Positions 1 through 64,000 of a stretch of DNA of 64,000 nt are shown here, piece after piece. The position numbers and the translations under genes were made by a program. Location of the stretch: positions 21,365 through 85,364 of the forward strand of contig NZ_JADZDS010000078.1 in NCBI RefSeq assembly GCF_020850895.1. The letters are read 5' to 3'. Below the pieces are notes generated by a model, which made no database searches, was not told where the DNA came from, and saw only the letters and a program-made list of their open reading frames with translations. Origin of the DNA: Thermomonas sp. (GTDB lineage: Bacteria; Pseudomonadota; Gammaproteobacteria; Xanthomonadales; Xanthomonadaceae). How positions within the stretch are numbered: the first letter of the stretch is position 1; every line of letters begins with the position of its first letter.

Positions 1-1
1 T

Positions 2-2323
2 GACGTCTGCACCGCGGTCAGCCATGCCCACGCCAACCTGATCGTCCACCGCGATCTCAAACCGTCGAACATCCTCGTCACCCCGGCCGGGCATGTGCGC
101 CTGCTCGATTTCGGCATCGCCAAGCTGCTGGATGCCGAGCCGGTCCCGGTCGAACAGACCCGCACCGGTGTGCGCACCTTCACCCTGCACTACGCAGCGC
201 CGGAACAGATCCGGGGCGAGCCGGTGACGACCATGACCGACGTCTATTCGCTCGGGGTCGTGCTCTACGAACTGCTGACCGGCAGCAAACCCTATCGACT
301 CAAGCGCGAGACCGACGCCGAGTGGGAAGAAGCGATCATCGAAGGCGAGCCCATGCGGCCTTCGCTGGCAGCCGCCCGGGCAGCGGTCGAGCAGGTTCGG
401 CCATACACCCCGGCCCGGCTTGCCAAGTTACTGTCCGGCGACCTCGACAACATCGTCCTCAAGGCGCTGGCCAAGGCACCTTCTCAGCGCTATTCGTCGG
501 CCGAAGCACTGTCGCAGGACCTGCTCAGCTACCAGAATGGGCGGCCCGTCATCGCACGCGGCGAGAGCGTCAGCTACCGCATGCGCAAATACATTTATCG
601 GCATCGCTGGGGACTGGCGACCACCGCAGCCATCCTCGTCGTGCTGGTGTCTGCGCTCGGCCTGGTGAGCTGGCAAGCACAGCGCGCCCTGCGCGAAGCC
701 AATCGCGCACAAGCCATGCAGCATTTCGTCACCGAACTGTTCGAGGACGCCGGCAGTTCGGCCAACACGCCCATTGACGTCCGCAGCCTGCTGGACATGG
801 GCATCCTGCGCGGCGAGCGCAGCCTCGCGCGGCAGCCGCAGGCTCGCGCCGAACTCTATGGCGTCGTCGCACGGCTGCGCCTGGGGCTGGGCGATTACCG
901 CGAAGCCGGAGACTTGCTGGAGCGCCAATCTCGGCTGCTCGCGCAACTGCCGGATGCGCCCGACGGCCTGCGGCTGGAGGCCGCAACCCTGCGTGGAAAC
1001 GTCCACCAGCAGTTGGGCGAGTCCGCCCAATGCACCCTCCAGATGCAGCCACTGGAACCCTCGGCACGCCGCAATGAACTGCAGCTTGCGCTGGTGGTGG
1101 CCGGCTTCTACTCGCAGCTGGGACGATGCCATCGCGACCAAGGCGAAGCTGACGCGGCAAGACGGCTGTTTACCAGCGCACTGGAATTGCGGCGCAAGGA
1201 GGACGATGTTGGCGGCGTTGCCGAAGCCAGACTCGACTTGGCCATCCTGCAATCCGATGCCGGCCGGCCCGAGGAGGCAATCCGCACGCTCAAGTTGGCG
1301 CTGGACCAGCTCCGTCAGCGCGCCGGCGACCACCATCCGATGGCCATCGACATGCGTCGCGCGCTGTGCATGCTGGAACGCGCAACCGACGCACTCGACG
1401 ACGCCCTGCGCGATTGCCGCGCTTCACTTGCGCTGGCCCAGGAATTGCACGGACGCAGCCACCGCACCACCATCGACGCCAGCCGCCAGCTGGCCGCGCT
1501 GTACGTGGACCTTGGCCGGTTCAACGAAGCGGAAGTGATCTTCCTCGACACCACGGCCTGGATGCGCACTCGACTCGACCCCAACCATCCCGACATGGCG
1601 CGCGCCTACAACAGCCTTGCCATCGTCGCCTGGGAGCGTGGCGATATCGAGCGCGCACTGCGTTTCCAGCGGCAGGCCGTGGCTGCCTGGCGCAAGTCCG
1701 GAAACCCCGTGGCGATTGCCAATGGACTCTACAACCTCGCCATGATCCTGCACGATGCCCGACACGAACGCGAAGCACTGGAACCGGTGCTGGAATCGAT
1801 CCAGCTGCGCGCCCGTCAGTTCGGCGTGGACAACGGGCTGGTCGGCGATGGTGAGCGCCTGCGCGGTGAGATCCTTGCTGCGTTGGGCGAACGCACGGCG
1901 GCGCGTGCCGCCCTTGAACAGGCCGTGAGGATCACCTCCCGGGATTACCGCACCGGCCATTCCCATACCCGCCGCGCCGAGATTTCGCTGGAACGCTTGC
2001 GCGCACAGGACGGCGACAGTGCCGCCATTGCCCAACTGGTCACGCAAAGCCAACGCAACCAAGGTGACATCGAACAGCACAAGGCCTCTTGGCTGGCCGG
2101 GGCCTATGCGGCCGAAGCGCAGTGCCGCGACGATGACGCCGTCCTTGCCACCGCGCAATTGGATGCATTGCTGATCCAGGTCCACAGTGCGCTGCCCGAA
2201 GGTGGCGCAGTGCCACGCCAGATCAAGCAGATCCGCGATACCTGCGCACGGTCGGCGGCCACTCCGAAGCCGGTCGCTGCGCGACAGGATCCGGCGCGCA
2301 GCGCACGTCCCGCACAGCGCTGA
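2..2323 (+). CDS. Serine/threonine protein kinase with TPR-like C-terminus (5' end outside window)
   Basis: Eukaryotic-type (Hanks) protein kinase, truncated by the window edge. The frame is open from base 2, upstream of the GTG the ORF track uses, and encodes the catalytic loop HRDLKPSN, then LLDFGIA (Mg-binding DFG), the APEQIRG activation-segment motif and DVYSLGVVLYELLTG. The Gly-rich loop and the ATP-binding Lys must lie outside the window. The kinase domain is followed by a single membrane segment (GLATTAAILVVLVSALGLV) and about 500 residues of alpha-helical repeats with TPR character, probably periplasmic and protein-binding. This kinase-TM-TPR layout is common in Xanthomonadaceae. Substrate unknown. 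The gene stops at a TGA and converges on tdk. Confidence 0.9.
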   Translation, partial: DVCTAVSHAHANLIVHRDLKPSNILVTPAGHVRLLDFGIAKLLDAEPVPVEQTRTGVRTFTLHYAAPEQIRGEPVTTMTDVYSLGVVLYELLTGSKPYRLKRETDAEWEEAIIEGEPMRPSLAAARAAVEQVRPYTPARLAKLLSGDLDNIVLKALAKAPSQRYSSAEALSQDLLSYQNGRPVIARGESVSYRMRKYIYRHRWGLATTAAILVVLVSALGLVSWQAQRALREANRAQAMQHFVTELFEDAGSSANTPIDVRSLLDMGILRGERSLARQPQARAELYGVVARLRLGLGDYREAGDLLERQSRLLAQLPDAPDGLRLEAATLRGNVHQQLGESAQCTLQMQPLEPSARRNELQLALVVAGFYSQLGRCHRDQGEADAARRLFTSALELRRKEDDVGGVAEARLDLAILQSDAGRPEEAIRTLKLALDQLRQRAGDHHPMAIDMRRALCMLERATDALDDALRDCRASLALAQELHGRSHRTTIDASRQLAALYVDLGRFNEAEVIFLDTTAWMRTRLDPNHPDMARAYNSLAIVAWERGDIERALRFQRQAVAAWRKSGNPVAIANGLYNLAMILHDARHEREALEPVLESIQLRARQFGVDNGLVGDGERLRGEILAALGERTAARAALEQAVRITSRDYRTGHSHTRRAEISLERLRAQDGDSAAIAQLVTQSQRNQGDIEQHKASWLAGAYAAEAQCRDDDAVLATAQLDALLIQVHSALPEGGAVPRQIKQIRDTCARSAATPKPVAARQDPARSARPAQR

Positions 2324-2402
2324 GCTTCACCCCACCGGGCAGGTACGAATGCCCGCACCGTCGACCCACTGGATCGCACAACGAGGGCTCGACCGGAATC
2401 TC

Positions 2403-2520
2403 GGGCAACGCTGATTTAGGGCAACGCTGAATTCGTCGGCGTTGCCTGCCGACCATGGACGGTCGACCGGGAATCAATCACCCAAGTGTTTGATTCCCGT
2501 GAGCAAGCTTGGCCAACACG
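2403..2520. repeat. Multi-hairpin intergenic element, copy A
   Basis: Between the convergent kinase and tdk genes. It contains hairpin GGCAACGC/GCGTTGCC (2420-2427 with 2439-2446), a short CGACC/GGTCG stem around 2450-2465, and GGGAATCAATCAC/GTGTTTGATTCCC (2469-2481 with 2486-2498). The 12-mer GGGCAACGCTGA occurs twice at the left edge (2403 and 2419). The same series of hairpins is found in inverse orientation downstream of rdgC (14191-14339), with stems differing by paired changes. No coding potential seen. Confidence 0.7.
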
Positions 2521-2575
2521 CTCCAGACACCAGCGGTCGATCAGTGCATGGCCACAGGCAGCCCATGACTGACGT

Positions 2576-3199
2576 TCATTCCAGGGGCAGTGGCACCTGC
2601 AGCGGCTCGATGGTGCCTTCGCCGCGTAGCGCCTTCTTGAATTCGGCACGCGACACCGAGATGTAGCGCTCATTGCCGCCGATCTCCACCTGCGGACCGT
2701 CGCACACTGCACGACCGCTTTCATCCACCCGCATGTTCATGGTGGCCTTCTTGCCACTGTGGCAGATGGTCTTGATCTCCGACAGCTCGTCGGCCCAAGC
2801 CAACAGGTACTGGCTGCCTTCGAACAACTCGCCGCGAAAATCGGTGCGCAGCCCGTAGCACAGCACCGGGATCTTCAGCACATCGACCACTTCGGAGAGC
2901 TGCCAGACCTGCGGCTTGGTGAGGAACTGCGCTTCGTCCACCAGTACGCAGTGCAGACGACCATGGGCGGCGATGTCGGCCTCAACGAGCGCCTGCAGGT
3001 CGGTCTCGCGCTCGAACACGATGCCCGGCGCACGCAGACCGATCCGTGAGGCCACGGTGCCGGCCCCGGCGCGGTCGTCCAGCCGCGGGGTCAGGATCGC
3101 CACCCGCATCCCGCGCTCACGGTAGTTGTAGGCGCTTTGCAGCAAGGTCGTGGTCTTGCCGGCGTTCATCGCCGAGAAGTAGAAATAGAGCTTGGCCAT
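2576..3199 (-). CDS. tdk: Thymidine kinase (type II, TK1-like)
   Basis: Phosphorylates thymidine to dTMP with ATP in the pyrimidine salvage pathway; cytosolic. 207 residues, close to E. coli Tdk (about 205). P-loop SAMNAGKTT near residues 9-17, VLVDEAQFL (Walker B and catalytic region), [15 protein letters not shown], and the lasso/substrate motif [12 protein letters not shown] are all present. From recalled E. coli Tdk, the zinc ligands lie in ICFCG and SVCRKH; here those segments read ICHSG and SVSRAE, so only one of the four expected ligands remains. The gene starts 62 bp from the rep ATG, in divergent orientation. Confidence 0.95.
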
Positions 3200-3260
3200 G
3201 CACGGATTCTACCCGCGCACAAGGCTGGAACCGCGACCAGCCAGCATCGACAATGGCCGC

Positions 3261-5270
3261 ATGCACCACGCTGCCCTGCACGGCCTCAACCCTCCGCAGC
3301 AACAGGCCGTCCTCCATGTCGAAGGCCCGCTGCTGGTGCTGGCCGGCGCCGGCAGCGGCAAGACCCGCGTCATCGTCGAGAAGATCGCGCACCTGGTGCA
3401 GTCCGGGCGCTATCCGGCCAAGCGTATCGCCGCCATCACCTTCACCAACAAATCCGCGCGCGAGATGCGCGAGCGCGTGGCCCGGCGCATCAAGGGCGAG
3501 GCCGCGCAGGAACTCACTGTCTGCACCTTCCACGCGCTGGGCCTGAAGATCCTGCAGATCGAGCACGCCAAGCTCGGCCTGCGGCGCGGCTTCTCGATCT
3601 TCGACGCCGACGATTCCAGCGCCCAGATCAAGGACCTGCTGCCCGCCGGCAGCAAGCCCGATGTGATCGAGGCGATGAAGCAATTGATCAGCCGCGCCAA
3701 GAACGCGGCGCTGTCGCCCGAGCAGGCGCTCGAAGCCGCACGCAGCCCGCGCGAACGTGAAGCAGCGGCGCTGTATGCGCGTTACCAGCAGCGGCTGGCG
3801 TCGTTCAATGCGGTGGATTTCGACGATCTGATCCGGCTGCCATTGCAGTTGCTCGAATCCGATGACGAGGCGCGGGCCGGCTGGCGTGAGCGCATCGGTT
3901 ACCTGCTGGTCGACGAATGCCAGGACAGCAATGACGCCCAGTACCGCCTGCTGAAGGCGCTTGCGGGCGAGGCGGGCCAGTTCACCTGCGTCGGCGATGA
4001 CGACCAGAGCATCTACGCATGGCGCGGTGCCAATCCCGACAACCTGATGACCTTGGGCAGCGATTATCCGGCGCTGCGCATCATCAAGCTGGAGCAGAAC
4101 TACCGCTGCTCCAGCCGCGTCCTGCGCGCCGCCAATGCGCTGATCGCGCACAACCCGCACGAACATCCGAAGACCCTGTGGAGCAACGCCGCCGACGGCG
4201 AGCGCATCCGCGTCTGGGAATGTCGCGATGCCGGCCACGAGGCCGACAAGGTCGCCGCCGAGATCCAGTTCACTGCACGCAAGCACGCCGTCGTCGATGA
4301 CGTTCCGCCGTGGAGCGACTTCTGCATCCTGTTCCGCGGCAACCACCAGAGCCGCGCGCTGGAGAAATCGCTGCAACTGCTGCGCATTCCCTACCACCTG
4401 TCCGGCGGCACCGCCTTCCTCGACCGCGGCGAGGTCAAGGACGCGCTGGCCTGGCTGCGGCTGTTGGCCAATCCCGAGGACGACGCCGCCTTCCTGCGCG
4501 CGGTGCAATCGCCCAACCGTGGCGTCGGTGCCACGACACTGGCCAAGCTCGGCGAAATGGCCGCGCACGCGCACCTGCCGCTGGCACGCGCCGCCGAATC
4601 GATCAGCCTGTGCAAGCAATTGCCCGCGCGTACGGGCAATGCCCTGCAAGGCTTCAACGATATCGTCCACAGCCTGCGCAAGGCCGCGCATGTGTTGCCG
4701 CCTGCCGAACTGGTGCGCAAGCTCAACGAAGACTCCGGCTTGTTGACTGCGCTGCGTGCGCAATGCAAGGGCGATGCGCAATTCCAATCACGTCGACGCA
4801 ATCTCGACGAACTGGCGGATTGGTTCGATGGCCCGAAGACCTCTGGACCGGGTGACCTTGCCGCCGCGCTGGCCTTGCTGTCGCATGCCGACAAGGGCGA
4901 TGCCGGCAACCAGGTCCGGCTGATGTCCTTGCATGCGGCGAAAGGGCTGGAATTCCGCTTCGTGTTCATCGTCGGCGTGGAAGACGGCAACCTGCCGCAC
5001 GAGGCGAGCATTGAAGAAGGCCGCCTCGACGAGGAGCGCCGCCTGTTCTACGTCGGCATCACCCGCGCCAAGGAACGCTTGTGGCTGTCACATGCGAAGG
5101 AAGCCCAGCGCTGGGGCGACAAACTGCGGCTGCAGCCGAGCCGCTTCATCGACGAACTGCCGGCCGCGGAACTGCAGCGTGACGGTGCCGATCCGGAGGC
5201 CGACGCCGAACAGAAAAACGAACGCCGGCGCATGGCGATCGAGGATATTCGCGCATTGTTGGCCAAATAG
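3261..5270 (+). CDS. rep: ATP-dependent DNA helicase Rep
   Basis: UvrD/Rep-type 3'-5' superfamily 1 helicase that helps replication forks pass obstacles. 669 residues from the chosen start (E. coli Rep is about 673). Walker A GAGSGKT at residues 29-35, motif II VDECQDSN, GDDDQSIYAWRGA, EQNYRC (motif IV), and the C-terminal VGITRAKERLWLSHA are intact. The ORF track starts at 3192 inside the tdk start region; the ATG at 3261 gives the usual N-terminus just ahead of LNPPQQQAV and leaves a promoter gap to tdk, so I prefer it. Confidence 0.95.
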   Translation: MHHAALHGLNPPQQQAVLHVEGPLLVLAGAGSGKTRVIVEKIAHLVQSGRYPAKRIAAITFTNKSAREMRERVARRIKGEAAQELTVCTFHALGLKILQIEHAKLGLRRGFSIFDADDSSAQIKDLLPAGSKPDVIEAMKQLISRAKNAALSPEQALEAARSPREREAAALYARYQQRLASFNAVDFDDLIRLPLQLLESDDEARAGWRERIGYLLVDECQDSNDAQYRLLKALAGEAGQFTCVGDDDQSIYAWRGANPDNLMTLGSDYPALRIIKLEQNYRCSSRVLRAANALIAHNPHEHPKTLWSNAADGERIRVWECRDAGHEADKVAAEIQFTARKHAVVDDVPPWSDFCILFRGNHQSRALEKSLQLLRIPYHLSGGTAFLDRGEVKDALAWLRLLANPEDDAAFLRAVQSPNRGVGATTLAKLGEMAAHAHLPLARAAESISLCKQLPARTGNALQGFNDIVHSLRKAAHVLPPAELVRKLNEDSGLLTALRAQCKGDAQFQSRRRNLDELADWFDGPKTSGPGDLAAALALLSHADKGDAGNQVRLMSLHAAKGLEFRFVFIVGVEDGNLPHEASIEEGRLDEERRLFYVGITRAKERLWLSHAKEAQRWGDKLRLQPSRFIDELPAAELQRDGADPEADAEQKNERRRMAIEDIRALLAK

Positions 5271-5323
5271 GACCGCCCGCGCCGACTCGCTACACTGCGG
5301 GAAGCAAACCCTGGAGTCGACCC

Positions 5324-6157
5324 ATGCGCCGCCTGCTCGCCGTCGTCCTCGTCACCCTGCTCACGGCCTGTACCGCGCCGGCGCTGCGCCCGGATGCCGC
5401 GGCCTCCGAGGTGCGCGATATCACCGATCTTGCAGCGGTCGCACCGGCGTTTGCGGAAAGCCACGCACGCACCTTGCTGGTGCTCGACATCGACGACACC
5501 CTGTTGACCTCGGAGGGCTTCTACGGCAGCGACACCTGGTACGAATGGCAGAGCAAACTGCCTGCCAGCGACCCGGACAAGCTGCCCTGCATCTTTTCCC
5601 TGATCGCCCTCAATTACGAAGCCGGCACCCAGTTGCCGACCCAGCCCGATGGCCCCGCGCTGATCAATGCCATCCATGCCGACAAGCTGCTGCTGACCTC
5701 GCGCAGCGCGTTCTACCGCGGTGGCACCCTGCGCACGCTGGCCAGCGCGGGCTACGCACTCCCGGCGATGCTTGGCGGCATCAGCGAAGGTCGCAGCTGG
5801 GATTTCCGCAAAGCGCCCGACGCCAAGCCGATGCGGGTGGTCTACGACCAGGGCCTGTTCATGACCACCGGGCAGGACAAGGGCAAGGTCCTGCTCGATC
5901 TGTTCCGCGAACTGCGCATCCACTACGACCGCGTGGTGCTGGTCGATGACGGCCAGCAGAACATCGACAATATGCGCGCCGCCCTGCTCAACGCCGGCAT
6001 CGATTATCTCGGCCTGCACTACGTGCACGTCGACAAATCCGTTACCCCCGAACGGATCGCCGCTGCGCGCGCCGGCTGGCAACACTGGCGCAGCTTGCTG
6101 GAGGCCAACTACCCGCATCGCCTGCAGGCGATGGAGCAGGGCAAGTGCAACGAGTGA
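5324..6157 (+). CDS. HAD-like lipoprotein, DUF2608 type
   Basis: 277 residues. N-terminal signal with lipobox LLTAC (Cys16), so probably a lipoprotein. The HAD nucleophile motif DIDDT at residues 55-59 is followed by LLTSEGF, and a later VLVDDGQQNIDNM resembles the HAD motif with paired acidic residues. This arrangement fits the DUF2608 family of secreted HAD-like proteins, some of which are acid phosphatases; substrate unknown. It lies 53 bp after rep on the same strand and may be co-transcribed. Confidence 0.75.
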   Translation: MRRLLAVVLVTLLTACTAPALRPDAAASEVRDITDLAAVAPAFAESHARTLLVLDIDDTLLTSEGFYGSDTWYEWQSKLPASDPDKLPCIFSLIALNYEAGTQLPTQPDGPALINAIHADKLLLTSRSAFYRGGTLRTLASAGYALPAMLGGISEGRSWDFRKAPDAKPMRVVYDQGLFMTTGQDKGKVLLDLFRELRIHYDRVVLVDDGQQNIDNMRAALLNAGIDYLGLHYVHVDKSVTPERIAAARAGWQHWRSLLEANYPHRLQAMEQGKCNE

Positions 6158-6250
6158 GCGGCGTCCAGCCTTGGCTGCTGAACACCGAGTGCGTTGCTTG
6201 ATCCGGCAGCGGCTTGCGCGATGCCCCGCCCAGCCACGACACTCGCTTGC

Positions 6251-7207
6251 ATGACCGGCCCGGACCACCTCCGAACCGCGCCCCGATTTGCACTGCTGTT
6301 GTGCGGTGCGTTGGTCCTATCTTGGCTGTCAGGCTGCCGACCAACGCCGGAAACCGCCGCAACCGATGCATCCGGTCTGCGCAATGCCGCCGCCGAACGC
6401 CCGGTCGATGCCGTGCTTGTGCTGCGCGACCGCCTGCTGGCGCGCGACGGTGCCGGCTTTGCGCACGTGGCCCTGCCGCCTGCGCTGCACGCACAGGTGG
6501 AAACCGCCTGGCGCGCTGGCCGCAGCCGCTGGCCACTGGAGGAATTGCCGCTGGATGGCGACATTCCGCGCATGCTTGCCGCATTGCAGGAGCCCGGTGC
6601 AACGCGCAGCCTGATGGACAGCTTCCATCGCCAGTTCGCTGGGGCCGATGGCGACATCGACCAAGCCGTGCGGACGCTGGTCGTGTTCGGTCGCAGTTAC
6701 CTGCAAAAGGACCCGGACTACAACGACGAACAGCGCAAGCACATCGACCAGGCAATGATGGCACTGGGCGATTGGGCGCTGGCCGCGCCCTTGTCCGATC
6801 CGAACCGCGCACAACACCTGTTCTCGGCACTTGCTGCGTCCGCCACGCGCACGGGTATCGACGGTCGCCACGCGAAGACAGATCTTGCGCGGCTCGGAAT
6901 GACGGCCGGACTCGCCCGGCTGTCGCGCTTCTACGCCACCTTGCTTACCCAGATGCGCCTGCAATACGGCCTGGATTTCGACGCCAGCCTGCGCAGCGCG
7001 CAGGTGAGCCTGCTGCAGCAGACCGGTGACACCGCGCGGCTGCGCCTGCAATACCAATTCGCCGGCCAGCCAGTCGATGCCATCATCCCGGTGGTGCGCA
7101 TCGACGGGCACTGGTACCTCGCCGACTACGTGGCCGATGCGCGGCGTTCGCTGGCCAGCCCGCCCGCCGTCGCCGTGCCCTCGGCCGCACCACCGCCAAA
7201 ACCGTGA
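6251..7207 (+). CDS. Putative lipoprotein of unknown function
   Basis: 318 residues from the ATG at 6251. The start is chosen because it places a signal peptide and lipobox (LSWLSGC, Cys29) at the N-terminus, which the longer ORF would bury. The mature part is mostly helical and ends in a Pro/Ala-rich tail. The C-terminal half (residues about 240-300) has an alternating pattern ending HWYLADYVADA, reminiscent of small envelope-domain folds, but I do not recognise the family. It is 68 bp upstream of plsB on the same strand. Confidence 0.7.
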   Translation: MTGPDHLRTAPRFALLLCGALVLSWLSGCRPTPETAATDASGLRNAAAERPVDAVLVLRDRLLARDGAGFAHVALPPALHAQVETAWRAGRSRWPLEELPLDGDIPRMLAALQEPGATRSLMDSFHRQFAGADGDIDQAVRTLVVFGRSYLQKDPDYNDEQRKHIDQAMMALGDWALAAPLSDPNRAQHLFSALAASATRTGIDGRHAKTDLARLGMTAGLARLSRFYATLLTQMRLQYGLDFDASLRSAQVSLLQQTGDTARLRLQYQFAGQPVDAIIPVVRIDGHWYLADYVADARRSLASPPAVAVPSAAPPPKP

Positions 7208-7275
7208 CCGCGGTCGCAATTCCCGTGGCGGCCTGAACCCACGGCCAGAAGCGCCACGCGGGGCGCTCGGCCATA

Positions 7276-10032
7276 ATGAAGACGATGCCCGATCCCCAAT
7301 CTCCCCAGCAGGTGGGTCTGTTCGATCAGACCAACGCCACGACGCCAGTGTCGTCCGGCACCGAGACGATCCCTGCAAGCGAGGCCAACGCCCCGGCCAC
7401 ACCGGAGGTGCCGTTGCCGCTGCCCGGGTTTCTCGCTGAATCCACGCCGCCAACAGGCACTGGCAACGCGGAAGATCCCGCCGCCGCGCACGCTGCCGCA
7501 CCCCAGCCCATCAGGGCACGCACGCCCCTGTGGGCGAGCCTGTTGGGTTGGCTGCTCGATCCCTGGCTCAAGCTCGATATCGGCAATGGTGCGCAGGTCA
7601 CGATCGATCCGGAACGCCCGATCTGCTACGTGCTGGAAGATTACGGCCTGTCCAATGCGCTGATCCTGCAGCGCGCCTGCCGCGAATCCGGGCTGCCCGC
7701 ACCGCTGCAGCCAATCACCGGCGATCTGCTGGGCCGCAAGCGTGCGTATGTCGCGCTGTCGCGCCGCCATTCCAATGCCTTGGGCCTGCTGCCGGGCGCC
7801 GAACACAGGACCCATTCCGGCTCGCTGGCTCGGCTGCTGCAAGCGCATCGCGACAACCCGACGCTGGACGTGCAATTGGTGCCGGTGTCGATCTTCGTGG
7901 GCCAGGCGCCCAAACGCACCAGTGGCTGGTTCAGCGTGCTGTTCTCGGAAAACTGGGCCCTGGTCGGCCGCTTCCGACGCCTGCTGGCGGTGTTGCTGAA
8001 CGGCCGCGATACCCTCGTCCAGTTCGCGGCGCCGGTGTCCCTGCGCAGCAGCGTGGCCGAAGGTCTCGACGCCGAACGCACCGTGCGCAAGCTCTCGCGC
8101 GTGCTGCGCACCCACTTCCGGCGCGTGCGCGAAGTGGTGATCGGGCCGGACCTGTCCACCCGCCGCATGTTGGCCGACCAGGTGCTGTCCTCGCCATTGG
8201 TCAAGGAGGCGATCGACGACCAGGCCAAGCGCGAGGGCGGCAAGCAAGCGGCTGCATGGAAGAAAGCCAACGGCTACTTCTGGGAAATCGCCGCCGATTA
8301 CTCGAACACGGTGGTGCGCTCGGCCAGTTTCTTCCTGACCTCGGTCTGGAACCGCATCTACCGCGGCGTGCTGGTGCATCACCTCGACCAGTTCAAGCGG
8401 GACGCGCCCGGGCACGAAGTCATCTACGTGCCCAGTCACCGCAGCCACATGGATTACCTGCTGCTGAGCTACCTGCTCTACTCCCACGGCATCGTGGCGC
8501 CGCACATCTTCGCCGGCATCAACCTCAACCTGCCGGTGCTGGGCACCCTGCTGCGCAAGGGCGGCGCGTTCTTCGCCCGTCGCAGCTTCAAGGGCAATGC
8601 GCTGTATTCGGCGGTATTCCGCGAATACATGGCGCAGCTGGTGGCCGGCGGCTATTCGATCGAATACTTCATCGAAGGCGGGCGCTCACGCACCGGCCGT
8701 CTGCTGCAGCCCAAGGGCGGCTCGCTGGCGATGACGGTGCGCGCCTACCTGCGCCAACCCAGCCGCCCGATGCTGTTCCAGCCGGTCTACATCGGCTATG
8801 AAAAATTGATGGAGGGCAACAGTTATCTCGACGAACTGTCCGGCAAGCCGAAGGAGAAGGAGTCGATCTGGCGGGTGCTGCTGGGCATCCCCAAGGTGCT
8901 GCGCAGCAACTACGGCCAGGTGGTGGTGAACTTCGGCGAACGCATCCAGCTCAAGGACGTGCTGGCCGAGCACGCCGCCGAATGGGACGGCCAACCGATT
9001 CCCGATGACGCCAAGCCGAGCTGGTTCGCCAGCGCCATCGACGCACTGGCGCAGCGGATCCAGGTCAACGTCAACCGCGCCGCTGACGTCAATCCGATCA
9101 ACCTGCTGGCGCTGGCCCTGCTGTCGACGCCGAAGAACGCGATGGGCGAAGCCGACCTGCGTGCGCAGATCGCGCTGTCCAAGACCCTGTTGGCGGACGT
9201 GCCGTATTCGGATTGGGTGACGGTGACGCCGCACACACCAGAGCAGATCATCGCCCATGGTGAGGAGATCGGCCTGATCGAGCGCACCCCGCACCCGCTC
9301 GGCGACGTGCTTGGGGTGGAGGGCGAGAAGGCGGTGCTGCTGAGTTATTTCCGCAACAACGTCCTGCACTTGTTCACCGCCTCGGCGTGGATCGCGGTCT
9401 GCCTGCAGAACAACCGTCGCATGGGCCGGCGCCAGCTGCAGCAGATCGGTCGCTCGCTGTACCCATTCCTGCAGGCTGAGCTGTTCCTGCCCTGGAACGA
9501 AGACGAGTTTGCCGAGCGCATCGATCGCACCATCGAGGTGTTCATCCGCGAAGGCTTGTTGCAACAGGTCAGCGACGATGAAGGCGGCATCCTGCAGCGT
9601 TTCGCGGGCCAGACTGATGAAGTGTTCCGCCTGCGCGCGATCGGGCATTCACTGCAGCAGGCCTTCGAGCGCTACTACATCGCCATCAGCGTGCTGGTGA
9701 AGAACGGTTCCGGCACGCTTGGCGCCGGCGAATTGGAGAGCCTGTGCCAGCTTGCGGCGCAGCGACTGTCGCTGCTGTACGCCAACACCGCGCCGGAATT
9801 TTTCGACAAGGCACTGTTCCGCAGCTTCATCCAGAAGCTGCGTGAGATGAAACTGGTCTGGTCCAACGAAGTCAGCAAGCTCGCCTTCGACGATCGCCTG
9901 AAGGCTTGGGTCAAGGACGCCCGCGTGGTGCTGGGCCGCGAACTGCGCCACACCATCGAGAAGATCAGTCCGGATACTGGGCGCACCACCGGCGAGCATC
10001 CGGCCATGACCTCGGTCGACGCCGAGGATTGA
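7276..10032 (+). CDS. plsB: Glycerol-3-phosphate 1-O-acyltransferase PlsB
   Basis: Catalyses the first acylation of glycerol-3-phosphate in phospholipid synthesis at the inner membrane. 918 residues, longer than E. coli PlsB (807) because of an N-terminal Pro/Ala/Thr-rich extension of about 75 residues. The acyltransferase HX4D motif is HRSHMD (about residues 388-393), followed by the substrate-binding FIEGGRSRTGR near residue 465. The start ATG at 7276 precedes MPDPQSPQQ. It ends at a strong palindrome (10039-10066) shared with the convergent RCC1-like gene. Confidence 0.95.
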   Translation: MKTMPDPQSPQQVGLFDQTNATTPVSSGTETIPASEANAPATPEVPLPLPGFLAESTPPTGTGNAEDPAAAHAAAPQPIRARTPLWASLLGWLLDPWLKLDIGNGAQVTIDPERPICYVLEDYGLSNALILQRACRESGLPAPLQPITGDLLGRKRAYVALSRRHSNALGLLPGAEHRTHSGSLARLLQAHRDNPTLDVQLVPVSIFVGQAPKRTSGWFSVLFSENWALVGRFRRLLAVLLNGRDTLVQFAAPVSLRSSVAEGLDAERTVRKLSRVLRTHFRRVREVVIGPDLSTRRMLADQVLSSPLVKEAIDDQAKREGGKQAAAWKKANGYFWEIAADYSNTVVRSASFFLTSVWNRIYRGVLVHHLDQFKRDAPGHEVIYVPSHRSHMDYLLLSYLLYSHGIVAPHIFAGINLNLPVLGTLLRKGGAFFARRSFKGNALYSAVFREYMAQLVAGGYSIEYFIEGGRSRTGRLLQPKGGSLAMTVRAYLRQPSRPMLFQPVYIGYEKLMEGNSYLDELSGKPKEKESIWRVLLGIPKVLRSNYGQVVVNFGERIQLKDVLAEHAAEWDGQPIPDDAKPSWFASAIDALAQRIQVNVNRAADVNPINLLALALLSTPKNAMGEADLRAQIALSKTLLADVPYSDWVTVTPHTPEQIIAHGEEIGLIERTPHPLGDVLGVEGEKAVLLSYFRNNVLHLFTASAWIAVCLQNNRRMGRRQLQQIGRSLYPFLQAELFLPWNEDEFAERIDRTIEVFIREGLLQQVSDDEGGILQRFAGQTDEVFRLRAIGHSLQQAFERYYIAISVLVKNGSGTLGAGELESLCQLAAQRLSLLYANTAPEFFDKALFRSFIQKLREMKLVWSNEVSKLAFDDRLKAWVKDARVVLGRELRHTIEKISPDTGRTTGEHPAMTSVDAED

Positions 10033-10038
10033 ACAAGC

Positions 10039-10066
10039 CAAGGACGGGGCCGAAGCCCCGTCCTTG
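10039..10066. terminator. Shared terminator hairpin between convergent plsB and RCC1-like genes
   Basis: Perfect 12-bp stem (CAAGGACGGGGC with GCCCCGTCCTTG) closing a 4-nt loop, CGAA on the plus strand and TTCG on the minus strand. It lies 7 bp after the plsB stop and 33 bp after the RCC1-like stop. Neither side has a long T-run, so termination is inferred from hairpin strength and position. Confidence 0.7.
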
Positions 10067-10098
10067 TGCCTTCCGCTGGCGCCTCGACCTCGCTTCCT

Positions 10099-11787
10099 TC
10101 AGGGCGCACCCCAGCAGGTCCGGCTGCCATCATCACGCACGGCACAGGTCTGCTTGTACGACGCGCTGACATGCACGAAGCGTCCCGCCGGTGGCGTTGC
10201 CTGCCCGTAGGTATTGCTGCCCCAGCAGGCCAACTCGCCGCTGTCGCGGATCGCGCAGGCGTGTTCCTCCCCGACCGACAGAGCCTTGAAGCCACCGGTG
10301 GGCACCGGCGTGGCCGCCATCGCGCCACCCCAACACGCCAGGGTGCCGTTTGGGCGCAGGCCGCAGCTGAATTGGTCGCCTTCGCCGATAGCAAGCCAGC
10401 TGCCACCCGGCACCGCAGTGGCACCCGTGCCGCTGTATCCCCAGCAGCGGGCGCTGCCATCATTGACGATGCCGCATCCGTGGAAAGAACCCCGGCTGAG
10501 TTGGCGGTAATGCATACCGATGCCGATCGGCAGGTACGAGGGCATGGTTTGTCCATAGGTATTCGCCCCCCAGCAACCGTAGCCACCTGCGCCAGTCAGG
10601 GCGCAGCCACCCAAGCTGCCAACGCGCATGTCAGCGTACTGGCCTCTGGGCGGGCTGGCGCGACCGCTGTCGTTGAAGCCCCAGCACGCGAGCGTACCGG
10701 CGGCACTGCGGGCGCAACTGAAAGCGCCGCCCGCACCCACGTCGGCAAAGCTGCCCGCAGGTGGCGTGGCTTCGCCGCTGCCATTGCTGCCAGAACAGAC
10801 CAGGCTGCCATCGGCATCCAGGTCGCAGGCATGCGCGTAGCCCGCAGCCACGGTGCCCATGCCGAACGGACCGCGCGGCACATTGAGTTGGCCGTAGCTG
10901 TTGTCGCCCCAACAAACGACATTGCCATTCTGATTGAGCGCGCACGTGTGTCGGTAACCTGCCGCCAATGCCGTAAAGCGGTTCATGCGAGACGAGGGCG
11001 GGCGGGATTGACCGTACGTATTGTCGCCAGCACAAATCGCCGCGCCACTGGGGCTAAGGCCGCAGGTATGGTTGCCGCCGGCGGTCAGCGCGGTGAACGG
11101 CTGCGTCGCAGGCGGATTGTATCCGCCAGCATTGCCCCAGCAGACCGACGTGCCATTCGCCCGCAGGCCGCAGGTGTGCATGTAGGTCGAAGCAAGCGCG
11201 GTGAACACCTCACCACCGGGAACCGTGGATTCACCCGCAAGGTTGCTTCCCCAGCATTCAGCGACGCCATCCGCGCGCAGGCCGCAGGTATGGGTGTCGC
11301 CCGCGACCAGTGCGACGTAGCGCCCCCTCAACGGCGGGGTGGCTTGCCCATAGTCATTCCGGCCCCAGCACAAGAGGGTGCCCGCAGCACGAAGACCGCA
11401 GGTATGCCCATCGCCTGCCGTGATCGCGATGAATGTTTCTCTTGCAGGGACCGTGGACTGGCCGTAGGCATTGCTACCCCAGCAAACGGCGCTACCGTCG
11501 GCTTGCAATGCGCAGCTATGGTCATAACTCGTCGTCACGGCGGTGAAATACCCGCGCGTCGGTGGCGAACTCTGCCCCACCCAATTGGCGCCCCAGCATG
11601 CCACCGAGCCATCGGCGCGCAGTGCGCAACTGTGATAAGTCGCTGTCGCCAACGCCACCACCCGCCCACGCCCGTCCGGCATGGCGCCGGAACTGGTCTG
11701 CGCCAGTGCCATCGGCGCCCAAGCCAAGCCCACCACGGCCAGCCACAAGGCGCCGAGACTGGTTTTCCACAACGGAATCTTGTTCAT
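10099..11787 (-). CDS. Secreted RCC1-like beta-propeller protein with 14 Cys-paired repeats
   Basis: 562 residues from the ATG at 11787, which gives a clear Sec signal peptide (MNKIPLWKTSLG...APMALAQ). The whole mature protein is built of 14 repeats of about 36-40 residues with the consensus H-x-C-x-L-x(2)-x-G-x(3)-C-W-G-x-N-x-x-G-Q-x-x-P-P. This is the RCC1/alpha-tubulin-suppressor propeller signature. Fourteen blades would suit two seven-bladed propellers. Nearly every repeat carries two Cys, one in each of two adjacent strands, so one disulfide per blade is likely, fitting an exported location. Ligand unknown. RCC1-like repeats in bacteria need not mean GTPase exchange activity. Confidence 0.85.
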   Translation of the reverse strand: MNKIPLWKTSLGALWLAVVGLAWAPMALAQTSSGAMPDGRGRVVALATATYHSCALRADGSVACWGANWVGQSSPPTRGYFTAVTTSYDHSCALQADGSAVCWGSNAYGQSTVPARETFIAITAGDGHTCGLRAAGTLLCWGRNDYGQATPPLRGRYVALVAGDTHTCGLRADGVAECWGSNLAGESTVPGGEVFTALASTYMHTCGLRANGTSVCWGNAGGYNPPATQPFTALTAGGNHTCGLSPSGAAICAGDNTYGQSRPPSSRMNRFTALAAGYRHTCALNQNGNVVCWGDNSYGQLNVPRGPFGMGTVAAGYAHACDLDADGSLVCSGSNGSGEATPPAGSFADVGAGGAFSCARSAAGTLACWGFNDSGRASPPRGQYADMRVGSLGGCALTGAGGYGCWGANTYGQTMPSYLPIGIGMHYRQLSRGSFHGCGIVNDGSARCWGYSGTGATAVPGGSWLAIGEGDQFSCGLRPNGTLACWGGAMAATPVPTGGFKALSVGEEHACAIRDSGELACWGSNTYGQATPPAGRFVHVSASYKQTCAVRDDGSRTCWGAP

Positions 11788-11805
11788 CACCCACTCTCGC
11801 TGACA

Positions 11806-11819
11806 CCGGCGAACGCCGG
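11806..11819. repeat. Short CCGGCG-AA-CGCCGG palindrome
   Basis: 6-bp inverted repeat with a 2-nt loop, 19 bp upstream of the RCC1-like start. It could be a remnant of a dispersed palindrome or form a hairpin in the leader. Function unknown. Confidence 0.4.
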
Positions 11820-11917
11820 CTTCCCGAGGTCTAGCGGGAAACAAGGAGGCGAGAGGACATCACATCCGTGGAAAGCACCTGAATGCGGCTTGCGGCGATC
11901 AGCGCACCGCTACCGGA

Positions 11918-12136
11918 TCATGCCGGCTCATCCGGGATCAGCAGGTTGTCGATCCAGGCGATCTGGTCTTTCAGCCGCAGCTTGCGTTTCTTCATCCGCT
12001 TGAGCAGCAGCTCATCGGACTGCAAATCGGATTGCAGGCGGGCAATGGCCTCGTCGAGATCGCGGTGCTCCTCGCGCAGCTCCATCACCAGCCGCGCCAG
12101 CTTGGCCAATTCACTGGATTCGAGCATTCGGCCCAT
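11918..12136 (-). CDS. YdcH-like small coiled-coil protein (DUF465)
   Basis: 72 residues, almost wholly charged helix: [24 protein letters not shown], then the DUF465 signature L-L[15 protein letters not shown]. The ORF track hides it as the tail of a 204-residue ORF whose upstream part overlaps the divergent ttcA gene. I chose the ATG at 12136; the ATG at 12127 (MLESSE) is an alternative, and neither has a strong Shine-Dalgarno. DUF465 proteins are widespread in proteobacteria without a settled function. Confidence 0.75.
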
Positions 12137-12199
12137 GGCCAGAGCATAGCGCGCCTTTCGACCGCAGGCATTTGCCCGGCGCAGGTAAAATGGCGGGGA

Positions 12200-13102
12200 A
12201 TGAACATTCTGCCGATTCTCGATTCCATGCCCCGGTCCGCTTCGGAGTCCGCCGCCCGAGCCAAGCGCGAGACCGACAAGCTGGCCAAGCGCCTGCGCCA
12301 CCAGGTCGGCCGTGCGATTGCCGACTTCGGCATGATCGAAGACGGCGACAAGGTGATGGTCTGCCTGTCCGGCGGCAAGGACAGCTACACCCTGCTGGAC
12401 GTGCTGCTGCAATTGCAGAAGAAGGCGCCGGTCGATTTTTCCATCACCGCGGTCAACCTCGACCAGAAGCAGCCCGGGTTCCCCGAACACGTCCTGCCCG
12501 ACTACCTGCATTCGATTGGCGTGGACTTCCACATCATCGAGCAGGACACCTATTCGGTCGTCACCCGGGTGATCCCGGAAGGCAAGACGATGTGCTCACT
12601 GTGCTCGCGGCTGCGGCGCGGCGCGCTGTATACCTATGCCGAGGAACACGGCTACACCAAGATTGCGCTGGGTCACCACCGCGATGACCTGGTCAACACG
12701 TTTTTCCTCAACCTGTTCTTCCACGCCAAGCTGTCGGGGATGCCGCCGAAGTTGCTGAGTGACGACGGCAAGCACGTGGTCATCCGGCCGCTGGCCTATG
12801 TACGCGAGGCCGATATCGAGCAGTACGCCGAGGCCAGGGGTTTTCCGATCATTCCCTGCAACCTGTGCGGCTCGCAGGACAACCTGCAGCGCAAGCAGGT
12901 CAAGAAGATGCTGGCGCAGTGGGAGAAAGACTCGCCGGGCCGCATCGAAACCATGGCGCGGGCGCTGGGCGATATCCGCCCGTCGCAACTCTCCGACCCC
13001 AAGTTGTTCGATTTTCTTGCGCTGGGCAAACGCGGCGACGGCGATCTGCCGGATGCGCATGCGTGGCTGTCCTCCTCGACCACAGGCGATGTGGATGCCT
13101 GA
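12200..13102 (+). CDS. ttcA: tRNA 2-thiocytidine(32) synthetase TtcA
   Basis: Adds sulfur to C32 of certain tRNAs using ATP and a [4Fe-4S] cluster. 300 residues (E. coli about 311). PP-loop SGGKDS at residues 57-62, CSLC (Cys132/135) and CNLC (Cys220/223) supply the cluster and catalytic cysteines. The ATG at 12200, preceded by GGCGGGGA, gives [10 protein letters not shown]; the longer track ORF would run through the ydcH-like gene. Divergent from the ydcH-like gene with 63 bp between. Confidence 0.95.
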
Positions 13103-13143
13103 AGGTTGATATCACCGCAGGCGCTGCGGAGGCCTGACACCGC

Positions 13144-13259
13144 GGGTGCTGCGGAGGCCTGAGGCTTGCCGCGACCATCGGCGACAGGGACGTCGCCGAT
13201 GAGCCTCCATGGATGGATTCACGGCGTGTCGCGGCAAGCCTCAGGCGTCCGCAGCGCCT
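13144..13259. repeat. Compound palindromic element upstream of rdgC
   Basis: Perfect 19-bp inverted repeat GCCTGAGGCTTGCCGCGAC (13157-13175) / GTCGCGGCAAGCCTCAGGC (13228-13246). It continues outward by roughly 12 more pairs with one mismatch and a G-T pair, to about 13145 and 13258. Inside is a second hairpin CATCGGCGAC/GTCGCCGATG (13176-13185 with 13192-13201). The left arm lies within a near-direct repeat (GCTGCGGAGGCCTGA at about 13123 and 13149). It ends 22 bp before the rdgC ATG. Confidence 0.75.
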
Positions 13260-13280
13260 CTCTCGATACTGGAATCCCGA

Positions 13281-14186
13281 ATGTTCTTTCGCAACCTCAC
13301 CCTGTTCCGTTTCCCCACCTCGCTCGATCTTTCCGACCTCGAAACCCAACTGACCGAGTGCGCGCTCAAGCCGGTCGGCGCGCTGGAGCTTTCCTCGCGC
13401 GGCTTCATCCCGCCGATGGGCCAGCATCACGCCGCCTTCCAGCACGCCTGTGACGATGCGCTGTGGCTGACCGTCGGTGGCGAGGACAAATTGCTGCCCG
13501 GCGCGGTGGTGAATGACCTGCTGCAGAAGAAACTGGCGGCGATCGAGGAAAAGGAAGGCCGCAAGCCCGGCGGCCGCACCCGCAAGCGGATCAAGGATGA
13601 TCTGGTCACCGAACTGCTGCCGCGTGCATTCGTGCGGCCGGTGCGCACCGATGCGCTGATCGACACCGCTTTCGGCGTGATCGCGGTGGACACCTCATCA
13701 CGCAAGAGCGCGGAGGGCACAGTGTCGGAAGTGCGCCGCGCACTGGGCAGCTTCCCCGCGCTGCCGCTGAACGCCGAAGTCGCGCCCCGCGCCATCCTGA
13801 CCGGCTGGATCGCCGGCGATCCGCTGCCCGACGGCTTGGCGCTTGGCGATGAGTGCGAACTGCGCGATCCCACCGACACCGGCGCGGTGGTGAAGATCCA
13901 GCGCATGGACCTGTCCGGTGACGAGATCGCCAAACACCTGGAATCCGGCAAGCAGGCAACACGGCTGGCGCTGACCCTGGATGACCACGTCAGCTTCGTG
14001 ATCGGCGAGGACCTGATCGTGCGCAAGTTCAAATTGCTCGACGGCGCGGTAGATCAACTCGAAGCCGGCAACGATGACGACATCGTCGCCGAACTGGAGA
14101 CCCGCTTTGCATTGATGGCCGGTGAGTTCAAGCGCCTGTTTACGGTGCTGGAGACGGCCTTCAAGCTCAGCAAGGCCGACGCCTGA
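13281..14186 (+). CDS. rdgC: Recombination-associated protein RdgC
   Basis: Ring-forming DNA-binding protein that modulates RecA activity. 301 residues, matching the family (about 303). The N-terminus MFFRNLTLFRF is diagnostic, with LELSSRGFIPPMG, the basic GGRTRKRIKDDL segment and the central LPRAFVRPVRTDALID typical of RdgC. The start at 13281 is chosen over 13209 because the latter lies inside the palindromic element. It ends just before the multi-hairpin element copy B. Confidence 0.95.
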   Translation: MFFRNLTLFRFPTSLDLSDLETQLTECALKPVGALELSSRGFIPPMGQHHAAFQHACDDALWLTVGGEDKLLPGAVVNDLLQKKLAAIEEKEGRKPGGRTRKRIKDDLVTELLPRAFVRPVRTDALIDTAFGVIAVDTSSRKSAEGTVSEVRRALGSFPALPLNAEVAPRAILTGWIAGDPLPDGLALGDECELRDPTDTGAVVKIQRMDLSGDEIAKHLESGKQATRLALTLDDHVSFVIGEDLIVRKFKLLDGAVDQLEAGNDDDIVAELETRFALMAGEFKRLFTVLETAFKLSKADA

Positions 14187-14190
14187 GGCA

Positions 14191-14341
14191 GTGCTGAACA
14201 AGTCCCTCCTGGACTTGTCAGCACACGCTGCGTCCGGCGCATGCCCGGACGCAGCTCACGCGGATCAATCACTTCGGTGATCGATCCGCGGCCGACCATC
14301 CATGGTCGGCATGGCAACGCCGACTACATCAGCGTTGCCCT
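14191..14341. repeat. Multi-hairpin intergenic element, copy B (five consecutive hairpins)
   Basis: Five hairpins in a row after rdgC: GTGCTGAACAAGTCC/GGACTTGTCAGCAC (14191-14224, one bulged A), CTGCGTCCGG/CCGGACGCAG (14228-14254), GCGGATCAATCAC/GTGATCGATCCGC (14260-14289), GCCGACCAT/ATGGTCGGC (14291-14310) and GGCAACGC/GCGTTGCC (14313-14339). The last three correspond, in reverse orientation, to copy A at 2403-2520. The first may also serve as the rdgC terminator, although no T-run follows. Confidence 0.75.
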
Positions 14342-14428
14342 AATCCACGCCGCGACCACGCCCGCGGCAGGTATACACTGGCCACGTCCACCTTTGGACA
14401 CTCGTTCCGGCACTCGGGGAGACGTGAT

Positions 14429-14800
14429 ATGAACGTGAAACTTCTGGCTGTAGCAATCGGCGTGCTGACCTGTGCGTCGGCCGCGGCGCAATCGCGTGGT
14501 GACTGGGTGCTGGGGCGATGGCGCGGGGGCGAATTTTGGTTCCCTGGCGTGGTGCAGTCGCACGTGGGCGACAACATCACCATCCTGTATGACGACGGCA
14601 CGCGCGAAACGCTGTCAAGCAAACTCGTCCGTCCCTACACCTGGACACTGGGCACGCGCGTAGAGTGTCGATGGCAAGGCGGCACGATTTGGTATGCGGG
14701 CAAGATCACCGGCGTCAGCAGGAATGGCACGCGGATCGACATCCTCTATGACGATGGTGACCGCGAGAACATCGCCACCGGTGGTTGTCGCTCACGCTAG
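14429..14800 (+). CDS. Small secreted protein with two Tudor/agenet-like repeats
   Basis: 123 residues with a signal peptide (LLAVAIGVLTCASAAAQS). The mature part holds two similar units of about 45 residues. Each has a hydrophobic-aromatic opening (GRWRGGEFWFPGVV and CRWQGGTIWYAGKI) and ends in a shared I-x-I-L-Y-D-D-G-x-R-E motif. This pattern resembles Tudor/agenet or SH3-like beta-barrels. Function unknown. It is followed after 2 bp by a metallopeptidase gene on the same strand. Confidence 0.75.
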   Translation: MNVKLLAVAIGVLTCASAAAQSRGDWVLGRWRGGEFWFPGVVQSHVGDNITILYDDGTRETLSSKLVRPYTWTLGTRVECRWQGGTIWYAGKITGVSRNGTRIDILYDDGDRENIATGGCRSR

Positions 14801-14802
14801 GA

Positions 14803-15600
14803 ATGCATTCCCTGTTGCGCTTGTTGAGGGCTGTACGCGCAGCACCGAGACACCCGACCATCCAGCACGACCGCATCGATGTCGTGCTGGATGATGGCAA
14901 GCGTGTCGACGTGGCACTGCGGCGCGATCCGCGCGCCCGCCGCATCAAGCTCAGCGTGGACGAACGCGGCGCACGGCTGACCTTGCCACAACGCGCCAGC
15001 CGCGCCTCGGGTGAGCGATTCCTGCATGCGCACATCGACTGGCTGACCCAACAGCTCGCCACCCAAGCGATCGCTGCTGGCATGGCCCTGCGCCGCGATC
15101 ACACATCGTCACTGCCCCTGCATGGCGCCGAACTGCCATTGCGATGGGAACGCGGGCGCACGACCCGGCTGGACCTGGCCGATGACGGCTGCCTGCACTT
15201 CATCACGCCCGCCCATGCCGGCGATCCCGCACTGCGTCGCGCCTTGAGGGATTTCTACGAAGCCCAGGCGCGCGCAGCGATCGGGCGTTGGCTGCCGCGT
15301 TACGTGCCGGGCCTGCCGCGCGCGCCCGGCCGGATCGTTTTCAAGCGCACCACGTCACTGTGGGGCTCGATGGCACCCGATGGCACCATGGCGCTGGACC
15401 TGGCGCTGCCCCTTGCGCGACCTGCGGCGTTCGAATACGTCCTGGTGCATGAGTTATGCCATCTGCTGCAGGCCAATCATTCGCCGCGCTTCTGGCGCGA
15501 AGTCGAGGCCCGCTTCCCGGACTGGCGGCGGGAACGCGATTACCTGCATGGCGAAGGACGCGCCCTGAAAGCCCGCCTGCGTGGCCTGCTGGCCGGATAA
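14803..15600 (+). CDS. YgjP-like (DUF45) zinc metallopeptidase
   Basis: 265 residues from the ATG at 14803; the track's TTG start at 14785 overlaps the previous gene. The zinc motif HELCH (His216-Glu217-His220) is followed by LLQANHSPRFW, the YgjP/DUF45 signature with a third ligand region. The N-terminal half contains the family segment R-I-K-L-S-V-D-E-R-G. No signal peptide, so cytosolic. Biological substrate not known. Confidence 0.85.
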   Translation: MHSLLRLLRAVRAAPRHPTIQHDRIDVVLDDGKRVDVALRRDPRARRIKLSVDERGARLTLPQRASRASGERFLHAHIDWLTQQLATQAIAAGMALRRDHTSSLPLHGAELPLRWERGRTTRLDLADDGCLHFITPAHAGDPALRRALRDFYEAQARAAIGRWLPRYVPGLPRAPGRIVFKRTTSLWGSMAPDGTMALDLALPLARPAAFEYVLVHELCHLLQANHSPRFWREVEARFPDWRRERDYLHGEGRALKARLRGLLAG

Positions 15601-15681
15601 TGCGATTTTCGGCGTTGGGATACCGGCCGGGTTCCGGCTTGATCCAACCCCACCAAGATTTCCGAACACGAGACCCCACAC

Positions 15682-16197
15682 ATGACACGCTCGCCCCGCC
15701 TTGCCATCGCCCTGTCCCTGACTGCCCTGATGCTCATCCTGCCCGCCTGCAAGAAAGCCCAGGATGCGGCGGTCGATGCCGCGATCGAACATGCCACCGG
15801 CGCCGAGATCGAGCACAACGGCGACGAAGTCACGGTGAAGACCGCACAGGGCGATATGCATTTCGCCACCGCCGAGAATGGTGCCAGCGTTGCACTACCG
15901 GCCAGCTTCCCCAAGGATGTCCAGTTGCCGGCCCAGTACAAGGTCGACAGCGTGATGGAGGTGGGTGGTGCGCAGATCGTTTCCCTGTCGACCCCGGATA
16001 CCATGGACACGCTGTTCAATTCGCTGTCCAGTGGCATGGAAGGCAAGGGCTGGAAGCGCGAACTGGCGACGCAGACCAGTGATGGCGGCGCGCTGTCGTT
16101 CAGCAAGGACAACCACAACGTGGCGTATTACATCGCCAGGAACGAGAACGGCAGCACCGACCTGAACATCAACGTCTCGATCTCCAGCGCGCAGTGA
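15682..16197 (+). CDS. Putative lipoprotein
   Basis: 171 residues. Signal sequence with lipobox LILPAC (Cys23), followed by a short charged helix and a globular part with SVALPASFPKDVQLP and a C-terminal DLNINVSI strand. It resembles small envelope lipoproteins of Xanthomonadaceae, but I do not recognise a named family. It stands alone between the YgjP-like gene and a small membrane protein. Confidence 0.7.
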   Translation: MTRSPRLAIALSLTALMLILPACKKAQDAAVDAAIEHATGAEIEHNGDEVTVKTAQGDMHFATAENGASVALPASFPKDVQLPAQYKVDSVMEVGGAQIVSLSTPDTMDTLFNSLSSGMEGKGWKRELATQTSDGGALSFSKDNHNVAYYIARNENGSTDLNINVSISSAQ

Positions 16198-16269
16198 GGC
16201 AACGGTCGCGGCATGCGTTCTGCGCTTGCAGCAAGGTCATCCCGAGGATCAAGGTGTCAGGTGGCTCAG

Positions 16270-16527
16270 ATGTCCCAGGGCGGATTCGAGCAAATCCATG
16301 CAGTGAGCCCGCGTGACGCGCGCTGGTATCGTCTGTCCGAACAGTGGATCATGATCTTTGGCGTGATGACGCTGCTGCTCGCGTTTTTCTGCGTCGTGCT
16401 GTGGGTACAGGGTTCCGCGAAGGTGCCACTGCGCCAGATATTGTTCTTGATTGGGCCATTTCCACTCGCTTGCGGGCTAAGTGTCTGGCTCCACCGACGC
16501 ATCGCCCGCAAGCATGGCCTGCTTTGA
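16270..16527 (+). CDS. Small two-TM membrane protein
   Basis: 85 residues from the ATG at 16270 (a GTG at 16261 is also possible). Two hydrophobic segments, WIMIFGVMTLLLAFFCVVLW and ILFLIGPFPLACGLSVWL, with a basic C-terminal tail (HRRIARKHGLL) predicted to be cytoplasmic. No recognised family. It converges on the hydrolase gene with 31 bp between. Confidence 0.55.
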   Translation: MSQGGFEQIHAVSPRDARWYRLSEQWIMIFGVMTLLLAFFCVVLWVQGSAKVPLRQILFLIGPFPLACGLSVWLHRRIARKHGLL

Positions 16528-16558
16528 GCGTTGCCGAATGGCTCATCTCCGATGCAGA

Positions 16559-17425
16559 TCATTCCTGGTACAGAAACGGCGCGATCACCGCGGCCACCCG
16601 TTCCGGCTGCTGCATGTGCAGGTGATGCCCGCCCTGCTGCACCACCATCCGCCCATCCTGCAACTGCGCAACCCGATGGCGACGCGCTGCATCCGGTAGA
16701 TACGGCTGGGCCGGATCGGCGAACAACACCAGGCTGGGGCATTGGATGCCGGCCAGCAAGTCGTCCACTTGTGCTTCGGTCATCCGCACCAAGCTGGGTA
16801 GGGTGAGCCGCGGATCGCTGCTCCAGACGTAGCCGCCCGGCACCTCGCGCAATCCGCGTTCCACCAACAACCGCACCAGCTCGGCATCGAGTCCGCTGCC
16901 CGGCACGCGCCCGGCCTGCATGCGCGCACGCACGGCCGTGTCGATGTCGGGGAACACGCGCAACTGCTTGCCCTTCAGCACACGCTGCGCAGTCACCGCC
17001 TCGCGCAGGCGCAGGTGGGTACGCGCCGGCGCTTCGGTCAGTACGCCCACGGCCTCGATCAGCACCAAGCGTTCGATCCGCTCCGGACAGGCCGCCGCGA
17101 CCATGCAGGAAATCGCACCGCCCATCGAATGTCCAAGCAAACGGAAGCGCTCCCAGCCCAAGGCATCAGCGGCATCCAGCACGGCGGCAATGCTGCCGGC
17201 AAACGAATAATCGCCGCCGGCACCAAGGTGTGCGCTGCGCCCATGCCCGGGCAAATCGAGCGCCACCACCGCGACGTCCTCCAGGTATGGCGCCAGCGGC
17301 AGGAAACTGGCGGCATTGTCCAGCCAGCCGTGCAGCGCCAGCACGCGCGGGCCTTGCCCGTGATTGCGCAATGCAGCCAGTGGGCCCAGCGCGGTGTGCA
17401 GGGAAACCTCGCGCATCAGTTCCAT
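16559..17425 (-). CDS. Alpha/beta hydrolase
   Basis: 288 residues. Oxyanion motif LHGWLDN (residues 31-37), nucleophile elbow GHSMGG with Ser100, and a C-terminal GGHHLHMQQPERV supplying the probable catalytic His. No signal peptide. The fold resembles serine-hydrolase-like/esterase proteins; substrate cannot be read from sequence. It overlaps the end of hemH by 10 bp, so the two are very likely co-transcribed and translationally coupled. Confidence 0.85.
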   Translation of the reverse strand: MELMREVSLHTALGPLAALRNHGQGPRVLALHGWLDNAASFLPLAPYLEDVAVVALDLPGHGRSAHLGAGGDYSFAGSIAAVLDAADALGWERFRLLGHSMGGAISCMVAAACPERIERLVLIEAVGVLTEAPARTHLRLREAVTAQRVLKGKQLRVFPDIDTAVRARMQAGRVPGSGLDAELVRLLVERGLREVPGGYVWSSDPRLTLPSLVRMTEAQVDDLLAGIQCPSLVLFADPAQPYLPDAARRHRVAQLQDGRMVVQQGGHHLHMQQPERVAAVIAPFLYQE

Positions 17426-18390
17426 CCTGTGTCGGCGCGCGCCAACGCGGCCAGAGCATCGGCATGCGCAGCGCTTGCATTCAGGCAGGGGATGTAGCGC
17501 AGCGCCTGCCCGCCCGCCGCGCGGAAGGCCTCGGCATTCAGCATGGCGATCTCCTCCAGTGTTTCCAGACAGTCCACGGCAAAGCCCGGACAGGCCACGT
17601 CAACGTTGCGTACGCCTGCGCAAGCAAGCTGCTGCAGCATCGGCAAGGTGTACGGCTGCAGCCAGCGCGCGCGACCGAAGCGCGATTGGAAGGTGAGCAG
17701 GATGTCGTCCCTGTCCAGTCCCAGTGCCTCGGCAATTGCCCAGGTACTGGCCTCGCACTGGGCGGCATACGGATCGCCCTGGTCCACCAGCCGCTGGGGA
17801 ATGCCATGGAACGAGAGCAACAGGCGCTCACCGCGGCCCTGCGACGCCCAATGCGCACGGATCGAGGCCGCCACCGCCGACGCCCACGCCGGGTCGGCGT
17901 GGTAGTCGTGCAATATCTCCACCCGCAAGCCGTCGCCGTGGGCCGAAATCACATCGGCCACGCTGGCGGTGGTGGTGGTCGAATACTGCGGATACAGCGG
18001 CAGCACGCGCACAGCGCGGGTGCCGGCCGCGCGCAACTGCGCCAGCACCGACGCCAGCGACGGCGTGCCGTAGCGCATCGCGTGGACGACGGTTCGCTCC
18101 GGCAAGCGCTGTTGCACCACCCGCGCCAGTTCCGCCGTATGCACGGCCAATGGTGAGCCGCCGTCCAGCCAGATTTCCGCGTATTTGTGTGCGACCTTCG
18201 GGCTGCGTCGCGGCAGGATGGTCCCGCGCAGCACGGGCTGCCACAGCCAGCGCGGCAGCTGCACCACGCGCGGATCGGACAGGAATTCGGCAAGATAGGC
18301 CGACACCGCAGCGGCCGTGGCGGCCGCCGGCGTACCGAGATTGACGAGGATCAGCGCCGGCGGCGCGTCGGAAGGGGCGGACATGCGCAT
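17416..18390 (-). CDS. hemH: Ferrochelatase
   Basis: Inserts Fe2+ into protoporphyrin IX, the last step of haem synthesis. 324 residues (E. coli 320). LVNLGTP at the N-terminus, the catalytic-His motif LSFHGIP (His195), LPLYPQYS and CPGFAVDCLETLEEI are the family signatures. No membrane anchor. ATGs at 18390 and 18384 are both possible. Divergent from the SYLF gene with about 100 bp between. Confidence 0.95.
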   Translation of the reverse strand: MRMSAPSDAPPALILVNLGTPAAATAAAVSAYLAEFLSDPRVVQLPRWLWQPVLRGTILPRRSPKVAHKYAEIWLDGGSPLAVHTAELARVVQQRLPERTVVHAMRYGTPSLASVLAQLRAAGTRAVRVLPLYPQYSTTTTASVADVISAHGDGLRVEILHDYHADPAWASAVAASIRAHWASQGRGERLLLSFHGIPQRLVDQGDPYAAQCEASTWAIAEALGLDRDDILLTFQSRFGRARWLQPYTLPMLQQLACAGVRNVDVACPGFAVDCLETLEEIAMLNAEAFRAAGGQALRYIPCLNASAAHADALAALARADTGWN

Positions 18391-18493
18391 AGAATCGCAT
18401 GCATGGCCGGGCTGGAGCCCGGCTTAACTTGCGATTCATGGCCACCGCGCGAGGATGCCAGCATCCCCCGCCCGCTTTCGACGGAGATCCACG

Positions 18494-19300
18494 ATGACTG
18501 CACGTCCCTTGCGCCTGACCCTCGCCCTTGCCGCCTTGCTGGTCGCCACGAGCGGCATTGCCGGCGAACGCGAGGACAACCGCGCCGACAATGCACTGCG
18601 TGTCATGCGCGAGATCCAAGCGGTTCCGGACAACTCGATCCCGGATCGCCTGCTCGATGAAGCCCGCGGGATTATCGTGATTCCGGACACCATCAAGGCC
18701 GGCTTCGTGATCGGTGGTCGCCGCGGGCTGGGGCTGATGTCGGTCAAGAACCCGGACGGCAGTTGGTCGAATCCGGTGTTCGTCAAACTCACCGGCGCCA
18801 GCGTCGGCTTCCAGGCCGGTGTGCAGTCGGCAGACGTGATCCTGGTGTTCCGCAGCGAACGCGGCCTGGACAACATCATCAACGGCAAAGTCACCCTCGG
18901 CGCCGATGCCTCGGTCGCCGCCGGCCCGGTCGGCCGCAATGCCGCCGCCGCCACCGATGGCTCGCTCAAGGCCGAGATCTGGTCATGGTCGCGCGCGCGC
19001 GGATTGTTCGCTGGAGTCGCACTGGACGGCGCGATCCTGCAGATCGACCACGGCGCCAACCGCAGTGCCTACGGCTATGGCATCACCCCACGGATGGTAT
19101 TCGAGGGGCGCACGCCGCAGGCCGCCTCGCCCCCGATCGTTGCCTTCCGCGACGAACTGGAAGAAGCCACGACCGCGGCACGGAACTCGCGCCGCGGCTC
19201 TGCGCCGCCAGCAGCCTCCAGCAGCACGAGCGCGCATCCGCTGGACTCCCAGGCGCCGGCATCCAGCACCCCACTCCCGGAGCCGGCGACACGGCCGTAA
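18494..19300 (+). CDS. SYLF (YSC84-like) lipid-binding domain protein
   Basis: 268 residues with a signal peptide (LRLTLALAALLVATSGIAG). The SYLF domain covers about residues 55-200: IPDRLLDEARGIIVIP, KAGFVIGGRRGLGLMSV, VGFQAGVQSADVILVF and LGADASVAAGPVGR. In eukaryotes this domain binds phosphoinositides; in bacteria such proteins are exported and their role is open. A Ser/Pro-rich tail of about 40 residues follows. The ATG at 18494 is chosen over the track start because it begins the signal peptide. Confidence 0.85.
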   Translation: MTARPLRLTLALAALLVATSGIAGEREDNRADNALRVMREIQAVPDNSIPDRLLDEARGIIVIPDTIKAGFVIGGRRGLGLMSVKNPDGSWSNPVFVKLTGASVGFQAGVQSADVILVFRSERGLDNIINGKVTLGADASVAAGPVGRNAAAATDGSLKAEIWSWSRARGLFAGVALDGAILQIDHGANRSAYGYGITPRMVFEGRTPQAASPPIVAFRDELEEATTAARNSRRGSAPPAASSSTSAHPLDSQAPASSTPLPEPATRP

Positions 19301-19348
19301 GCGACCACGTGGGGTAGAATCGCCGCGTCCACACACACAGGTGCAATC

Positions 19349-19567
19349 ATGGGTGGTTTCAGCATCTGGCACTGGCTGATCGTGCTGCTCATCGTCCTTC
19401 TCGTGTTCGGCACCAAGCGCCTGACCTCGGGCGCGCGCGACCTCGGCAAGGCCGTCAACGAATTCAAGAAAGGCGTCCACGGCGACGACAAGCCGACAGC
19501 GCCCACCGGAGGCGACAGGTCCGCATCGGCAGCGGATTCGCGCGGGCCGGACGACAGCGCCCACTGA
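19349..19567 (+). CDS. tatA: Sec-independent translocase subunit TatA
   Basis: Pore-forming subunit of twin-arginine export. 72 residues: one N-terminal TM ([15 protein letters not shown]), the FGTKRL hinge, an amphipathic helix ([14 protein letters not shown]) and an acidic tail. First gene of tatABC, with 18 bp to tatB. Confidence 0.95.
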
Positions 19568-19585
19568 TCCTTTCAGGCACCGCCG

Positions 19586-19942
19586 ATGTTCGATTTTTCT
19601 TTCGGCGAAATGCTGGTGGTGGCGCTGGTGGCCCTCGTGGTCCTGGGGCCAGAACGCTTGCCCAAGGCCGCACGCTTTGCCGGCCTGTGGGTGCGCAAGG
19701 CGCGTGCGCAGTGGTATTCGATGAAGAACGAGCTGGAGCAGGAACTGGCCAGCGAAGAATTGCGCCGTAGCCTGGCCGACGCCCGCACGACCCTCGAAGA
19801 ATCGCACGCAAGCACGCTGGCGGCCGTAAGCACAGCCAGCGATGCGCTGGAGGACGCTGCCTCGCCCGCGGTCCCGCCTGCAGGCACGTCCCCGCCTGTC
19901 GTCGTCAGCGAAGCCGGAGACCGTCGCGATGACCGAGGCTGA
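19586..19942 (+). CDS. tatB: Sec-independent translocase subunit TatB
   Basis: 118 residues. MFDFSFGEMLVVALVALVVLGPERLP is the TatB signature, with the early Glu in the TM and the GPERLP hinge. It is followed by a longer amphipathic/coiled region (KNELEQELASEELRRSL) and a Pro/Ala-rich tail. TatB forms the substrate receptor with TatC. Its end overlaps the tatC start by 14 bp. Confidence 0.95.
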   Translation: MFDFSFGEMLVVALVALVVLGPERLPKAARFAGLWVRKARAQWYSMKNELEQELASEELRRSLADARTTLEESHASTLAAVSTASDALEDAASPAVPPAGTSPPVVVSEAGDRRDDRG

Positions 19943-20678
19943 CGGCGACAGCGAACGCCCGCTGATCGCCCACTTGCTGGAGCTGCGTTCGCGCTTGCTG
20001 CGCGGCATCGCCGGGCTGGGATTGGTGCTGGTCTGCCTGCTGCCCCTGTCCAATCGGCTGTATGCGGAACTGGCCAAGCCGCTGCTGGCCAAATTGCCCG
20101 CGGGCAGCCACATCATCGCCACCCAGGTCGCCAGCCCGTTCTTTGCGCCGATGAAACTGGCGTTCTTCGTCGCCCTGCTGCTCTCGATGCCGTGGCTGCT
20201 CTACCAAGCTTGGGCATTCGTGGCGCCGGGGTTGTACCAGCGCGAGAAGCGACTGGCACTGCCGCTGCTGTCGTCGGCGCTGCTGCTGTTCTACGCAGGT
20301 TGTGCCTTCGCCTATTTCCTGGTGCTGCCAATGGTGTTCGGTTTCCTCACCCGGGTGACGCCCGAAGGCGTGGCGATGATGACCGACATCAGCGCCTACC
20401 TCGATTTCGTGCTGGTGCTGTTCCTTGCCTTCGGCCTTGCCTTCGAATTGCCGGTGGCACTGGTGATCCTCGTGTTGCTCGGCTGGATCACTCCGGCGCA
20501 ACTGCGCGAGGGACGCGGCTACGCGGTTGTCGGCATCTTCATCGTCGCCGCCGTGCTGACGCCGCCGGACGTGGTCAGCCAGCTGATGCTGGCGATCCCG
20601 ATGTGCCTGCTGTACGAGGCCGGTATCCTCGCCGCCCAGTTCGTCACGCCACGCTATCCCGCCGATGCCTCCCCCTGA
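19929..20678 (+). CDS. tatC: Sec-independent translocase subunit TatC
   Basis: 249 residues, six TM segments. N-terminal LIAHLLELRSRLLR, the first periplasmic-loop region ASPFFAPMKLAFF, and the conserved FELPVALVIL in TM4 are family marks. The start is the ATG at 19929, within the last codons of tatB, rather than the track start at 19842 deep inside tatB. Overlaps the next gene by 14 bp. Confidence 0.95.
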   Translation: MTEADGDSERPLIAHLLELRSRLLRGIAGLGLVLVCLLPLSNRLYAELAKPLLAKLPAGSHIIATQVASPFFAPMKLAFFVALLLSMPWLLYQAWAFVAPGLYQREKRLALPLLSSALLLFYAGCAFAYFLVLPMVFGFLTRVTPEGVAMMTDISAYLDFVLVLFLAFGLAFELPVALVILVLLGWITPAQLREGRGYAVVGIFIVAAVLTPPDVVSQLMLAIPMCLLYEAGILAAQFVTPRYPADASP

Positions 20679-21369
20679 ACCCATTCCAGCCGGCTTCTGG
20701 ATGCGCTACACGGCATGGTCACTCGACACCGCCTGCCTGCTGCCGGTTGCCGCCCTGCTAGGGCTGGCTCCGCTGGGTGCCGCGCTGGCAAACGCACAGG
20801 CGGCACTGCACGCGTTGGCCGCAGCCATGGCGCATGGCATGGACACCGCCGTGGCACAGGCACAGACGCCGCTGGAAATGGCCCTCACCCTGCTTGGGGA
20901 TCCACGCCTGAATGCCAGCGTGGATCAGCTGTCGGCGGCATTGACCACCCTCCTCATCGTGCCCCCATTGCTTTACGCGGCACTCGCCTGCCTGTGGTCG
21001 TTGGCTTTCGAGTGCTCGTCCTGGCAGGCCACGCCGGGCAAGCGCGCGTTGGGTCTACGCGTCACTGATGCCGGGGGCGCAAGACTCGATATCGCCCAAG
21101 CGCTGATACGGTTTGCCGCTGCCAGCCTGTCCTGGCTCACCCTCAACCTCGGCCATGCAATGGTCCTGTTTGCGCCGCACCTGGCCTTGCACGACCGTTT
21201 CAGCCGCACCCGCGTACTTGCCGATCCAACGCGGCGAGTGCTGCCAACCTGGGCACGGCTGTGGCTGCTGGTGCAGGCAGTTGCCGGAACCATTGCATGC
21301 GCCTGGCTGTTGATGGCCCTGTACGCCTGGATGCAATCCCTGTTGGGGCAGGCGTTGACCGGTCCGTGA
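20665..21369 (+). CDS. RDD family membrane protein
   Basis: 234 residues. RDD motif near the N-terminus (FWMRYTAWSLDTACLLP), a TPGKRALGLRVTDAGG loop after the second TM pair and LHDRFSRTRVL later: the usual RDD arrangement, with four or so TMs. It begins inside tatC (14-bp overlap), so it is expressed with the tat operon. Role unknown; some RDD proteins have been linked to ion transport, but nothing here shows that. Confidence 0.85.
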   Translation: MPPPEPIPAGFWMRYTAWSLDTACLLPVAALLGLAPLGAALANAQAALHALAAAMAHGMDTAVAQAQTPLEMALTLLGDPRLNASVDQLSAALTTLLIVPPLLYAALACLWSLAFECSSWQATPGKRALGLRVTDAGGARLDIAQALIRFAAASLSWLTLNLGHAMVLFAPHLALHDRFSRTRVLADPTRRVLPTWARLWLLVQAVAGTIACAWLLMALYAWMQSLLGQALTGP

Positions 21370-21379
21370 TGGACTGAGA

Positions 21380-22306
21380 TCAAGCTTCGATCTGATGCGG
21401 CGGGGAATTCGGCACCGGCGATCCGCCCTCTCCGAAGGTGTCGCGCCACGCCAGGAAGGCGGCGCCGGACACCAGCACCAGCGCGGCGCACGCAAAACCC
21501 AGCATCACCAGCGCCGCCAGCAGGTTGCCCAACACCGGATGGATCGCTCCGCCTAGAACAGCCAGCAGTGCTGACACCAGTGCCGCGACCAGTGCGCCAA
21601 TGACCAGCGCACCGACGAACAAGGTGGCAGCCAGCAGGTTGGCCGCGGCATTGCATACCGCTGCGCGCAACGCCAAGCCGAGTGCCGGAAGCAGGCGGCA
21701 CCCGGAAAACAGCATCAAAGGGATGGAATACAGCAACAGCGCATAGCTGAAGTAGTTGAAGACCATCTGCACCACGAACAGCAGTCCCGGATGCGCCGGA
21801 CCCTGCATCTCGGGCGTCCCGCCCCGCATCACCACTTCCACCGCCTTCAGGTAGTCCTGCCAGTACCCGACTCCTGCCAGCGCCACCACCAGCCCCCCGC
21901 CCACCACGGCGAGCACGACCTGCACCAGCCCCAGCCAAGCCAAGCCCTGCCCAGATTGGCTGCACAGCGGCGCAAACAGGTCGCGCGCACGCACCGGATG
22001 CCCGGCTTCGACCGCACGCACCACGTGCATCAGGCCACCAAGCAGGATCGGCACCAAGAACATGATCAACAGGGCCAAGGCCAGCGCGACGAGCATCAAC
22101 AGCTTCATGTCCGGAAGTTGTCCATCCGCACGCTCGTCGCCGATCAACAAGGACAACACCAGAGCCATTGCCGACACTGCCATGTACAAGCTCGACACCA
22201 GCAACATGCCTGCACCAAACACCGCCCGCGGGTTCTTTGCCCCCAGGTCGATGGCCTGCCGGAACCACACCAGGCCTTGACCGGCCGGCAACCTGCGAAT
22301 GTCCAT
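21380..22306 (-). CDS. BPSS1780-type integral membrane protein
   Basis: 308 residues with about six TM helices. The N-terminal RRLPAGQGLVWFRQAIDLGAKNP and the PILLGGLMHVVRAVEAGHPV segment are characteristic of the BPSS1780 family, which is of unknown function. It converges on the RDD gene with 10 bp between. Confidence 0.8.
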   Translation of the reverse strand: MDIRRLPAGQGLVWFRQAIDLGAKNPRAVFGAGMLLVSSLYMAVSAMALVLSLLIGDERADGQLPDMKLLMLVALALALLIMFLVPILLGGLMHVVRAVEAGHPVRARDLFAPLCSQSGQGLAWLGLVQVVLAVVGGGLVVALAGVGYWQDYLKAVEVVMRGGTPEMQGPAHPGLLFVVQMVFNYFSYALLLYSIPLMLFSGCRLLPALGLALRAAVCNAAANLLAATLFVGALVIGALVAALVSALLAVLGGAIHPVLGNLLAALVMLGFACAALVLVSGAAFLAWRDTFGEGGSPVPNSPPHQIEA

Positions 22307-22348
22307 TCAACGCCCCGAAATCACCGCGACAGGATACCGGATGGCGCG

Positions 22349-23062
22349 TCAACGCCGGGTGTGGCGCACGAACCTGCGCAGTACGCGGCGCGCCAATGGC
22401 GTGGCCTTGACCGCCGCATGCAGACTGTCGGCACAGCGTCCGGCACGGGCCAGGTCGTCAGCGCGGGCATTGATGTAGCCGCGCATGTGCGCAGTGCCGA
22501 ACTCGGGATGGAACTGCACGCCCCAAGTCGAATCCCCCCAACGCAGCGCGTGGCAGGCGTCGTGCGCATTGCTGGCCAGCACCACCGCATCGGCCGATGG
22601 CTTCAGCACGCTCTGCATGTGGGTGGCCTGCACCGGAAACTGCATCGGCAGCCCGGCGAACAAGGGATCGCCTGACGCCGCCGCGGTCAGCTCGATATCC
22701 ACGGTCCCCATCTCGCGTCCCTTCGGGTTGTAGTCCACCTCTCCGCCGAAGGCGTGCGCCAGCAACTGGTGGCCGTAACAGATGCCCAGCACCGGCAACC
22801 CGGCCTGTGCGGCCTCGCGCAGCCAATCGGCACTGCGTTCGCTCCAGTCCAATCGATCGGTCACCATCGCCGCCGAGCCAGTGACCAGCACGCCGGCGAA
22901 GCCTTCGCGGCTGGGCAGCGCCTCACCATGTTCGACATCGACCACGATGGCCTCGTCGCGACCAAGCCCGGAGGCCACCCGGATCCAGTGCGAGAAGCTG
23001 CCATAACGATGCATCGAGGTGATCGGGTGGCCGGTCTGCAGGATCAGGAACGGGGCGGGCAT
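22349..23062 (-). CDS. Class I glutamine amidotransferase domain protein
   Basis: 237 residues, a single GATase1 domain like the amidotransferase half of GMP synthase. Nucleophile Cys95 in [10 protein letters not shown] and the His185-Glu187 pair in QFHPEF complete the triad. Stand-alone members of this class include glutaminases and gamma-glutamyl-hydrolase-like enzymes; no synthetase partner is adjacent. Divergent from glyQ. Confidence 0.85.
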
Positions 23063-23250
23063 GGGCGTTTCATCCGGTTCCCGCCGGGGCGCGGGGCAGG
23101 CGCATTTATACTAGACAATCGCTCGTCGCATTCGAGCGCAGATGGCAGCAGGCCATGTCCTGCGTGCATCATCGGCCTTGCCCGACCGATGTCGGCATCG
23201 CGCACACGTCCGCCCATCCTTCTCTCGCTGCTTTTGCAACCTCCACCTCC

Positions 23251-24162
23251 ATGACCGTCGCCATCACCTTCCAGCAACTCATCTCGCGCCTCAACGCCTA
23301 TTGGGCGGAGCAGGGCTGCGTGCTGATCCAGCCGCTCGACCTCGAAGTCGGGGCAGGCACCTTCCATCCCGCCACCTTCCTGCGCGCGATCGGGCCGGAA
23401 AGCTGGAACGCGGCCTACGTGCAGCCTTCGCGCCGCCCCACCGACGGCCGCTACGGCGACAACCCCAATCGCCTGCAGCGCTATTACCAATACCAGGTGG
23501 TGATGAAGCCCAGCCCCGACAACATCGTCGAGCTGTATTTCGATTCGCTGAAAAGCCTCGGCATCGATCCGCTGGTGCACGACCTGCGCCTGGTCGAGGA
23601 CAACTGGGAATCGCCGACACTGGGCGCCTGGGGCCTCGGCTGGGAAGTGTGGTTGAACGGGATGGAAGTCACCCAGTTCACCTATTTCCAGCAAGCCGGC
23701 GGGCTCGAATGCCGGCCGGTGCTGGGTGAAATCACCTACGGCCTGGAGCGCCTCTGCATGTACCTGCAGAACTGCGACAACGTCTACGACCTGGTCTGGA
23801 CCTACGGGCCCGACGGCGCGCCGGTGACCTATGGCGATGTCTACCACCAGAACGAAGTCGAGCAGAGCGCCTACAACTTCGAACATGCCAATGTCGACGA
23901 AATGTTCCATCGCTTCGACGCCTGCGAAGCCGAGGCCATGAAGCTGGTCGAGGCTGGCCTGCCGCTGCCCGCCTACGAGCAGGTCACCAAGGCCAGCCAC
24001 AGCTTCAACCTGCTGGACGCACGCCGCGCGATCAGCGTCACCGAGCGCCAGCGCTACATCCTGCGCGTGCGCACGTTGGCGCAGGCGGTGGCGAAGCTGT
24101 ACGAGGCCAAGCGGCTGGACGCCGTTGCCAGCAAGACGGCAGCCAAGGAGGCACAGGCATGA
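23251..24162 (+). CDS. glyQ: Glycyl-tRNA synthetase alpha subunit
   Basis: Catalytic subunit of the alpha2-beta2 glycyl-tRNA synthetase. 303 residues (E. coli 303). [33 protein letters not shown] and [14 protein letters not shown] are near-invariant. The ATG at 23251 (MTVAITFQQ) is preferred over the track start at 23155. A TATACT -10-like box at 23107-23112 could drive a leader of about 130 nt. The glyS start overlaps the stop by 4 bp (ATGA). Confidence 0.97.
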
Positions 24163-26330
24163 GCATGCAGCCGCTGTTGATCGAACTGGGCACCGAGGAA
24201 CTGCCGGTCAAGGCGCTGCCGGGTCTGGCGCAGGCCCTGTTCGATGGCGTGCTCGCGGCGCTGGACAAGCGCGGCGTGGTGATCGAACGCGGCGATGCCA
24301 AGCCGCTGTATTCACCACGTCGGCTGGCGGTGCTGCTGCCGGGCGTGGCGATGCAACAACCGGAACAGCGCAGCGAGGTGCTGGGCCCGTACTTGAATAT
24401 CGCGCTCGATGCCGACGGCAATCCCACCAAGGCACTGCAGGGCTTCGCCGCCAAGGCCGGGGTGGATTGGACCGCGCTGGAGAAAACCTCCGACGCCAAG
24501 GGCGAGCGCTTCGTGCATCGCGCGGTCACGCCGGGCGCGCTGACCATCGACCTGCTGCAGGGCGTGCTGGAGGACGCACTGGCGGGGATGCCGATTCCCA
24601 AGCCGATGCGCTGGGGCGATCACGCCTACGGGTTTGCACGCCCGCTGCACTGGCTGGTGGCCTTGCTCGGCGGCACCGTGGCCAGCGTCGAGGTGCTGGG
24701 CATTCGTGCAGGCCGCCATTCCCGTGGCCATCGCTTCCATGCGCCGGGCGATATCAGCTTCGCCCAGCCGCAGGACTATGTGCAGGCCATGCGCAGCGCC
24801 TTCGTGCTGGTTGATCCGGGCGAACGCCGCGCGCGGGTCATCGCCGAAGTCGAGGCCGCCGCCAAGGCGGTCGGTGGTAGCGCACGCATCAGCGAAGACA
24901 ACCTCGCGCAGGTGAACTGCCTCAACGAATGGCCGGTAGCGGTGGCCTGCGCCTTCGAACGCGACTTCCTGGGCGTGCCGCAGGAAGCCTTGATCGAGAC
25001 CATGGAGAGCAACCAGAAATTCTTTCCGGTGCTCGATGGAGACGGCCGCCTGACCGAGCATTTCATCGGCATCGCCAATATCGAATCCAAGGCGCCGGGC
25101 GAGATCCGCAAGGGCTACGAGCGGGTGATTCGCCCACGCTTCGCCGATGCCAAGTTCTTCTTCGATGAAGACCTGAAGCAAGGCCTGGCCGCGATGGGCG
25201 CGGGCCTGAAGGCCGTGACCTATCAAGCCAAGCTCGGCAGCGTGGCCGACAAGGTGGAACGGGTGGCCGCGCTGACGGAAACCATCGCCGCGCAGGTGGG
25301 CGTCGATCCGACGCAAGCCAAGCGTGCGGCGATGCTGGCGAAGAACGACCTGCAATCGCGCATGGTCAACGAATTCCCGGAATTGCAGGGGATCGCAGGA
25401 CGCTATTACGCACAGCGTGCGGGCGAATCCGCGGAGGTGGCACTGGCCATCGACGAGGCCTATCGCCCGCGATTTGCCGCCGACGACATTGCGGCCTCGC
25501 CATTGGGAAAATTGCTGGCCATTGCCGAACGGCTCGACACGCTGGCCGGTGGCTTTGCCGCAGGCCTGAAGCCCACCGGCAACAAGGACCCGTTCGCGCT
25601 GCGCCGCAATGCCTTGGGGTTGGCGCGCACCATCATCGAATCCGGTTTCGAACTGGATTTGAAGGCACTGTTGGCAACATCTGCACAGGGCGCCATCGGC
25701 TCCATCCAGACGGTCATTCATCGCACGCTGGATGCGAAGCTGGCTGCCGCAAAGAGCGAGGGCGTCAAGGCAGTGGGCGCGAGCACAGGCACGTGGATGC
25801 CGGTTGGGGAAACCGTGGCCACTGATCTGTACGACTTCATCCTCGACCGCCTGCGCGGTTACTACGCCGACCGTGGCGTCCCCGCCGCACATTTCAACGC
25901 CGTCGCCGAGCTCAAGCCGGCCTCACTGCACGATTTCGCCCGCCGTCTCGACGCCATCGGCCAGTTCGCCCAGCTGCCCGAAGCCGCCGCACTGGCCGCC
26001 GCCAACAAGCGCATCGGCAATATCCTGAAGAAAGCCGACATCACCATCCCGGCGATGAACGAGGCCGCCCTGCTGCGGGAGCCAGCCGAGCTGGCGCTGG
26101 CCGAGGCGGTGGAAACCGCTTACGCCGAAACCGGCCCGGCGCTGGCGCAGGGCGATTACGTCAGTGTGCTGACGCGACTCGCTCAGCTGCGCGCACCGGT
26201 GGACGCGTTCTTCGACGGCGTGATGGTCAACGCCGATGACCCCGCCATCCGCGCCAATCGCCTCGCATTGCTGCACCGGTTGGCACAGCGGCTGGGCAGC
26301 GTGGCGGCGATCGAGTTCCTGTCGATCTGA
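24159..26330 (+). CDS. glyS: Glycyl-tRNA synthetase beta subunit
   Basis: 723 residues, slightly longer than E. coli GlyS (689). [17 protein letters not shown] at the N-terminus, [10 protein letters not shown] and [12 protein letters not shown] in the central part, and a C-terminal anticodon-binding helical region. It binds tRNA-Gly and contributes editing-like HD-superfamily elements. ATGA overlap with glyQ ensures equimolar synthesis. Confidence 0.97.
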
Positions 26331-26398
26331 TCGCCCGTCCGTATCCGCGTTCAGCAGCGGGCGGGCAGACCTACGCCGCAGCCCGCTATCCTGAGAGC

Positions 26399-28333
26399 AT
26401 GCCGAACACCCGGTATCGCATCACCGTCGCCCTCGCCTGCCTGATCGCCAGCGCACCTGCATTTGCCGTCAAGGTGCGTCAGATTCGGATCGAAGGCCTG
26501 CACGATCCCGCCGTCGAGGCCAATGTGCGCAGCGCACTGTCGCTGCAGGACGCGCTGGATCGTGAACTGCGGCCGCGCCGCCTGGCCTATTTGCTGCGAA
26601 CCGCCAATGACGAAGTCCGGACGGCGCTGGAACCCTTCGGCTATTACGCGCCGACCATCACCATCCAGCGCAGTGATCGCAGCGGCATCACATCGACTGC
26701 ACACGATGAGGCCGACGAGGGCAGCGCCGATGACGTGGCGAGCGGCGATGCAAAATCCGACAGCCCCTTGCTCGAGGATGACGACAGCGCGGTCGACCCG
26801 CCCGATCCGGAGGCGAAGGGCACGATCCGCAGCCGTGGCGATGCCCTGACCGTCACCATCACGATCAACCTGGGGCCACCTGTGCGCGTGCGCGGCTTCG
26901 ATCTTGGCGTCGATGGCGCGGCCAGCACCGACCCGACCGTGGCAGCTGCGCTCGCGCAATTCCAGCCACGTGCCGGCGAGGTCATGAACCATGCGCTGTA
27001 CGAGGATGGCAAAGCCAGGATCAGTCGGGCGCTGTCCGCGCATGGCTGGTTCGATGCCAGCCTCGACGAACACCGGGTCGAAGTGACCCGCGAGGCGCAG
27101 GCCGCCGACCTGCAACTGCGCTGGAATTCCGGCCAACGCTACACGCTCGGTGAGGCACGCTTCAACCAGACACCAACGCCCTTCCTGCGCGACGACCTGC
27201 TGCGCAAATTGGTGCCGTGGCAGGTCGGTGAGGCTTACGATGACGCCGAGCTGGAACGGCTGCGCCGCTCGCTGGTGGCACTGGACTACTTCGCGCTGGT
27301 CGATGTGCAAGCCCAGCCCGATCAGGCCAGCGACCACCGCACACCCGTCGCCGTCGAACTGACCCCCGCCAAACGCAGCATCTACACCCTCGGCCTGAGC
27401 TACGGCACGCTGGATGGCCCCGGCATCAGCGCCAGCGTCGAGCGCCGCTACCTCAACAGCCGCGGGCACAAGGCGCTGGCACAGGTCGACTGGGCGCGCC
27501 TGCGCAAGGCCGTCACCCTGCAATACCGGATCCCCGCCTTCGCCTGGCTGGACGGCTGGTACACCGCCAGCCTGCAGGCCAGTGACGAGCAGACCGATTA
27601 CGTCAACAGCCGGCGGCTGGAATTCGTGGCCAGCCGCAGCGGGCAATACAACGACCACCTCAACCTGATCGCCTCGCTGCATCTGCTGCGCGAGCGCTGG
27701 GCCTATCGTTCCATCCTCAAGCCCACCGAGGACTTCCGTTTTGCCAGCTTCCTGTATCCGGCACTGCAAGCCGACTACATCGCCGTCGATGATCGCATGG
27801 CACCGCGCCGCGGCTTCGGTGCCAGTGCCATCCTGCGTGGCGGTCAAGGCGGCAGCGATGGCCATGCAAGCTTCGCCCAACTCTACCTGTCAGCGCAGTG
27901 GTTCCATGGCTTCGATGCCGACAGTCGCCTGATCGTGCGCGGCGAGTTTGGCCACACCTTCACCGACGACGTGCTCGACCTGCCGCCCAGCCTGCGCTTC
28001 TACGCTGGCGGCGACCGCAGCGTGCGCGGTTATGGCTGGCACGAGATCGGCCCGCGCATCGTCACCAGCGGTGGCGATTTCTTCACCGGCGCGCCGAACC
28101 TGCTGACCGCCAGCCTCGAATACGAGCGCTATTTCAACGGCCCGTGGGGCGCAGCCGTATTCGTCGACAGCGGCAGTGCCTTCGATGGCCGCAGGCCCGA
28201 CATGCACACCGGTGTAGGCATTGGCCTGCGCTGGCGCTCGCCGGTCGGCCCGGTGCGGATCGACCTGGCGCACGGTCTGAATGACCCGGATTCGCCGGTG
28301 ACGCTGCATCTGAATATCGGGGCGGATCTGTGA
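26399..28333 (+). CDS. tamA: Outer-membrane translocation/assembly protein TamA
   Basis: Omp85-family beta-barrel that works with TamB in outer-membrane and autotransporter assembly. 644 residues: signal peptide 1-23, POTRA domains at about 25-320, 16-stranded barrel at the C-terminus. POTRA1 starts KVRQIRIEGLHD. An acidic low-complexity stretch (about residues 92-147, rich in D/E/S) interrupts the strand pair of POTRA1, which I do not recall in E. coli TamA. The barrel holds RSVRGYGWHEIGPR, the VRGY-type lid-lock motif. Stop overlaps the tamB ATG by one base. Confidence 0.92.
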   Translation: MPNTRYRITVALACLIASAPAFAVKVRQIRIEGLHDPAVEANVRSALSLQDALDRELRPRRLAYLLRTANDEVRTALEPFGYYAPTITIQRSDRSGITSTAHDEADEGSADDVASGDAKSDSPLLEDDDSAVDPPDPEAKGTIRSRGDALTVTITINLGPPVRVRGFDLGVDGAASTDPTVAAALAQFQPRAGEVMNHALYEDGKARISRALSAHGWFDASLDEHRVEVTREAQAADLQLRWNSGQRYTLGEARFNQTPTPFLRDDLLRKLVPWQVGEAYDDAELERLRRSLVALDYFALVDVQAQPDQASDHRTPVAVELTPAKRSIYTLGLSYGTLDGPGISASVERRYLNSRGHKALAQVDWARLRKAVTLQYRIPAFAWLDGWYTASLQASDEQTDYVNSRRLEFVASRSGQYNDHLNLIASLHLLRERWAYRSILKPTEDFRFASFLYPALQADYIAVDDRMAPRRGFGASAILRGGQGGSDGHASFAQLYLSAQWFHGFDADSRLIVRGEFGHTFTDDVLDLPPSLRFYAGGDRSVRGYGWHEIGPRIVTSGGDFFTGAPNLLTASLEYERYFNGPWGAAVFVDSGSAFDGRRPDMHTGVGIGLRWRSPVGPVRIDLAHGLNDPDSPVTLHLNIGADL

Positions 28334-31300
28334 TGCAGCAGACGCCTGACGCAAACACGACCACGCCACAGTCCGCGCCGACGCGGCGACGCCTGCGCAG
28401 GATTCTTGTCGCGTTTGTTGCGGTGGCGCTGCTCGCTGCCATTGGCCTGCTGTGGCTGCTCAATACCGCAAGCGGTCGCGACTTCGCGTTACGCCAACTC
28501 GTTGCACGGCTGCCGACCGGCAGCACATTGCAATGGAAATCCGCACAAGGCGACCTCGCCGGGCCGCTGACACTGCAAGGCGTGCAATTCGCAACGCCGG
28601 TGCAACGCAACGCGCACTGCAAGCCAACCCTCGCAGCACAGTGCGCCACCGGCACCTTGCGACTGCAGATTGAGCAACTCCAGCTCGACCCGGCACTGCT
28701 GCCTTTGTTGGCGCGTCGATTGCGATTGGACACGCTGTCCGTGCGTGGCGTGCAGTTGGACCTGCCGCGCGACGACACCCCGCTGGAGCTGCCGCACTGG
28801 CCAGACCTGCTGCCGACACTCGACCTTCCGCTGACCGTGCAAGCCGATGCGCTTGTGCTTGATGACGCCCGCATCGCCCGTGAAGGCGAGGCCCTGATCG
28901 CCGTGCACAGCGTGCGCGGTGGCTTGCGCGTGGGTGAAGGCGCGCTGCATGTCGAACAGCTGCGGATCGACAGTGATCGCGGCGTCTTCAACGCCCACGG
29001 CGATTACGCACCACGCGACAACTTTCGCACCGACCTGACCGCCTCGGCACAATTGCCAGCCAAGCTTGGGCAAGCGGCACCCGCACTCAAGCTGCGCGTG
29101 CAGGGCGATCTATCCAACCTGCAGGCGACTGCCGAAGGTCGCTTGCCCGGTGCCACGCACCTGAATCTGACGCTCAGCGGCGACACCACGGCTCCGCGCT
29201 GGCAGTTGCAGGCCAGCAGCGAAGGGCTCGATCCGGATGTTTTCATGGGCCACACGGCCAGTGGAACGCCACTGCGATTCAGCTTCGTCGCCAGCGGCAT
29301 CGGTGGTTCGGCAGACCTGCGCGGCAGATTCAGTGCCGGCGATTTCACCGCGCAGTTGCAGCCATCGAAATTGCGCGTCAACGACCAGCGCATCGACCTG
29401 CAACCGCTGGTGGTCGATCTGCTGCATGGGCGTATCACCGCCAATGGCCATGTCGAACTGAAGGATTCCGATCAAGCCAGCGTGGCACTGGCGCTGGCGG
29501 CGCGCGGGCTGCGCTGGAGTGATGCCAATGGTCGCAACCTCGTTGCCGGCGATGCCGATCTACATCTCAGCGGACGTCTCGATCAATGGACACTGCGCGG
29601 CCAGGCGCGGCTGGCACGCGACCAGGATCGTGCGACGGTCGATCTCACGGGCAGCGGCGACCGCAACGGCATGCGTCTGCAACGCTTCGATGCCGGCACC
29701 AACCTCGGCAAACTTTCCGCCACCGGCATGCTGGCGTGGTCGCCCGCACTGCGCTGGCAAGCCGATGCCAATCTGCGCGACTTCGATCCCGGCAATTTCC
29801 TGCCGGACTGGCCGGGCGCACTGCGCGGCCGCGTCACATCCAGCGGCGAACAACGCAATGGCACGCTGACTGCACGCTTCGATGCACGCGATCTCGGCGG
29901 CCAGCTGCGTGGTCGCCCGCTCTCCGGACATGCGCAGCTTGCCATCGATGCTGCGCGTTATTCCGGCGAACTGGCGCTGAGCTTGGGTGGCAGCAGAATC
30001 GAAGCCAAGGGCAAGGTTGATACGACACTGGCGGTCGATGCGCGTTTCGATCCGCTGCAGCTGGAGGATCTGTTGCCGGGTGCAAGCGGTCGCCTGCAGG
30101 GTCAGGTGTCCCTGCGCGGTACGCCCGCGATGCCGGACCTGCGCGTCGATCTGCAGGGCCAGTCCCTCGTCTATCGTGAATTCCGCGCAAGTGCATTGCA
30201 GCTCCATGGCCAGCTGCCGTGGTCACAAGGCGACGGCACGCTGTCCGTTGCGGCCGAGGATGTGCACGCTGGGGTGGTATTGGCATCCCTGCATGCAAAT
30301 CTGCGCGGCGCATTGAGCCGGCTCGTTGTTGAACTTGACGCCCGTGGCGAGGCAGGTGCACTCAACATTGCCGGCAGTGCGCGTCAAACAGGCACACGTT
30401 GGCAAGGCCAGCTCACGCGGCTGTCGCTGACACCCACACAAGGCAGCGCATGGGCTTTGCGTTCCCCCAGTAGTTGGGGGTGGGATGGTCACGCCATCAG
30501 CATCAGCGACACCTGCCTGCAGGTCACGCTGGGCGGCAGTCTGTGTGCCAGCGGTGCTTGGCCACGTGCTGGCATCGCCCTGAAAGGCGATGCGCTGCCA
30601 CTGGCATTGCTGGCCGACTGGCTGCCGGCACGCGAGGACGGCCGTCGCTGGTTGCTGGATGGCACGCTCGACCTCGATGCTCACATCGCATCCGCTGCCC
30701 TGGGTTGGACGGCCAGCGCCCGCGTGCAATCCAGCAGCGGCGGCTTGCGCAGCGGCGCACGCGCACGCCGCGTGCTGTTCGGCTATCGCGATTTGAAGCT
30801 CGCACTGCAGGCCAACCCGCAACGCATCGAAGGCGAGCTCGCCGCCGCGCTGAGTGGTGGTGGCAGGATCGACGCGCAACTGGCCACCGGCTGGGATGCC
30901 GCTGCGCCCTTGACCGGCAGCCTGCGCGCCAACACCAAGGAACTGACCTGGCTGGAATTGCTTTCCCCCGATCTGGCTGAACCCGGTGGCCTGCTCGCAC
31001 TGGATGTGCAGCTTGCCGGCAGCCGCGGCCATCCCCGCCTCGGCGGCAGCGCGCAGTTGCAGGCCTTCAGTGCGGAGCTGCCGGCACTGGGCATCGGCAT
31101 CGAGCAGGGCGAGGTCGAACTGCAGGCGCGCGAGGACGGCAGCGCCCGCATCAGCGGCAGCCTTGCGACCGGCAAGGGCGTGTTGCATGTCGATGGCAAT
31201 CTGGGCTGGCTGGACGACAGCACGCCGCTGCAAGTGTCGATCCGCGGCAACGAGGTGTTGCTGGCCGACACCCGCCAATTGCGTCTATTGGCTTCCCCCG

Positions 31301-32166
31301 ACATGACCGTGCGCTGGCGCTCCGGTACTCCGGTCGAAGTACGCGGCGAGGTGCTGGTGCCGGAAGCCGATCTGCATTTGGAACGCCTGCAGTCCGGTGT
31401 TTCGCCCTCGCCCGACGTGGTGGTGCTGGATCCGGACAAGCCGACGTCGGCAGTGACGCCGCTCGCGGTCGATCTCGACCTCGGCCTGCGCGTCGGCGAC
31501 AAGGTGCGCATCGACGGCTACGGGCTGACCGGCAGCCTGTCCGGTGGCCTGCGCGTGCTCCAGCCGCCCGGCCGCGAGAGCCGTGCCACCGGCACGCTTG
31601 ATGTCGCAGGCCGTTACCGCGCCTATGGCCAGAACCTGCAGATCACCCGTGGTCGACTGGCTTGGTCGAACGACGCCATCGGCAATCCGCGCTTGGACAT
31701 CCGCGCTGAGCGCCACGTTGGCGACGTGGTGGCAGGCGTGGCCGTGGCCGGGCGCGCCAACGCGCCGCAGGCCAGCGTGTATTCCAACCCGGCGATGAGC
31801 CAGTCGGAAGCACTGGCCTACCTCACCCTCGGCCGCCCGCTGTCCACCTTGAACGGACGCGAGGCGCAACAACTCGGCGCCGCACGCTCCGCGCTCAATG
31901 CCGGTGCCGGCCTGCTGGCGGCGGAACTCGGCAACCGCATCGGCCTCGATGATGCCGGCGTCAGCCAATCGCGCGCACTCGGCGGCGAGGTACTGGGCAT
32001 CGGCAAATACCTGTCGCCACGGCTGTACGTCAGCTACGGCGTCTCGCTGCTCGGCACCGGGCAAGTGGTCACGCTGAAATACCTGTTGAAGAAAGGCTTC
32101 GACATCCAAGTGGAATCCAGCAGCGTGCAAAACCGCGGCTCGATCAACTGGCGGATGGAGAAGTAG
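28333..32166 (+). CDS. tamB: Translocation/assembly module TamB
   Basis: 1277 residues from the ATG at 28333 (a GTG at 28330 is also possible), the same scale as E. coli TamB (1259). N-terminal basic stretch and signal anchor (ILVAFVAVALLAAIGLLWLLN), a long beta-helical AsmA-like/DUF490 region, and the conserved C-terminus GNPRLDIRAER through SQSEALAYLTLGRPL. Predicted to span the periplasm as a hydrophobic groove moving lipid to the outer membrane. Tightly coupled to tamA (TGATG). Confidence 0.93.
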   Translation: MQQTPDANTTTPQSAPTRRRLRRILVAFVAVALLAAIGLLWLLNTASGRDFALRQLVARLPTGSTLQWKSAQGDLAGPLTLQGVQFATPVQRNAHCKPTLAAQCATGTLRLQIEQLQLDPALLPLLARRLRLDTLSVRGVQLDLPRDDTPLELPHWPDLLPTLDLPLTVQADALVLDDARIAREGEALIAVHSVRGGLRVGEGALHVEQLRIDSDRGVFNAHGDYAPRDNFRTDLTASAQLPAKLGQAAPALKLRVQGDLSNLQATAEGRLPGATHLNLTLSGDTTAPRWQLQASSEGLDPDVFMGHTASGTPLRFSFVASGIGGSADLRGRFSAGDFTAQLQPSKLRVNDQRIDLQPLVVDLLHGRITANGHVELKDSDQASVALALAARGLRWSDANGRNLVAGDADLHLSGRLDQWTLRGQARLARDQDRATVDLTGSGDRNGMRLQRFDAGTNLGKLSATGMLAWSPALRWQADANLRDFDPGNFLPDWPGALRGRVTSSGEQRNGTLTARFDARDLGGQLRGRPLSGHAQLAIDAARYSGELALSLGGSRIEAKGKVDTTLAVDARFDPLQLEDLLPGASGRLQGQVSLRGTPAMPDLRVDLQGQSLVYREFRASALQLHGQLPWSQGDGTLSVAAEDVHAGVVLASLHANLRGALSRLVVELDARGEAGALNIAGSARQTGTRWQGQLTRLSLTPTQGSAWALRSPSSWGWDGHAISISDTCLQVTLGGSLCASGAWPRAGIALKGDALPLALLADWLPAREDGRRWLLDGTLDLDAHIASAALGWTASARVQSSSGGLRSGARARRVLFGYRDLKLALQANPQRIEGELAAALSGGGRIDAQLATGWDAAAPLTGSLRANTKELTWLELLSPDLAEPGGLLALDVQLAGSRGHPRLGGSAQLQAFSAELPALGIGIEQGEVELQAREDGSARISGSLATGKGVLHVDGNLGWLDDSTPLQVSIRGNEVLLADTRQLRLLASPDMTVRWRSGTPVEVRGEVLVPEADLHLERLQSGVSPSPDVVVLDPDKPTSAVTPLAVDLDLGLRVGDKVRIDGYGLTGSLSGGLRVLQPPGRESRATGTLDVAGRYRAYGQNLQITRGRLAWSNDAIGNPRLDIRAERHVGDVVAGVAVAGRANAPQASVYSNPAMSQSEALAYLTLGRPLSTLNGREAQQLGAARSALNAGAGLLAAELGNRIGLDDAGVSQSRALGGEVLGIGKYLSPRLYVSYGVSLLGTGQVVTLKYLLKKGFDIQVESSSVQNRGSINWRMEK

Positions 32167-32189
32167 GGCAGCGCCTTCGACAGCGTGGC

Positions 32190-33512
32190 TCACCGCGTGA
32201 TCCGCGCACCCTTCAGGTGGGCCACGCCGCTTACGCTGTCGGTCCACACCAGCCAGGCCATGCCGTCGCCGGCCAGCAGCTTCAGGTAGCCGCTGGCCAT
32301 CCCGCGTGCGCCCAGTCGGGCCACTTCGATGGTTTGCAGCCGGCGCTGCAGATCCGGGCTGTAGCGCGCCACCATCAGCGTCTGCCCCGGCGCGTTCTCG
32401 CGCAGCCACGCCACCCACACCTGCTGGCCGTCGAAGGCGACCGCGGCGCGGCCCAGCACCGGCTCGCCCGCGTCCAGCTCCACCGGCGCCGAGAAGCTGT
32501 CGCCGGCGTCCGTGCTGCGCGCCAGCTGCAGCAGCGGCTTGCCGTCGCGCTCGCTGTACCAAACCACGATCGCGGTGTTGCCTTGCGCGGCCAGCGCCGG
32601 GCCGGCCACCGGGCAGGCGTCGATCTTCCAGTCGTCCGCATGGACGATTTTCGGCGCGCTCCAGGCGCCGTTCTCGAACCGCAGCGTGGCGATGTCGCGG
32701 ACGTTCTCCGCGTTGCGCGCGCGGTAGGCGAGCAGCGGGCCCCGGGCGGTCGCTGCGACCGTCACCTGGCAGCAGTCGCAGCTGTGCGGGTCGAGCACGA
32801 CATCGGCGCCGCGCTGCAAGTTCAAGTCGAAGCCGTTGACCCGCAGTTGGGTACTTTTGCCTGCGTCCCCGCCGTCGTGGCCCATGCCGGCCATCGCGTG
32901 CGTGGCAGACGCGTCGGCTGCTGCCGCAGGTGCGGACTCCGGCTGCGTCTCCGTCGCATCCGCTGGCGCACGCCCATCCAGCCAGGCGATGCCGAGGCTG
33001 TCATCGCCGGTTGGCCACAGCGCCGCGAAGCCGTGCTCGGCCGGTGCGCCATCGTCATTGACCCGGGTCATCTGCGCCCAGGTCATGCCGCCATCACGCG
33101 AGCGCGCCAACACCACGTCGGCATCGTGCTTGGCGCCGTTGGGACGCGACTGCAGCCATTGCGCCCACAGCGCGCCGTCGCGGGTGGCCAGCAGGTGCGG
33201 CGTGTTCGCCGCGCTGGCAGACAGCGAATTGCCGATGGCAATCGTGCGCGGCTGGCTCTGCCAACCATCGGCTTCGGTATACGAAGAAAACTGAAGGACG
33301 TTGCGCCGGCCTTCGCGACGGTTGATCCAACTCAGCAGGATCCGTCCGTCCGGCGTACGCACCAGATCCGGCGCCATCGAACCGGCCTCGGCCGGCAACG
33401 GCCACACCTGCGCGGTGAATTTTCCATTGGCTGGCTTGGCCGGTGGCTTGTTGCCGCAGGCGGCCAACGACAGCGCGGCGACAGCCAGCACGGTGGCGAT
33501 ACGGATGTTCAT
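32190..33512 (-). CDS. Sialidase-fold (BNR-like) lipoprotein with Met/His-rich insert
   Basis: 440 residues from the ATG at 33512 (signal and lipobox ALSLAACGN, Cys19); the track start at 33569 would precede the signal peptide. Repeated RSxDxGxxW-type Asp-box motifs (ARSRDGGMTWAQ, ARSTDAGDSFSAP) indicate a six-bladed sialidase-like propeller, but the catalytic set of true sialidases is not evident. A central insert HAMAGMGHDGGDAG is rich in Met and His, and a CDCC motif follows about 35 residues later; both could bind metal. A Fur-box-like site lies 62 bp upstream of the start. Function inferred only. Confidence 0.75.
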   Translation of the reverse strand: MNIRIATVLAVAALSLAACGNKPPAKPANGKFTAQVWPLPAEAGSMAPDLVRTPDGRILLSWINRREGRRNVLQFSSYTEADGWQSQPRTIAIGNSLSASAANTPHLLATRDGALWAQWLQSRPNGAKHDADVVLARSRDGGMTWAQMTRVNDDGAPAEHGFAALWPTGDDSLGIAWLDGRAPADATETQPESAPAAAADASATHAMAGMGHDGGDAGKSTQLRVNGFDLNLQRGADVVLDPHSCDCCQVTVAATARGPLLAYRARNAENVRDIATLRFENGAWSAPKIVHADDWKIDACPVAGPALAAQGNTAIVVWYSERDGKPLLQLARSTDAGDSFSAPVELDAGEPVLGRAAVAFDGQQVWVAWLRENAPGQTLMVARYSPDLQRRLQTIEVARLGARGMASGYLKLLAGDGMAWLVWTDSVSGVAHLKGARITR

Positions 33513-33573
33513 GGGCGTACCTGCAGGACGGATGCCGACATTGTCGCGCGGATGCCAAGTCTGCGGCAATCCA

Positions 33574-33592
33574 AATGCGAATCAATCTCTTT
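33574..33592 (-). promoter_or_regulatory. Candidate Fur box upstream of the sialidase-fold lipoprotein
   Basis: AATGCGAATCAATCTCTTT matches the commonly seen operator form AATGAGAATGATTCTCATT at 15 of 19 positions. Position fits control of the leftward lipoprotein gene. It also lies 15 bp beyond the mnmG stop codon, so it is in a non-coding gap. Confidence 0.45.
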
Positions 33593-33606
33593 TCGAGTCC
33601 TGCGGT

Positions 33607-35496
<1,890 letters not shown>

Positions 35497-35610
35497 CGCA
35501 TCGCCCTGCCGACCGCGTCGGCCATTTCGTGCGCCCGATCCCGACGCCGGTGTGGCCTTGGTCACGTTTCAAACACTGTCTTGGATCGGATGGGATTTTC
35601 GCACGTTGCT

Positions 35611-35626
35611 TGGCACGCTTCCTGCG
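35611..35626 (+). promoter_or_regulatory. Candidate sigma54 (RpoN) promoter
   Basis: TGGCACGCTTCCTGCG against consensus TGGCACG-N4-TTGCW: GG at -24 and GC at -12 with exact 12-bp spacing; one change in the -12 block (CTGC for TTGC) and G for the final A/T. Expected start near 35636. No protein gene follows on this strand for about 370 bp, but a structured stretch ending in an intrinsic terminator does. Confidence 0.65.
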
Positions 35627-35636
35627 AAATCTCCGA

Positions 35637-35756
35637 TAGCGCTCGACGTGGCACGCCCGTACTCCCCGGGCGATGGTCGGACTGAACAGGGGCCGATCCT
35701 GCGCACATCGAGAAAGCCCGAGGGCCGGTTGTCGGGGGACAGCCGGCCCTCTTTTT
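35637..35756 (+). ncRNA. Candidate sigma54-dependent small RNA
   Basis: About 120 nt between the sigma54-like promoter and a strong terminator, with no open frame of note. Predicted stems: GCCCG/CGGGC (35655-35671), GGTCGG/CCGATC with a 12-nt loop containing CUGAACAGGGG (about 35676-35699), and the terminator stem (35720-35751). It is transcribed away from mnmG. Target and function unknown; called from promoter, structure and terminator only. Confidence 0.5.
35720..35756 (+). terminator. Strong intrinsic terminator with T5 tail
   Basis: Stem GAGGGCCGGTTGTC (35720-35733) / GACAGCCGGCCCTC (35738-35751), 14 bp with one G-T pair, loop GGGG, followed directly by TTTTT (35752-35756). The only possible plus-strand transcript to end here starts in the mnmG upstream region. 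Confidence 0.85.
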
Positions 35757-36009
35757 CGTCTGCGAATGGTCCGCGACCGAAAGTGCCGGTGCCTGCAGGA
35801 CATGCGGAACAGGGGGGATCCGGGAAGTCCCGCCAGGCACCGGCGGGTTTAGATTACCCCGTTCCGACGCGATGTGACGCCGTTTGTCAGGTTTTCGACA
35901 AGCTGCGGTTCAGACTGTGACGGCGTTCCGATTTTACCCGGATGCAGCATGGGAGGCCCCCCTCCTCATCCGTGCTGTTGCCGTGCAGACGCCGCGCTAG
36001 CATTTGCCG
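35757..36009. other. Intergenic remainder before the PLP enzyme gene
   Basis: No credible ORF. The main feature is an inverted repeat GCCGGTGCCTG (35785-35795) / CAGGCACCGGC (35834-35844) with a 38-nt interior. The rest should contain the promoter of the following gene, but I see no convincing -35/-10 pair. Confidence 0.4.
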
Positions 36010-36978
36010 ATGACAGACTCCGACCACACGCTCGCCCCCGAGTCCGTGCTCGACGCCGCGGCACGGATCGCGCCGCATGCAACGGTGACGCCGGTCCTGC
36101 AGGCGCGTTCGATCGATGCCGACGCGGGCGCCGCGCTGCACTTCAAGGCCGAACACCTGCAGCGGGTCGGTGCCTTCAAGTTTCGCGGCGCTTGCAACGC
36201 GGTGTTCTCGCTCTCCGACCACGACGCTGCACGCGGGGTGGTGACACATTCCTCCGGCAACCACGGCGCGGCACTGGCACTGGCGGCGCGGTTGCGCGGA
36301 ATTCCCTGCCACGTGGTGGCGCCGGATGGCGCGGTGCCAGCCAAGCTCGCCTCGATCCAGCGCTACGGCGCGACCCTGCATCACTGCGCGGCGACGATTG
36401 CCGCCCGCGAAGCCGCCTGCGCCAAGCTGCACGACGACACCGGCGGCACGGTCATCCATCCCTACACCCATCCCTGGGTGATCGCAGGACAAGGCACCGC
36501 CGCGCTGGAACTCTTGAGCGCCCGGCCCGAACTGGATGCCTTGGTGGTGCCGCTGGGCGGAGGTGGTCTGGCTGCGGGTACTGCGCTTGCGATCCAGACG
36601 CTGCAGCGCGACTGCGCGCTTTATCTGGCCGAACCCGTCGGTGCCGCGGATGGCGCACGTTCATTCGCTGGCGGCATGCTCGACCACGATTTCGTGCCCG
36701 ACACCGTCTGCGATGGCCTGCGCGGCAGCTTGGGCGCCATCAACTTCGGCCTGCTGCGCACCACCGGTGCGCGGGTGCTGACGGTGGACGATGCCGACAC
36801 CCTGGCCACGCAGCAGATGATCCTTGCGCGCATGAAGCAAGTGGTCGAACCCTCCTCCGCGATCGCACTCGCGGCCGTGCTCGGCAACCGCGCCCTGTTC
36901 ACAGACCGACGCGTCGGCATCGTGCTGACCGGCGGCAATGTCGACCTGGCCGCATTGGCGGGCCCGCTGCGGGCGTGA
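36010..36978 (+). CDS. PLP-dependent serine/threonine dehydratase or serine racemase (fold type II)
   Basis: 322 residues. PLP lysine in AFKFRGACN (Lys57), SSGNHGAALALAAR phosphate/substrate motif, glycine loop VPLGGGGLAAG and a C-terminal VLTGGNVDL. No ACT-like regulatory domain follows, so it matches the short catabolic TdcB/serine-racemase class rather than biosynthetic IlvA. Reaction (deamination or racemisation) cannot be separated by eye. The ATG at 36010 is chosen over the TTG at 36004. Confidence 0.88.
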   Translation: MTDSDHTLAPESVLDAAARIAPHATVTPVLQARSIDADAGAALHFKAEHLQRVGAFKFRGACNAVFSLSDHDAARGVVTHSSGNHGAALALAARLRGIPCHVVAPDGAVPAKLASIQRYGATLHHCAATIAAREAACAKLHDDTGGTVIHPYTHPWVIAGQGTAALELLSARPELDALVVPLGGGGLAAGTALAIQTLQRDCALYLAEPVGAADGARSFAGGMLDHDFVPDTVCDGLRGSLGAINFGLLRTTGARVLTVDDADTLATQQMILARMKQVVEPSSAIALAAVLGNRALFTDRRVGIVLTGGNVDLAALAGPLRA

Positions 36979-37006
36979 TGCGCGGCTCGGGCGCGCCGGC
37001 GTCGGC

Positions 37007-39367
37007 TCAATGCTTAAGGTTCGCCTCGAACAATGCATGGATCCGGCGGTACTCATCAAGCCAACTATCCGGATGCACGAAGCCGTGGCGTTCCATCGGA
37101 TACGGCGCAATCGACCAATGGTCCTTGTGCAGTTCGATCAGGCGCTGGGTGAGCAGGATCGAGTCGCGGAAGAACACGTTGTCGTCGATCATGCCGTGCG
37201 CGATCAGCAGGTGGTCCTGCAGGCCGGCGGCGAATTCGATCGGCGAGGACCGCCGGTAGGCTTCCGGATCGAGCTCGGGGTCGTTGAGGATGTTCGCCGT
37301 GTAGCCGTGGTTGTACTGCATCCAGTCGCTGACCGGGCGCAGCGCGGCACCGGCCTTGAACACACCCGGCGCCTGGAACAGCGCGGTCAGGGTCATGAAG
37401 CCGCCGTAGCTGCCACCGTAGATGCCGGCGCGATCACGGTCGCCCTGATGGTTCGCCACCAGCCAGTCGAGGCCGTCGCGGTAATCCTCCAGCTCGGGCT
37501 TGCCCATCCAGCGGTAGATCGCGGTGCGCCAGTCGCGGCCGTAGCCTTGGCTGGCGCGGTAGTCGAGGTCGAGGACGATGTAGCCCTCATCGACCAGCAG
37601 GTTGTGGAACATCTGTTCGCGGAAATAATCGGGCCAGTGCATGTCGGCGTTCTGCAGGTAGCCGGCACCGTGCACGAACATCACGATCGGATACTTGCGG
37701 CCAGGTTCGGGATTTGCCGGCCCGTAGTACTTGCCCCAGATCACGCCGGCGCCGTGCCTGCTCGGCACCTGCACGTACTGCGGCTGGATCCAGCGATGCG
37801 CCTTGAACTCGGCACTGCGCGTATCGGTGAGTTGGCGCGACGGCCCGCCCTGCGCCGACACCACTGACAGCTGCGGCGGCAGGTAGGCCGCCGAATGCCG
37901 CACCAGCAAGGCATCACCCTTGGGTGACAACGAAAAGTCCTCGACCCCATCCAGTGCGGTCAGCTCGCGGACGGTACCGCCCGTGGCCGGCGCATCGCAG
38001 ACCTCATAGTCGATCGGCGCAGCGCGATTGCACAGGAAATAGAACCGCGTGCCATCGCGCGACACCGTCACCTGCGAGGTCTCCCAACGGCCATCGGTGA
38101 TCTGGCTGCGCTGGTTGCCGCGCAGCGTGTACAGGTGCGAGAACCCGCTTTCCTCGCTCAGGTACCACAGTGTCGCGTTGTCCGGCAGCCAGCCGAAATC
38201 ATTGAAGCTCCAGTTGATCCACGCGGCGTCGTGCAGGCGATGCCGTGGCTGCAGGCTTGCATTGGCCAGATCCACCGTGGCCAGCCAACGGTCCTTGTTG
38301 TCGACCGCGCGCAGCATCACCGCCACGCTGCGGCCATCTTCGCTCCATTGCGGCGCAGAGACGTCATCACCACCGACCCGCAATGGTCGATTGCCCTTCA
38401 GTGGGTCCTTGCCGGCGGCCTTGCGCAATGCCGCCAGTGGGTCGTCCTTGATGCCGGGCAAGCCGTCGAAGGTCAGCTCGCGCACCGTGCCGGTGGCCAC
38501 CTCGGCCAGCCACAACCGCTGCGGCGAGGGATCGTTGCGGCCAACCAGGCTGCGTGCGTCCTCGAATTCACCGTAACCGGATTCGGTGACGGGCACCGGC
38601 ATCTTCTCCGTGCGCCCGTCATCGGCGCCCTTGGCGGTGGTCACCACCAGCAGCCAGCGCGCATCGGGGGACAGCGCCGAATCGACGATCACCACATCCT
38701 TGCCGAGATGGATCGGCGCCGGCGGGCGGGTGGGATCGGCGCGGCGCCAAGCGTCGGTCTGATCGCGCATGGCCTCGCGCCTAGCCTTGTCATCGGCCAG
38801 GGTCGACAGCAGTCGAAGTTGGTGGTCACGCAAGTGATCGGTCGGCGGTTTGGCACCCGGCGCCTCGTCGGCACGCGGCTGTGCGGCGGTCGCAACCACG
38901 CCGCCATCCCAGCGGTACCAATCCGCACCGACCCGCCAGATCAGCCCGCCCTGGCGGTTCCATTGCAGGCGTTCGGCGGCCTGGTTGTCGCGGGTGAGCT
39001 GGCGCAACGCGCCGCTGTGCAGGTCGCGCACGAACACATTGCCGTTGCGGATGAAGGCGCCGCGCGCGCCATCCGCCTCGATCACCATGGCGGTATCCAT
39101 GTCCACGCGGCCGGAATCGTCCACCAGCGCTGGTGCGCCACCTGCGGCGCCGACCTGCCAGATGTCACGGATGTTCGCGCCCTTGCGCTTGAGCATGTAA
39201 TAGGCCGATGTGCCATCCCAGCGCCACCATGCGGCGTCGACCGACGGGCCGATCCAGTCGGGATCGGCCATCGCCTGTTCGAGCGTCACCCTCGGCGTCG
39301 CCGGATCGGCGGCATGCGCGACGGGCAGGGTGGCGATCAGGGCAAGGGCAAACGCGGCAAATCGCAT
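37007..39367 (-). CDS. S9 family prolyl oligopeptidase-type peptidase (DPP IV-like)
   Basis: 786 residues from the ATG at 39367, which gives a signal peptide (MRFAAFALALIATLPVAHA); the track start precedes it by 34 residues. N-terminal DPP IV-type beta-propeller (residues about 60-520), then the alpha/beta hydrolase domain with nucleophile GGSYGGF (Ser653), Asp in AHGMIDDNVFF and His in MERHGFVHPDSW. Likely a periplasmic or secreted dipeptidyl/acyl-peptidase acting on small peptides. Convergent with the PLP enzyme gene. Confidence 0.92.
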   Translation of the reverse strand: MRFAAFALALIATLPVAHAADPATPRVTLEQAMADPDWIGPSVDAAWWRWDGTSAYYMLKRKGANIRDIWQVGAAGGAPALVDDSGRVDMDTAMVIEADGARGAFIRNGNVFVRDLHSGALRQLTRDNQAAERLQWNRQGGLIWRVGADWYRWDGGVVATAAQPRADEAPGAKPPTDHLRDHQLRLLSTLADDKARREAMRDQTDAWRRADPTRPPAPIHLGKDVVIVDSALSPDARWLLVVTTAKGADDGRTEKMPVPVTESGYGEFEDARSLVGRNDPSPQRLWLAEVATGTVRELTFDGLPGIKDDPLAALRKAAGKDPLKGNRPLRVGGDDVSAPQWSEDGRSVAVMLRAVDNKDRWLATVDLANASLQPRHRLHDAAWINWSFNDFGWLPDNATLWYLSEESGFSHLYTLRGNQRSQITDGRWETSQVTVSRDGTRFYFLCNRAAPIDYEVCDAPATGGTVRELTALDGVEDFSLSPKGDALLVRHSAAYLPPQLSVVSAQGGPSRQLTDTRSAEFKAHRWIQPQYVQVPSRHGAGVIWGKYYGPANPEPGRKYPIVMFVHGAGYLQNADMHWPDYFREQMFHNLLVDEGYIVLDLDYRASQGYGRDWRTAIYRWMGKPELEDYRDGLDWLVANHQGDRDRAGIYGGSYGGFMTLTALFQAPGVFKAGAALRPVSDWMQYNHGYTANILNDPELDPEAYRRSSPIEFAAGLQDHLLIAHGMIDDNVFFRDSILLTQRLIELHKDHWSIAPYPMERHGFVHPDSWLDEYRRIHALFEANLKH

Positions 39368-39573
39368 CGGTCGCTCCGGTACATCGGGAATCGAGCAGGT
39401 TAGCAGCCGGCCACCGCGCCGCCCGTGCCGTTGGTCCCGGCTGCCATGCCTCGTCCGACCGTCGAACATTCCGCCTCCGCCGCGCCGTGTTCAGCGCCGG
39501 CAATACCCATGGCGCGCGCTTTCCCGCACAATTCCGCATTGCGGCTGCACCGACAGCCCTCCACCGGATCGCG

Positions 39574-39843
39574 ATGCTGGCCCACGTCTACAAGAGTCTG
39601 CGCAAACCCGATACCTATGTGTATCTGGCCGACCGCGATGATTTCGCACGGCTTCCCGAACCTGTGCGTACCCAGATGGGCACGCTGCAGTTCGTGCTGG
39701 AAGTGGAACTGACGCCGGAGCGCACGCTGGCGAGCGCCAACCCCGAGGTGGTGCGCAGCAACCTGGCCGGGCGCGGCTTCCATATCCAGTTCCCGCCCAC
39801 CGTGGCCGATCCGATGAGCGACGACTGGGGCACCGATGCCTGA
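39574..39843 (+). CDS. YcgL domain protein
   Basis: 89 residues starting MLAHVYKSLRKPDTYVYL, the diagnostic YcgL opening, with F-V-L-E-V-E-L-T-P-x-R-x-L-A and GFHIQFPP. The track hides it at the end of a 211-residue ORF. YcgL is a small conserved gammaproteobacterial fold with no firm function. Its last 8 bp overlap the start of the ankyrin gene, implying coupled translation. Confidence 0.85.
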   Translation: MLAHVYKSLRKPDTYVYLADRDDFARLPEPVRTQMGTLQFVLEVELTPERTLASANPEVVRSNLAGRGFHIQFPPTVADPMSDDWGTDA

Positions 39844-42800
39844 GCGTTCGACCGCCATCGGCAGCGCACTGCTGGTGCTGGCTCTGGCCTTGGTCGGCGC
39901 CGGCTGGTTCGATCCGCGCGCAGCGGCAGGCGTGGCCTGGCTGGCCCAGATCCCGGCCGGGCTGGGCGTGGCCCTGCTGCGGCGAACCCGTGGCCGTGAT
40001 GCGCTAGGCGCAGATGCGGGCCGACTCGCCCTGCTCTGGGGTGGTGGCTTCCTGCTCACCGGCGTGTTGTTGGCGTGGCCGCTGTGGCAATTGACGTCCA
40101 CGCCGTCCTTGCCCGCCACGCTCGCGTTGAGCGGATTGGCGGGCGCGGTGCTGGTGCTGCTGTGGGTCAGCTGGCCGCAATGGCTGCTGCTGGAGCGCCG
40201 CGGCGGCAGCGCCGCCAGCCGTCACCGCGAGCAGCGGTTGCAGGAACGCGCCGCCTGGAGCGGCCTGCTGCACGTGGCATTGCCGGCGTTCCTGCTGCTG
40301 GCAGGCGGACTGCTGCTGGCCTGGCCCGGCCTGCTCGAGGGTCCGGCCCGTGCGGGCGGAAGCGCGTTCTACGCGGTGCTGGTTCCGCTGCTGCATTTTG
40401 CCCTTCAATCGGCGCCCAAGGCTGCCTTGCCGGTGGAACCGGCACTGTCCGGGCTGCCGATCGTGGACCTGCCCCCGCCACCGGCGAAGGTTGCCACGAC
40501 CCGCGCACCCACAGCGTCGCCAGAACCGGAGCCCGTGCCTGTCGGAGGCGTATCGAGCCCGGGTCCAGAAACGGTCCCGGAACCGGAACCTGTACCCGCG
40601 CCGACGGCAGACGCAGCGCCCGCGGTCGATGGAACAGCCTTGACCCGGGAGTTGTATGCCGCCGCCCAACAGGGACGGGTCGAGCGCGCTCTGGCGTTGC
40701 TGGAAGCCGGTGCCGATCCACTGGGATTGCCGGATCCTGACGCCCGCGACCGCCGCAGCCTGGCGGTGCTGGCCGCCGTCCTGCCCGACCTGCGCCTGCT
40801 GCGTGCCCTGATCGCCTGCGGTGTGGACGTAAACGCCATGCAGAGCGGCCTCAACCCGTTGCTCGCCGCCACCCGCGACAGTTGGCATGGCCGTCCGGAA
40901 GCGGTGATGACCCTGCTGACCAATGGCGCCGACGTGCACCTGGCCGACACCGACGGCAATACCCCCCTGCACCACGCCGTGCGCAGTTCCGATCCAGGGG
41001 TTGCCGCCCTGCTGCGCGACGCCGGCGCCGACATCAATGCACTGAACGGCGACGGGATCTCGCCGTTGGGCAGCGCCTGCGCCAGCGGCAATTGGCGGTT
41101 GGCCAAGTTCCTGTTGGAACGCGGCGCCAAGCCTGAACCACAGGATGGTCAACCCGCCCTGCTGTCGGCCGCCGGCTGTGAAGACGACGACCCAATCGGC
41201 GTGCAACTCCTGCTGCGCAGCAGGGCACGCGTCAATGCGACCGACGGCAACGCCCGGACCGCACTCCATGAAGCCGCCACTGCCGGCCACCTGGCCATCT
41301 GCCGGGCGCTGCTGGACGCCGGCGCCGATCCCCATGCCCAGGATGCGGCTGGCCGCACGCCGCTGCTCGAAGCCGCACGCGCCGGTGCCACCGGGGTGCT
41401 GGACATGCTGCTTGCGGCAGGTGCCGAAGCGGCCGTGGTGGATGCCTCCGGCGCAGGCGCACTGCACCACGCCTGCCACGCGGAAGTGGCCTCGTCCGAC
41501 CTTGTGCAGCGCCTGCTAGCACTCGGCCTGGACCCACGCCAACCCGATGCCGACGGCCGCAGCGCCCTGGACATCGCCCAAGGCGCAGGTCGCTGGCGCC
41601 TTGCGTCCATCCTCGAGCCCCAGCCCGCCCTGCCTGCGGCGCCGCAGACAGCTCCCACGGCCAGGCCAGAGCCCGAACTGCCGCCGCTGGAACTGCTGCG
41701 CGATGCCTTGTTGGAGGACGCGCCAGTTTCGACCCTGGAGCCACTTGCCGCGCGGCTGGCACCGGGCGACACCACCTTGTTGTTGGCAGAACCCGAGCTC
41801 ACGCTGCGGCCGCGCATCCTCGGCTGGCTGCTGCGCCACGGAGCACGCCTGAACACCCAGGAAACGCTGGTCCCTTCGGCGCTGGCCCGGGGCGAGGCCG
41901 GGATCGAAACCCTGGGGCTGCTGTTCGCTCACGGCGGATCACCGGCCGGTGCCGGCGGGTTGGCCCATTTCCTGTCGGCCTGCCGCGCCCCGAGTCCCAG
42001 CGAGCGCGGCGAACGTTTCGCCATCGAACTCCTGGAGCGCGGCGCGGATCCGTTCGGGGTCAGTGCCAACGGCAGTGCCCCTCTGCTGCTGTCGATCCAG
42101 TTGGGTTGGCTGCAGCTGGCGCGACGGCTGCTCGCGCTGGGCGTCAACCCTGACCGCAGCGACGCCCGTGGCCACGGCCCATTGCACGCAGCTGCCACCC
42201 GCGGCGACCTGGCGGCAGCCAAACTGCTGATCGCCACCGGCGCCTCCCCGGACCGCCGCGCCGGCGACGGACAAACACCCCTCGGGATTGCCCTCGCCAG
42301 CGGTCGCAGCGACCTTGCTTCCTGGCTGGATTGGCACGGCTGGCGCTTGCCACGCCGCGCCTTGGCCGCCACTGACCTGCCAGCCGCCGCCATCGCCGGC
42401 GATCAGGACGCAGTCGAGCGCCTCCTGGATTTGGGCTTCCCGATCGACGCTACCGATGCGCAAGGCTGCACCGCCCTTTTGCGCGCAGCAGGTGACGGCC
42501 ACGCGCCGCTGGTCGAATTCCTGCTCGACCGCGGCGCCAATCCGCGCATCGCCGCACGCACCGGGGCCACCCCGTTGTCCGCGGCGGTCAGTCGCCGCCA
42601 CCTCGCCATCGTCGAACGCCTGTTGCGCGCCGACTGCAATCTGGAGCAGCGCTTGCCCGGCGACGTGACGGTGTTGATGCTGGGCGCCGCACTGGGCCTG
42701 CCCGAAGTGGTGGCGCGATTGCTGCATGCCGGCGCTGACCTGCGGGCAGCCGATGCGCAAGGCCTGACCGCACTGCACTGCGCGGCACTGTACGGATTCA

Positions 42801-43234
42801 CCGAGCGCGACCGCAGCCGCCTGCTGGCCCTGCTGGATAGCCTGCTGCTGGCCGGCGCCGACGCCAACCGGGCAGCCCTGGATGGCACCACGCCACTGCT
42901 GTTGCTGCTGGGTGCGCGTGCAGAACCCGGGACCCCGAGCAGCGAGGACGTGCTGCTGGCCGGCATGGAGCGCCTGCTCGACGAAGATGCCAGCCTCGAC
43001 GTCCGCGACCCGCGCGGCTACGGGCCGCTGCACTTGGCCGGCTTGCACGGACTGGTCCGGGTCGCACGCGCGCTGCTGCGCGCCGGCGCCGACCCCGACC
43101 AGCGCGACGCCCTCAATCGCAGTCCGCGCGAATTGGCCCTGCTGCGCGGTTATGTCGAAGTGGCCGCTGAGCTCGCGCCCTCGACGCGTCCAGAACCGCG
43201 TGATGTCCCGATGGCGCGTTTCCTGCGCGACTGA
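39836..43234 (+). CDS. Large membrane-anchored ankyrin-repeat protein
   Basis: 1132 residues. Residues 1-195 carry about five to six hydrophobic segments (SALLVLALALVGAGWF, LLWGGGFLLTGVLLAWPLW, LPAFLLLAGGLLLAWPG and others). A Pro/Glu/Ala-rich linker (about 205-260, PEPEPVPVG-type) follows, then ankyrin repeats to the C-terminus with many TPLHxAAxxG and LLxxGADxxxxD motifs. The repeats divide into two blocks separated by another Pro/Ala-rich segment near residue 600. Repeats probably cytosolic, acting as a protein-binding scaffold at the inner membrane. Partner unknown. Converges on the Kef-like gene with 5 bp between. Confidence 0.85.
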   Translation: MPERSTAIGSALLVLALALVGAGWFDPRAAAGVAWLAQIPAGLGVALLRRTRGRDALGADAGRLALLWGGGFLLTGVLLAWPLWQLTSTPSLPATLALSGLAGAVLVLLWVSWPQWLLLERRGGSAASRHREQRLQERAAWSGLLHVALPAFLLLAGGLLLAWPGLLEGPARAGGSAFYAVLVPLLHFALQSAPKAALPVEPALSGLPIVDLPPPPAKVATTRAPTASPEPEPVPVGGVSSPGPETVPEPEPVPAPTADAAPAVDGTALTRELYAAAQQGRVERALALLEAGADPLGLPDPDARDRRSLAVLAAVLPDLRLLRALIACGVDVNAMQSGLNPLLAATRDSWHGRPEAVMTLLTNGADVHLADTDGNTPLHHAVRSSDPGVAALLRDAGADINALNGDGISPLGSACASGNWRLAKFLLERGAKPEPQDGQPALLSAAGCEDDDPIGVQLLLRSRARVNATDGNARTALHEAATAGHLAICRALLDAGADPHAQDAAGRTPLLEAARAGATGVLDMLLAAGAEAAVVDASGAGALHHACHAEVASSDLVQRLLALGLDPRQPDADGRSALDIAQGAGRWRLASILEPQPALPAAPQTAPTARPEPELPPLELLRDALLEDAPVSTLEPLAARLAPGDTTLLLAEPELTLRPRILGWLLRHGARLNTQETLVPSALARGEAGIETLGLLFAHGGSPAGAGGLAHFLSACRAPSPSERGERFAIELLERGADPFGVSANGSAPLLLSIQLGWLQLARRLLALGVNPDRSDARGHGPLHAAATRGDLAAAKLLIATGASPDRRAGDGQTPLGIALASGRSDLASWLDWHGWRLPRRALAATDLPAAAIAGDQDAVERLLDLGFPIDATDAQGCTALLRAAGDGHAPLVEFLLDRGANPRIAARTGATPLSAAVSRRHLAIVERLLRADCNLEQRLPGDVTVLMLGAALGLPEVVARLLHAGADLRAADAQGLTALHCAALYGFTERDRSRLLALLDSLLLAGADANRAALDGTTPLLLLLGARAEPGTPSSEDVLLAGMERLLDEDASLDVRDPRGYGPLHLAGLHGLVRVARALLRAGADPDQRDALNRSPRELALLRGYVEVAAELAPSTRPEPRDVPMARFLRD

Positions 43235-43239
43235 TTCGG

Positions 43240-45027
43240 TCAGCCGCTGCCCTGTGGGTGGGTGGACGCGGCCGCCTCCTCAAACAGCCCATCCAGCTCG
43301 CGTCGGGCGTCGCGCGTGGCCTGCAACAGCGCATCTTCGTCGTCCTGCAACAGGCGCTGCTGTTCGAGCAGGGCCTCGTCCCAGTAACGGAACCGTTGCA
43401 CCCGATCCGCGGCCTGGACGCGATCCATCCCCAGTGCCATCAGTACCTCGCGCCCCATTTCCAAGCTGCTTCCGTAGGTTTCGCGCAGCGCCTCGGCGCC
43501 CAGGTCCACCAGTTGCCAGGCGTGCTGGCGGTTGCGCGCCCGCGCAAACACCCGCGCCTGTGGATAGTGCTTGCGCACCAGTCGCACCATCCGCAGGCTT
43601 GCCTCGACACCATTGATGGCCACCACGAACACCCGGATTCGTTCCGCCCCCGCCGAGCGCAGTATCGCCATCCGCGTGGGATCGCCGTAATAGATCTGGT
43701 CACTGCTCAGGCTGCGCGACAGGTTGACCTGCTCGATGTCAGGATCGATCGCGATGAAAGGTATGCCCTGTGCACGCAGCAGGCGCGCCACGATCTGGCC
43801 AAAACGACCGAACCCCGCCACCAGCACCTGTGGATGACGGTCGGTCGGGATCGCATCGAACGGGCGTGGCTGCGGTCGGCTTGCAGGAAACAGTCGGGAG
43901 GCGAACATCAGCAGCAGAGGCGTCACCGCCATCGACAGGCCCACGATCGCGGTGAGGCGATCGCGGGTGGCGCCATCCAGCAGCCGAGCCTTGCTCGCTT
44001 CGGCAAACACCACGAACGCGAACTCGCCGCCCAGTGCCAGCACCCCGGCCAGCAGGAAGGCACTGCGCGGGTGCAACCGGCCCGGACGCAATCCAATCCC
44101 GAACAGGAGGATCGTCTTGACCGCCAACAGGGTCGCCACGCCAGCAGCGATCAGCCAGGGTTCGGCCAGGATTCGCAACACGTTGATGCCCATGCCCACG
44201 GCCATGAAGAACAGGCCCAGCAGCAGGCCCTCGAACGGCTTGATCTGCGCCTCAAGTTCATGCCGATACTCGGATTCAGCCAGCAGCACGCCGGCGAGGA
44301 ACGCGCCCAAACCCGCGCTCAACCCGGCCTTCTGCATCAGCCATGCACTGCCAAGCACCACCAGCAAGGCCGCCCCGGTGAACACCTCGGGCAAGTCGGT
44401 GCGGGCGATCGCCCGAAACAGGTGACGCAGCAGGTAGCGACCACCCACCACCAGCGCGGCAATCGCCGCCACCGCATGCATTGCTTCCACCCAACCCAGG
44501 CCCGCGCTCTTGGCCTTGCCCAGCAGCGGGATGGCAGCCAGCAGCGGGATCGCGGCCAGGTCCTGGAACAGCAGGATCGCAAATGCCAGCCGGCCGTGTT
44601 CGCTGGCCAGCTCCTTGCGTTCGGCCAGCAGCTGCAAACCGACCGCGGTGGACGACAGCGCCAGTCCAAGTCCCACCACCAGTGCCGTCTTCCATCCCTG
44701 CCCGGCCATCAGTGCCAGCCCACCCAGCGCAGCGCCACACAGCAGCACCTGCAGGCCACCGACCACGAAGATCGGCCGCCGCATCAGGGTCAGCCGTGGC
44801 AAAGACAATTCCAGCCCGATCACGAACAGCAGCATCACCACACCGATTTCGCTGGCAGCCAGCACCCGGTCGGGATCGCGCACCACCGCCAGCGCGTGCG
44901 GGCCCAGCAGGACGCCGGTGGTGAGATAGGCAAGGATGGCGCCCAGGCCGAAGCGCTTGAACAGCGGCACCGCCAGCACGGCGGCCAAAAGGAAGACCAG
45001 CGCAAGTTCCAAGCCACCGCTATCCAT
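43240..45027 (-). CDS. Monovalent cation:proton antiporter-2 family protein, KefB/KefC-like
   Basis: 595 residues. About 12 TM segments of the CPA2 type (residues 1-390), including LGAILAYLTTGVLLGPHAL and MLLFVIGLELS, then a cytosolic RCK-N (TrkA-N) domain opening PQVLVAGFGRFGQIVARLL with the nucleotide-binding GxGxxG. Length and domains match E. coli KefB (601) and KefC (620), which are glutathione-gated K+ efflux systems. No KefF/KefG ancillary gene is adjacent, so gating is uncertain. Confidence 0.9.
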   Translation of the reverse strand: MDSGGLELALVFLLAAVLAVPLFKRFGLGAILAYLTTGVLLGPHALAVVRDPDRVLAASEIGVVMLLFVIGLELSLPRLTLMRRPIFVVGGLQVLLCGAALGGLALMAGQGWKTALVVGLGLALSSTAVGLQLLAERKELASEHGRLAFAILLFQDLAAIPLLAAIPLLGKAKSAGLGWVEAMHAVAAIAALVVGGRYLLRHLFRAIARTDLPEVFTGAALLVVLGSAWLMQKAGLSAGLGAFLAGVLLAESEYRHELEAQIKPFEGLLLGLFFMAVGMGINVLRILAEPWLIAAGVATLLAVKTILLFGIGLRPGRLHPRSAFLLAGVLALGGEFAFVVFAEASKARLLDGATRDRLTAIVGLSMAVTPLLLMFASRLFPASRPQPRPFDAIPTDRHPQVLVAGFGRFGQIVARLLRAQGIPFIAIDPDIEQVNLSRSLSSDQIYYGDPTRMAILRSAGAERIRVFVVAINGVEASLRMVRLVRKHYPQARVFARARNRQHAWQLVDLGAEALRETYGSSLEMGREVLMALGMDRVQAADRVQRFRYWDEALLEQQRLLQDDEDALLQATRDARRELDGLFEEAAASTHPQGSG

Positions 45028-45058
45028 CGTAATCCAGCATCAGGCGTTGGCTGGAAGC

Positions 45059-45754
45059 TTACGGCACCGGTGCCGGCGGCGTTGTCGCCGATGGATTGGC
45101 CGGTGGTTCCGGCGAGCAGCGGCTGGCGCGGATTTTTGCCGCGATGTCCGCGCGTGCGGCTTCGCGTTCCCGCCGATCGCCGTGATTGGCATAACGCAGC
45201 TTGAAATCCGCCTCATCCAGGCGCCGGGTCCACGCGGAGCACAGTTGGTCTTCCGGGATTGCAGCGCAGGTGTCTTGGCGCATCTCGCAGGCCTGGCCTG
45301 CCCCCATCGCATTGCTGCCATCGATCCCGGTCACCTGCAACGGCGCACAACGCGGATCCGGGCTCGCGGTTTCGCCGTAGTACGTGTTGCCATCCCAAGT
45401 CGTGCACTGGAACAGCGCGGGCGGAAGCGGCAGCGCGGCAGCTTCCGGCGAAGGCCTGCGCGCCATGTTGGGTCCGGCCACCAGCACGAACTCGCCATAG
45501 GCCGGTGCAGCGGGTTCGGGCGTGGGCTCGGGTGCTCGACGCGCGGGCACCGGCACGGTCGGCGCTGAACCCACGCGGCGGATTTCCTGCTTCATGCCGG
45601 CGGCACAGGGCGTGCCGTTCTGAACGGTGACATTGCCACTGGCGTCGGTGCACTTGTAGAAGACGGTTTCCTGGGCCACGGCACCCGATGCGCCCAGCAA
45701 GCCGACGCAGGCCAGCAAGAACAGCCAAGCGAGATGGAATCCGTGCGCACGCAT
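45059..45754 (-). CDS. DUF4124 domain-containing secreted protein
   Basis: 231 residues. Signal peptide to AVAQ, then the DUF4124 unit VFYKCTDASGNVTVQNGTPC, a Pro-rich linker (PEPTPEPAAP) and a Cys-containing C-terminal part (LFQCTTWDGNTYYGET, GQACEMRQDTCAAIPEDQLC) probably stabilised by disulfides. Common in Xanthomonadaceae envelopes; no assigned role. 31 bp upstream of the Kef-like gene on the same strand. Confidence 0.8.
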   Translation of the reverse strand: MRAHGFHLAWLFLLACVGLLGASGAVAQETVFYKCTDASGNVTVQNGTPCAAGMKQEIRRVGSAPTVPVPARRAPEPTPEPAAPAYGEFVLVAGPNMARRPSPEAAALPLPPALFQCTTWDGNTYYGETASPDPRCAPLQVTGIDGSNAMGAGQACEMRQDTCAAIPEDQLCSAWTRRLDEADFKLRYANHGDRREREAARADIAAKIRASRCSPEPPANPSATTPPAPVP

Positions 45755-45841
45755 GGCCCTATCTTGCGGCGTGCGCCGCCGCGAAGGAACCCTGCCCGGG
45801 CCGCGTGTTCACCACCCAGTCAAACCACCGCTGCGCTGTCA

Positions 45842-46390
45842 TCAACGCAACAGGGCACCACTGCGGGCGTCACGGATCGTGCTGGGCTGTGCGCGTCCGA
45901 GGGTTTCGCCGGGACTGATGGCGTCGACGCCGGCCACGATGCGCGGATCCAGTGCATCACGGCTGCAGGGCGAGGGCGCATTGGCGATGTTGGCGCTGGT
46001 GGACACCAGGGCCCCACCGAAGCCGACACACAACGCGATGACCTGCGGGTGCGCGGTCACCCGCACCGCGATGCCGTCGTGGCTGCCGGTGATCCAACGC
46101 GGTGCCGTGCTCGATGCCGGCACGATCCAGGTATTCGCTCCCGGCCAACTGGCACGCACCGCCTCACGTGTCGCGGCATCCAGCGGTGACATGTCGATGA
46201 ACTCGGCCAACTGTGCTTCGTTCGACGCGATCAGGATCAAGCCCTTGTCGACATCACGCTGCTTGAGCGCCAGCAGGCGCATCACCGCCGCCTCGTCACG
46301 CGGATCACAGCCCAGGCCCCACACGCCCTCGGTCGGGTAGGCGATCAGGCCGCCCTTGCGGAGCGCGGCGAGCGAAGCGTCGATGTCCAT
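45842..46390 (-). CDS. tsaC: Threonylcarbamoyl-AMP synthase
   Basis: Makes threonylcarbamoyl-AMP for t6A37 tRNA modification. 182 residues (E. coli TsaC 190) with the YrdC-type KGGLIAYPTEGVWGLGCDP, LKQRDVDKGLILIA and LVSTSANIA motifs. The ORF track reports a 482-residue ORF running antisense-frame through topA; the real start is the ATG at 46390, two bases after the topA stop, so the two are co-transcribed. Confidence 0.93.
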   Translation of the reverse strand: MDIDASLAALRKGGLIAYPTEGVWGLGCDPRDEAAVMRLLALKQRDVDKGLILIASNEAQLAEFIDMSPLDAATREAVRASWPGANTWIVPASSTAPRWITGSHDGIAVRVTAHPQVIALCVGFGGALVSTSANIANAPSPCSRDALDPRIVAGVDAISPGETLGRAQPSTIRDARSGALLR

Positions 46391-46392
46391 CC

Positions 46393-48960
46393 TCAGAACG
46401 GCGCGTCCTCGCGCGGCGGTTTCTTCACCACGCGCTTCTTGCCCGGCTCCACCTTGGCCGCGGTCAGCATGGGCTTGGCCGGCTCGATGTCCGCCGAGTA
46501 CGGACGCGCGGAGGATTTCCTGGCCGCCGCTTTCTTGGCCGGTTTTTTGGCCGTCGCTTTTTTCGTCGTTGCTTTCTTCGCCGCAGTCTTCTTCGCCGGC
46601 TTGTCGGTTGCTGGCTTCTTCGCCGCGGCTTTCTTCGCCACCGCCTTCTTCGCGCCAAAGCCCTTGCGCGCCGGCTTGCCGGTGTCGGCCAGCAGCTGGA
46701 GCGTTTCCTCCAGCGACAACGAAGCCGGCTCGCGATCCTTCGGGATCCTGCCGTTGAGCTTGCCATCGCTGATGTACGGGCCGAAGCGACCGTTCAATAC
46801 TTGCACCTCGTGCCCCGGCCATTCCTTGATGACGCGGTTGCGCGCGATCTCTTCCTTTTCCTCGATCAGGAAGATCGCGCGGGCGAGGTCGATGGTGTAC
46901 GGATCGTCGTCCTTCTTCAGCGAGGCATAGGTGCTGCCGCGCTTGGCGAACGGGCCAAACCGACCGATGCCCACGCTCACTTCGTGGCCATGGCCATCGA
47001 CGCCGAGCTTGCGCGGCATCTCGAACAGTTTCAGCGCCTCGACCAAACTGAGGTTGTAGATGCTCTGGCCCGGCCGCAGCGACGCAAAACGCGGCTTTTC
47101 CTCGTCCTCGACGGTGCCGATCTGCACCAGCGGGCCGAACCGGCCGATCCGCGCGCTGACCAGGCGGCCGCTGGCCGGATCGCTGCCGAGCACGCGCACG
47201 CTGCCGGCATCGGCCTTGTCCAGCGTGGTCTTCTTGTCGTCGACCAATTGCTTGAACGGGCCCCAGAACTTCTCCATCAACGGGACCCATTCCTCCTCGC
47301 CACGACTGACCGCATCCAGCTCGTCCTCGAGCTTGGCAGTGAAGTCGTAATCGACGTACTTGGAAAAATGGCTGGACAGGAACTTGCCCACCGCGCGACC
47401 GATGTCGGTGGGCTTGAAGGCACGGCCTTCGAGCAGGGCGTATTGCTTGCCGGTCAGGGTCTGGATGATCGCCGCATAGGTGGAGGGCCGGCCGATGCCG
47501 TACTCCTCCAGCGCCTTCACCAGTGACGCTTCGGTGTAGCGCGGTGGCGGCTGGGTGAAGTGCTGGTCGGCGTGGATGCGGTCCAGTGGCACCCGGTCGC
47601 CCAGCTTCATCAAAGGCAACTTGCGGCCCTCGTCCTCATCATCCTTGCCCTTGCTGTCCTTGCCTTCCTCATAGACGGCGAGGAACCCCGGATCCACCAC
47701 GGTGGTGCCGCTGGCGCGGAAGCCGTGTTCACCGCCCGCAGCCAAGTCGACGGTGACGGTGTTGAGCGTGGCCGGGATCATCTGGCAGGCCAGCGCACGC
47801 TTCCAGATCAACTCGTAGAGCTTGCGTTCGTCGTCGGAAAGAAAGCGCACCACTTGCGCCGGGGTGCGCAGCGCCGAGGTCGGGCGCACCGCTTCGTGCG
47901 CTTCCTGCGCGTTCTTCGACTTGGTCTGGTAGAAATTCGGGCGGTCCGGCAAGGCATGGGTGCCGTAGTCGCGCGCGATCACATCACGGATCTCGGATAG
48001 GGCTTCCTGCGACAGATGCACCGAGTCGGTACGCATGTAGGAGATCAGGCCGACTGCGCCTTCATCGCCCAGCGCAATGCCTTCGTACAGCTTCTGCGCC
48101 ACCTGCATGGTCTTGCGGGTGGTGAAGCCGAGCTTGCGCGCGGCTTCCTGCTGCAGGGTGGAGGTGGTGAACGGCGGCGCCGGCCGGCGCTTGCGCTCCT
48201 TGCTGGCGACATCGGTCACCTGCAGGAAACCCTGCGACGCGGACTGGATGCGCTGGCGGGCAGCCTGCGCAGTCTCGCCATCGGTGATGGTGAACTGCTC
48301 GAACTTGTGACCGTCCAGCTTCACCAGCTTGGCGGTGAAGGCTTGCGACGGATGCGCGCACTCGGCCTCGATGGTCCAGTATTCGCGGGCGATGAAGGCT
48401 TCGATCTCCTCCTCGCGTTCGACGATCATCCGCAGCGCCGGTGATTGCACGCGGCCGGCCGACAGCCCGGCCTTGATCTTGCGCCACAGTACCGGCGACA
48501 GGTTGAAGCCGACCAGATAATCCAGCGCACGCCGCGCCTGCTGCGCATCGACCAGGTCGGAGGCGATGTCACGCGGGTGTTCGATCGCGGCGCGGATCGC
48601 ACGCGGGGTGATTTCGGTGAACACCACCCGCTGCAGCGAGCGACCTTCGAGCAGTCCGCGTTCCTTCAGGATTTCGGCGATATGCCAGCTGATCGCCTCG
48701 CCTTCGCGGTCCGGGTCGGTGGCCAGATAGACGTGGTCGGCCGCACGCGCCGCCCTAGCAATGGCATCGACATGGCGCTCGTTCTTCTCGATGGTTTCGT
48801 AGCGCATGGCGAAGCCGCGCTCGGGATCGACCGCGCCCTCCTTCGGCACCAGGTCGCGCACATGGCCGTAGCTGGCGAGGACGGAGAAGTCCTTGCCGAG
48901 GTATTTGTTGATCGTCTTGGCCTTGGCAGGCGATTCGACGATGAGCAGGTTCTTGGCCAT
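46393..48960 (-). CDS. topA: DNA topoisomerase I
   Basis: Relaxes negative supercoils. 855 residues from the ATG at 48960 (MAKNLLIVESPAKAKTI); the track start at 49005 is not needed. Toprim motif LATDPDREGEAI, catalytic-Tyr region YMRTDS and GLSAGRVQSPALRM are intact. The C-terminus does not have the E. coli zinc ribbons (no CxxC pairs). Instead there are three GRFGPxxxxG-type repeats followed by a Lys/Ala-rich histone H1-like tail (KKAVAKKAAAKK...) of about 100 residues. Confidence 0.96.
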   Translation of the reverse strand: MAKNLLIVESPAKAKTINKYLGKDFSVLASYGHVRDLVPKEGAVDPERGFAMRYETIEKNERHVDAIARAARAADHVYLATDPDREGEAISWHIAEILKERGLLEGRSLQRVVFTEITPRAIRAAIEHPRDIASDLVDAQQARRALDYLVGFNLSPVLWRKIKAGLSAGRVQSPALRMIVEREEEIEAFIAREYWTIEAECAHPSQAFTAKLVKLDGHKFEQFTITDGETAQAARQRIQSASQGFLQVTDVASKERKRRPAPPFTTSTLQQEAARKLGFTTRKTMQVAQKLYEGIALGDEGAVGLISYMRTDSVHLSQEALSEIRDVIARDYGTHALPDRPNFYQTKSKNAQEAHEAVRPTSALRTPAQVVRFLSDDERKLYELIWKRALACQMIPATLNTVTVDLAAGGEHGFRASGTTVVDPGFLAVYEEGKDSKGKDDEDEGRKLPLMKLGDRVPLDRIHADQHFTQPPPRYTEASLVKALEEYGIGRPSTYAAIIQTLTGKQYALLEGRAFKPTDIGRAVGKFLSSHFSKYVDYDFTAKLEDELDAVSRGEEEWVPLMEKFWGPFKQLVDDKKTTLDKADAGSVRVLGSDPASGRLVSARIGRFGPLVQIGTVEDEEKPRFASLRPGQSIYNLSLVEALKLFEMPRKLGVDGHGHEVSVGIGRFGPFAKRGSTYASLKKDDDPYTIDLARAIFLIEEKEEIARNRVIKEWPGHEVQVLNGRFGPYISDGKLNGRIPKDREPASLSLEETLQLLADTGKPARKGFGAKKAVAKKAAAKKPATDKPAKKTAAKKATTKKATAKKPAKKAAARKSSARPYSADIEPAKPMLTAAKVEPGKKRVVKKPPREDAPF

Positions 48961-49100
48961 GGCAACGCGGATTCCAAAGGGACGCGACAGACACCCGCGG
49001 CCCATGCCGTAGATGCCAACGCCCGAGGCTGGATGCCCCGGGCGCTTTTTATAGTGGAATCACGGATACGGGGGCCGTGTCAAGCGCCGCGCAATCGGAG

Positions 49101-49934
49101 TCAGCGGGTCGCCATCGCCGGGATCAAGATTGCCGCGAGAATGGCGGTCATGAACAGGGCCGCCATCAGCCCCACCACGACCAGGATCAGGATGGTGACC
49201 GCGCCAAGTTCTCGTCGCTGCATGTCCGGGTGTTGGGTGAACGCCCATTTGTCGACCACCAAGGTGTCGCACAGCATGTCGTGCAGGGCGCGCTTGCGCT
49301 CGGTGAAACCGGCCATGAAGAACCCGATCATGAGCAGGAGCGTGCTGACGAACAGCGCGAAATAGCGACCCACGCCGCGCAGGAAACTGATCCGTTCGCC
49401 GTTGCTGCGCACCACCTTGATGCCGACCGCCATTTTGCCGAGGGTGGCCATCGACGACGACGAATGGAATCCCGCGAAGTAGGCGGCGCCGATCAGCATG
49501 CCAATGAGGTTGCCGATCAGCTGCACGGCGATGAGCTTGCCTTCGTTTCCCGCCATGTTTCCGGAGCCCAGCAGGCCCGCCCCGAACGCAGCGCCGATGA
49601 TGGCCCCGATGATGCCGCTGACCATGCCGGCAATGACCGAATCGAGGGCGTAGGCAGCAGTCCGTTTCCAGAAGCCCGCGTACACCACCTCGCCACCAGC
49701 CACCACCGCGGCATCGGCCAGCACTTCGGCCGTGGGCGGCGCATACGGCGACGCCGTTTCCTGCAAGCCCAGCACGTCAGCAAATCCCCCCAATGCCTGC
49801 CACTCTGTCAGGTCCGGGCGCCAGACCAGGGAGTGCAGTCCGATGGCCCCGCTGCGAAACAGGCGCACCAGTTCGGCGTCATCGACGGGGCCCTGCTGTT
49901 GGCGAGCGGGGTCGACATAGTGCCATTGCGACAT
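49101..49934 (-). CDS. GYF_2 (DUF4339) plus RDD membrane protein
   Basis: 277 residues. Residues 1-55 form a GYF_2 domain (QWHYVDPARQQQGPVDDAELVRLFRSG ... LVWRPDLTEWQAL). An RDD domain follows (VYAGFWKRTAAYALDSVIAG, MATLGKMAVGIKVVRSNG, ALHDMLCDTLVV), then a last hydrophobic segment LVVVGLMAALFMTAILAAILIPA that resembles a pilin-type N-terminal helix or a TM. Role unknown. Lies between a pilin-like GYF_2 gene and topA in a leftward run. Confidence 0.8.
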   Translation of the reverse strand: MSQWHYVDPARQQQGPVDDAELVRLFRSGAIGLHSLVWRPDLTEWQALGGFADVLGLQETASPYAPPTAEVLADAAVVAGGEVVYAGFWKRTAAYALDSVIAGMVSGIIGAIIGAAFGAGLLGSGNMAGNEGKLIAVQLIGNLIGMLIGAAYFAGFHSSSSMATLGKMAVGIKVVRSNGERISFLRGVGRYFALFVSTLLLMIGFFMAGFTERKRALHDMLCDTLVVDKWAFTQHPDMQRRELGAVTILILVVVGLMAALFMTAILAAILIPAMATR

Positions 49935-50027
49935 GGGCGAATCTCGAATAGGGAGGGTCGACTCAGGGTAACGCGGATTCTCCCGGTCTTCCCGCAGTCA
50001 GCAACAAGGCGACGTTGGTTTGCAGCC

Positions 50028-50053
50028 GTCATCCCCGCGCAAGCGGGAATGAC
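50028..50053. repeat. Dispersed GTCATyCCCGC hairpin
   Basis: GTCATCCCCGC (50028-50038) and GCGGGAATGAC (50043-50053) with a 4-nt GCAA loop and one mismatch. This is the form of a palindrome widely dispersed in intergenic regions of many proteobacteria. It lies between the two GYF_2 genes. Confidence 0.6.
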
Positions 50054-50095
50054 AGGCATGCGCGACTTGCCCCGTGTTGCTTCAAGCCACCAGGA

Positions 50096-50848
50096 TCAAT
50101 GACTACGGCAGGTCACCGGGAGCAGCGAATCCTTGATTTCCGAGCTGCAGCGCCAGTCATCGCCGGCATGTTCCAGCCACAGAAACTTGCCATCAATGTC
50201 GTCGCCACGCAGCTTGACCTCCATGCCACAGTTACCGTCCTCGAATTGCCCGAATTTGATCGCCGCGATGTTCGTGCCGGCATAGTCTTCGGCCGGCTTG
50301 AATCCCTCGCTGGAGTTGTCCGGGCAACTGCCGTTGTGCTGCTGGAATTCGGCGATGGCCGTTTTGTGGGCCATGGCAGACGTCAGCGCACTCGTGATCT
50401 CCGTCCGGTGCTGGAAATCCTTGTAGGCGGGAATCGCGATTGCGGCGAGCAGGCCGCCCAAGACCACGCAGAGGCCCAAGGCCACGATCACCGCAATTGC
50501 GCAGCCGGACATGCCGGTGCGCGGCGGCGGAACCGACATGACAGGCACATGGACGGGGCTGGACACCTTTGGTGCAACCGCTTCAGCGGGTACTTCCGGG
50601 GGGCGCACATGCACTTCGGTCGCGGATGGCGGTTCCTCGACCGTGACGGCAGCGGCCGGTGCAGCCGCCGCCTCACGCAGGCCAAGTTCGTCGAAAAGGC
50701 GACGCAGGGGCAGCCAATTGTCCAAGCCCTCGCGCCAGACCAGGGTCTCGCGCGTGATCACGCCTCGCTCGAACAATTCCACCAGTTGCCCTCCCGCAAC
50801 CGGGCCGACTTGCTGGTTGTCTTGGCTCGCGTAATACCAGTCCGTCAC
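50096..50848 (-). CDS. GYF_2 (DUF4339) protein with pilin-like C-terminal domain
   Basis: 250 residues from a GTG at 50848. An ATG 12 bp upstream (50860) reads ATGGGAGGAGCCGTG: the GGAGGA is a strong Shine-Dalgarno for the GTG, and the GTG start gives MTDWYYASQDNQQVGPV, the normal GYF_2 N-terminus. After a Pro-rich linker (about 70-110), CAIAVIVALGLCVVLGGLLAAIAIPAYKDF forms a pilin-like helix and is followed by a small Cys-containing globular domain resembling pseudopilins. No prepilin cleavage site at the true N-terminus. Function unknown. Confidence 0.75.
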   Translation of the reverse strand: MTDWYYASQDNQQVGPVAGGQLVELFERGVITRETLVWREGLDNWLPLRRLFDELGLREAAAAPAAAVTVEEPPSATEVHVRPPEVPAEAVAPKVSSPVHVPVMSVPPPRTGMSGCAIAVIVALGLCVVLGGLLAAIAIPAYKDFQHRTEITSALTSAMAHKTAIAEFQQHNGSCPDNSSEGFKPAEDYAGTNIAAIKFGQFEDGNCGMEVKLRGDDIDGKFLWLEHAGDDWRCSSEIKDSLLPVTCRSH

Positions 50849-50872
50849 GGCTCCTCCCATGCGGGCACAGCG

Positions 50873-51364
50873 TCAGTGCACCGGCTCCGGTGCGTCCAAG
50901 AACATCTGGGTTTCCATCCAGGCATAGGCGGCTTCACTGCCGGGCTGATTGAACAGCACCAAGAGCACCACCCACTTGAGATCATCCAAGTCCACGGTTT
51001 CCTGATCCAGCGCCAGCGCACGATCCAGAACCAGTTCCCGCTGGTCCGCGTCGAGCATGCCCTGCTGTTCAAGATACAGGAGGAATCCGCGTGCCTCGAC
51101 GTCCAGTTTTTCCAGTTCGCTGGCGTGGAACACGCGCGTCGGGCCGCGCTGGCCCGGCTGGCTCGAAACCGGACGCTGTCGCGCCAGCACGTCCAGCCAA
51201 TCGAAGGTGTTGCGGATATCCATCGGCGAAAACCCGGCGTACTGCAGTTCCGCCACCAGCGGCTCGCTCCGCGTTGGCGCTGCCAGGTCGAACGTCGGGC
51301 CGTCCTCGGCTCCCAGATGGTGCTCGAAGAGATATAACAGGACATCGAGGATGCTTTCTTTCAT
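50873..51364 (-). CDS. smg: Smg family protein (DUF494)
   Basis: 163 residues, starting [16 protein letters not shown], diagnostic of Smg. The ATG at 51364 is chosen over the track start at 51430, which runs back to the dprA stop. Conserved next to dprA in many gammaproteobacteria and beta-proteobacteria; molecular function not established. Followed after 24 bp by the pilin-like GYF_2 gene. Confidence 0.9.
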
Positions 51365-51426
51365 GTCAGTCCTTCGCACCCATACACCGCCTCCCCACGC
51401 CGACGCGCCACCTTTGCACGGGCCGA

Positions 51427-52563
51427 TCATGCCCTCGGCGGAACTCTGCGCCGACTGAAGCGGCCATGCTCGACTGCCACCTGCCCGTCAAGCTCCAACG
51501 CCAGCAGCATGGACGACACCCGGGCCGACGTCAATCCGGTCCGCAGCACCAGTTCATCCATACACGTTGGGTCATATCCCATGGCCTCCCACAAGATGTT
51601 GTAGTCAGGTTGCTCCGCCCAGTGCGGCGGACAGGCACAGTCCGAGGGCTCGGCTTGCAACGTCCTGCGCTGGATATCGGCCAGGTTCGCGATCTGAGTG
51701 GCGAGGGTGTCCAGGATCTCCCCAGGGCTTTCCACCAGCGCCGCTCCTTCGCGGATCAGACGGTGGCAACCTCGCGCCATCGGGTTATGGATCGAGCCGG
51801 GGACCACGAACACCTCGCGTCCGGCTTCGGCTGCCATGCGGGCGGTAATCAGGGCGCCGGAGCGCTGCGCGGCCTCCACCACCAGGGTCGCCAGGCTCAG
51901 GCCGGCGAGGATCCGGTTGCGCCCCGGGAAATGCGGACGCAAGGGCGGTGTCCCCGGCGGATGCTCGGACACCAGCGCCCCCGCAGCGGCGATGTCTGCC
52001 ATCAGCGTCCGGTTGGCGCGCGGATAGGCAATGTCGGGACCGGTGCCCAAGACTGCAACCGTCGCACCGCCGGCGTCCAATGTCGCCCTGTGCGCGCTGG
52101 CGTCGATCCCGGCCGCCAATCCGCTGGCGACGCACAGCCCGGCATGCGCCAGCGCGGCTGCAAACGCGCCGGCATTGGCACGGCCACCGGCGGTGGCCAT
52201 GCGGCTGCCCACGACCGCGATCGAAGGCCGCCAAAGCATGGCCGGCTCCCCGGACACGAACAGCGCCACCGGCGGTGATTGGATGTCCCGAAGCGAAAGT
52301 GGGTAGTCGGCATCACGCCATCCGATCAAGGCATGGGCATCGGCCGCCAACCAGCGCCGACTCCGCGCCAGCAGGTCCCGGTCGGGTTGTCGGATTGCAG
52401 CGCAGGCAGCCGACTCCAGTCCGTGCGTACGCCAAGACTCGGCGCCGGCCGCGACTGCCGCGCCTGCACTTCCGTGGGTGTCCAGCAGGCGCCGCAGGGC
52501 GCCCGCACCGGCGCCACTGTGCAGCAGCCGCAGCAAGGGTTCCTGATCGGCGGTTTCGGGCAT
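51427..52563 (-). CDS. dprA: DNA-processing protein DprA
   Basis: Loads RecA on incoming single-stranded DNA during natural transformation. 378 residues from the ATG at 52563. The Rossmann-like domain carries [44 protein letters not shown] and [20 protein letters not shown]-terminal winged-helix-like DML1 domain ([33 protein letters not shown]) is present, as in most gammaproteobacterial DprA. 62 bp upstream of smg. Confidence 0.95.
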
Positions 52564-52587
52564 GCGCACAGCCTGCCCCGGACACGA

Positions 52588-52611
52588 CAGCGGCGCCCTC
52601 GGGCGCCGCTG
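52588..52611 (-). terminator. Strong hairpin between the LysM gene and dprA
   Basis: CAGCGGCGCCC (52588-52598) / GGGCGCCGCTG (52601-52611), 11 perfect pairs with a 2-nt gap (true loop at least 4 nt in RNA). It sits after the LysM stop and before the dprA ATG on the minus strand. No T-run follows, so it may only attenuate readthrough. Confidence 0.5.
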
Positions 52612-52638
52612 CAAAACCGCATCGGATTTTTCCTCGCC

Positions 52639-53835
52639 TTATTCGGTCGCGTCCGGATGCTTCAGCTCGTAGCCCACCCGCGCCGGCTTCACGCTGCTCA
52701 TCACCAGCGCATAGCTGACGTTGTCGAAGGTGCGGAAGACCATGGCATGTCCAGCGAACTCGTCCGGCAATCGCACGTGCCCGTCGGTTGGGGTCATGGC
52801 AGGATCACGGTCCAGGTCGTAGCGCACCCGATCGACAGTGCGGTCGCCATGACGCCAGATCGAGAACACGGTGCCGTTGTCGATCCCTTCGCGCGCGCCG
52901 CCGGAGATCGCGATCACGTCATGGGTGCCGCCGGTCCGGTAGCCGTCGGCCACGGACATCACGCTCAGGCGTCCGTAGGCGGCCTGCTGCTTCGGCGGAT
53001 GCGGGAAGAACTGCAAGTCGTAGGTCTGGGCTTCGACCGGGATGATCCGATCGCCGACCCGCACGTCACGCCCTTCCGCATCCATCATCAAGGTCACCAA
53101 CTGGTCCGGGCCGGACGCTCCGCGGGTCACCGTGGCCGTGGTCTGGGTCATCAACTCGTAGCCGAGCAACTCGGTGCCGTGGTTGACGTAGATCGGCGTG
53201 TCCCACAGCGAACCATCGCTCAGGCCGAACGCGATCTGGCCGCGCGAATCGAGATCGCGGGCATCGAACTGATCGCAGCAACCGCCGTTGTTGTTGATCA
53301 TCCGGTAGCGCTTCTGCGCACGCACCACCAGGTAACGCTGCCCCGGCTGGGCACCTTCCATGCCGCGGATGTAGGCGACATGGCCTTCGATGCCGCGCAT
53401 CCGGTTGTCTTCCAGGCCAACCACATAGGGCAGGTTGTCGATGGTCGGGACAATCTTCAGGTCCTTGAGGAACGGCTCGACCTCGGACAGGGGCACCGCG
53501 TTCACCGGCGCTTCCGTCCGCGGCCCCTGCTGGACGGCAACCCGGTCCAGGTAGGCCAGACTGATCACGTCACCCGGATAGATCAGGTGCGGATTGCGGA
53601 TCTGTGGATTGGCCTGCCAGATCTCCGGCCACAGCCAAGGCTTCCTCAGGAAGCGTCCGGCGATGTCCCAGAGCGTATCGCCGCGTTTGACGACGTAATG
53701 GTCTGGATGGTCGCCGCGCATTTCAACCGCCGTGGCCAGCGTGGCCACAGTCAGCATCGCCGCCACCATCACCGTGCGCAGCATGCGCAGGCGTGAAGCA
53801 TTGGCGCGCGCCAAGTTGGAAACCCGTTCAAGCAT
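52639..53835 (-). CDS. LysM peptidoglycan-binding domain protein
   Basis: 398 residues from the ATG at 53835, preceded by GGGGAG; the track's 670-residue ORF runs back through def. A signal/TM segment (LRTVMVAAMLTVATLATAVEM) precedes one LysM domain (HYVVKRGDTLWDIAGRFL through NPHLIYPGDVISL, about residues 57-105), then about 290 residues of beta-rich sequence. Conserved upstream of dprA in Xanthomonadaceae. Probably periplasmic and cell-wall associated. Confidence 0.9.
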   Translation of the reverse strand: MLERVSNLARANASRLRMLRTVMVAAMLTVATLATAVEMRGDHPDHYVVKRGDTLWDIAGRFLRKPWLWPEIWQANPQIRNPHLIYPGDVISLAYLDRVAVQQGPRTEAPVNAVPLSEVEPFLKDLKIVPTIDNLPYVVGLEDNRMRGIEGHVAYIRGMEGAQPGQRYLVVRAQKRYRMINNNGGCCDQFDARDLDSRGQIAFGLSDGSLWDTPIYVNHGTELLGYELMTQTTATVTRGASGPDQLVTLMMDAEGRDVRVGDRIIPVEAQTYDLQFFPHPPKQQAAYGRLSVMSVADGYRTGGTHDVIAISGGAREGIDNGTVFSIWRHGDRTVDRVRYDLDRDPAMTPTDGHVRLPDEFAGHAMVFRTFDNVSYALVMSSVKPARVGYELKHPDATE

Positions 53836-53883
53836 GGTCGCTATCTCCCCGCTGTGTTTCGCAAAAGCCCCCCAAGCTGCGTC

Positions 53884-53914
53884 AATATAGCTCACAATTC
53901 GGCAGGTCTGGCAA
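53884..53914 (-). promoter_or_regulatory. Possible promoter of the LysM gene
   Basis: On the minus strand, TTGCCA (53909-53914) and TATATT (53884-53889) are separated by 19 bp, 48 bp upstream of the start codon. The long spacer makes this tentative. Confidence 0.3.
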
Positions 53915-53991
53915 GCACCCATGCAGGTTGACCCCATTACACTTGCCGACAAACGGCCCAAATCGGTCCGAATCCTGCGGATTTTCCCCTC

Positions 53992-54504
53992 ATGGCACTG
54001 CTTCCGATCCTCGAGTTTCCCGACCCCCGACTGCGCACCCGCGCGGCCCGGGTCGACCCCGTCGAACTGGCCACCCCGGCCTTCCAGACCCTGTTCGACG
54101 ACATGTTCGAAACCATGTACCAGGCCCCGGGGATTGGCTTGGCCGCCAGTCAGGTGGACGTCCACAAGCGCTTCATGGTGATCGACGTGAGCGAGGAGCA
54201 CGATGCGCCGCGCGTGTTCGTGAACCCGACCATCACCGCCCGCAGCGGCGAACAGGTCTATCAGGAAGGCTGCCTGTCGGTTCCGAACATCTTTGCCGAC
54301 GTCACCCGCGCAGCCACCATCACGGTGGAGGCGCTGGACCGCCACGGCCAGGCCTTCACGCTGGAGGCCGACGGCCTGCTGGCAGTGTGCATCCAGCACG
54401 AGATGGACCACCTGGAAGGCAAGCTGTTCGTCGACTACCTGTCGCCGCTCAAGCGCGAAATGGTGCGCAAGAAGCTGCTCAAGGCCAAGCGCAGCGCGGC
54501 CTGA
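53992..54504 (+). CDS. def: Peptide deformylase
   Basis: Removes the formyl group from nascent N-termini. 170 residues (E. coli 169). All three metal/catalytic motifs are present: [16 protein letters not shown] (Cys94) and QHEMDHLEG (His136, Glu137, His140). First gene of def-fmt-rsmB, divergent from the LysM gene with about 155 bp between. Confidence 0.97.
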
Positions 54505-54586
54505 CGCCCGGACGGGCGCCGGCGCCCGCCCCCGCGGTCGGAATTGAAGAACCCGAACCCTCGACCCAGAGCCCCGGAGTCGCCGG

Positions 54587-55504
54587 ATGCGCATCGTCTT
54601 TGCCGGAACCCCCGAATTCGCCGTGCCCTGCCTGCGTGCCGCCTGCGGCAAGGCCGAGGTGGTTGCCGTCTACACCCAGCCGGACCGGCCCGCCGGGCGC
54701 GGCCGCGCGCTGACGCCATCGCCGGTGAAACTGGAAGCCGTGCAGCGCGGCATCCCGGTGCACCAACCGGGAAACTTCCGCTCGGCAGAATCGAAGGCCA
54801 CGCTGCGCGCGCTGAAGCCCGACGTGATGGTGGTGGTCGCCTACGGCCTGATCCTGCCGCAATCGGTGCTGGACATCCCCGAGCACGGCTGCTGGAACGT
54901 GCACGCATCGCTGCTGCCGCGTTGGCGCGGCGCGGCACCGATCCAGCGCGCGATCGAGGCCGGCGACGCTCGCACCGGGGTCTGCCTGATGCAGATGGAG
55001 AAGGGCCTGGACACCGGCCCGGTGCTGCTGTCGCAAGCCATCGACATCGGCCCGGAGGAAACCGGTGGCCAGCTGCATGACCGCCTGTCCGCGCTCGGCG
55101 CGCAGGTCCTCGGCGATGCCCTGGGCCTGCTGCGCGCCACGATCCGGCTGCCACCGCAACCGCAGCCAGTCGCAGGCGTGAGCTACGCGCACAAGCTCGA
55201 CAAGGCCGACGCCAGGCTGGACTGGTCGCAGCCGGCCGCCCTGCTGGCCAACAAGGTGCGCGCGTTCAATCCCTGGCCGATGGCGGAAGCCGTCGTCGCC
55301 GGCGAGCGCCTGCGCATCCACGAGGCGGTGGCGTCGAGCCTCGCTTGGGCTGCGGAAGCCGGCACCGTGGTCGCAGCAAGCAAGTCCGGCATCGACATCG
55401 CCTGCGGCGAAGGTGGCTTGCGCCTGCTGCGGGTGCAGCGCGAAGGCGGCAAGGTCATCTCCGCCGCCGACTACCTGAACGCCCGGCGCGATTTGCGCGC
55501 ATGA
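54587..55504 (+). CDS. fmt: Methionyl-tRNA formyltransferase
   Basis: Formylates initiator Met-tRNA using 10-formyl-THF. 305 residues (E. coli 315). [12 protein letters not shown] at the N-terminus and the catalytic [20 protein letters not shown] are near-identical to the family; the C-terminal OB-like domain is present. ATGA overlap (4 bp) with rsmB. Confidence 0.97.
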
Positions 55505-56784
55505 GCGACGGCATCGCCGCCCGCGTTGCCGCCGCCCGCGTCCTCGATGACGTCCTGCACCGCGGCCGTTCGCTGAAGGCGGCGCTGGGCACGATGCTGC
55601 CGCAACTCGGCGACAGCCGCGACCGCGCACTGGTGGAAGCCATCGTGATGACCGCGCTGCGCCAGCGCACACGCTTCGATGCGGCCCTGACTGCGTGGTT
55701 GGCAAAGCCGCTCGGGCAGCGCGATGGCGACCTGCGCGCCTTGCTGCAGGTCGGATTCGCGCAACTGGAGCTGGGCCTGCCCGCGCATGCCGCCCTCGCC
55801 GCAACCGTGGATGCCGCACGCGCGATGAAACGCACGCATCAAGCAGGCATGGTCAATGCGTTGCTGCGCCGTGCGCAACGCGAAGGCCTGCCGCAGGCCG
55901 ACCCGCGTTCGGAATGGCCGCCGTGGTTGGTCAAACGCGTGGCAAGCGACTGGCCACAACAGGCCGAGGCGATCTTCATGGCCAGTGCGCAAGCGGCACC
56001 GATGTGGCTGCGGGTGAACCGGCGCTGGATCCAGCGCCATGCCTACGTGCAGTTGCTCCACGACGCCGGCATCGCAAGCACACCGGATCGCACCGCGCCG
56101 GATGCGTTGCGGCTGGACGCGCCGTTGCCGGTGCATCAGTTGCCCGGCTTCGAGGCCGGTCTGGTCTCGGTGCAGGACGCCGCCGCGCAAGCCGTGGCCG
56201 ATGCGTTCGCGCTGGCGTCAGGCACACGGGTGCTGGACGCCTGCGCTGCCCCCGGCGGCAAGGCCGCGCACCTGGCCGAACGCGATGCCACGCTGCGGAT
56301 CACCGCGCTGGACGTGGACGGGCGCCGCGTGCGCCGCATGCAGGACGCCTTTCAACGCCTGAGGCTGGAACTCGACGTCCGCACCGGCGACGCCACGGAG
56401 CCCGCCACATGGTGGGACGGCACGCCGTTCGATGCCGTCCTGATCGACGCTCCGTGCAGCGCCAGCGGGATCGTGCGCCGCCAACCCGATGTCTTGCTGC
56501 ATCGGCGCGAATACGACCTCGCCGCCCTCTGCGCGATCCAGTCATCCCTGCTGGACACGCTGTGGCCGCTGCTCGCGCATGGAGGAACCTTGGTCTACGC
56601 CACCTGCTCGATCCTTGGCGCGGAAAACGCGGCACAGGTCGATGCCTTCCTCACCCGCACGCCCGACGCGGCGCTGGAGCCACTGGACGCCCGCTACGGC
56701 CATGACACCGGCTTCGGCCACCAACGCCTGCCGGGCGAAGACGGTCGGGACGGTTTTTTTGTCGCTCGCCTGACAAGGCGCTGA
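55501..56784 (+). CDS. rsmB: 16S rRNA m5C967 methyltransferase RsmB
   Basis: 427 residues (E. coli 429). N-terminal NusB-like RNA-binding domain (residues about 1-130), then the SAM-binding [15 protein letters not shown] and the two catalytic cysteines, Cys319 in APCSASG and Cys369 in YATCSI, matching E. coli 325 and 375. The ATG at 55501 overlaps the fmt stop. Confidence 0.97.
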
Positions 56785-56790
56785 ACCACT

Positions 56791-58473
56791 GTGCCTATGA
56801 TGGGTCCGATGACGACGTCTGCCCCATGCCATGCCCGCCGCGACCTCGTGCTGTTCTGGCTGTTCGCGCTGCTGATCCTCGGCGCCGGGCTGGGCCTGCG
56901 TGACCCGTGGCCGGCCGACGAACCGCGCTTCGCGCTGGTCGCACGGCACATGGTGGAAAGCGGCAACTGGTTGTTCCCGCACCGCGGGATCGAACTGTAT
57001 TCGGACAAGCCACCGCTGTTCATGTGGATGCAGGCCAGCCTGCTTTGGCTGACCGGCAACCTGCGCATCGCCTTCCTGCTGCCCTCGCTGCTGGCGGCGC
57101 TGGGCACGTTGTGGTGCGTGGTCGACCTCGGCAAGCGGCTGTGGACGCCGCGCGTCGGCGTGCTGGCCGGCCTCTCCACCTTGCTGACCATCCAGTTCAC
57201 CTGGCAGGCCAAGAAAGCGCAGATCGACCCGGTGGTGGTGTTCTGGATCACCCTGTCTTGCTACGCCCTGCTGCGGCACGTCCTGCATGGCCCGAACTGG
57301 CGCATGTGGGCGCTGGGCTGGGCCGCCGCCGGCCTCGGCACGATCACCAAGGGCGTGGGCGTGATCGCGCTCCTCATGCTGATCCCGGCCGGCATCGCCG
57401 CGCTGCGCGGCTGGCCCGGCGTGCGCGTGCATGCGCGCGATCCCAAATTCTGGCTCGGCCCCTTGGCCTTCCTCACCGCCTGCGGGGTGTGGCTGCTCCC
57501 AATGCTGGTGGCCGCGCTCGGCAACGGCGGCGAGGCGTACCGCGCCTACATCGACGACATCCTGCTCCGGCAGACGGTGACCCGCTACGCCAATTCCTGG
57601 CACCACGAGCACCCGTGGTGGTACTTCATCGAAATCGCGCTCACCAACTGGTTGCCCACCGTGCTGGCACTGCCATGGGCCATTCCTGCGTGGAGGCGCC
57701 GCCTGCAACGGCGCGATCCGCGTTACGTGCTTCTGCTTGGCTGGGTGCTGCTGGTGTTCGTGTTCTTCAGCATTCCCTCCGGCAAGCGGGATATGTACAT
57801 CCTGCCGGCGCTGCCGATGCTGTGCCTGGCACTGGCGCCGCTGTTGCCGGGGCTGTTGCGCAAGGCCAATCCGCAGCGCCTGCTGCTGGCTTTCGTGGTG
57901 GTGTTCTCGCTGGTGGCGCTGGCCACGGGTATCGCCATGCTTACCGGCGATCCCGCCTTCGAACGCAAGTTCATGGACGGTCGCGATGCCCACGTCGCCA
58001 CGGGACTGGCGTGGATGTTCGCTGCCTGCGGCGGCTCCGGCCTCGGCGCCGCCCTGTGGTTCGGCCGCCGTCGCGCCCAGCTCGCGCTGGTCGCCCAGCT
58101 GACGGTCCTGTGGGTGCTGTATTCGCTGGTCGGCGCACCCTTGCTCAATGACGGCTCGTCCTCGCGCGGGTTGATGCGCACTGTCGGCATGGCCATCGGG
58201 CCGACGGCAGAGTTGGGCCTGGTCGGCTGGCGCGAACAACAATTGCTGATGGCTGATCGCCCCGCCACCGATTTCGGCTTCAAGCGCAGCCCACAGGCAC
58301 AGTTCAACGATGGCCTGCGCTGGCAACGTGCGCAACCGGCGCGGCGCTGGTTGCTGGTGGAGGGCAGCGCCCTGCAGGATTGCGTGGACAAACCCAGCGC
58401 CCGTGACATGGGCGTGGCCAACGGGCGCCGCTGGTGGCTGCTCGATGCTCGCAGCGCCGGCGGCTGCCCATGA
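56791..58473 (+). CDS. ArnT-like (GT83) integral membrane glycosyltransferase
   Basis: 560 residues from GTG 56791; ATGs at 56797 and 56809 are also possible. GT-C fold: the first periplasmic loop has DPWPADEPRFALVARHMVESGNW (DE pair of ArnT/PMT-like enzymes), with SDKPPLFMW and about 11-12 TM helices. These enzymes move sugars from undecaprenyl phosphate to lipid A or proteins; the donor and acceptor are not evident here. ATGA overlap with the next glycosyltransferase. Confidence 0.85.
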   Translation: MPMMGPMTTSAPCHARRDLVLFWLFALLILGAGLGLRDPWPADEPRFALVARHMVESGNWLFPHRGIELYSDKPPLFMWMQASLLWLTGNLRIAFLLPSLLAALGTLWCVVDLGKRLWTPRVGVLAGLSTLLTIQFTWQAKKAQIDPVVVFWITLSCYALLRHVLHGPNWRMWALGWAAAGLGTITKGVGVIALLMLIPAGIAALRGWPGVRVHARDPKFWLGPLAFLTACGVWLLPMLVAALGNGGEAYRAYIDDILLRQTVTRYANSWHHEHPWWYFIEIALTNWLPTVLALPWAIPAWRRRLQRRDPRYVLLLGWVLLVFVFFSIPSGKRDMYILPALPMLCLALAPLLPGLLRKANPQRLLLAFVVVFSLVALATGIAMLTGDPAFERKFMDGRDAHVATGLAWMFAACGGSGLGAALWFGRRRAQLALVAQLTVLWVLYSLVGAPLLNDGSSSRGLMRTVGMAIGPTAELGLVGWREQQLLMADRPATDFGFKRSPQAQFNDGLRWQRAQPARRWLLVEGSALQDCVDKPSARDMGVANGRRWWLLDARSAGGCP

Positions 58474-59576
58474 AGCGCGTGCGCGTCCTGCACTTCGTCA
58501 CCGGTGGCTTTTCCGGTGGCGCCACCCAGGTCGCACTGCAACTGGTCAACGCCGCACGTGCCAGCGACAGGATCGAACCGCTGTTGGTCCTCCGCCGCAA
58601 GCGGCACACGCCTTCGGCGCGGCTGGACGCGCTGCGGCATGACGGCGTGCCGTTGCGATTGGTGCCGGGCTGGTCGCATCTGGCCACGATCCCGGCCTTG
58701 GTGCGGGTGTGCCGCGAGTTCAAGCCGGACGTGCTGGTCGCGCACGGCTATTCCGAGCACCTGTGGGGCCGCTACGCCGGCCTGATTGCAAAGGTGCCGC
58801 ACCTGATCCACGTCGAACACAACACCCGCGAGCGCTACACGCGTTGGCGGATCGCGCAGACGCGCTGGCTGGCGCGTCGCACCGACCGCATCGTGGGTTG
58901 CTCCGAGGGTGTGCGCCAGGTACTGCTCGCGATGGGCATGCCCCCCGAACGCACGCTGGCCATTTCCAACGGGATCAACCTGGCACCGTTCACCGCCGCC
59001 GACGCACAGCCGTTTGCGCGGCGCATCCCCGGCGTCGTGATGGTGGCGCGGTTCTCGAAGCAGAAGGACCATGCCACCTTGCTGCGCGCCATCGCCTTGC
59101 TGAAGCAACGCGGGCTGCACGTCCCACTGCAGCTGCCGGGCGGCGGCAAGGCCCTGCACCGCGCGCCGCTGGAAACGCTGGCGGCGCAACTTGGGATCGC
59201 CGAACAGGTGAAATTTCCCGGCGTGGTAGGCGACGTGCCGCAACGGTTGATGTCGCATCAGGTTTGCGTGCTGAGCACCCACTACGAAGGCATGCCGCTG
59301 GCGCTGCTGGAGGGCATGGCGGCGGGTTGCGCGGTCATCGGCAGCGCGGTGCCGGGCGTGCGCGAGGTCTTGCACGACGGCGACGATGGCCTGCTGGTGG
59401 CCGAAGGCGATCCGCAGGCATTGGCGAGCGCGCTGGAGCGCCTGCTGCGCAACCCCGACGCCGCCGCGCGCATGGCGGCCAATGCACGCCAAGCCGCACT
59501 GACGAAGCACAGCCGTGAATTGATGAACCAAGGCTACGAGGCGCTGTTCCTCGCCCTGGCAGGGCAGGAACGCTGA
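58470..59576 (+). CDS. GT4-like glycosyltransferase
   Basis: 368 residues from the ATG at 58470, which overlaps the previous stop by 4 bp. GT-B fold: N-terminal RVRVLHFVTGGFSGGATQVAL, then VVMVARFSKQKDHATLLRAIALL and the nucleotide-sugar E-x7-E motif in HYEGMPLALLEGMAAG. Likely cytosolic and acting on an LPS or glycan precursor. Pairs with the upstream GT83 enzyme. Confidence 0.88.
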   Translation: MKRVRVLHFVTGGFSGGATQVALQLVNAARASDRIEPLLVLRRKRHTPSARLDALRHDGVPLRLVPGWSHLATIPALVRVCREFKPDVLVAHGYSEHLWGRYAGLIAKVPHLIHVEHNTRERYTRWRIAQTRWLARRTDRIVGCSEGVRQVLLAMGMPPERTLAISNGINLAPFTAADAQPFARRIPGVVMVARFSKQKDHATLLRAIALLKQRGLHVPLQLPGGGKALHRAPLETLAAQLGIAEQVKFPGVVGDVPQRLMSHQVCVLSTHYEGMPLALLEGMAAGCAVIGSAVPGVREVLHDGDDGLLVAEGDPQALASALERLLRNPDAAARMAANARQAALTKHSRELMNQGYEALFLALAGQER

Positions 59577-59608
59577 ACACAGCGTGCCCGGTTGCAGCTG
59601 CAATCGCC

Positions 59609-60541
59609 TCAGCTTTTCCGACGATACAGGTCGATGTACGGATTGACCGAATCGCTGCAATCCGGCGGTTGCATCGAATAGCGCTTGTAGGTCCATTGGT
59701 ATTGGACGAAATCCGCACGCGCCACCGCTTCCACGCCTGCGTTGAGCGCCGCCACCGCCGCCTGCGGGTCGGCAGCGGCCACGGCCTCCGGCGCGGCTTC
59801 GACATGCAGGGCGAATGTCGGTGCGCCGGTCCCGGGCAGGCGCTGGCACCAACACAGCAAGACTCGTGCGCGGCTTCGATTGGCCAGCCGTCCCAGCAGA
59901 GTCATGGTCAAGGCCGGCCGGCCGAAGAACGACGCGAACTCGCCTTCGCCCGCCTTGGGCTGCTGGTCCGGCAGGATGCCGACCACGCCACCCTTTTGCA
60001 GGCGCTTGAGCAGGATGCGCACCCCTGCCGCCTCGGCGCGCACCTGCTCGACCTGACCGCCCGCATTGGCACGCACCCGGCGCAGGAAGGCCTCGCCGAC
60101 GGCAGATTCGGGCGGCCGATACAGGATCGCCAGCGGCGTCTTGCTGGCCAGCCACTGGTTCAGCAATTCCCAATTGCCCATGTGCGGCGCAGCAACGATC
60201 AGGCCCTCGCCACTGCGGAGTGCGGCATCGAACAAGGCCTCGCCGTGGACCTCGACGATATCCCCGAGGTTGCGCGAGGCCGGCCGCGTCCACAGCCGCA
60301 CGGTCTCGAAGGTCTGCCGCAGGGTGGTGCGCAGGATCTCCGCCATCAACACTTCACGCCCGGCGGCATCCAGGTCAGACCGGATCAATTCCAGATTGCG
60401 CCGGGTCACCCGCGCTTCGCGGGCATCCAAAGCGATCCAAAGTCGTGCGATCCCGTCGGCCATCATGCGCAGCAGTGGCCATGGCAAGCGGGCCACGGCC
60501 CAGGCCAGGGCACGCAACAGCGCGGCGGTGAATTCCGTCAT
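59609..60541 (-). CDS. Lipid A biosynthesis acyltransferase (LpxL/LpxM-like)
   Basis: 310 residues from the ATG at 60541; the track start at 60790 would run through the dtd start. The HX4E motif APHMGNWE and the later LPDQQPKAGEG and FFGRPALTMT are family signatures, with a short N-terminal hydrophobic stretch. Transfers a secondary acyl chain to Kdo-lipid A; which chain cannot be told. Convergent with the GT4-like gene and divergent from dtd. Confidence 0.88.
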   Translation of the reverse strand: MTEFTAALLRALAWAVARLPWPLLRMMADGIARLWIALDAREARVTRRNLELIRSDLDAAGREVLMAEILRTTLRQTFETVRLWTRPASRNLGDIVEVHGEALFDAALRSGEGLIVAAPHMGNWELLNQWLASKTPLAILYRPPESAVGEAFLRRVRANAGGQVEQVRAEAAGVRILLKRLQKGGVVGILPDQQPKAGEGEFASFFGRPALTMTLLGRLANRSRARVLLCWCQRLPGTGAPTFALHVEAAPEAVAAADPQAAVAALNAGVEAVARADFVQYQWTYKRYSMQPPDCSDSVNPYIDLYRRKS

Positions 60542-60764
60542 CGGCGCATTGTATGTAGCACCGGCAGCGGGACGCGACGGTGCTGCGAACCAGCGTCGCT
60601 CGATGGCCCGATCCATGACCCGGACCAGCCCACCGCGCCCGACGCGTCCGGACTGGCGCAGGATTTGCGTTGACCTGTTGGCAGCGCTCGGCAACGGCTG
60701 CCCAAGCCACGGACCGGAACACCCACGTGCCGGCCCATCGAAATGGAGTGCCCGGAATGGATCC

Positions 60765-61205
60765 ATGCTCGCCCTGATCCAACGCGTCAATCACGCCTGC
60801 GTTCTCGTCGATGGCGAGACCGTCGGTGCCATCGGAGCCGGTCTGTTGGCATTGGTGGCGGTGCAGCCCGGCGACGCCGAGCCGCACTTCCAGCGGATCG
60901 CCCAGCGCCTGCTTGGATATCGCATTTTCGACGACGATGCCGGCAAGATGAACCGCTCTTTGGCGGATATCGACGGAAAGCTGTTGTTGGTCAGCCAATT
61001 CACCCTAGCCGCTGACACCCGCTCTGGCATGCGTCCGGGCTTCAGCACCGCGGCCGCACCGGCCGACGCAGAACGTGGCTTCAACCGCTTGGTCGCCATT
61101 TGTCGGGAATTGCACCCGGCAGGGGTGGAAATCGGGCGCTTCGGTGCCCATATGGTGGTCAGTCTGGAAAACGACGGGCCGGCGACATTCCTGCTGCAGT
61201 CGTGA
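60765..61205 (+). CDS. dtd: D-aminoacyl-tRNA deacylase
   Basis: Hydrolyses D-aminoacyl-tRNAs such as D-Tyr-tRNA. 146 residues (E. coli 145). SQFTLAADT and the GPAT form of the Gly-cisPro motif (NDGPATFLL) are present. The track start at 60066 is a shadow of the acyltransferase; the ATG at 60765 gives MLALIQRVNHA. Confidence 0.95.
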   Translation: MLALIQRVNHACVLVDGETVGAIGAGLLALVAVQPGDAEPHFQRIAQRLLGYRIFDDDAGKMNRSLADIDGKLLLVSQFTLAADTRSGMRPGFSTAAAPADAERGFNRLVAICRELHPAGVEIGRFGAHMVVSLENDGPATFLLQS

Positions 61206-61295
61206 CCGGAGGCGAGGGCGGGATTCCCGCCTGTGTTACGATTAGCGGTTCCCTGCCGTGCTTGACGCGGCCCAACCGAAACGGTGGCAAGACCC

Positions 61296-63167
<1,872 letters not shown>

Positions 63168-63199
63168 CGCCGCACCCAAGCTTGCGGGTGCAATGGACG

Positions 63200-63226
63200 A
63201 CGGCCGCTCTGCGGCCGTTTGTTTTT
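63200..63226 (+). terminator. rpoD intrinsic terminator
   Basis: ACGGCCGC (63200-63207), loop TCT, GCGGCCGT (63211-63218), then TTGTTTTT. It ends at the last codon of the convergent HNH gene. A weaker GCACCC/GGGTGC stem (63172-63191) precedes it. Confidence 0.85.
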
Positions 63227-63621
63227 CAGCGGTTCGCGAGCAACTTGCCCATGTCCATTGCGGGTGCGTGGGTTTCTGCGTGGCAGTTCGCGCAGAGCAA
63301 GATGCATTTGGCGAGTTCGCGCAGGACGTCTTGTTCGCTGCGGTTCGAAAGCGAACGCAGGTCGAGATGGAATGATTTCCTGCCGGCATCCAGATGATGC
63401 CAGGTCAAAGCCGCGAGGTTGCGATCATATCCACAATTTGAACAACGCCCACCCGCGGCGGACACCAACTCAAGCTTCCGCTTCAGGCCGCGGGCCTGCT
63501 GGCTTGCGTAGTTCTGATGCCGATGATTGGTGTCAGCGTTCTTGCAACCTCGTGAACAGAACCGGCGTTGCCTCCCAATCAACACATGCTTGCAGATCAC
63601 GCAGCGGAGCTTGGATTTCAT
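63226..63621 (-). CDS. Small HNH-type zinc-finger nuclease-like protein
   Basis: 131 residues. N-terminal zinc ribbon CVIC...CSRGC (residues 8-26), then a beta-beta-alpha-metal HNH core: [19 protein letters not shown] and [14 protein letters not shown]. This is the form of many small HNH endonucleases of phages and introns. The coding strand is visibly less GC-rich than its neighbours, hinting at transfer. It lies between rpoD and the intron-bearing tRNA, reading away from the tRNA; start 71 bp from the tRNA. Confidence 0.8.
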
Positions 63622-63692
63622 CGCCAGATCATAATCCTCAAATTGAGTGAATCGACACAGGCATGGCCACGGATTGCTACCATGGCCGGAAC

Positions 63693-64000
63693 GGGCCTAT
63701 AGCTCAATGGTCAGAGCAGGGGACTCATCGAAAGGTGCCGCCATGCAGGAATGCGTGGACGGGAACGGGATGAATTCAGGGAAACCTTTGCGGCACGGCC
63801 GATGGCAACCCTGAGCCAAGCCGGCGGTACACCGCCGGAAGGTGCAGAGACTACCTGAGGGCTGCAGTGCCCTTGATTACAGGCTCGAGCGTCCCGCACC
63901 CCAACGACGCAAGTCGCGGGTGAAGAGATAGTCCGCTCCGGAGGGAAACCTTCGGCAATAGCGAATCCCTTGGTTCCAGGTTCGAGTCCTGGTGGGCCCA
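63693..64000 (+). tRNA. tRNA with CAU anticodon, probably tRNA-Ile2, split by a group I intron
   Basis: Exons 63693-63728 and 63964-64000 join to a 73-nt tRNA without CCA (the window ends at the discriminator A). Acceptor GGGCCTA/TGGGCCC, D-stem GCTC/GAGC, anticodon stem GGGGA/TCCCT with loop CTCATAA, T-arm CCAGG-TTCGAGT-CCTGG. CAU could be elongator Met or Ile2 (lysidine-modified by TilS); the overall sequence resembles Ile2 genes more. The junction falls after the anticodon U36. Confidence 0.92.
63729..63963 (+). ncRNA. Group I intron (IC3-like) in tRNA(CAU)
   Basis: 235 nt, ends in G (omega-G). P1: exon CAU plus C pairs with GGUG through a GAAA tetraloop (63726-63737), with a U-G pair at the splice site. 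P2: CCATGC/GCGTGG (63741-63758). P4: TCAGGG/CCCTGA (63776-63781 with 63809-63814). P5: TTGC/GCAA. P6: CCGGCGG/CCGCCGG (63821-63838). P7: GACTA/TAGTC (63849-63853 with 63929-63933). P8: AGGGC/GCCCT (63858-63873). P9: CCGGAGG-GAAA-CCTTCGG (63938-63955). Core strings closely match the recalled Azoarcus tRNA-Ile intron (GGUGxAGAGACUA, AUAGUCC). No internal ORF. Confidence 0.92.

Follow-up and report, generated by a model that had tools for sequence, protein, structure and literature searches.

A preliminary description of a 64,000-nucleotide stretch of Thermomonas sp. DNA (the window) proposed that a sigma-54 promoter drives a small RNA next to mnmG. This raises the questions of what that RNA is, how firmly it can be assigned to RpoN, and what it acts upon. 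Our analysis identifies the RNA as asX1, finds its promoter conserved, and points to a second small RNA, convergent with asX1, as its probable target.

asX1 and its sigma-54 promoter

The small RNA in the window is the already catalogued asX1, and the RNA itself is not new. In a covariance-model search it scores 73.6 bits against a gathering score of 70 for RF02235, with model positions 1-115 of 115 covered, and the transcript predicted from the sequence is ~117 nt long. asX1 was reportedly described by Schmidtke et al. in 2012 as a Xanthomonadaceae sRNA from X. campestris pv. vesicatoria. Two papers that cite Schmidtke et al. 2012 mention it as a discrete expressed sRNA in relatives (PMC12189769, PMC4652430).

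The asX1 fold is considerably more stable than expected (z = -4.2, with none of 200 shuffles as good), and 18 of the 30 consensus pairs have compensatory two-sided changes in an alignment of 36 diverse homologues. An outer closing stem encloses two inner hairpins and is accompanied by an intrinsic terminator. Both of the interior stem-loops proposed earlier are present, although their layout differs in that they sit within the outer stem; the 14-bp terminator stem and its T5 tract lie where they had been placed (Table 1). The terminator loop UCGGGGGAC and the second-hairpin loop GAACAGGGG are nearly or fully invariant among homologues. This second loop reads GAACAGGGG in the window and GGAACAGGGG in most genera, and forms part of an open stretch of ~12 nt, the conserved ACUGAACAGGGG. 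We also considered a CsrA-type GGA motif in the loop and rejected it, as it is absent from the loop in the window's genus.

The putative promoter, first read as TGGCACG-N4-CTGC with exact -24/-12 spacing, is confirmed as TTGGCACGCTTCCTGC, and its -24 element does lie 115 bp from the start codon of mnmG, which is encoded on the other strand. To these we can add a broad comparison, comprising 30 relatives found with RF02235 and ~80 further loci, all with enough upstream sequence. The strict pattern TGGCAY-N6-TGC occurs in 102 of the 110 asX1 upstream regions (expected in 0.4% of 50-nt windows), and the looser TGGnn-N7-TGC in all 110 (expected 2.9%); the T, G, G and distal TGC are invariant, and in 96 cases the element is at -28 or -29 from the Rfam start. 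The proposal of a sigma-54-driven small RNA beside mnmG thus stands on the covariance-model identity, the promoter in 110/110 loci, and the covariation of the stems. Because the promoter is so conserved, RpoN control of asX1 is strongly supported. The source genome codes for one RpoN (a 518-aa frame), adjoining lptB, hprK, and rapZ.

In the literature searched, which excludes the original asX1 paper, we found no report of RpoN control of asX1 and no regulator or target for it; within that scope its conserved sigma-54 promoter appears to be unreported. The site is also absent from the RpoN literature searched on Xanthomonas and Xylella, as would be expected for the Xylella screen, since this covered the coding strand of annotated genes alone (PMC3224663).

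In Xanthomonas loci (L086, L100, L122, and L135), the asX1 promoter is preceded at 30-50 bp by a nearly perfect CRP/Clp box (TGTGA-N6-TCACA), a hint that Clp may provide an input in that genus.

A second structured RNA and a candidate enhancer

The flanks of 30 asX1 loci share a second element, 49-222 nt beyond asX1 and with the core CGGAACAGGGGGGATCC; in the window, 30 bp separate asX1 from the hairpin that it forms. The preliminary description found asX1, which was already catalogued, and missed this opposite-strand partner, the more novel part of the locus. A covariance model of the partner (R1) matches the window at 35855-35771 on the minus strand with 66.4 bits, the fold in the window has z = -4.5, and the predicted transcript, from about 35845 to 35778, consists of the hairpin followed by CACUUUC. 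Among aligned hairpins, 92.2% of 1,250 cells are paired, a level reached by none of 500 shuffles, and two-sided changes occur at 13 of the 21 stem pairs. The wobble pairs give the strand, with 148 G-U cells when read on the minus strand versus 25 A-C cells (wobble on the plus strand only), which argues that the partner is a minus-strand RNA.

A minus-strand promoter of the form TTGCR-N16-19-nARKCT is present in 46 of 128 partner loci (expected 0.0055 each), and it is retained even though different genera have different genes on the right, a plus-strand dehydratase in Thermomonas (PLP-dependent in the window) and a minus-strand lipoprotein gene elsewhere. The Thermomonas partner promoter differs, with TA(A/C)(T/G)CT directly at the hairpin. 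The possibility that the element is a plus-strand second copy of the asX1 motif in the same transcript is rejected by the G-U polarity and the side on which the promoter lies. These comparisons show the existence, strand, and covariation of a second structured RNA, which we predict to be transcribed. A search of Rfam returned no family for it, and it is apparently unreported in the literature searched, the original asX1 paper again excluded.

Table 1. Coordinates of the asX1/partner locus in the window
Feature	Position	Strand	Evidence
mnmG (gidA), divergent neighbor, not part of the RNA system	33607-35496	-	TIGR00136, 890 bits
Sigma-54 (-24/-12) promoter of asX1, TTGGCACGCTTCCTGC	35610-35625	+	Sequence; core kept in 110/110 asX1 loci
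asX1 sRNA (RF02235)	35640-35756	+	Covariance-model match, 73.6 bits; covariation in 36 homologues
Conserved asX1 apical-loop motif GAACAGGGG, complementary to the partner loop	35684-35692	+	Alignment, loop variants, deep homologues
asX1 intrinsic terminator	35720-35756	+	14-bp stem (35720-35751), invariant loop UCGGGGGA, then T5
Partner sRNA hairpin	35785-35844	-	Covariance model, fold, covariation
Partner apical-loop core GGAUCCCCCCUGUUCCG	35805-35821	-	Invariant in 60 aligned sequences; variants in distant relatives
Candidate -10-like TAATCT for the partner	35851-35856	-	TA(A/C)(T/G)CT conserved in the window's genus
Candidate PilR enhancer, GACGC-N5-GTCA	35876-35889	.	pilA-type motif; occurs once in the 64-kb window

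A scan of 85,462 species genomes with the 17-mer loop core found at least 118 stretches, of which 80 were listed. Nearly all of those listed are in Xanthomonadaceae and have asX1 close by, and they span six genera (Xanthomonas, Stenotrophomonas, Lysobacter, Luteimonas, Pseudoxanthomonas, and Thermomonas); among the matches listed, the others, which include unrelated phyla, are single chance matches with neither hairpin nor asX1. Among 299 family genomes, model searches detected the partner in 273 and asX1 in 267, nearly always as a single copy. Present as a single-copy RNA in about nine-tenths of these genomes, the partner has the appearance of a new RNA family and is a candidate core regulator. 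The physical linkage of the two RNAs is also clear from these loci: they lie on opposite strands in 117 of 119, and the remaining two entries (L010 and L087) both represent a single Lysobacter profundi locus, in which asX1 is inverted.

As rpoN is present in 295 of the 299 genomes, its co-occurrence with asX1 is uninformative. The clearest loss (genome G083) lacks rpoN, asX1, and the partner together, which is one data point, and one genus (g10) lacks both RNAs and keeps rpoN. Searching the order more widely, we found the partner adjoining mnmG in other families too. RF02235 found no asX1 in those families, and at 10 of 11 loci outside Xanthomonadaceae a sigma-54 promoter drives a diverged RNA that is beyond Rfam detection. 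At L264 (genome G039, family f5) the partner and the GGAACAGGGG motif are kept and rpoN, pilR, and ntrC are present, and we saw no sigma-54 promoter; loss of rpoN, the expected reason, is rejected, as the contig carries the gene.

In another family, seven loci (L256, L258, L260, L262, L263, L265, and L266) have a second sigma-54 promoter on the asX1 strand, ~160-320 nt away on the partner's other side, which drives a small frame (e.g., MDFNFDFQPVY..HDLLIELG); in most, a PilR-like motif lies between the two promoters. One record titled Bacillus subtilis (JAHREJ010000011.1, L126) carries a Stenotrophomonas-like asX1/partner locus, and that assembly is probably contaminated or misnamed.

Three strong enhancer-binding proteins are encoded in the source genome. 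Two are NtrC and PilR; the third has GAYTGA in place of GAFTGA and is encoded, with its histidine kinase, next to a MacB-like ABC exporter and glmU (contig G000:C125, locus L047). Of the three, PilR alone is shared by all nine of the asX1-bearing genomes that we compared: three (G195, G225, and G265) gave no NtrC match, and three others (G007, G194, and G210) lack the third protein. The PilR gene of the source genome adjoins pilA, which is preceded by a sigma-54 promoter of its own, and the motif GACGY-N5-GTCA is present upstream of pilA at all five pilA sigma-54 promoters beside pilR. At 102 of 128 partner loci (expected 1.4%), this motif recurs beyond the partner, on the side away from asX1. 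The source genome has ten such sites, and just two of them, at pilA and at asX1, lie within 300 bp of a sigma-54 element. As the only shared enhancer-binding protein, and with its pilA-type motif enriched at this locus, PilR is probably the activator of asX1, and it would bind at this candidate enhancer.

The candidate enhancer is 214-484 nt downstream of the asX1 start, an unusual but possible arrangement, and 230 nt upstream in the inverted L. profundi locus. In the interval where an upstream activating sequence was sought (80-200 bp upstream), a candidate motif occurs in only 11 of 109 asX1 upstream regions; an enhancer there is rejected, with nothing conserved except mnmG coding sequence. 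Activation by NtrC or by another enhancer-binding protein, with the RNA pair answering to nitrogen status, is a doubtful alternative that still deserves weight. NtrC is one of the three proteins in the source genome, and rpoN has been linked to nitrogen starvation in Xylella (PMC3224663); against this, the three asX1-bearing genomes without an NtrC match have PilR and the third protein, and inspection of the asX1 surroundings revealed no GCAC-N7-GTGC site of the kind present at glnA.

Complementary loops and a proposed mechanism

The open loop of asX1 had been proposed to pair with mRNA. The loop is indeed open and conserved, but its best-supported pairing partner is the second sRNA: GAACAGGGG (or GGAACAGGGG) is the reverse complement of CCCCUGUUC(C) in the partner loop, where CCCCUGUUC occupies 35807-35815 on the minus strand. 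Seven of the pairs, ACAGGGG with CCCCUGU, are wholly inside both apical loops. When both loops are shuffled, 7 bp arise in 1.1% of trials (P about 0.01), and the full match of 9-10 bp arises in 0.04-0.09% when the asX1 loop is shuffled (4e-4 to 9e-4). Dinucleotide shuffles of the whole of asX1 (Altschul-Erikson) are less stringent, reaching nine Watson-Crick bases in 3% of cases and in 38% when G-U is allowed, so the length of the complementarity alone is weak evidence.

More telling are the variants. Classical covariation between the loops is scarce, since both are nearly invariant inside the family, and partner variants there are mostly outside the complementary ten bases, with L204 and L213 as exceptions. 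At L198, however, the asX1 loop is rewritten to AUACAGGGGGG and still matches CCCCCCUGU over nine bases. Outside the family, the sigma-54 RNA can still form 6 to 11 Watson-Crick pairs with the partner loop at 10 of 11 loci, with CAGGGG opposite CCCCUG in all ten of these RNAs; L257 and L259 have CAGGGGGAAUC, an 11-base perfect match to GAUUCCCCCUG in a shifted register. The complementarity of the loops is conserved across these loci, and differing asX1 sequences that complement one partner loop are the strongest sequence-level sign of direct pairing, from which we infer that asX1 and the partner pair in cells.

We propose that two convergent small RNAs make up the locus: asX1 would be made by RpoN holoenzyme once an enhancer-binding protein, probably PilR, is active, and the partner would be made constitutively from a sigma-70-type promoter, presenting its C-rich apical loop. 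The asX1 loop (GAACAGGGG, elsewhere GGAACAGGGG) would contact the partner loop, CCCCUGUUC(C), through a 7-bp kissing interaction that subsequently lengthens, taking the partner out of action, such that asX1 would be an RpoN-switched antagonist. By analogy with Xanthomonas sX13, the partner may itself target mRNAs whose start regions are G-rich. We put the probability of this reading as a whole, an RpoN/PilR-switched asX1 that antagonizes a convergent sRNA by loop pairing, at roughly 0.55.

The direction of control, asX1 acting against the partner, and its consequence are suggested by the promoter types together with the CJnc180/CJnc190 and sX13 precedents. In Campylobacter jejuni, CJnc180 antagonizes CJnc190 (PMC8687705); those RNAs are cis-antisense, whereas asX1 and the partner are convergent and non-overlapping with a proposed loop-to-loop contact, and the proposed antagonist here, unlike in that system, is sigma-54 driven. 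The C-rich loops of sX13 bind G-rich mRNA (PMC3771888), and sX13 and the partner are both structured Xanthomonadaceae RNAs with C-rich apical loops; they differ in sequence and locus, and no antagonist is known for sX13, which carries three C-rich loops. The sigma-54-dependent CrcZ/CrcY of Pseudomonas and GlmY of enterobacteria are decoys (PMC8657755, PMC7073468, PMC6075780) and resemble asX1, as proposed, in being transcribed with RpoN and in lifting the action of another regulator. The molecules captured by CrcZ and GlmY are proteins (Hfq/Crc and RapZ, respectively), whereas asX1 would sequester an RNA, and by inspection the window asX1 has no CrcZ-type AAnAAnAA (unpaired CA-rich) motifs. 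If this is correct, asX1 gains a regulator, RpoN, probably with PilR, and a target, a new and highly conserved sRNA; a sigma-54-controlled RNA would be silencing an RNA rather than a protein, in several families including crop pathogens and soil bacteria.

We can speculate further that this is an order-wide switch, in which PilR~P at one shared enhancer activates asX1 through RpoN and also blocks the partner promoter, such that pilus or surface status would be converted into the loss of a C-rich master sRNA at two levels, its transcription and its loop-loop pairing with asX1; we offer this extension only tentatively.

The complementarity is symmetric and would equally serve reverse or mutual control, in which asX1 regulates mRNAs containing CCCCUGUUC and the constitutive partner is a threshold-setting sponge; what is left of asX1 in one family is a terminator and a brief single-stranded segment, which could serve as a targeting RNA. 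This is unlikely, given that the switched, sigma-54 expression is on the asX1 side, that the short L257/L259 form has little besides the anti-partner stretch, and that the partner core is the most conserved element, as expected for an RNA with several targets. It is less probable still that asX1 alone matters as an independent sigma-54 sRNA, the hairpin being a DNA or terminator element and the shared motif a coincidence or duplication. Both sequences are G/C-rich and the whole-asX1 shuffles leave some room for chance, but the covariation and G-U polarity of the partner, a sigma-70-like promoter that greatly exceeds its background frequency, and the preservation of complementarity by different sequences in other families all speak against this reading. 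Finally, mnmG is the usual neighbor (27 of 30 relatives have it no more than 1.5 kb upstream of asX1) and many relatives have a -10-like TAAAAT or TATAAT between its start and the sigma-54 site, but a purely cis effect, with RpoN holoenzyme at the asX1 promoter overlapping and repressing the divergent mnmG promoter and the RNA a by-product, is highly improbable given that the asX1 structure covaries and that asX1, its promoter, and the partner persist at L010, L011, and L035 without mnmG within 1.5 kb upstream.

Other features of the window and genome

A Group I intron (RF00028, 67.8 bits) lies at 63716-63955 on the plus strand of the window, just downstream of an rpoD-like gene (frame 61284-63167); ARAGORN found no tRNA. 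Near the intron is a small CxxC/HNH-like frame (63226-63621, minus strand), for which there was no Pfam or NCBIfam match. Elsewhere in the genome, contigs C39 and C114 of G000 carry tandem copies of CGGAACAGGCGG near their ends, at 30- or 60-base spacing.
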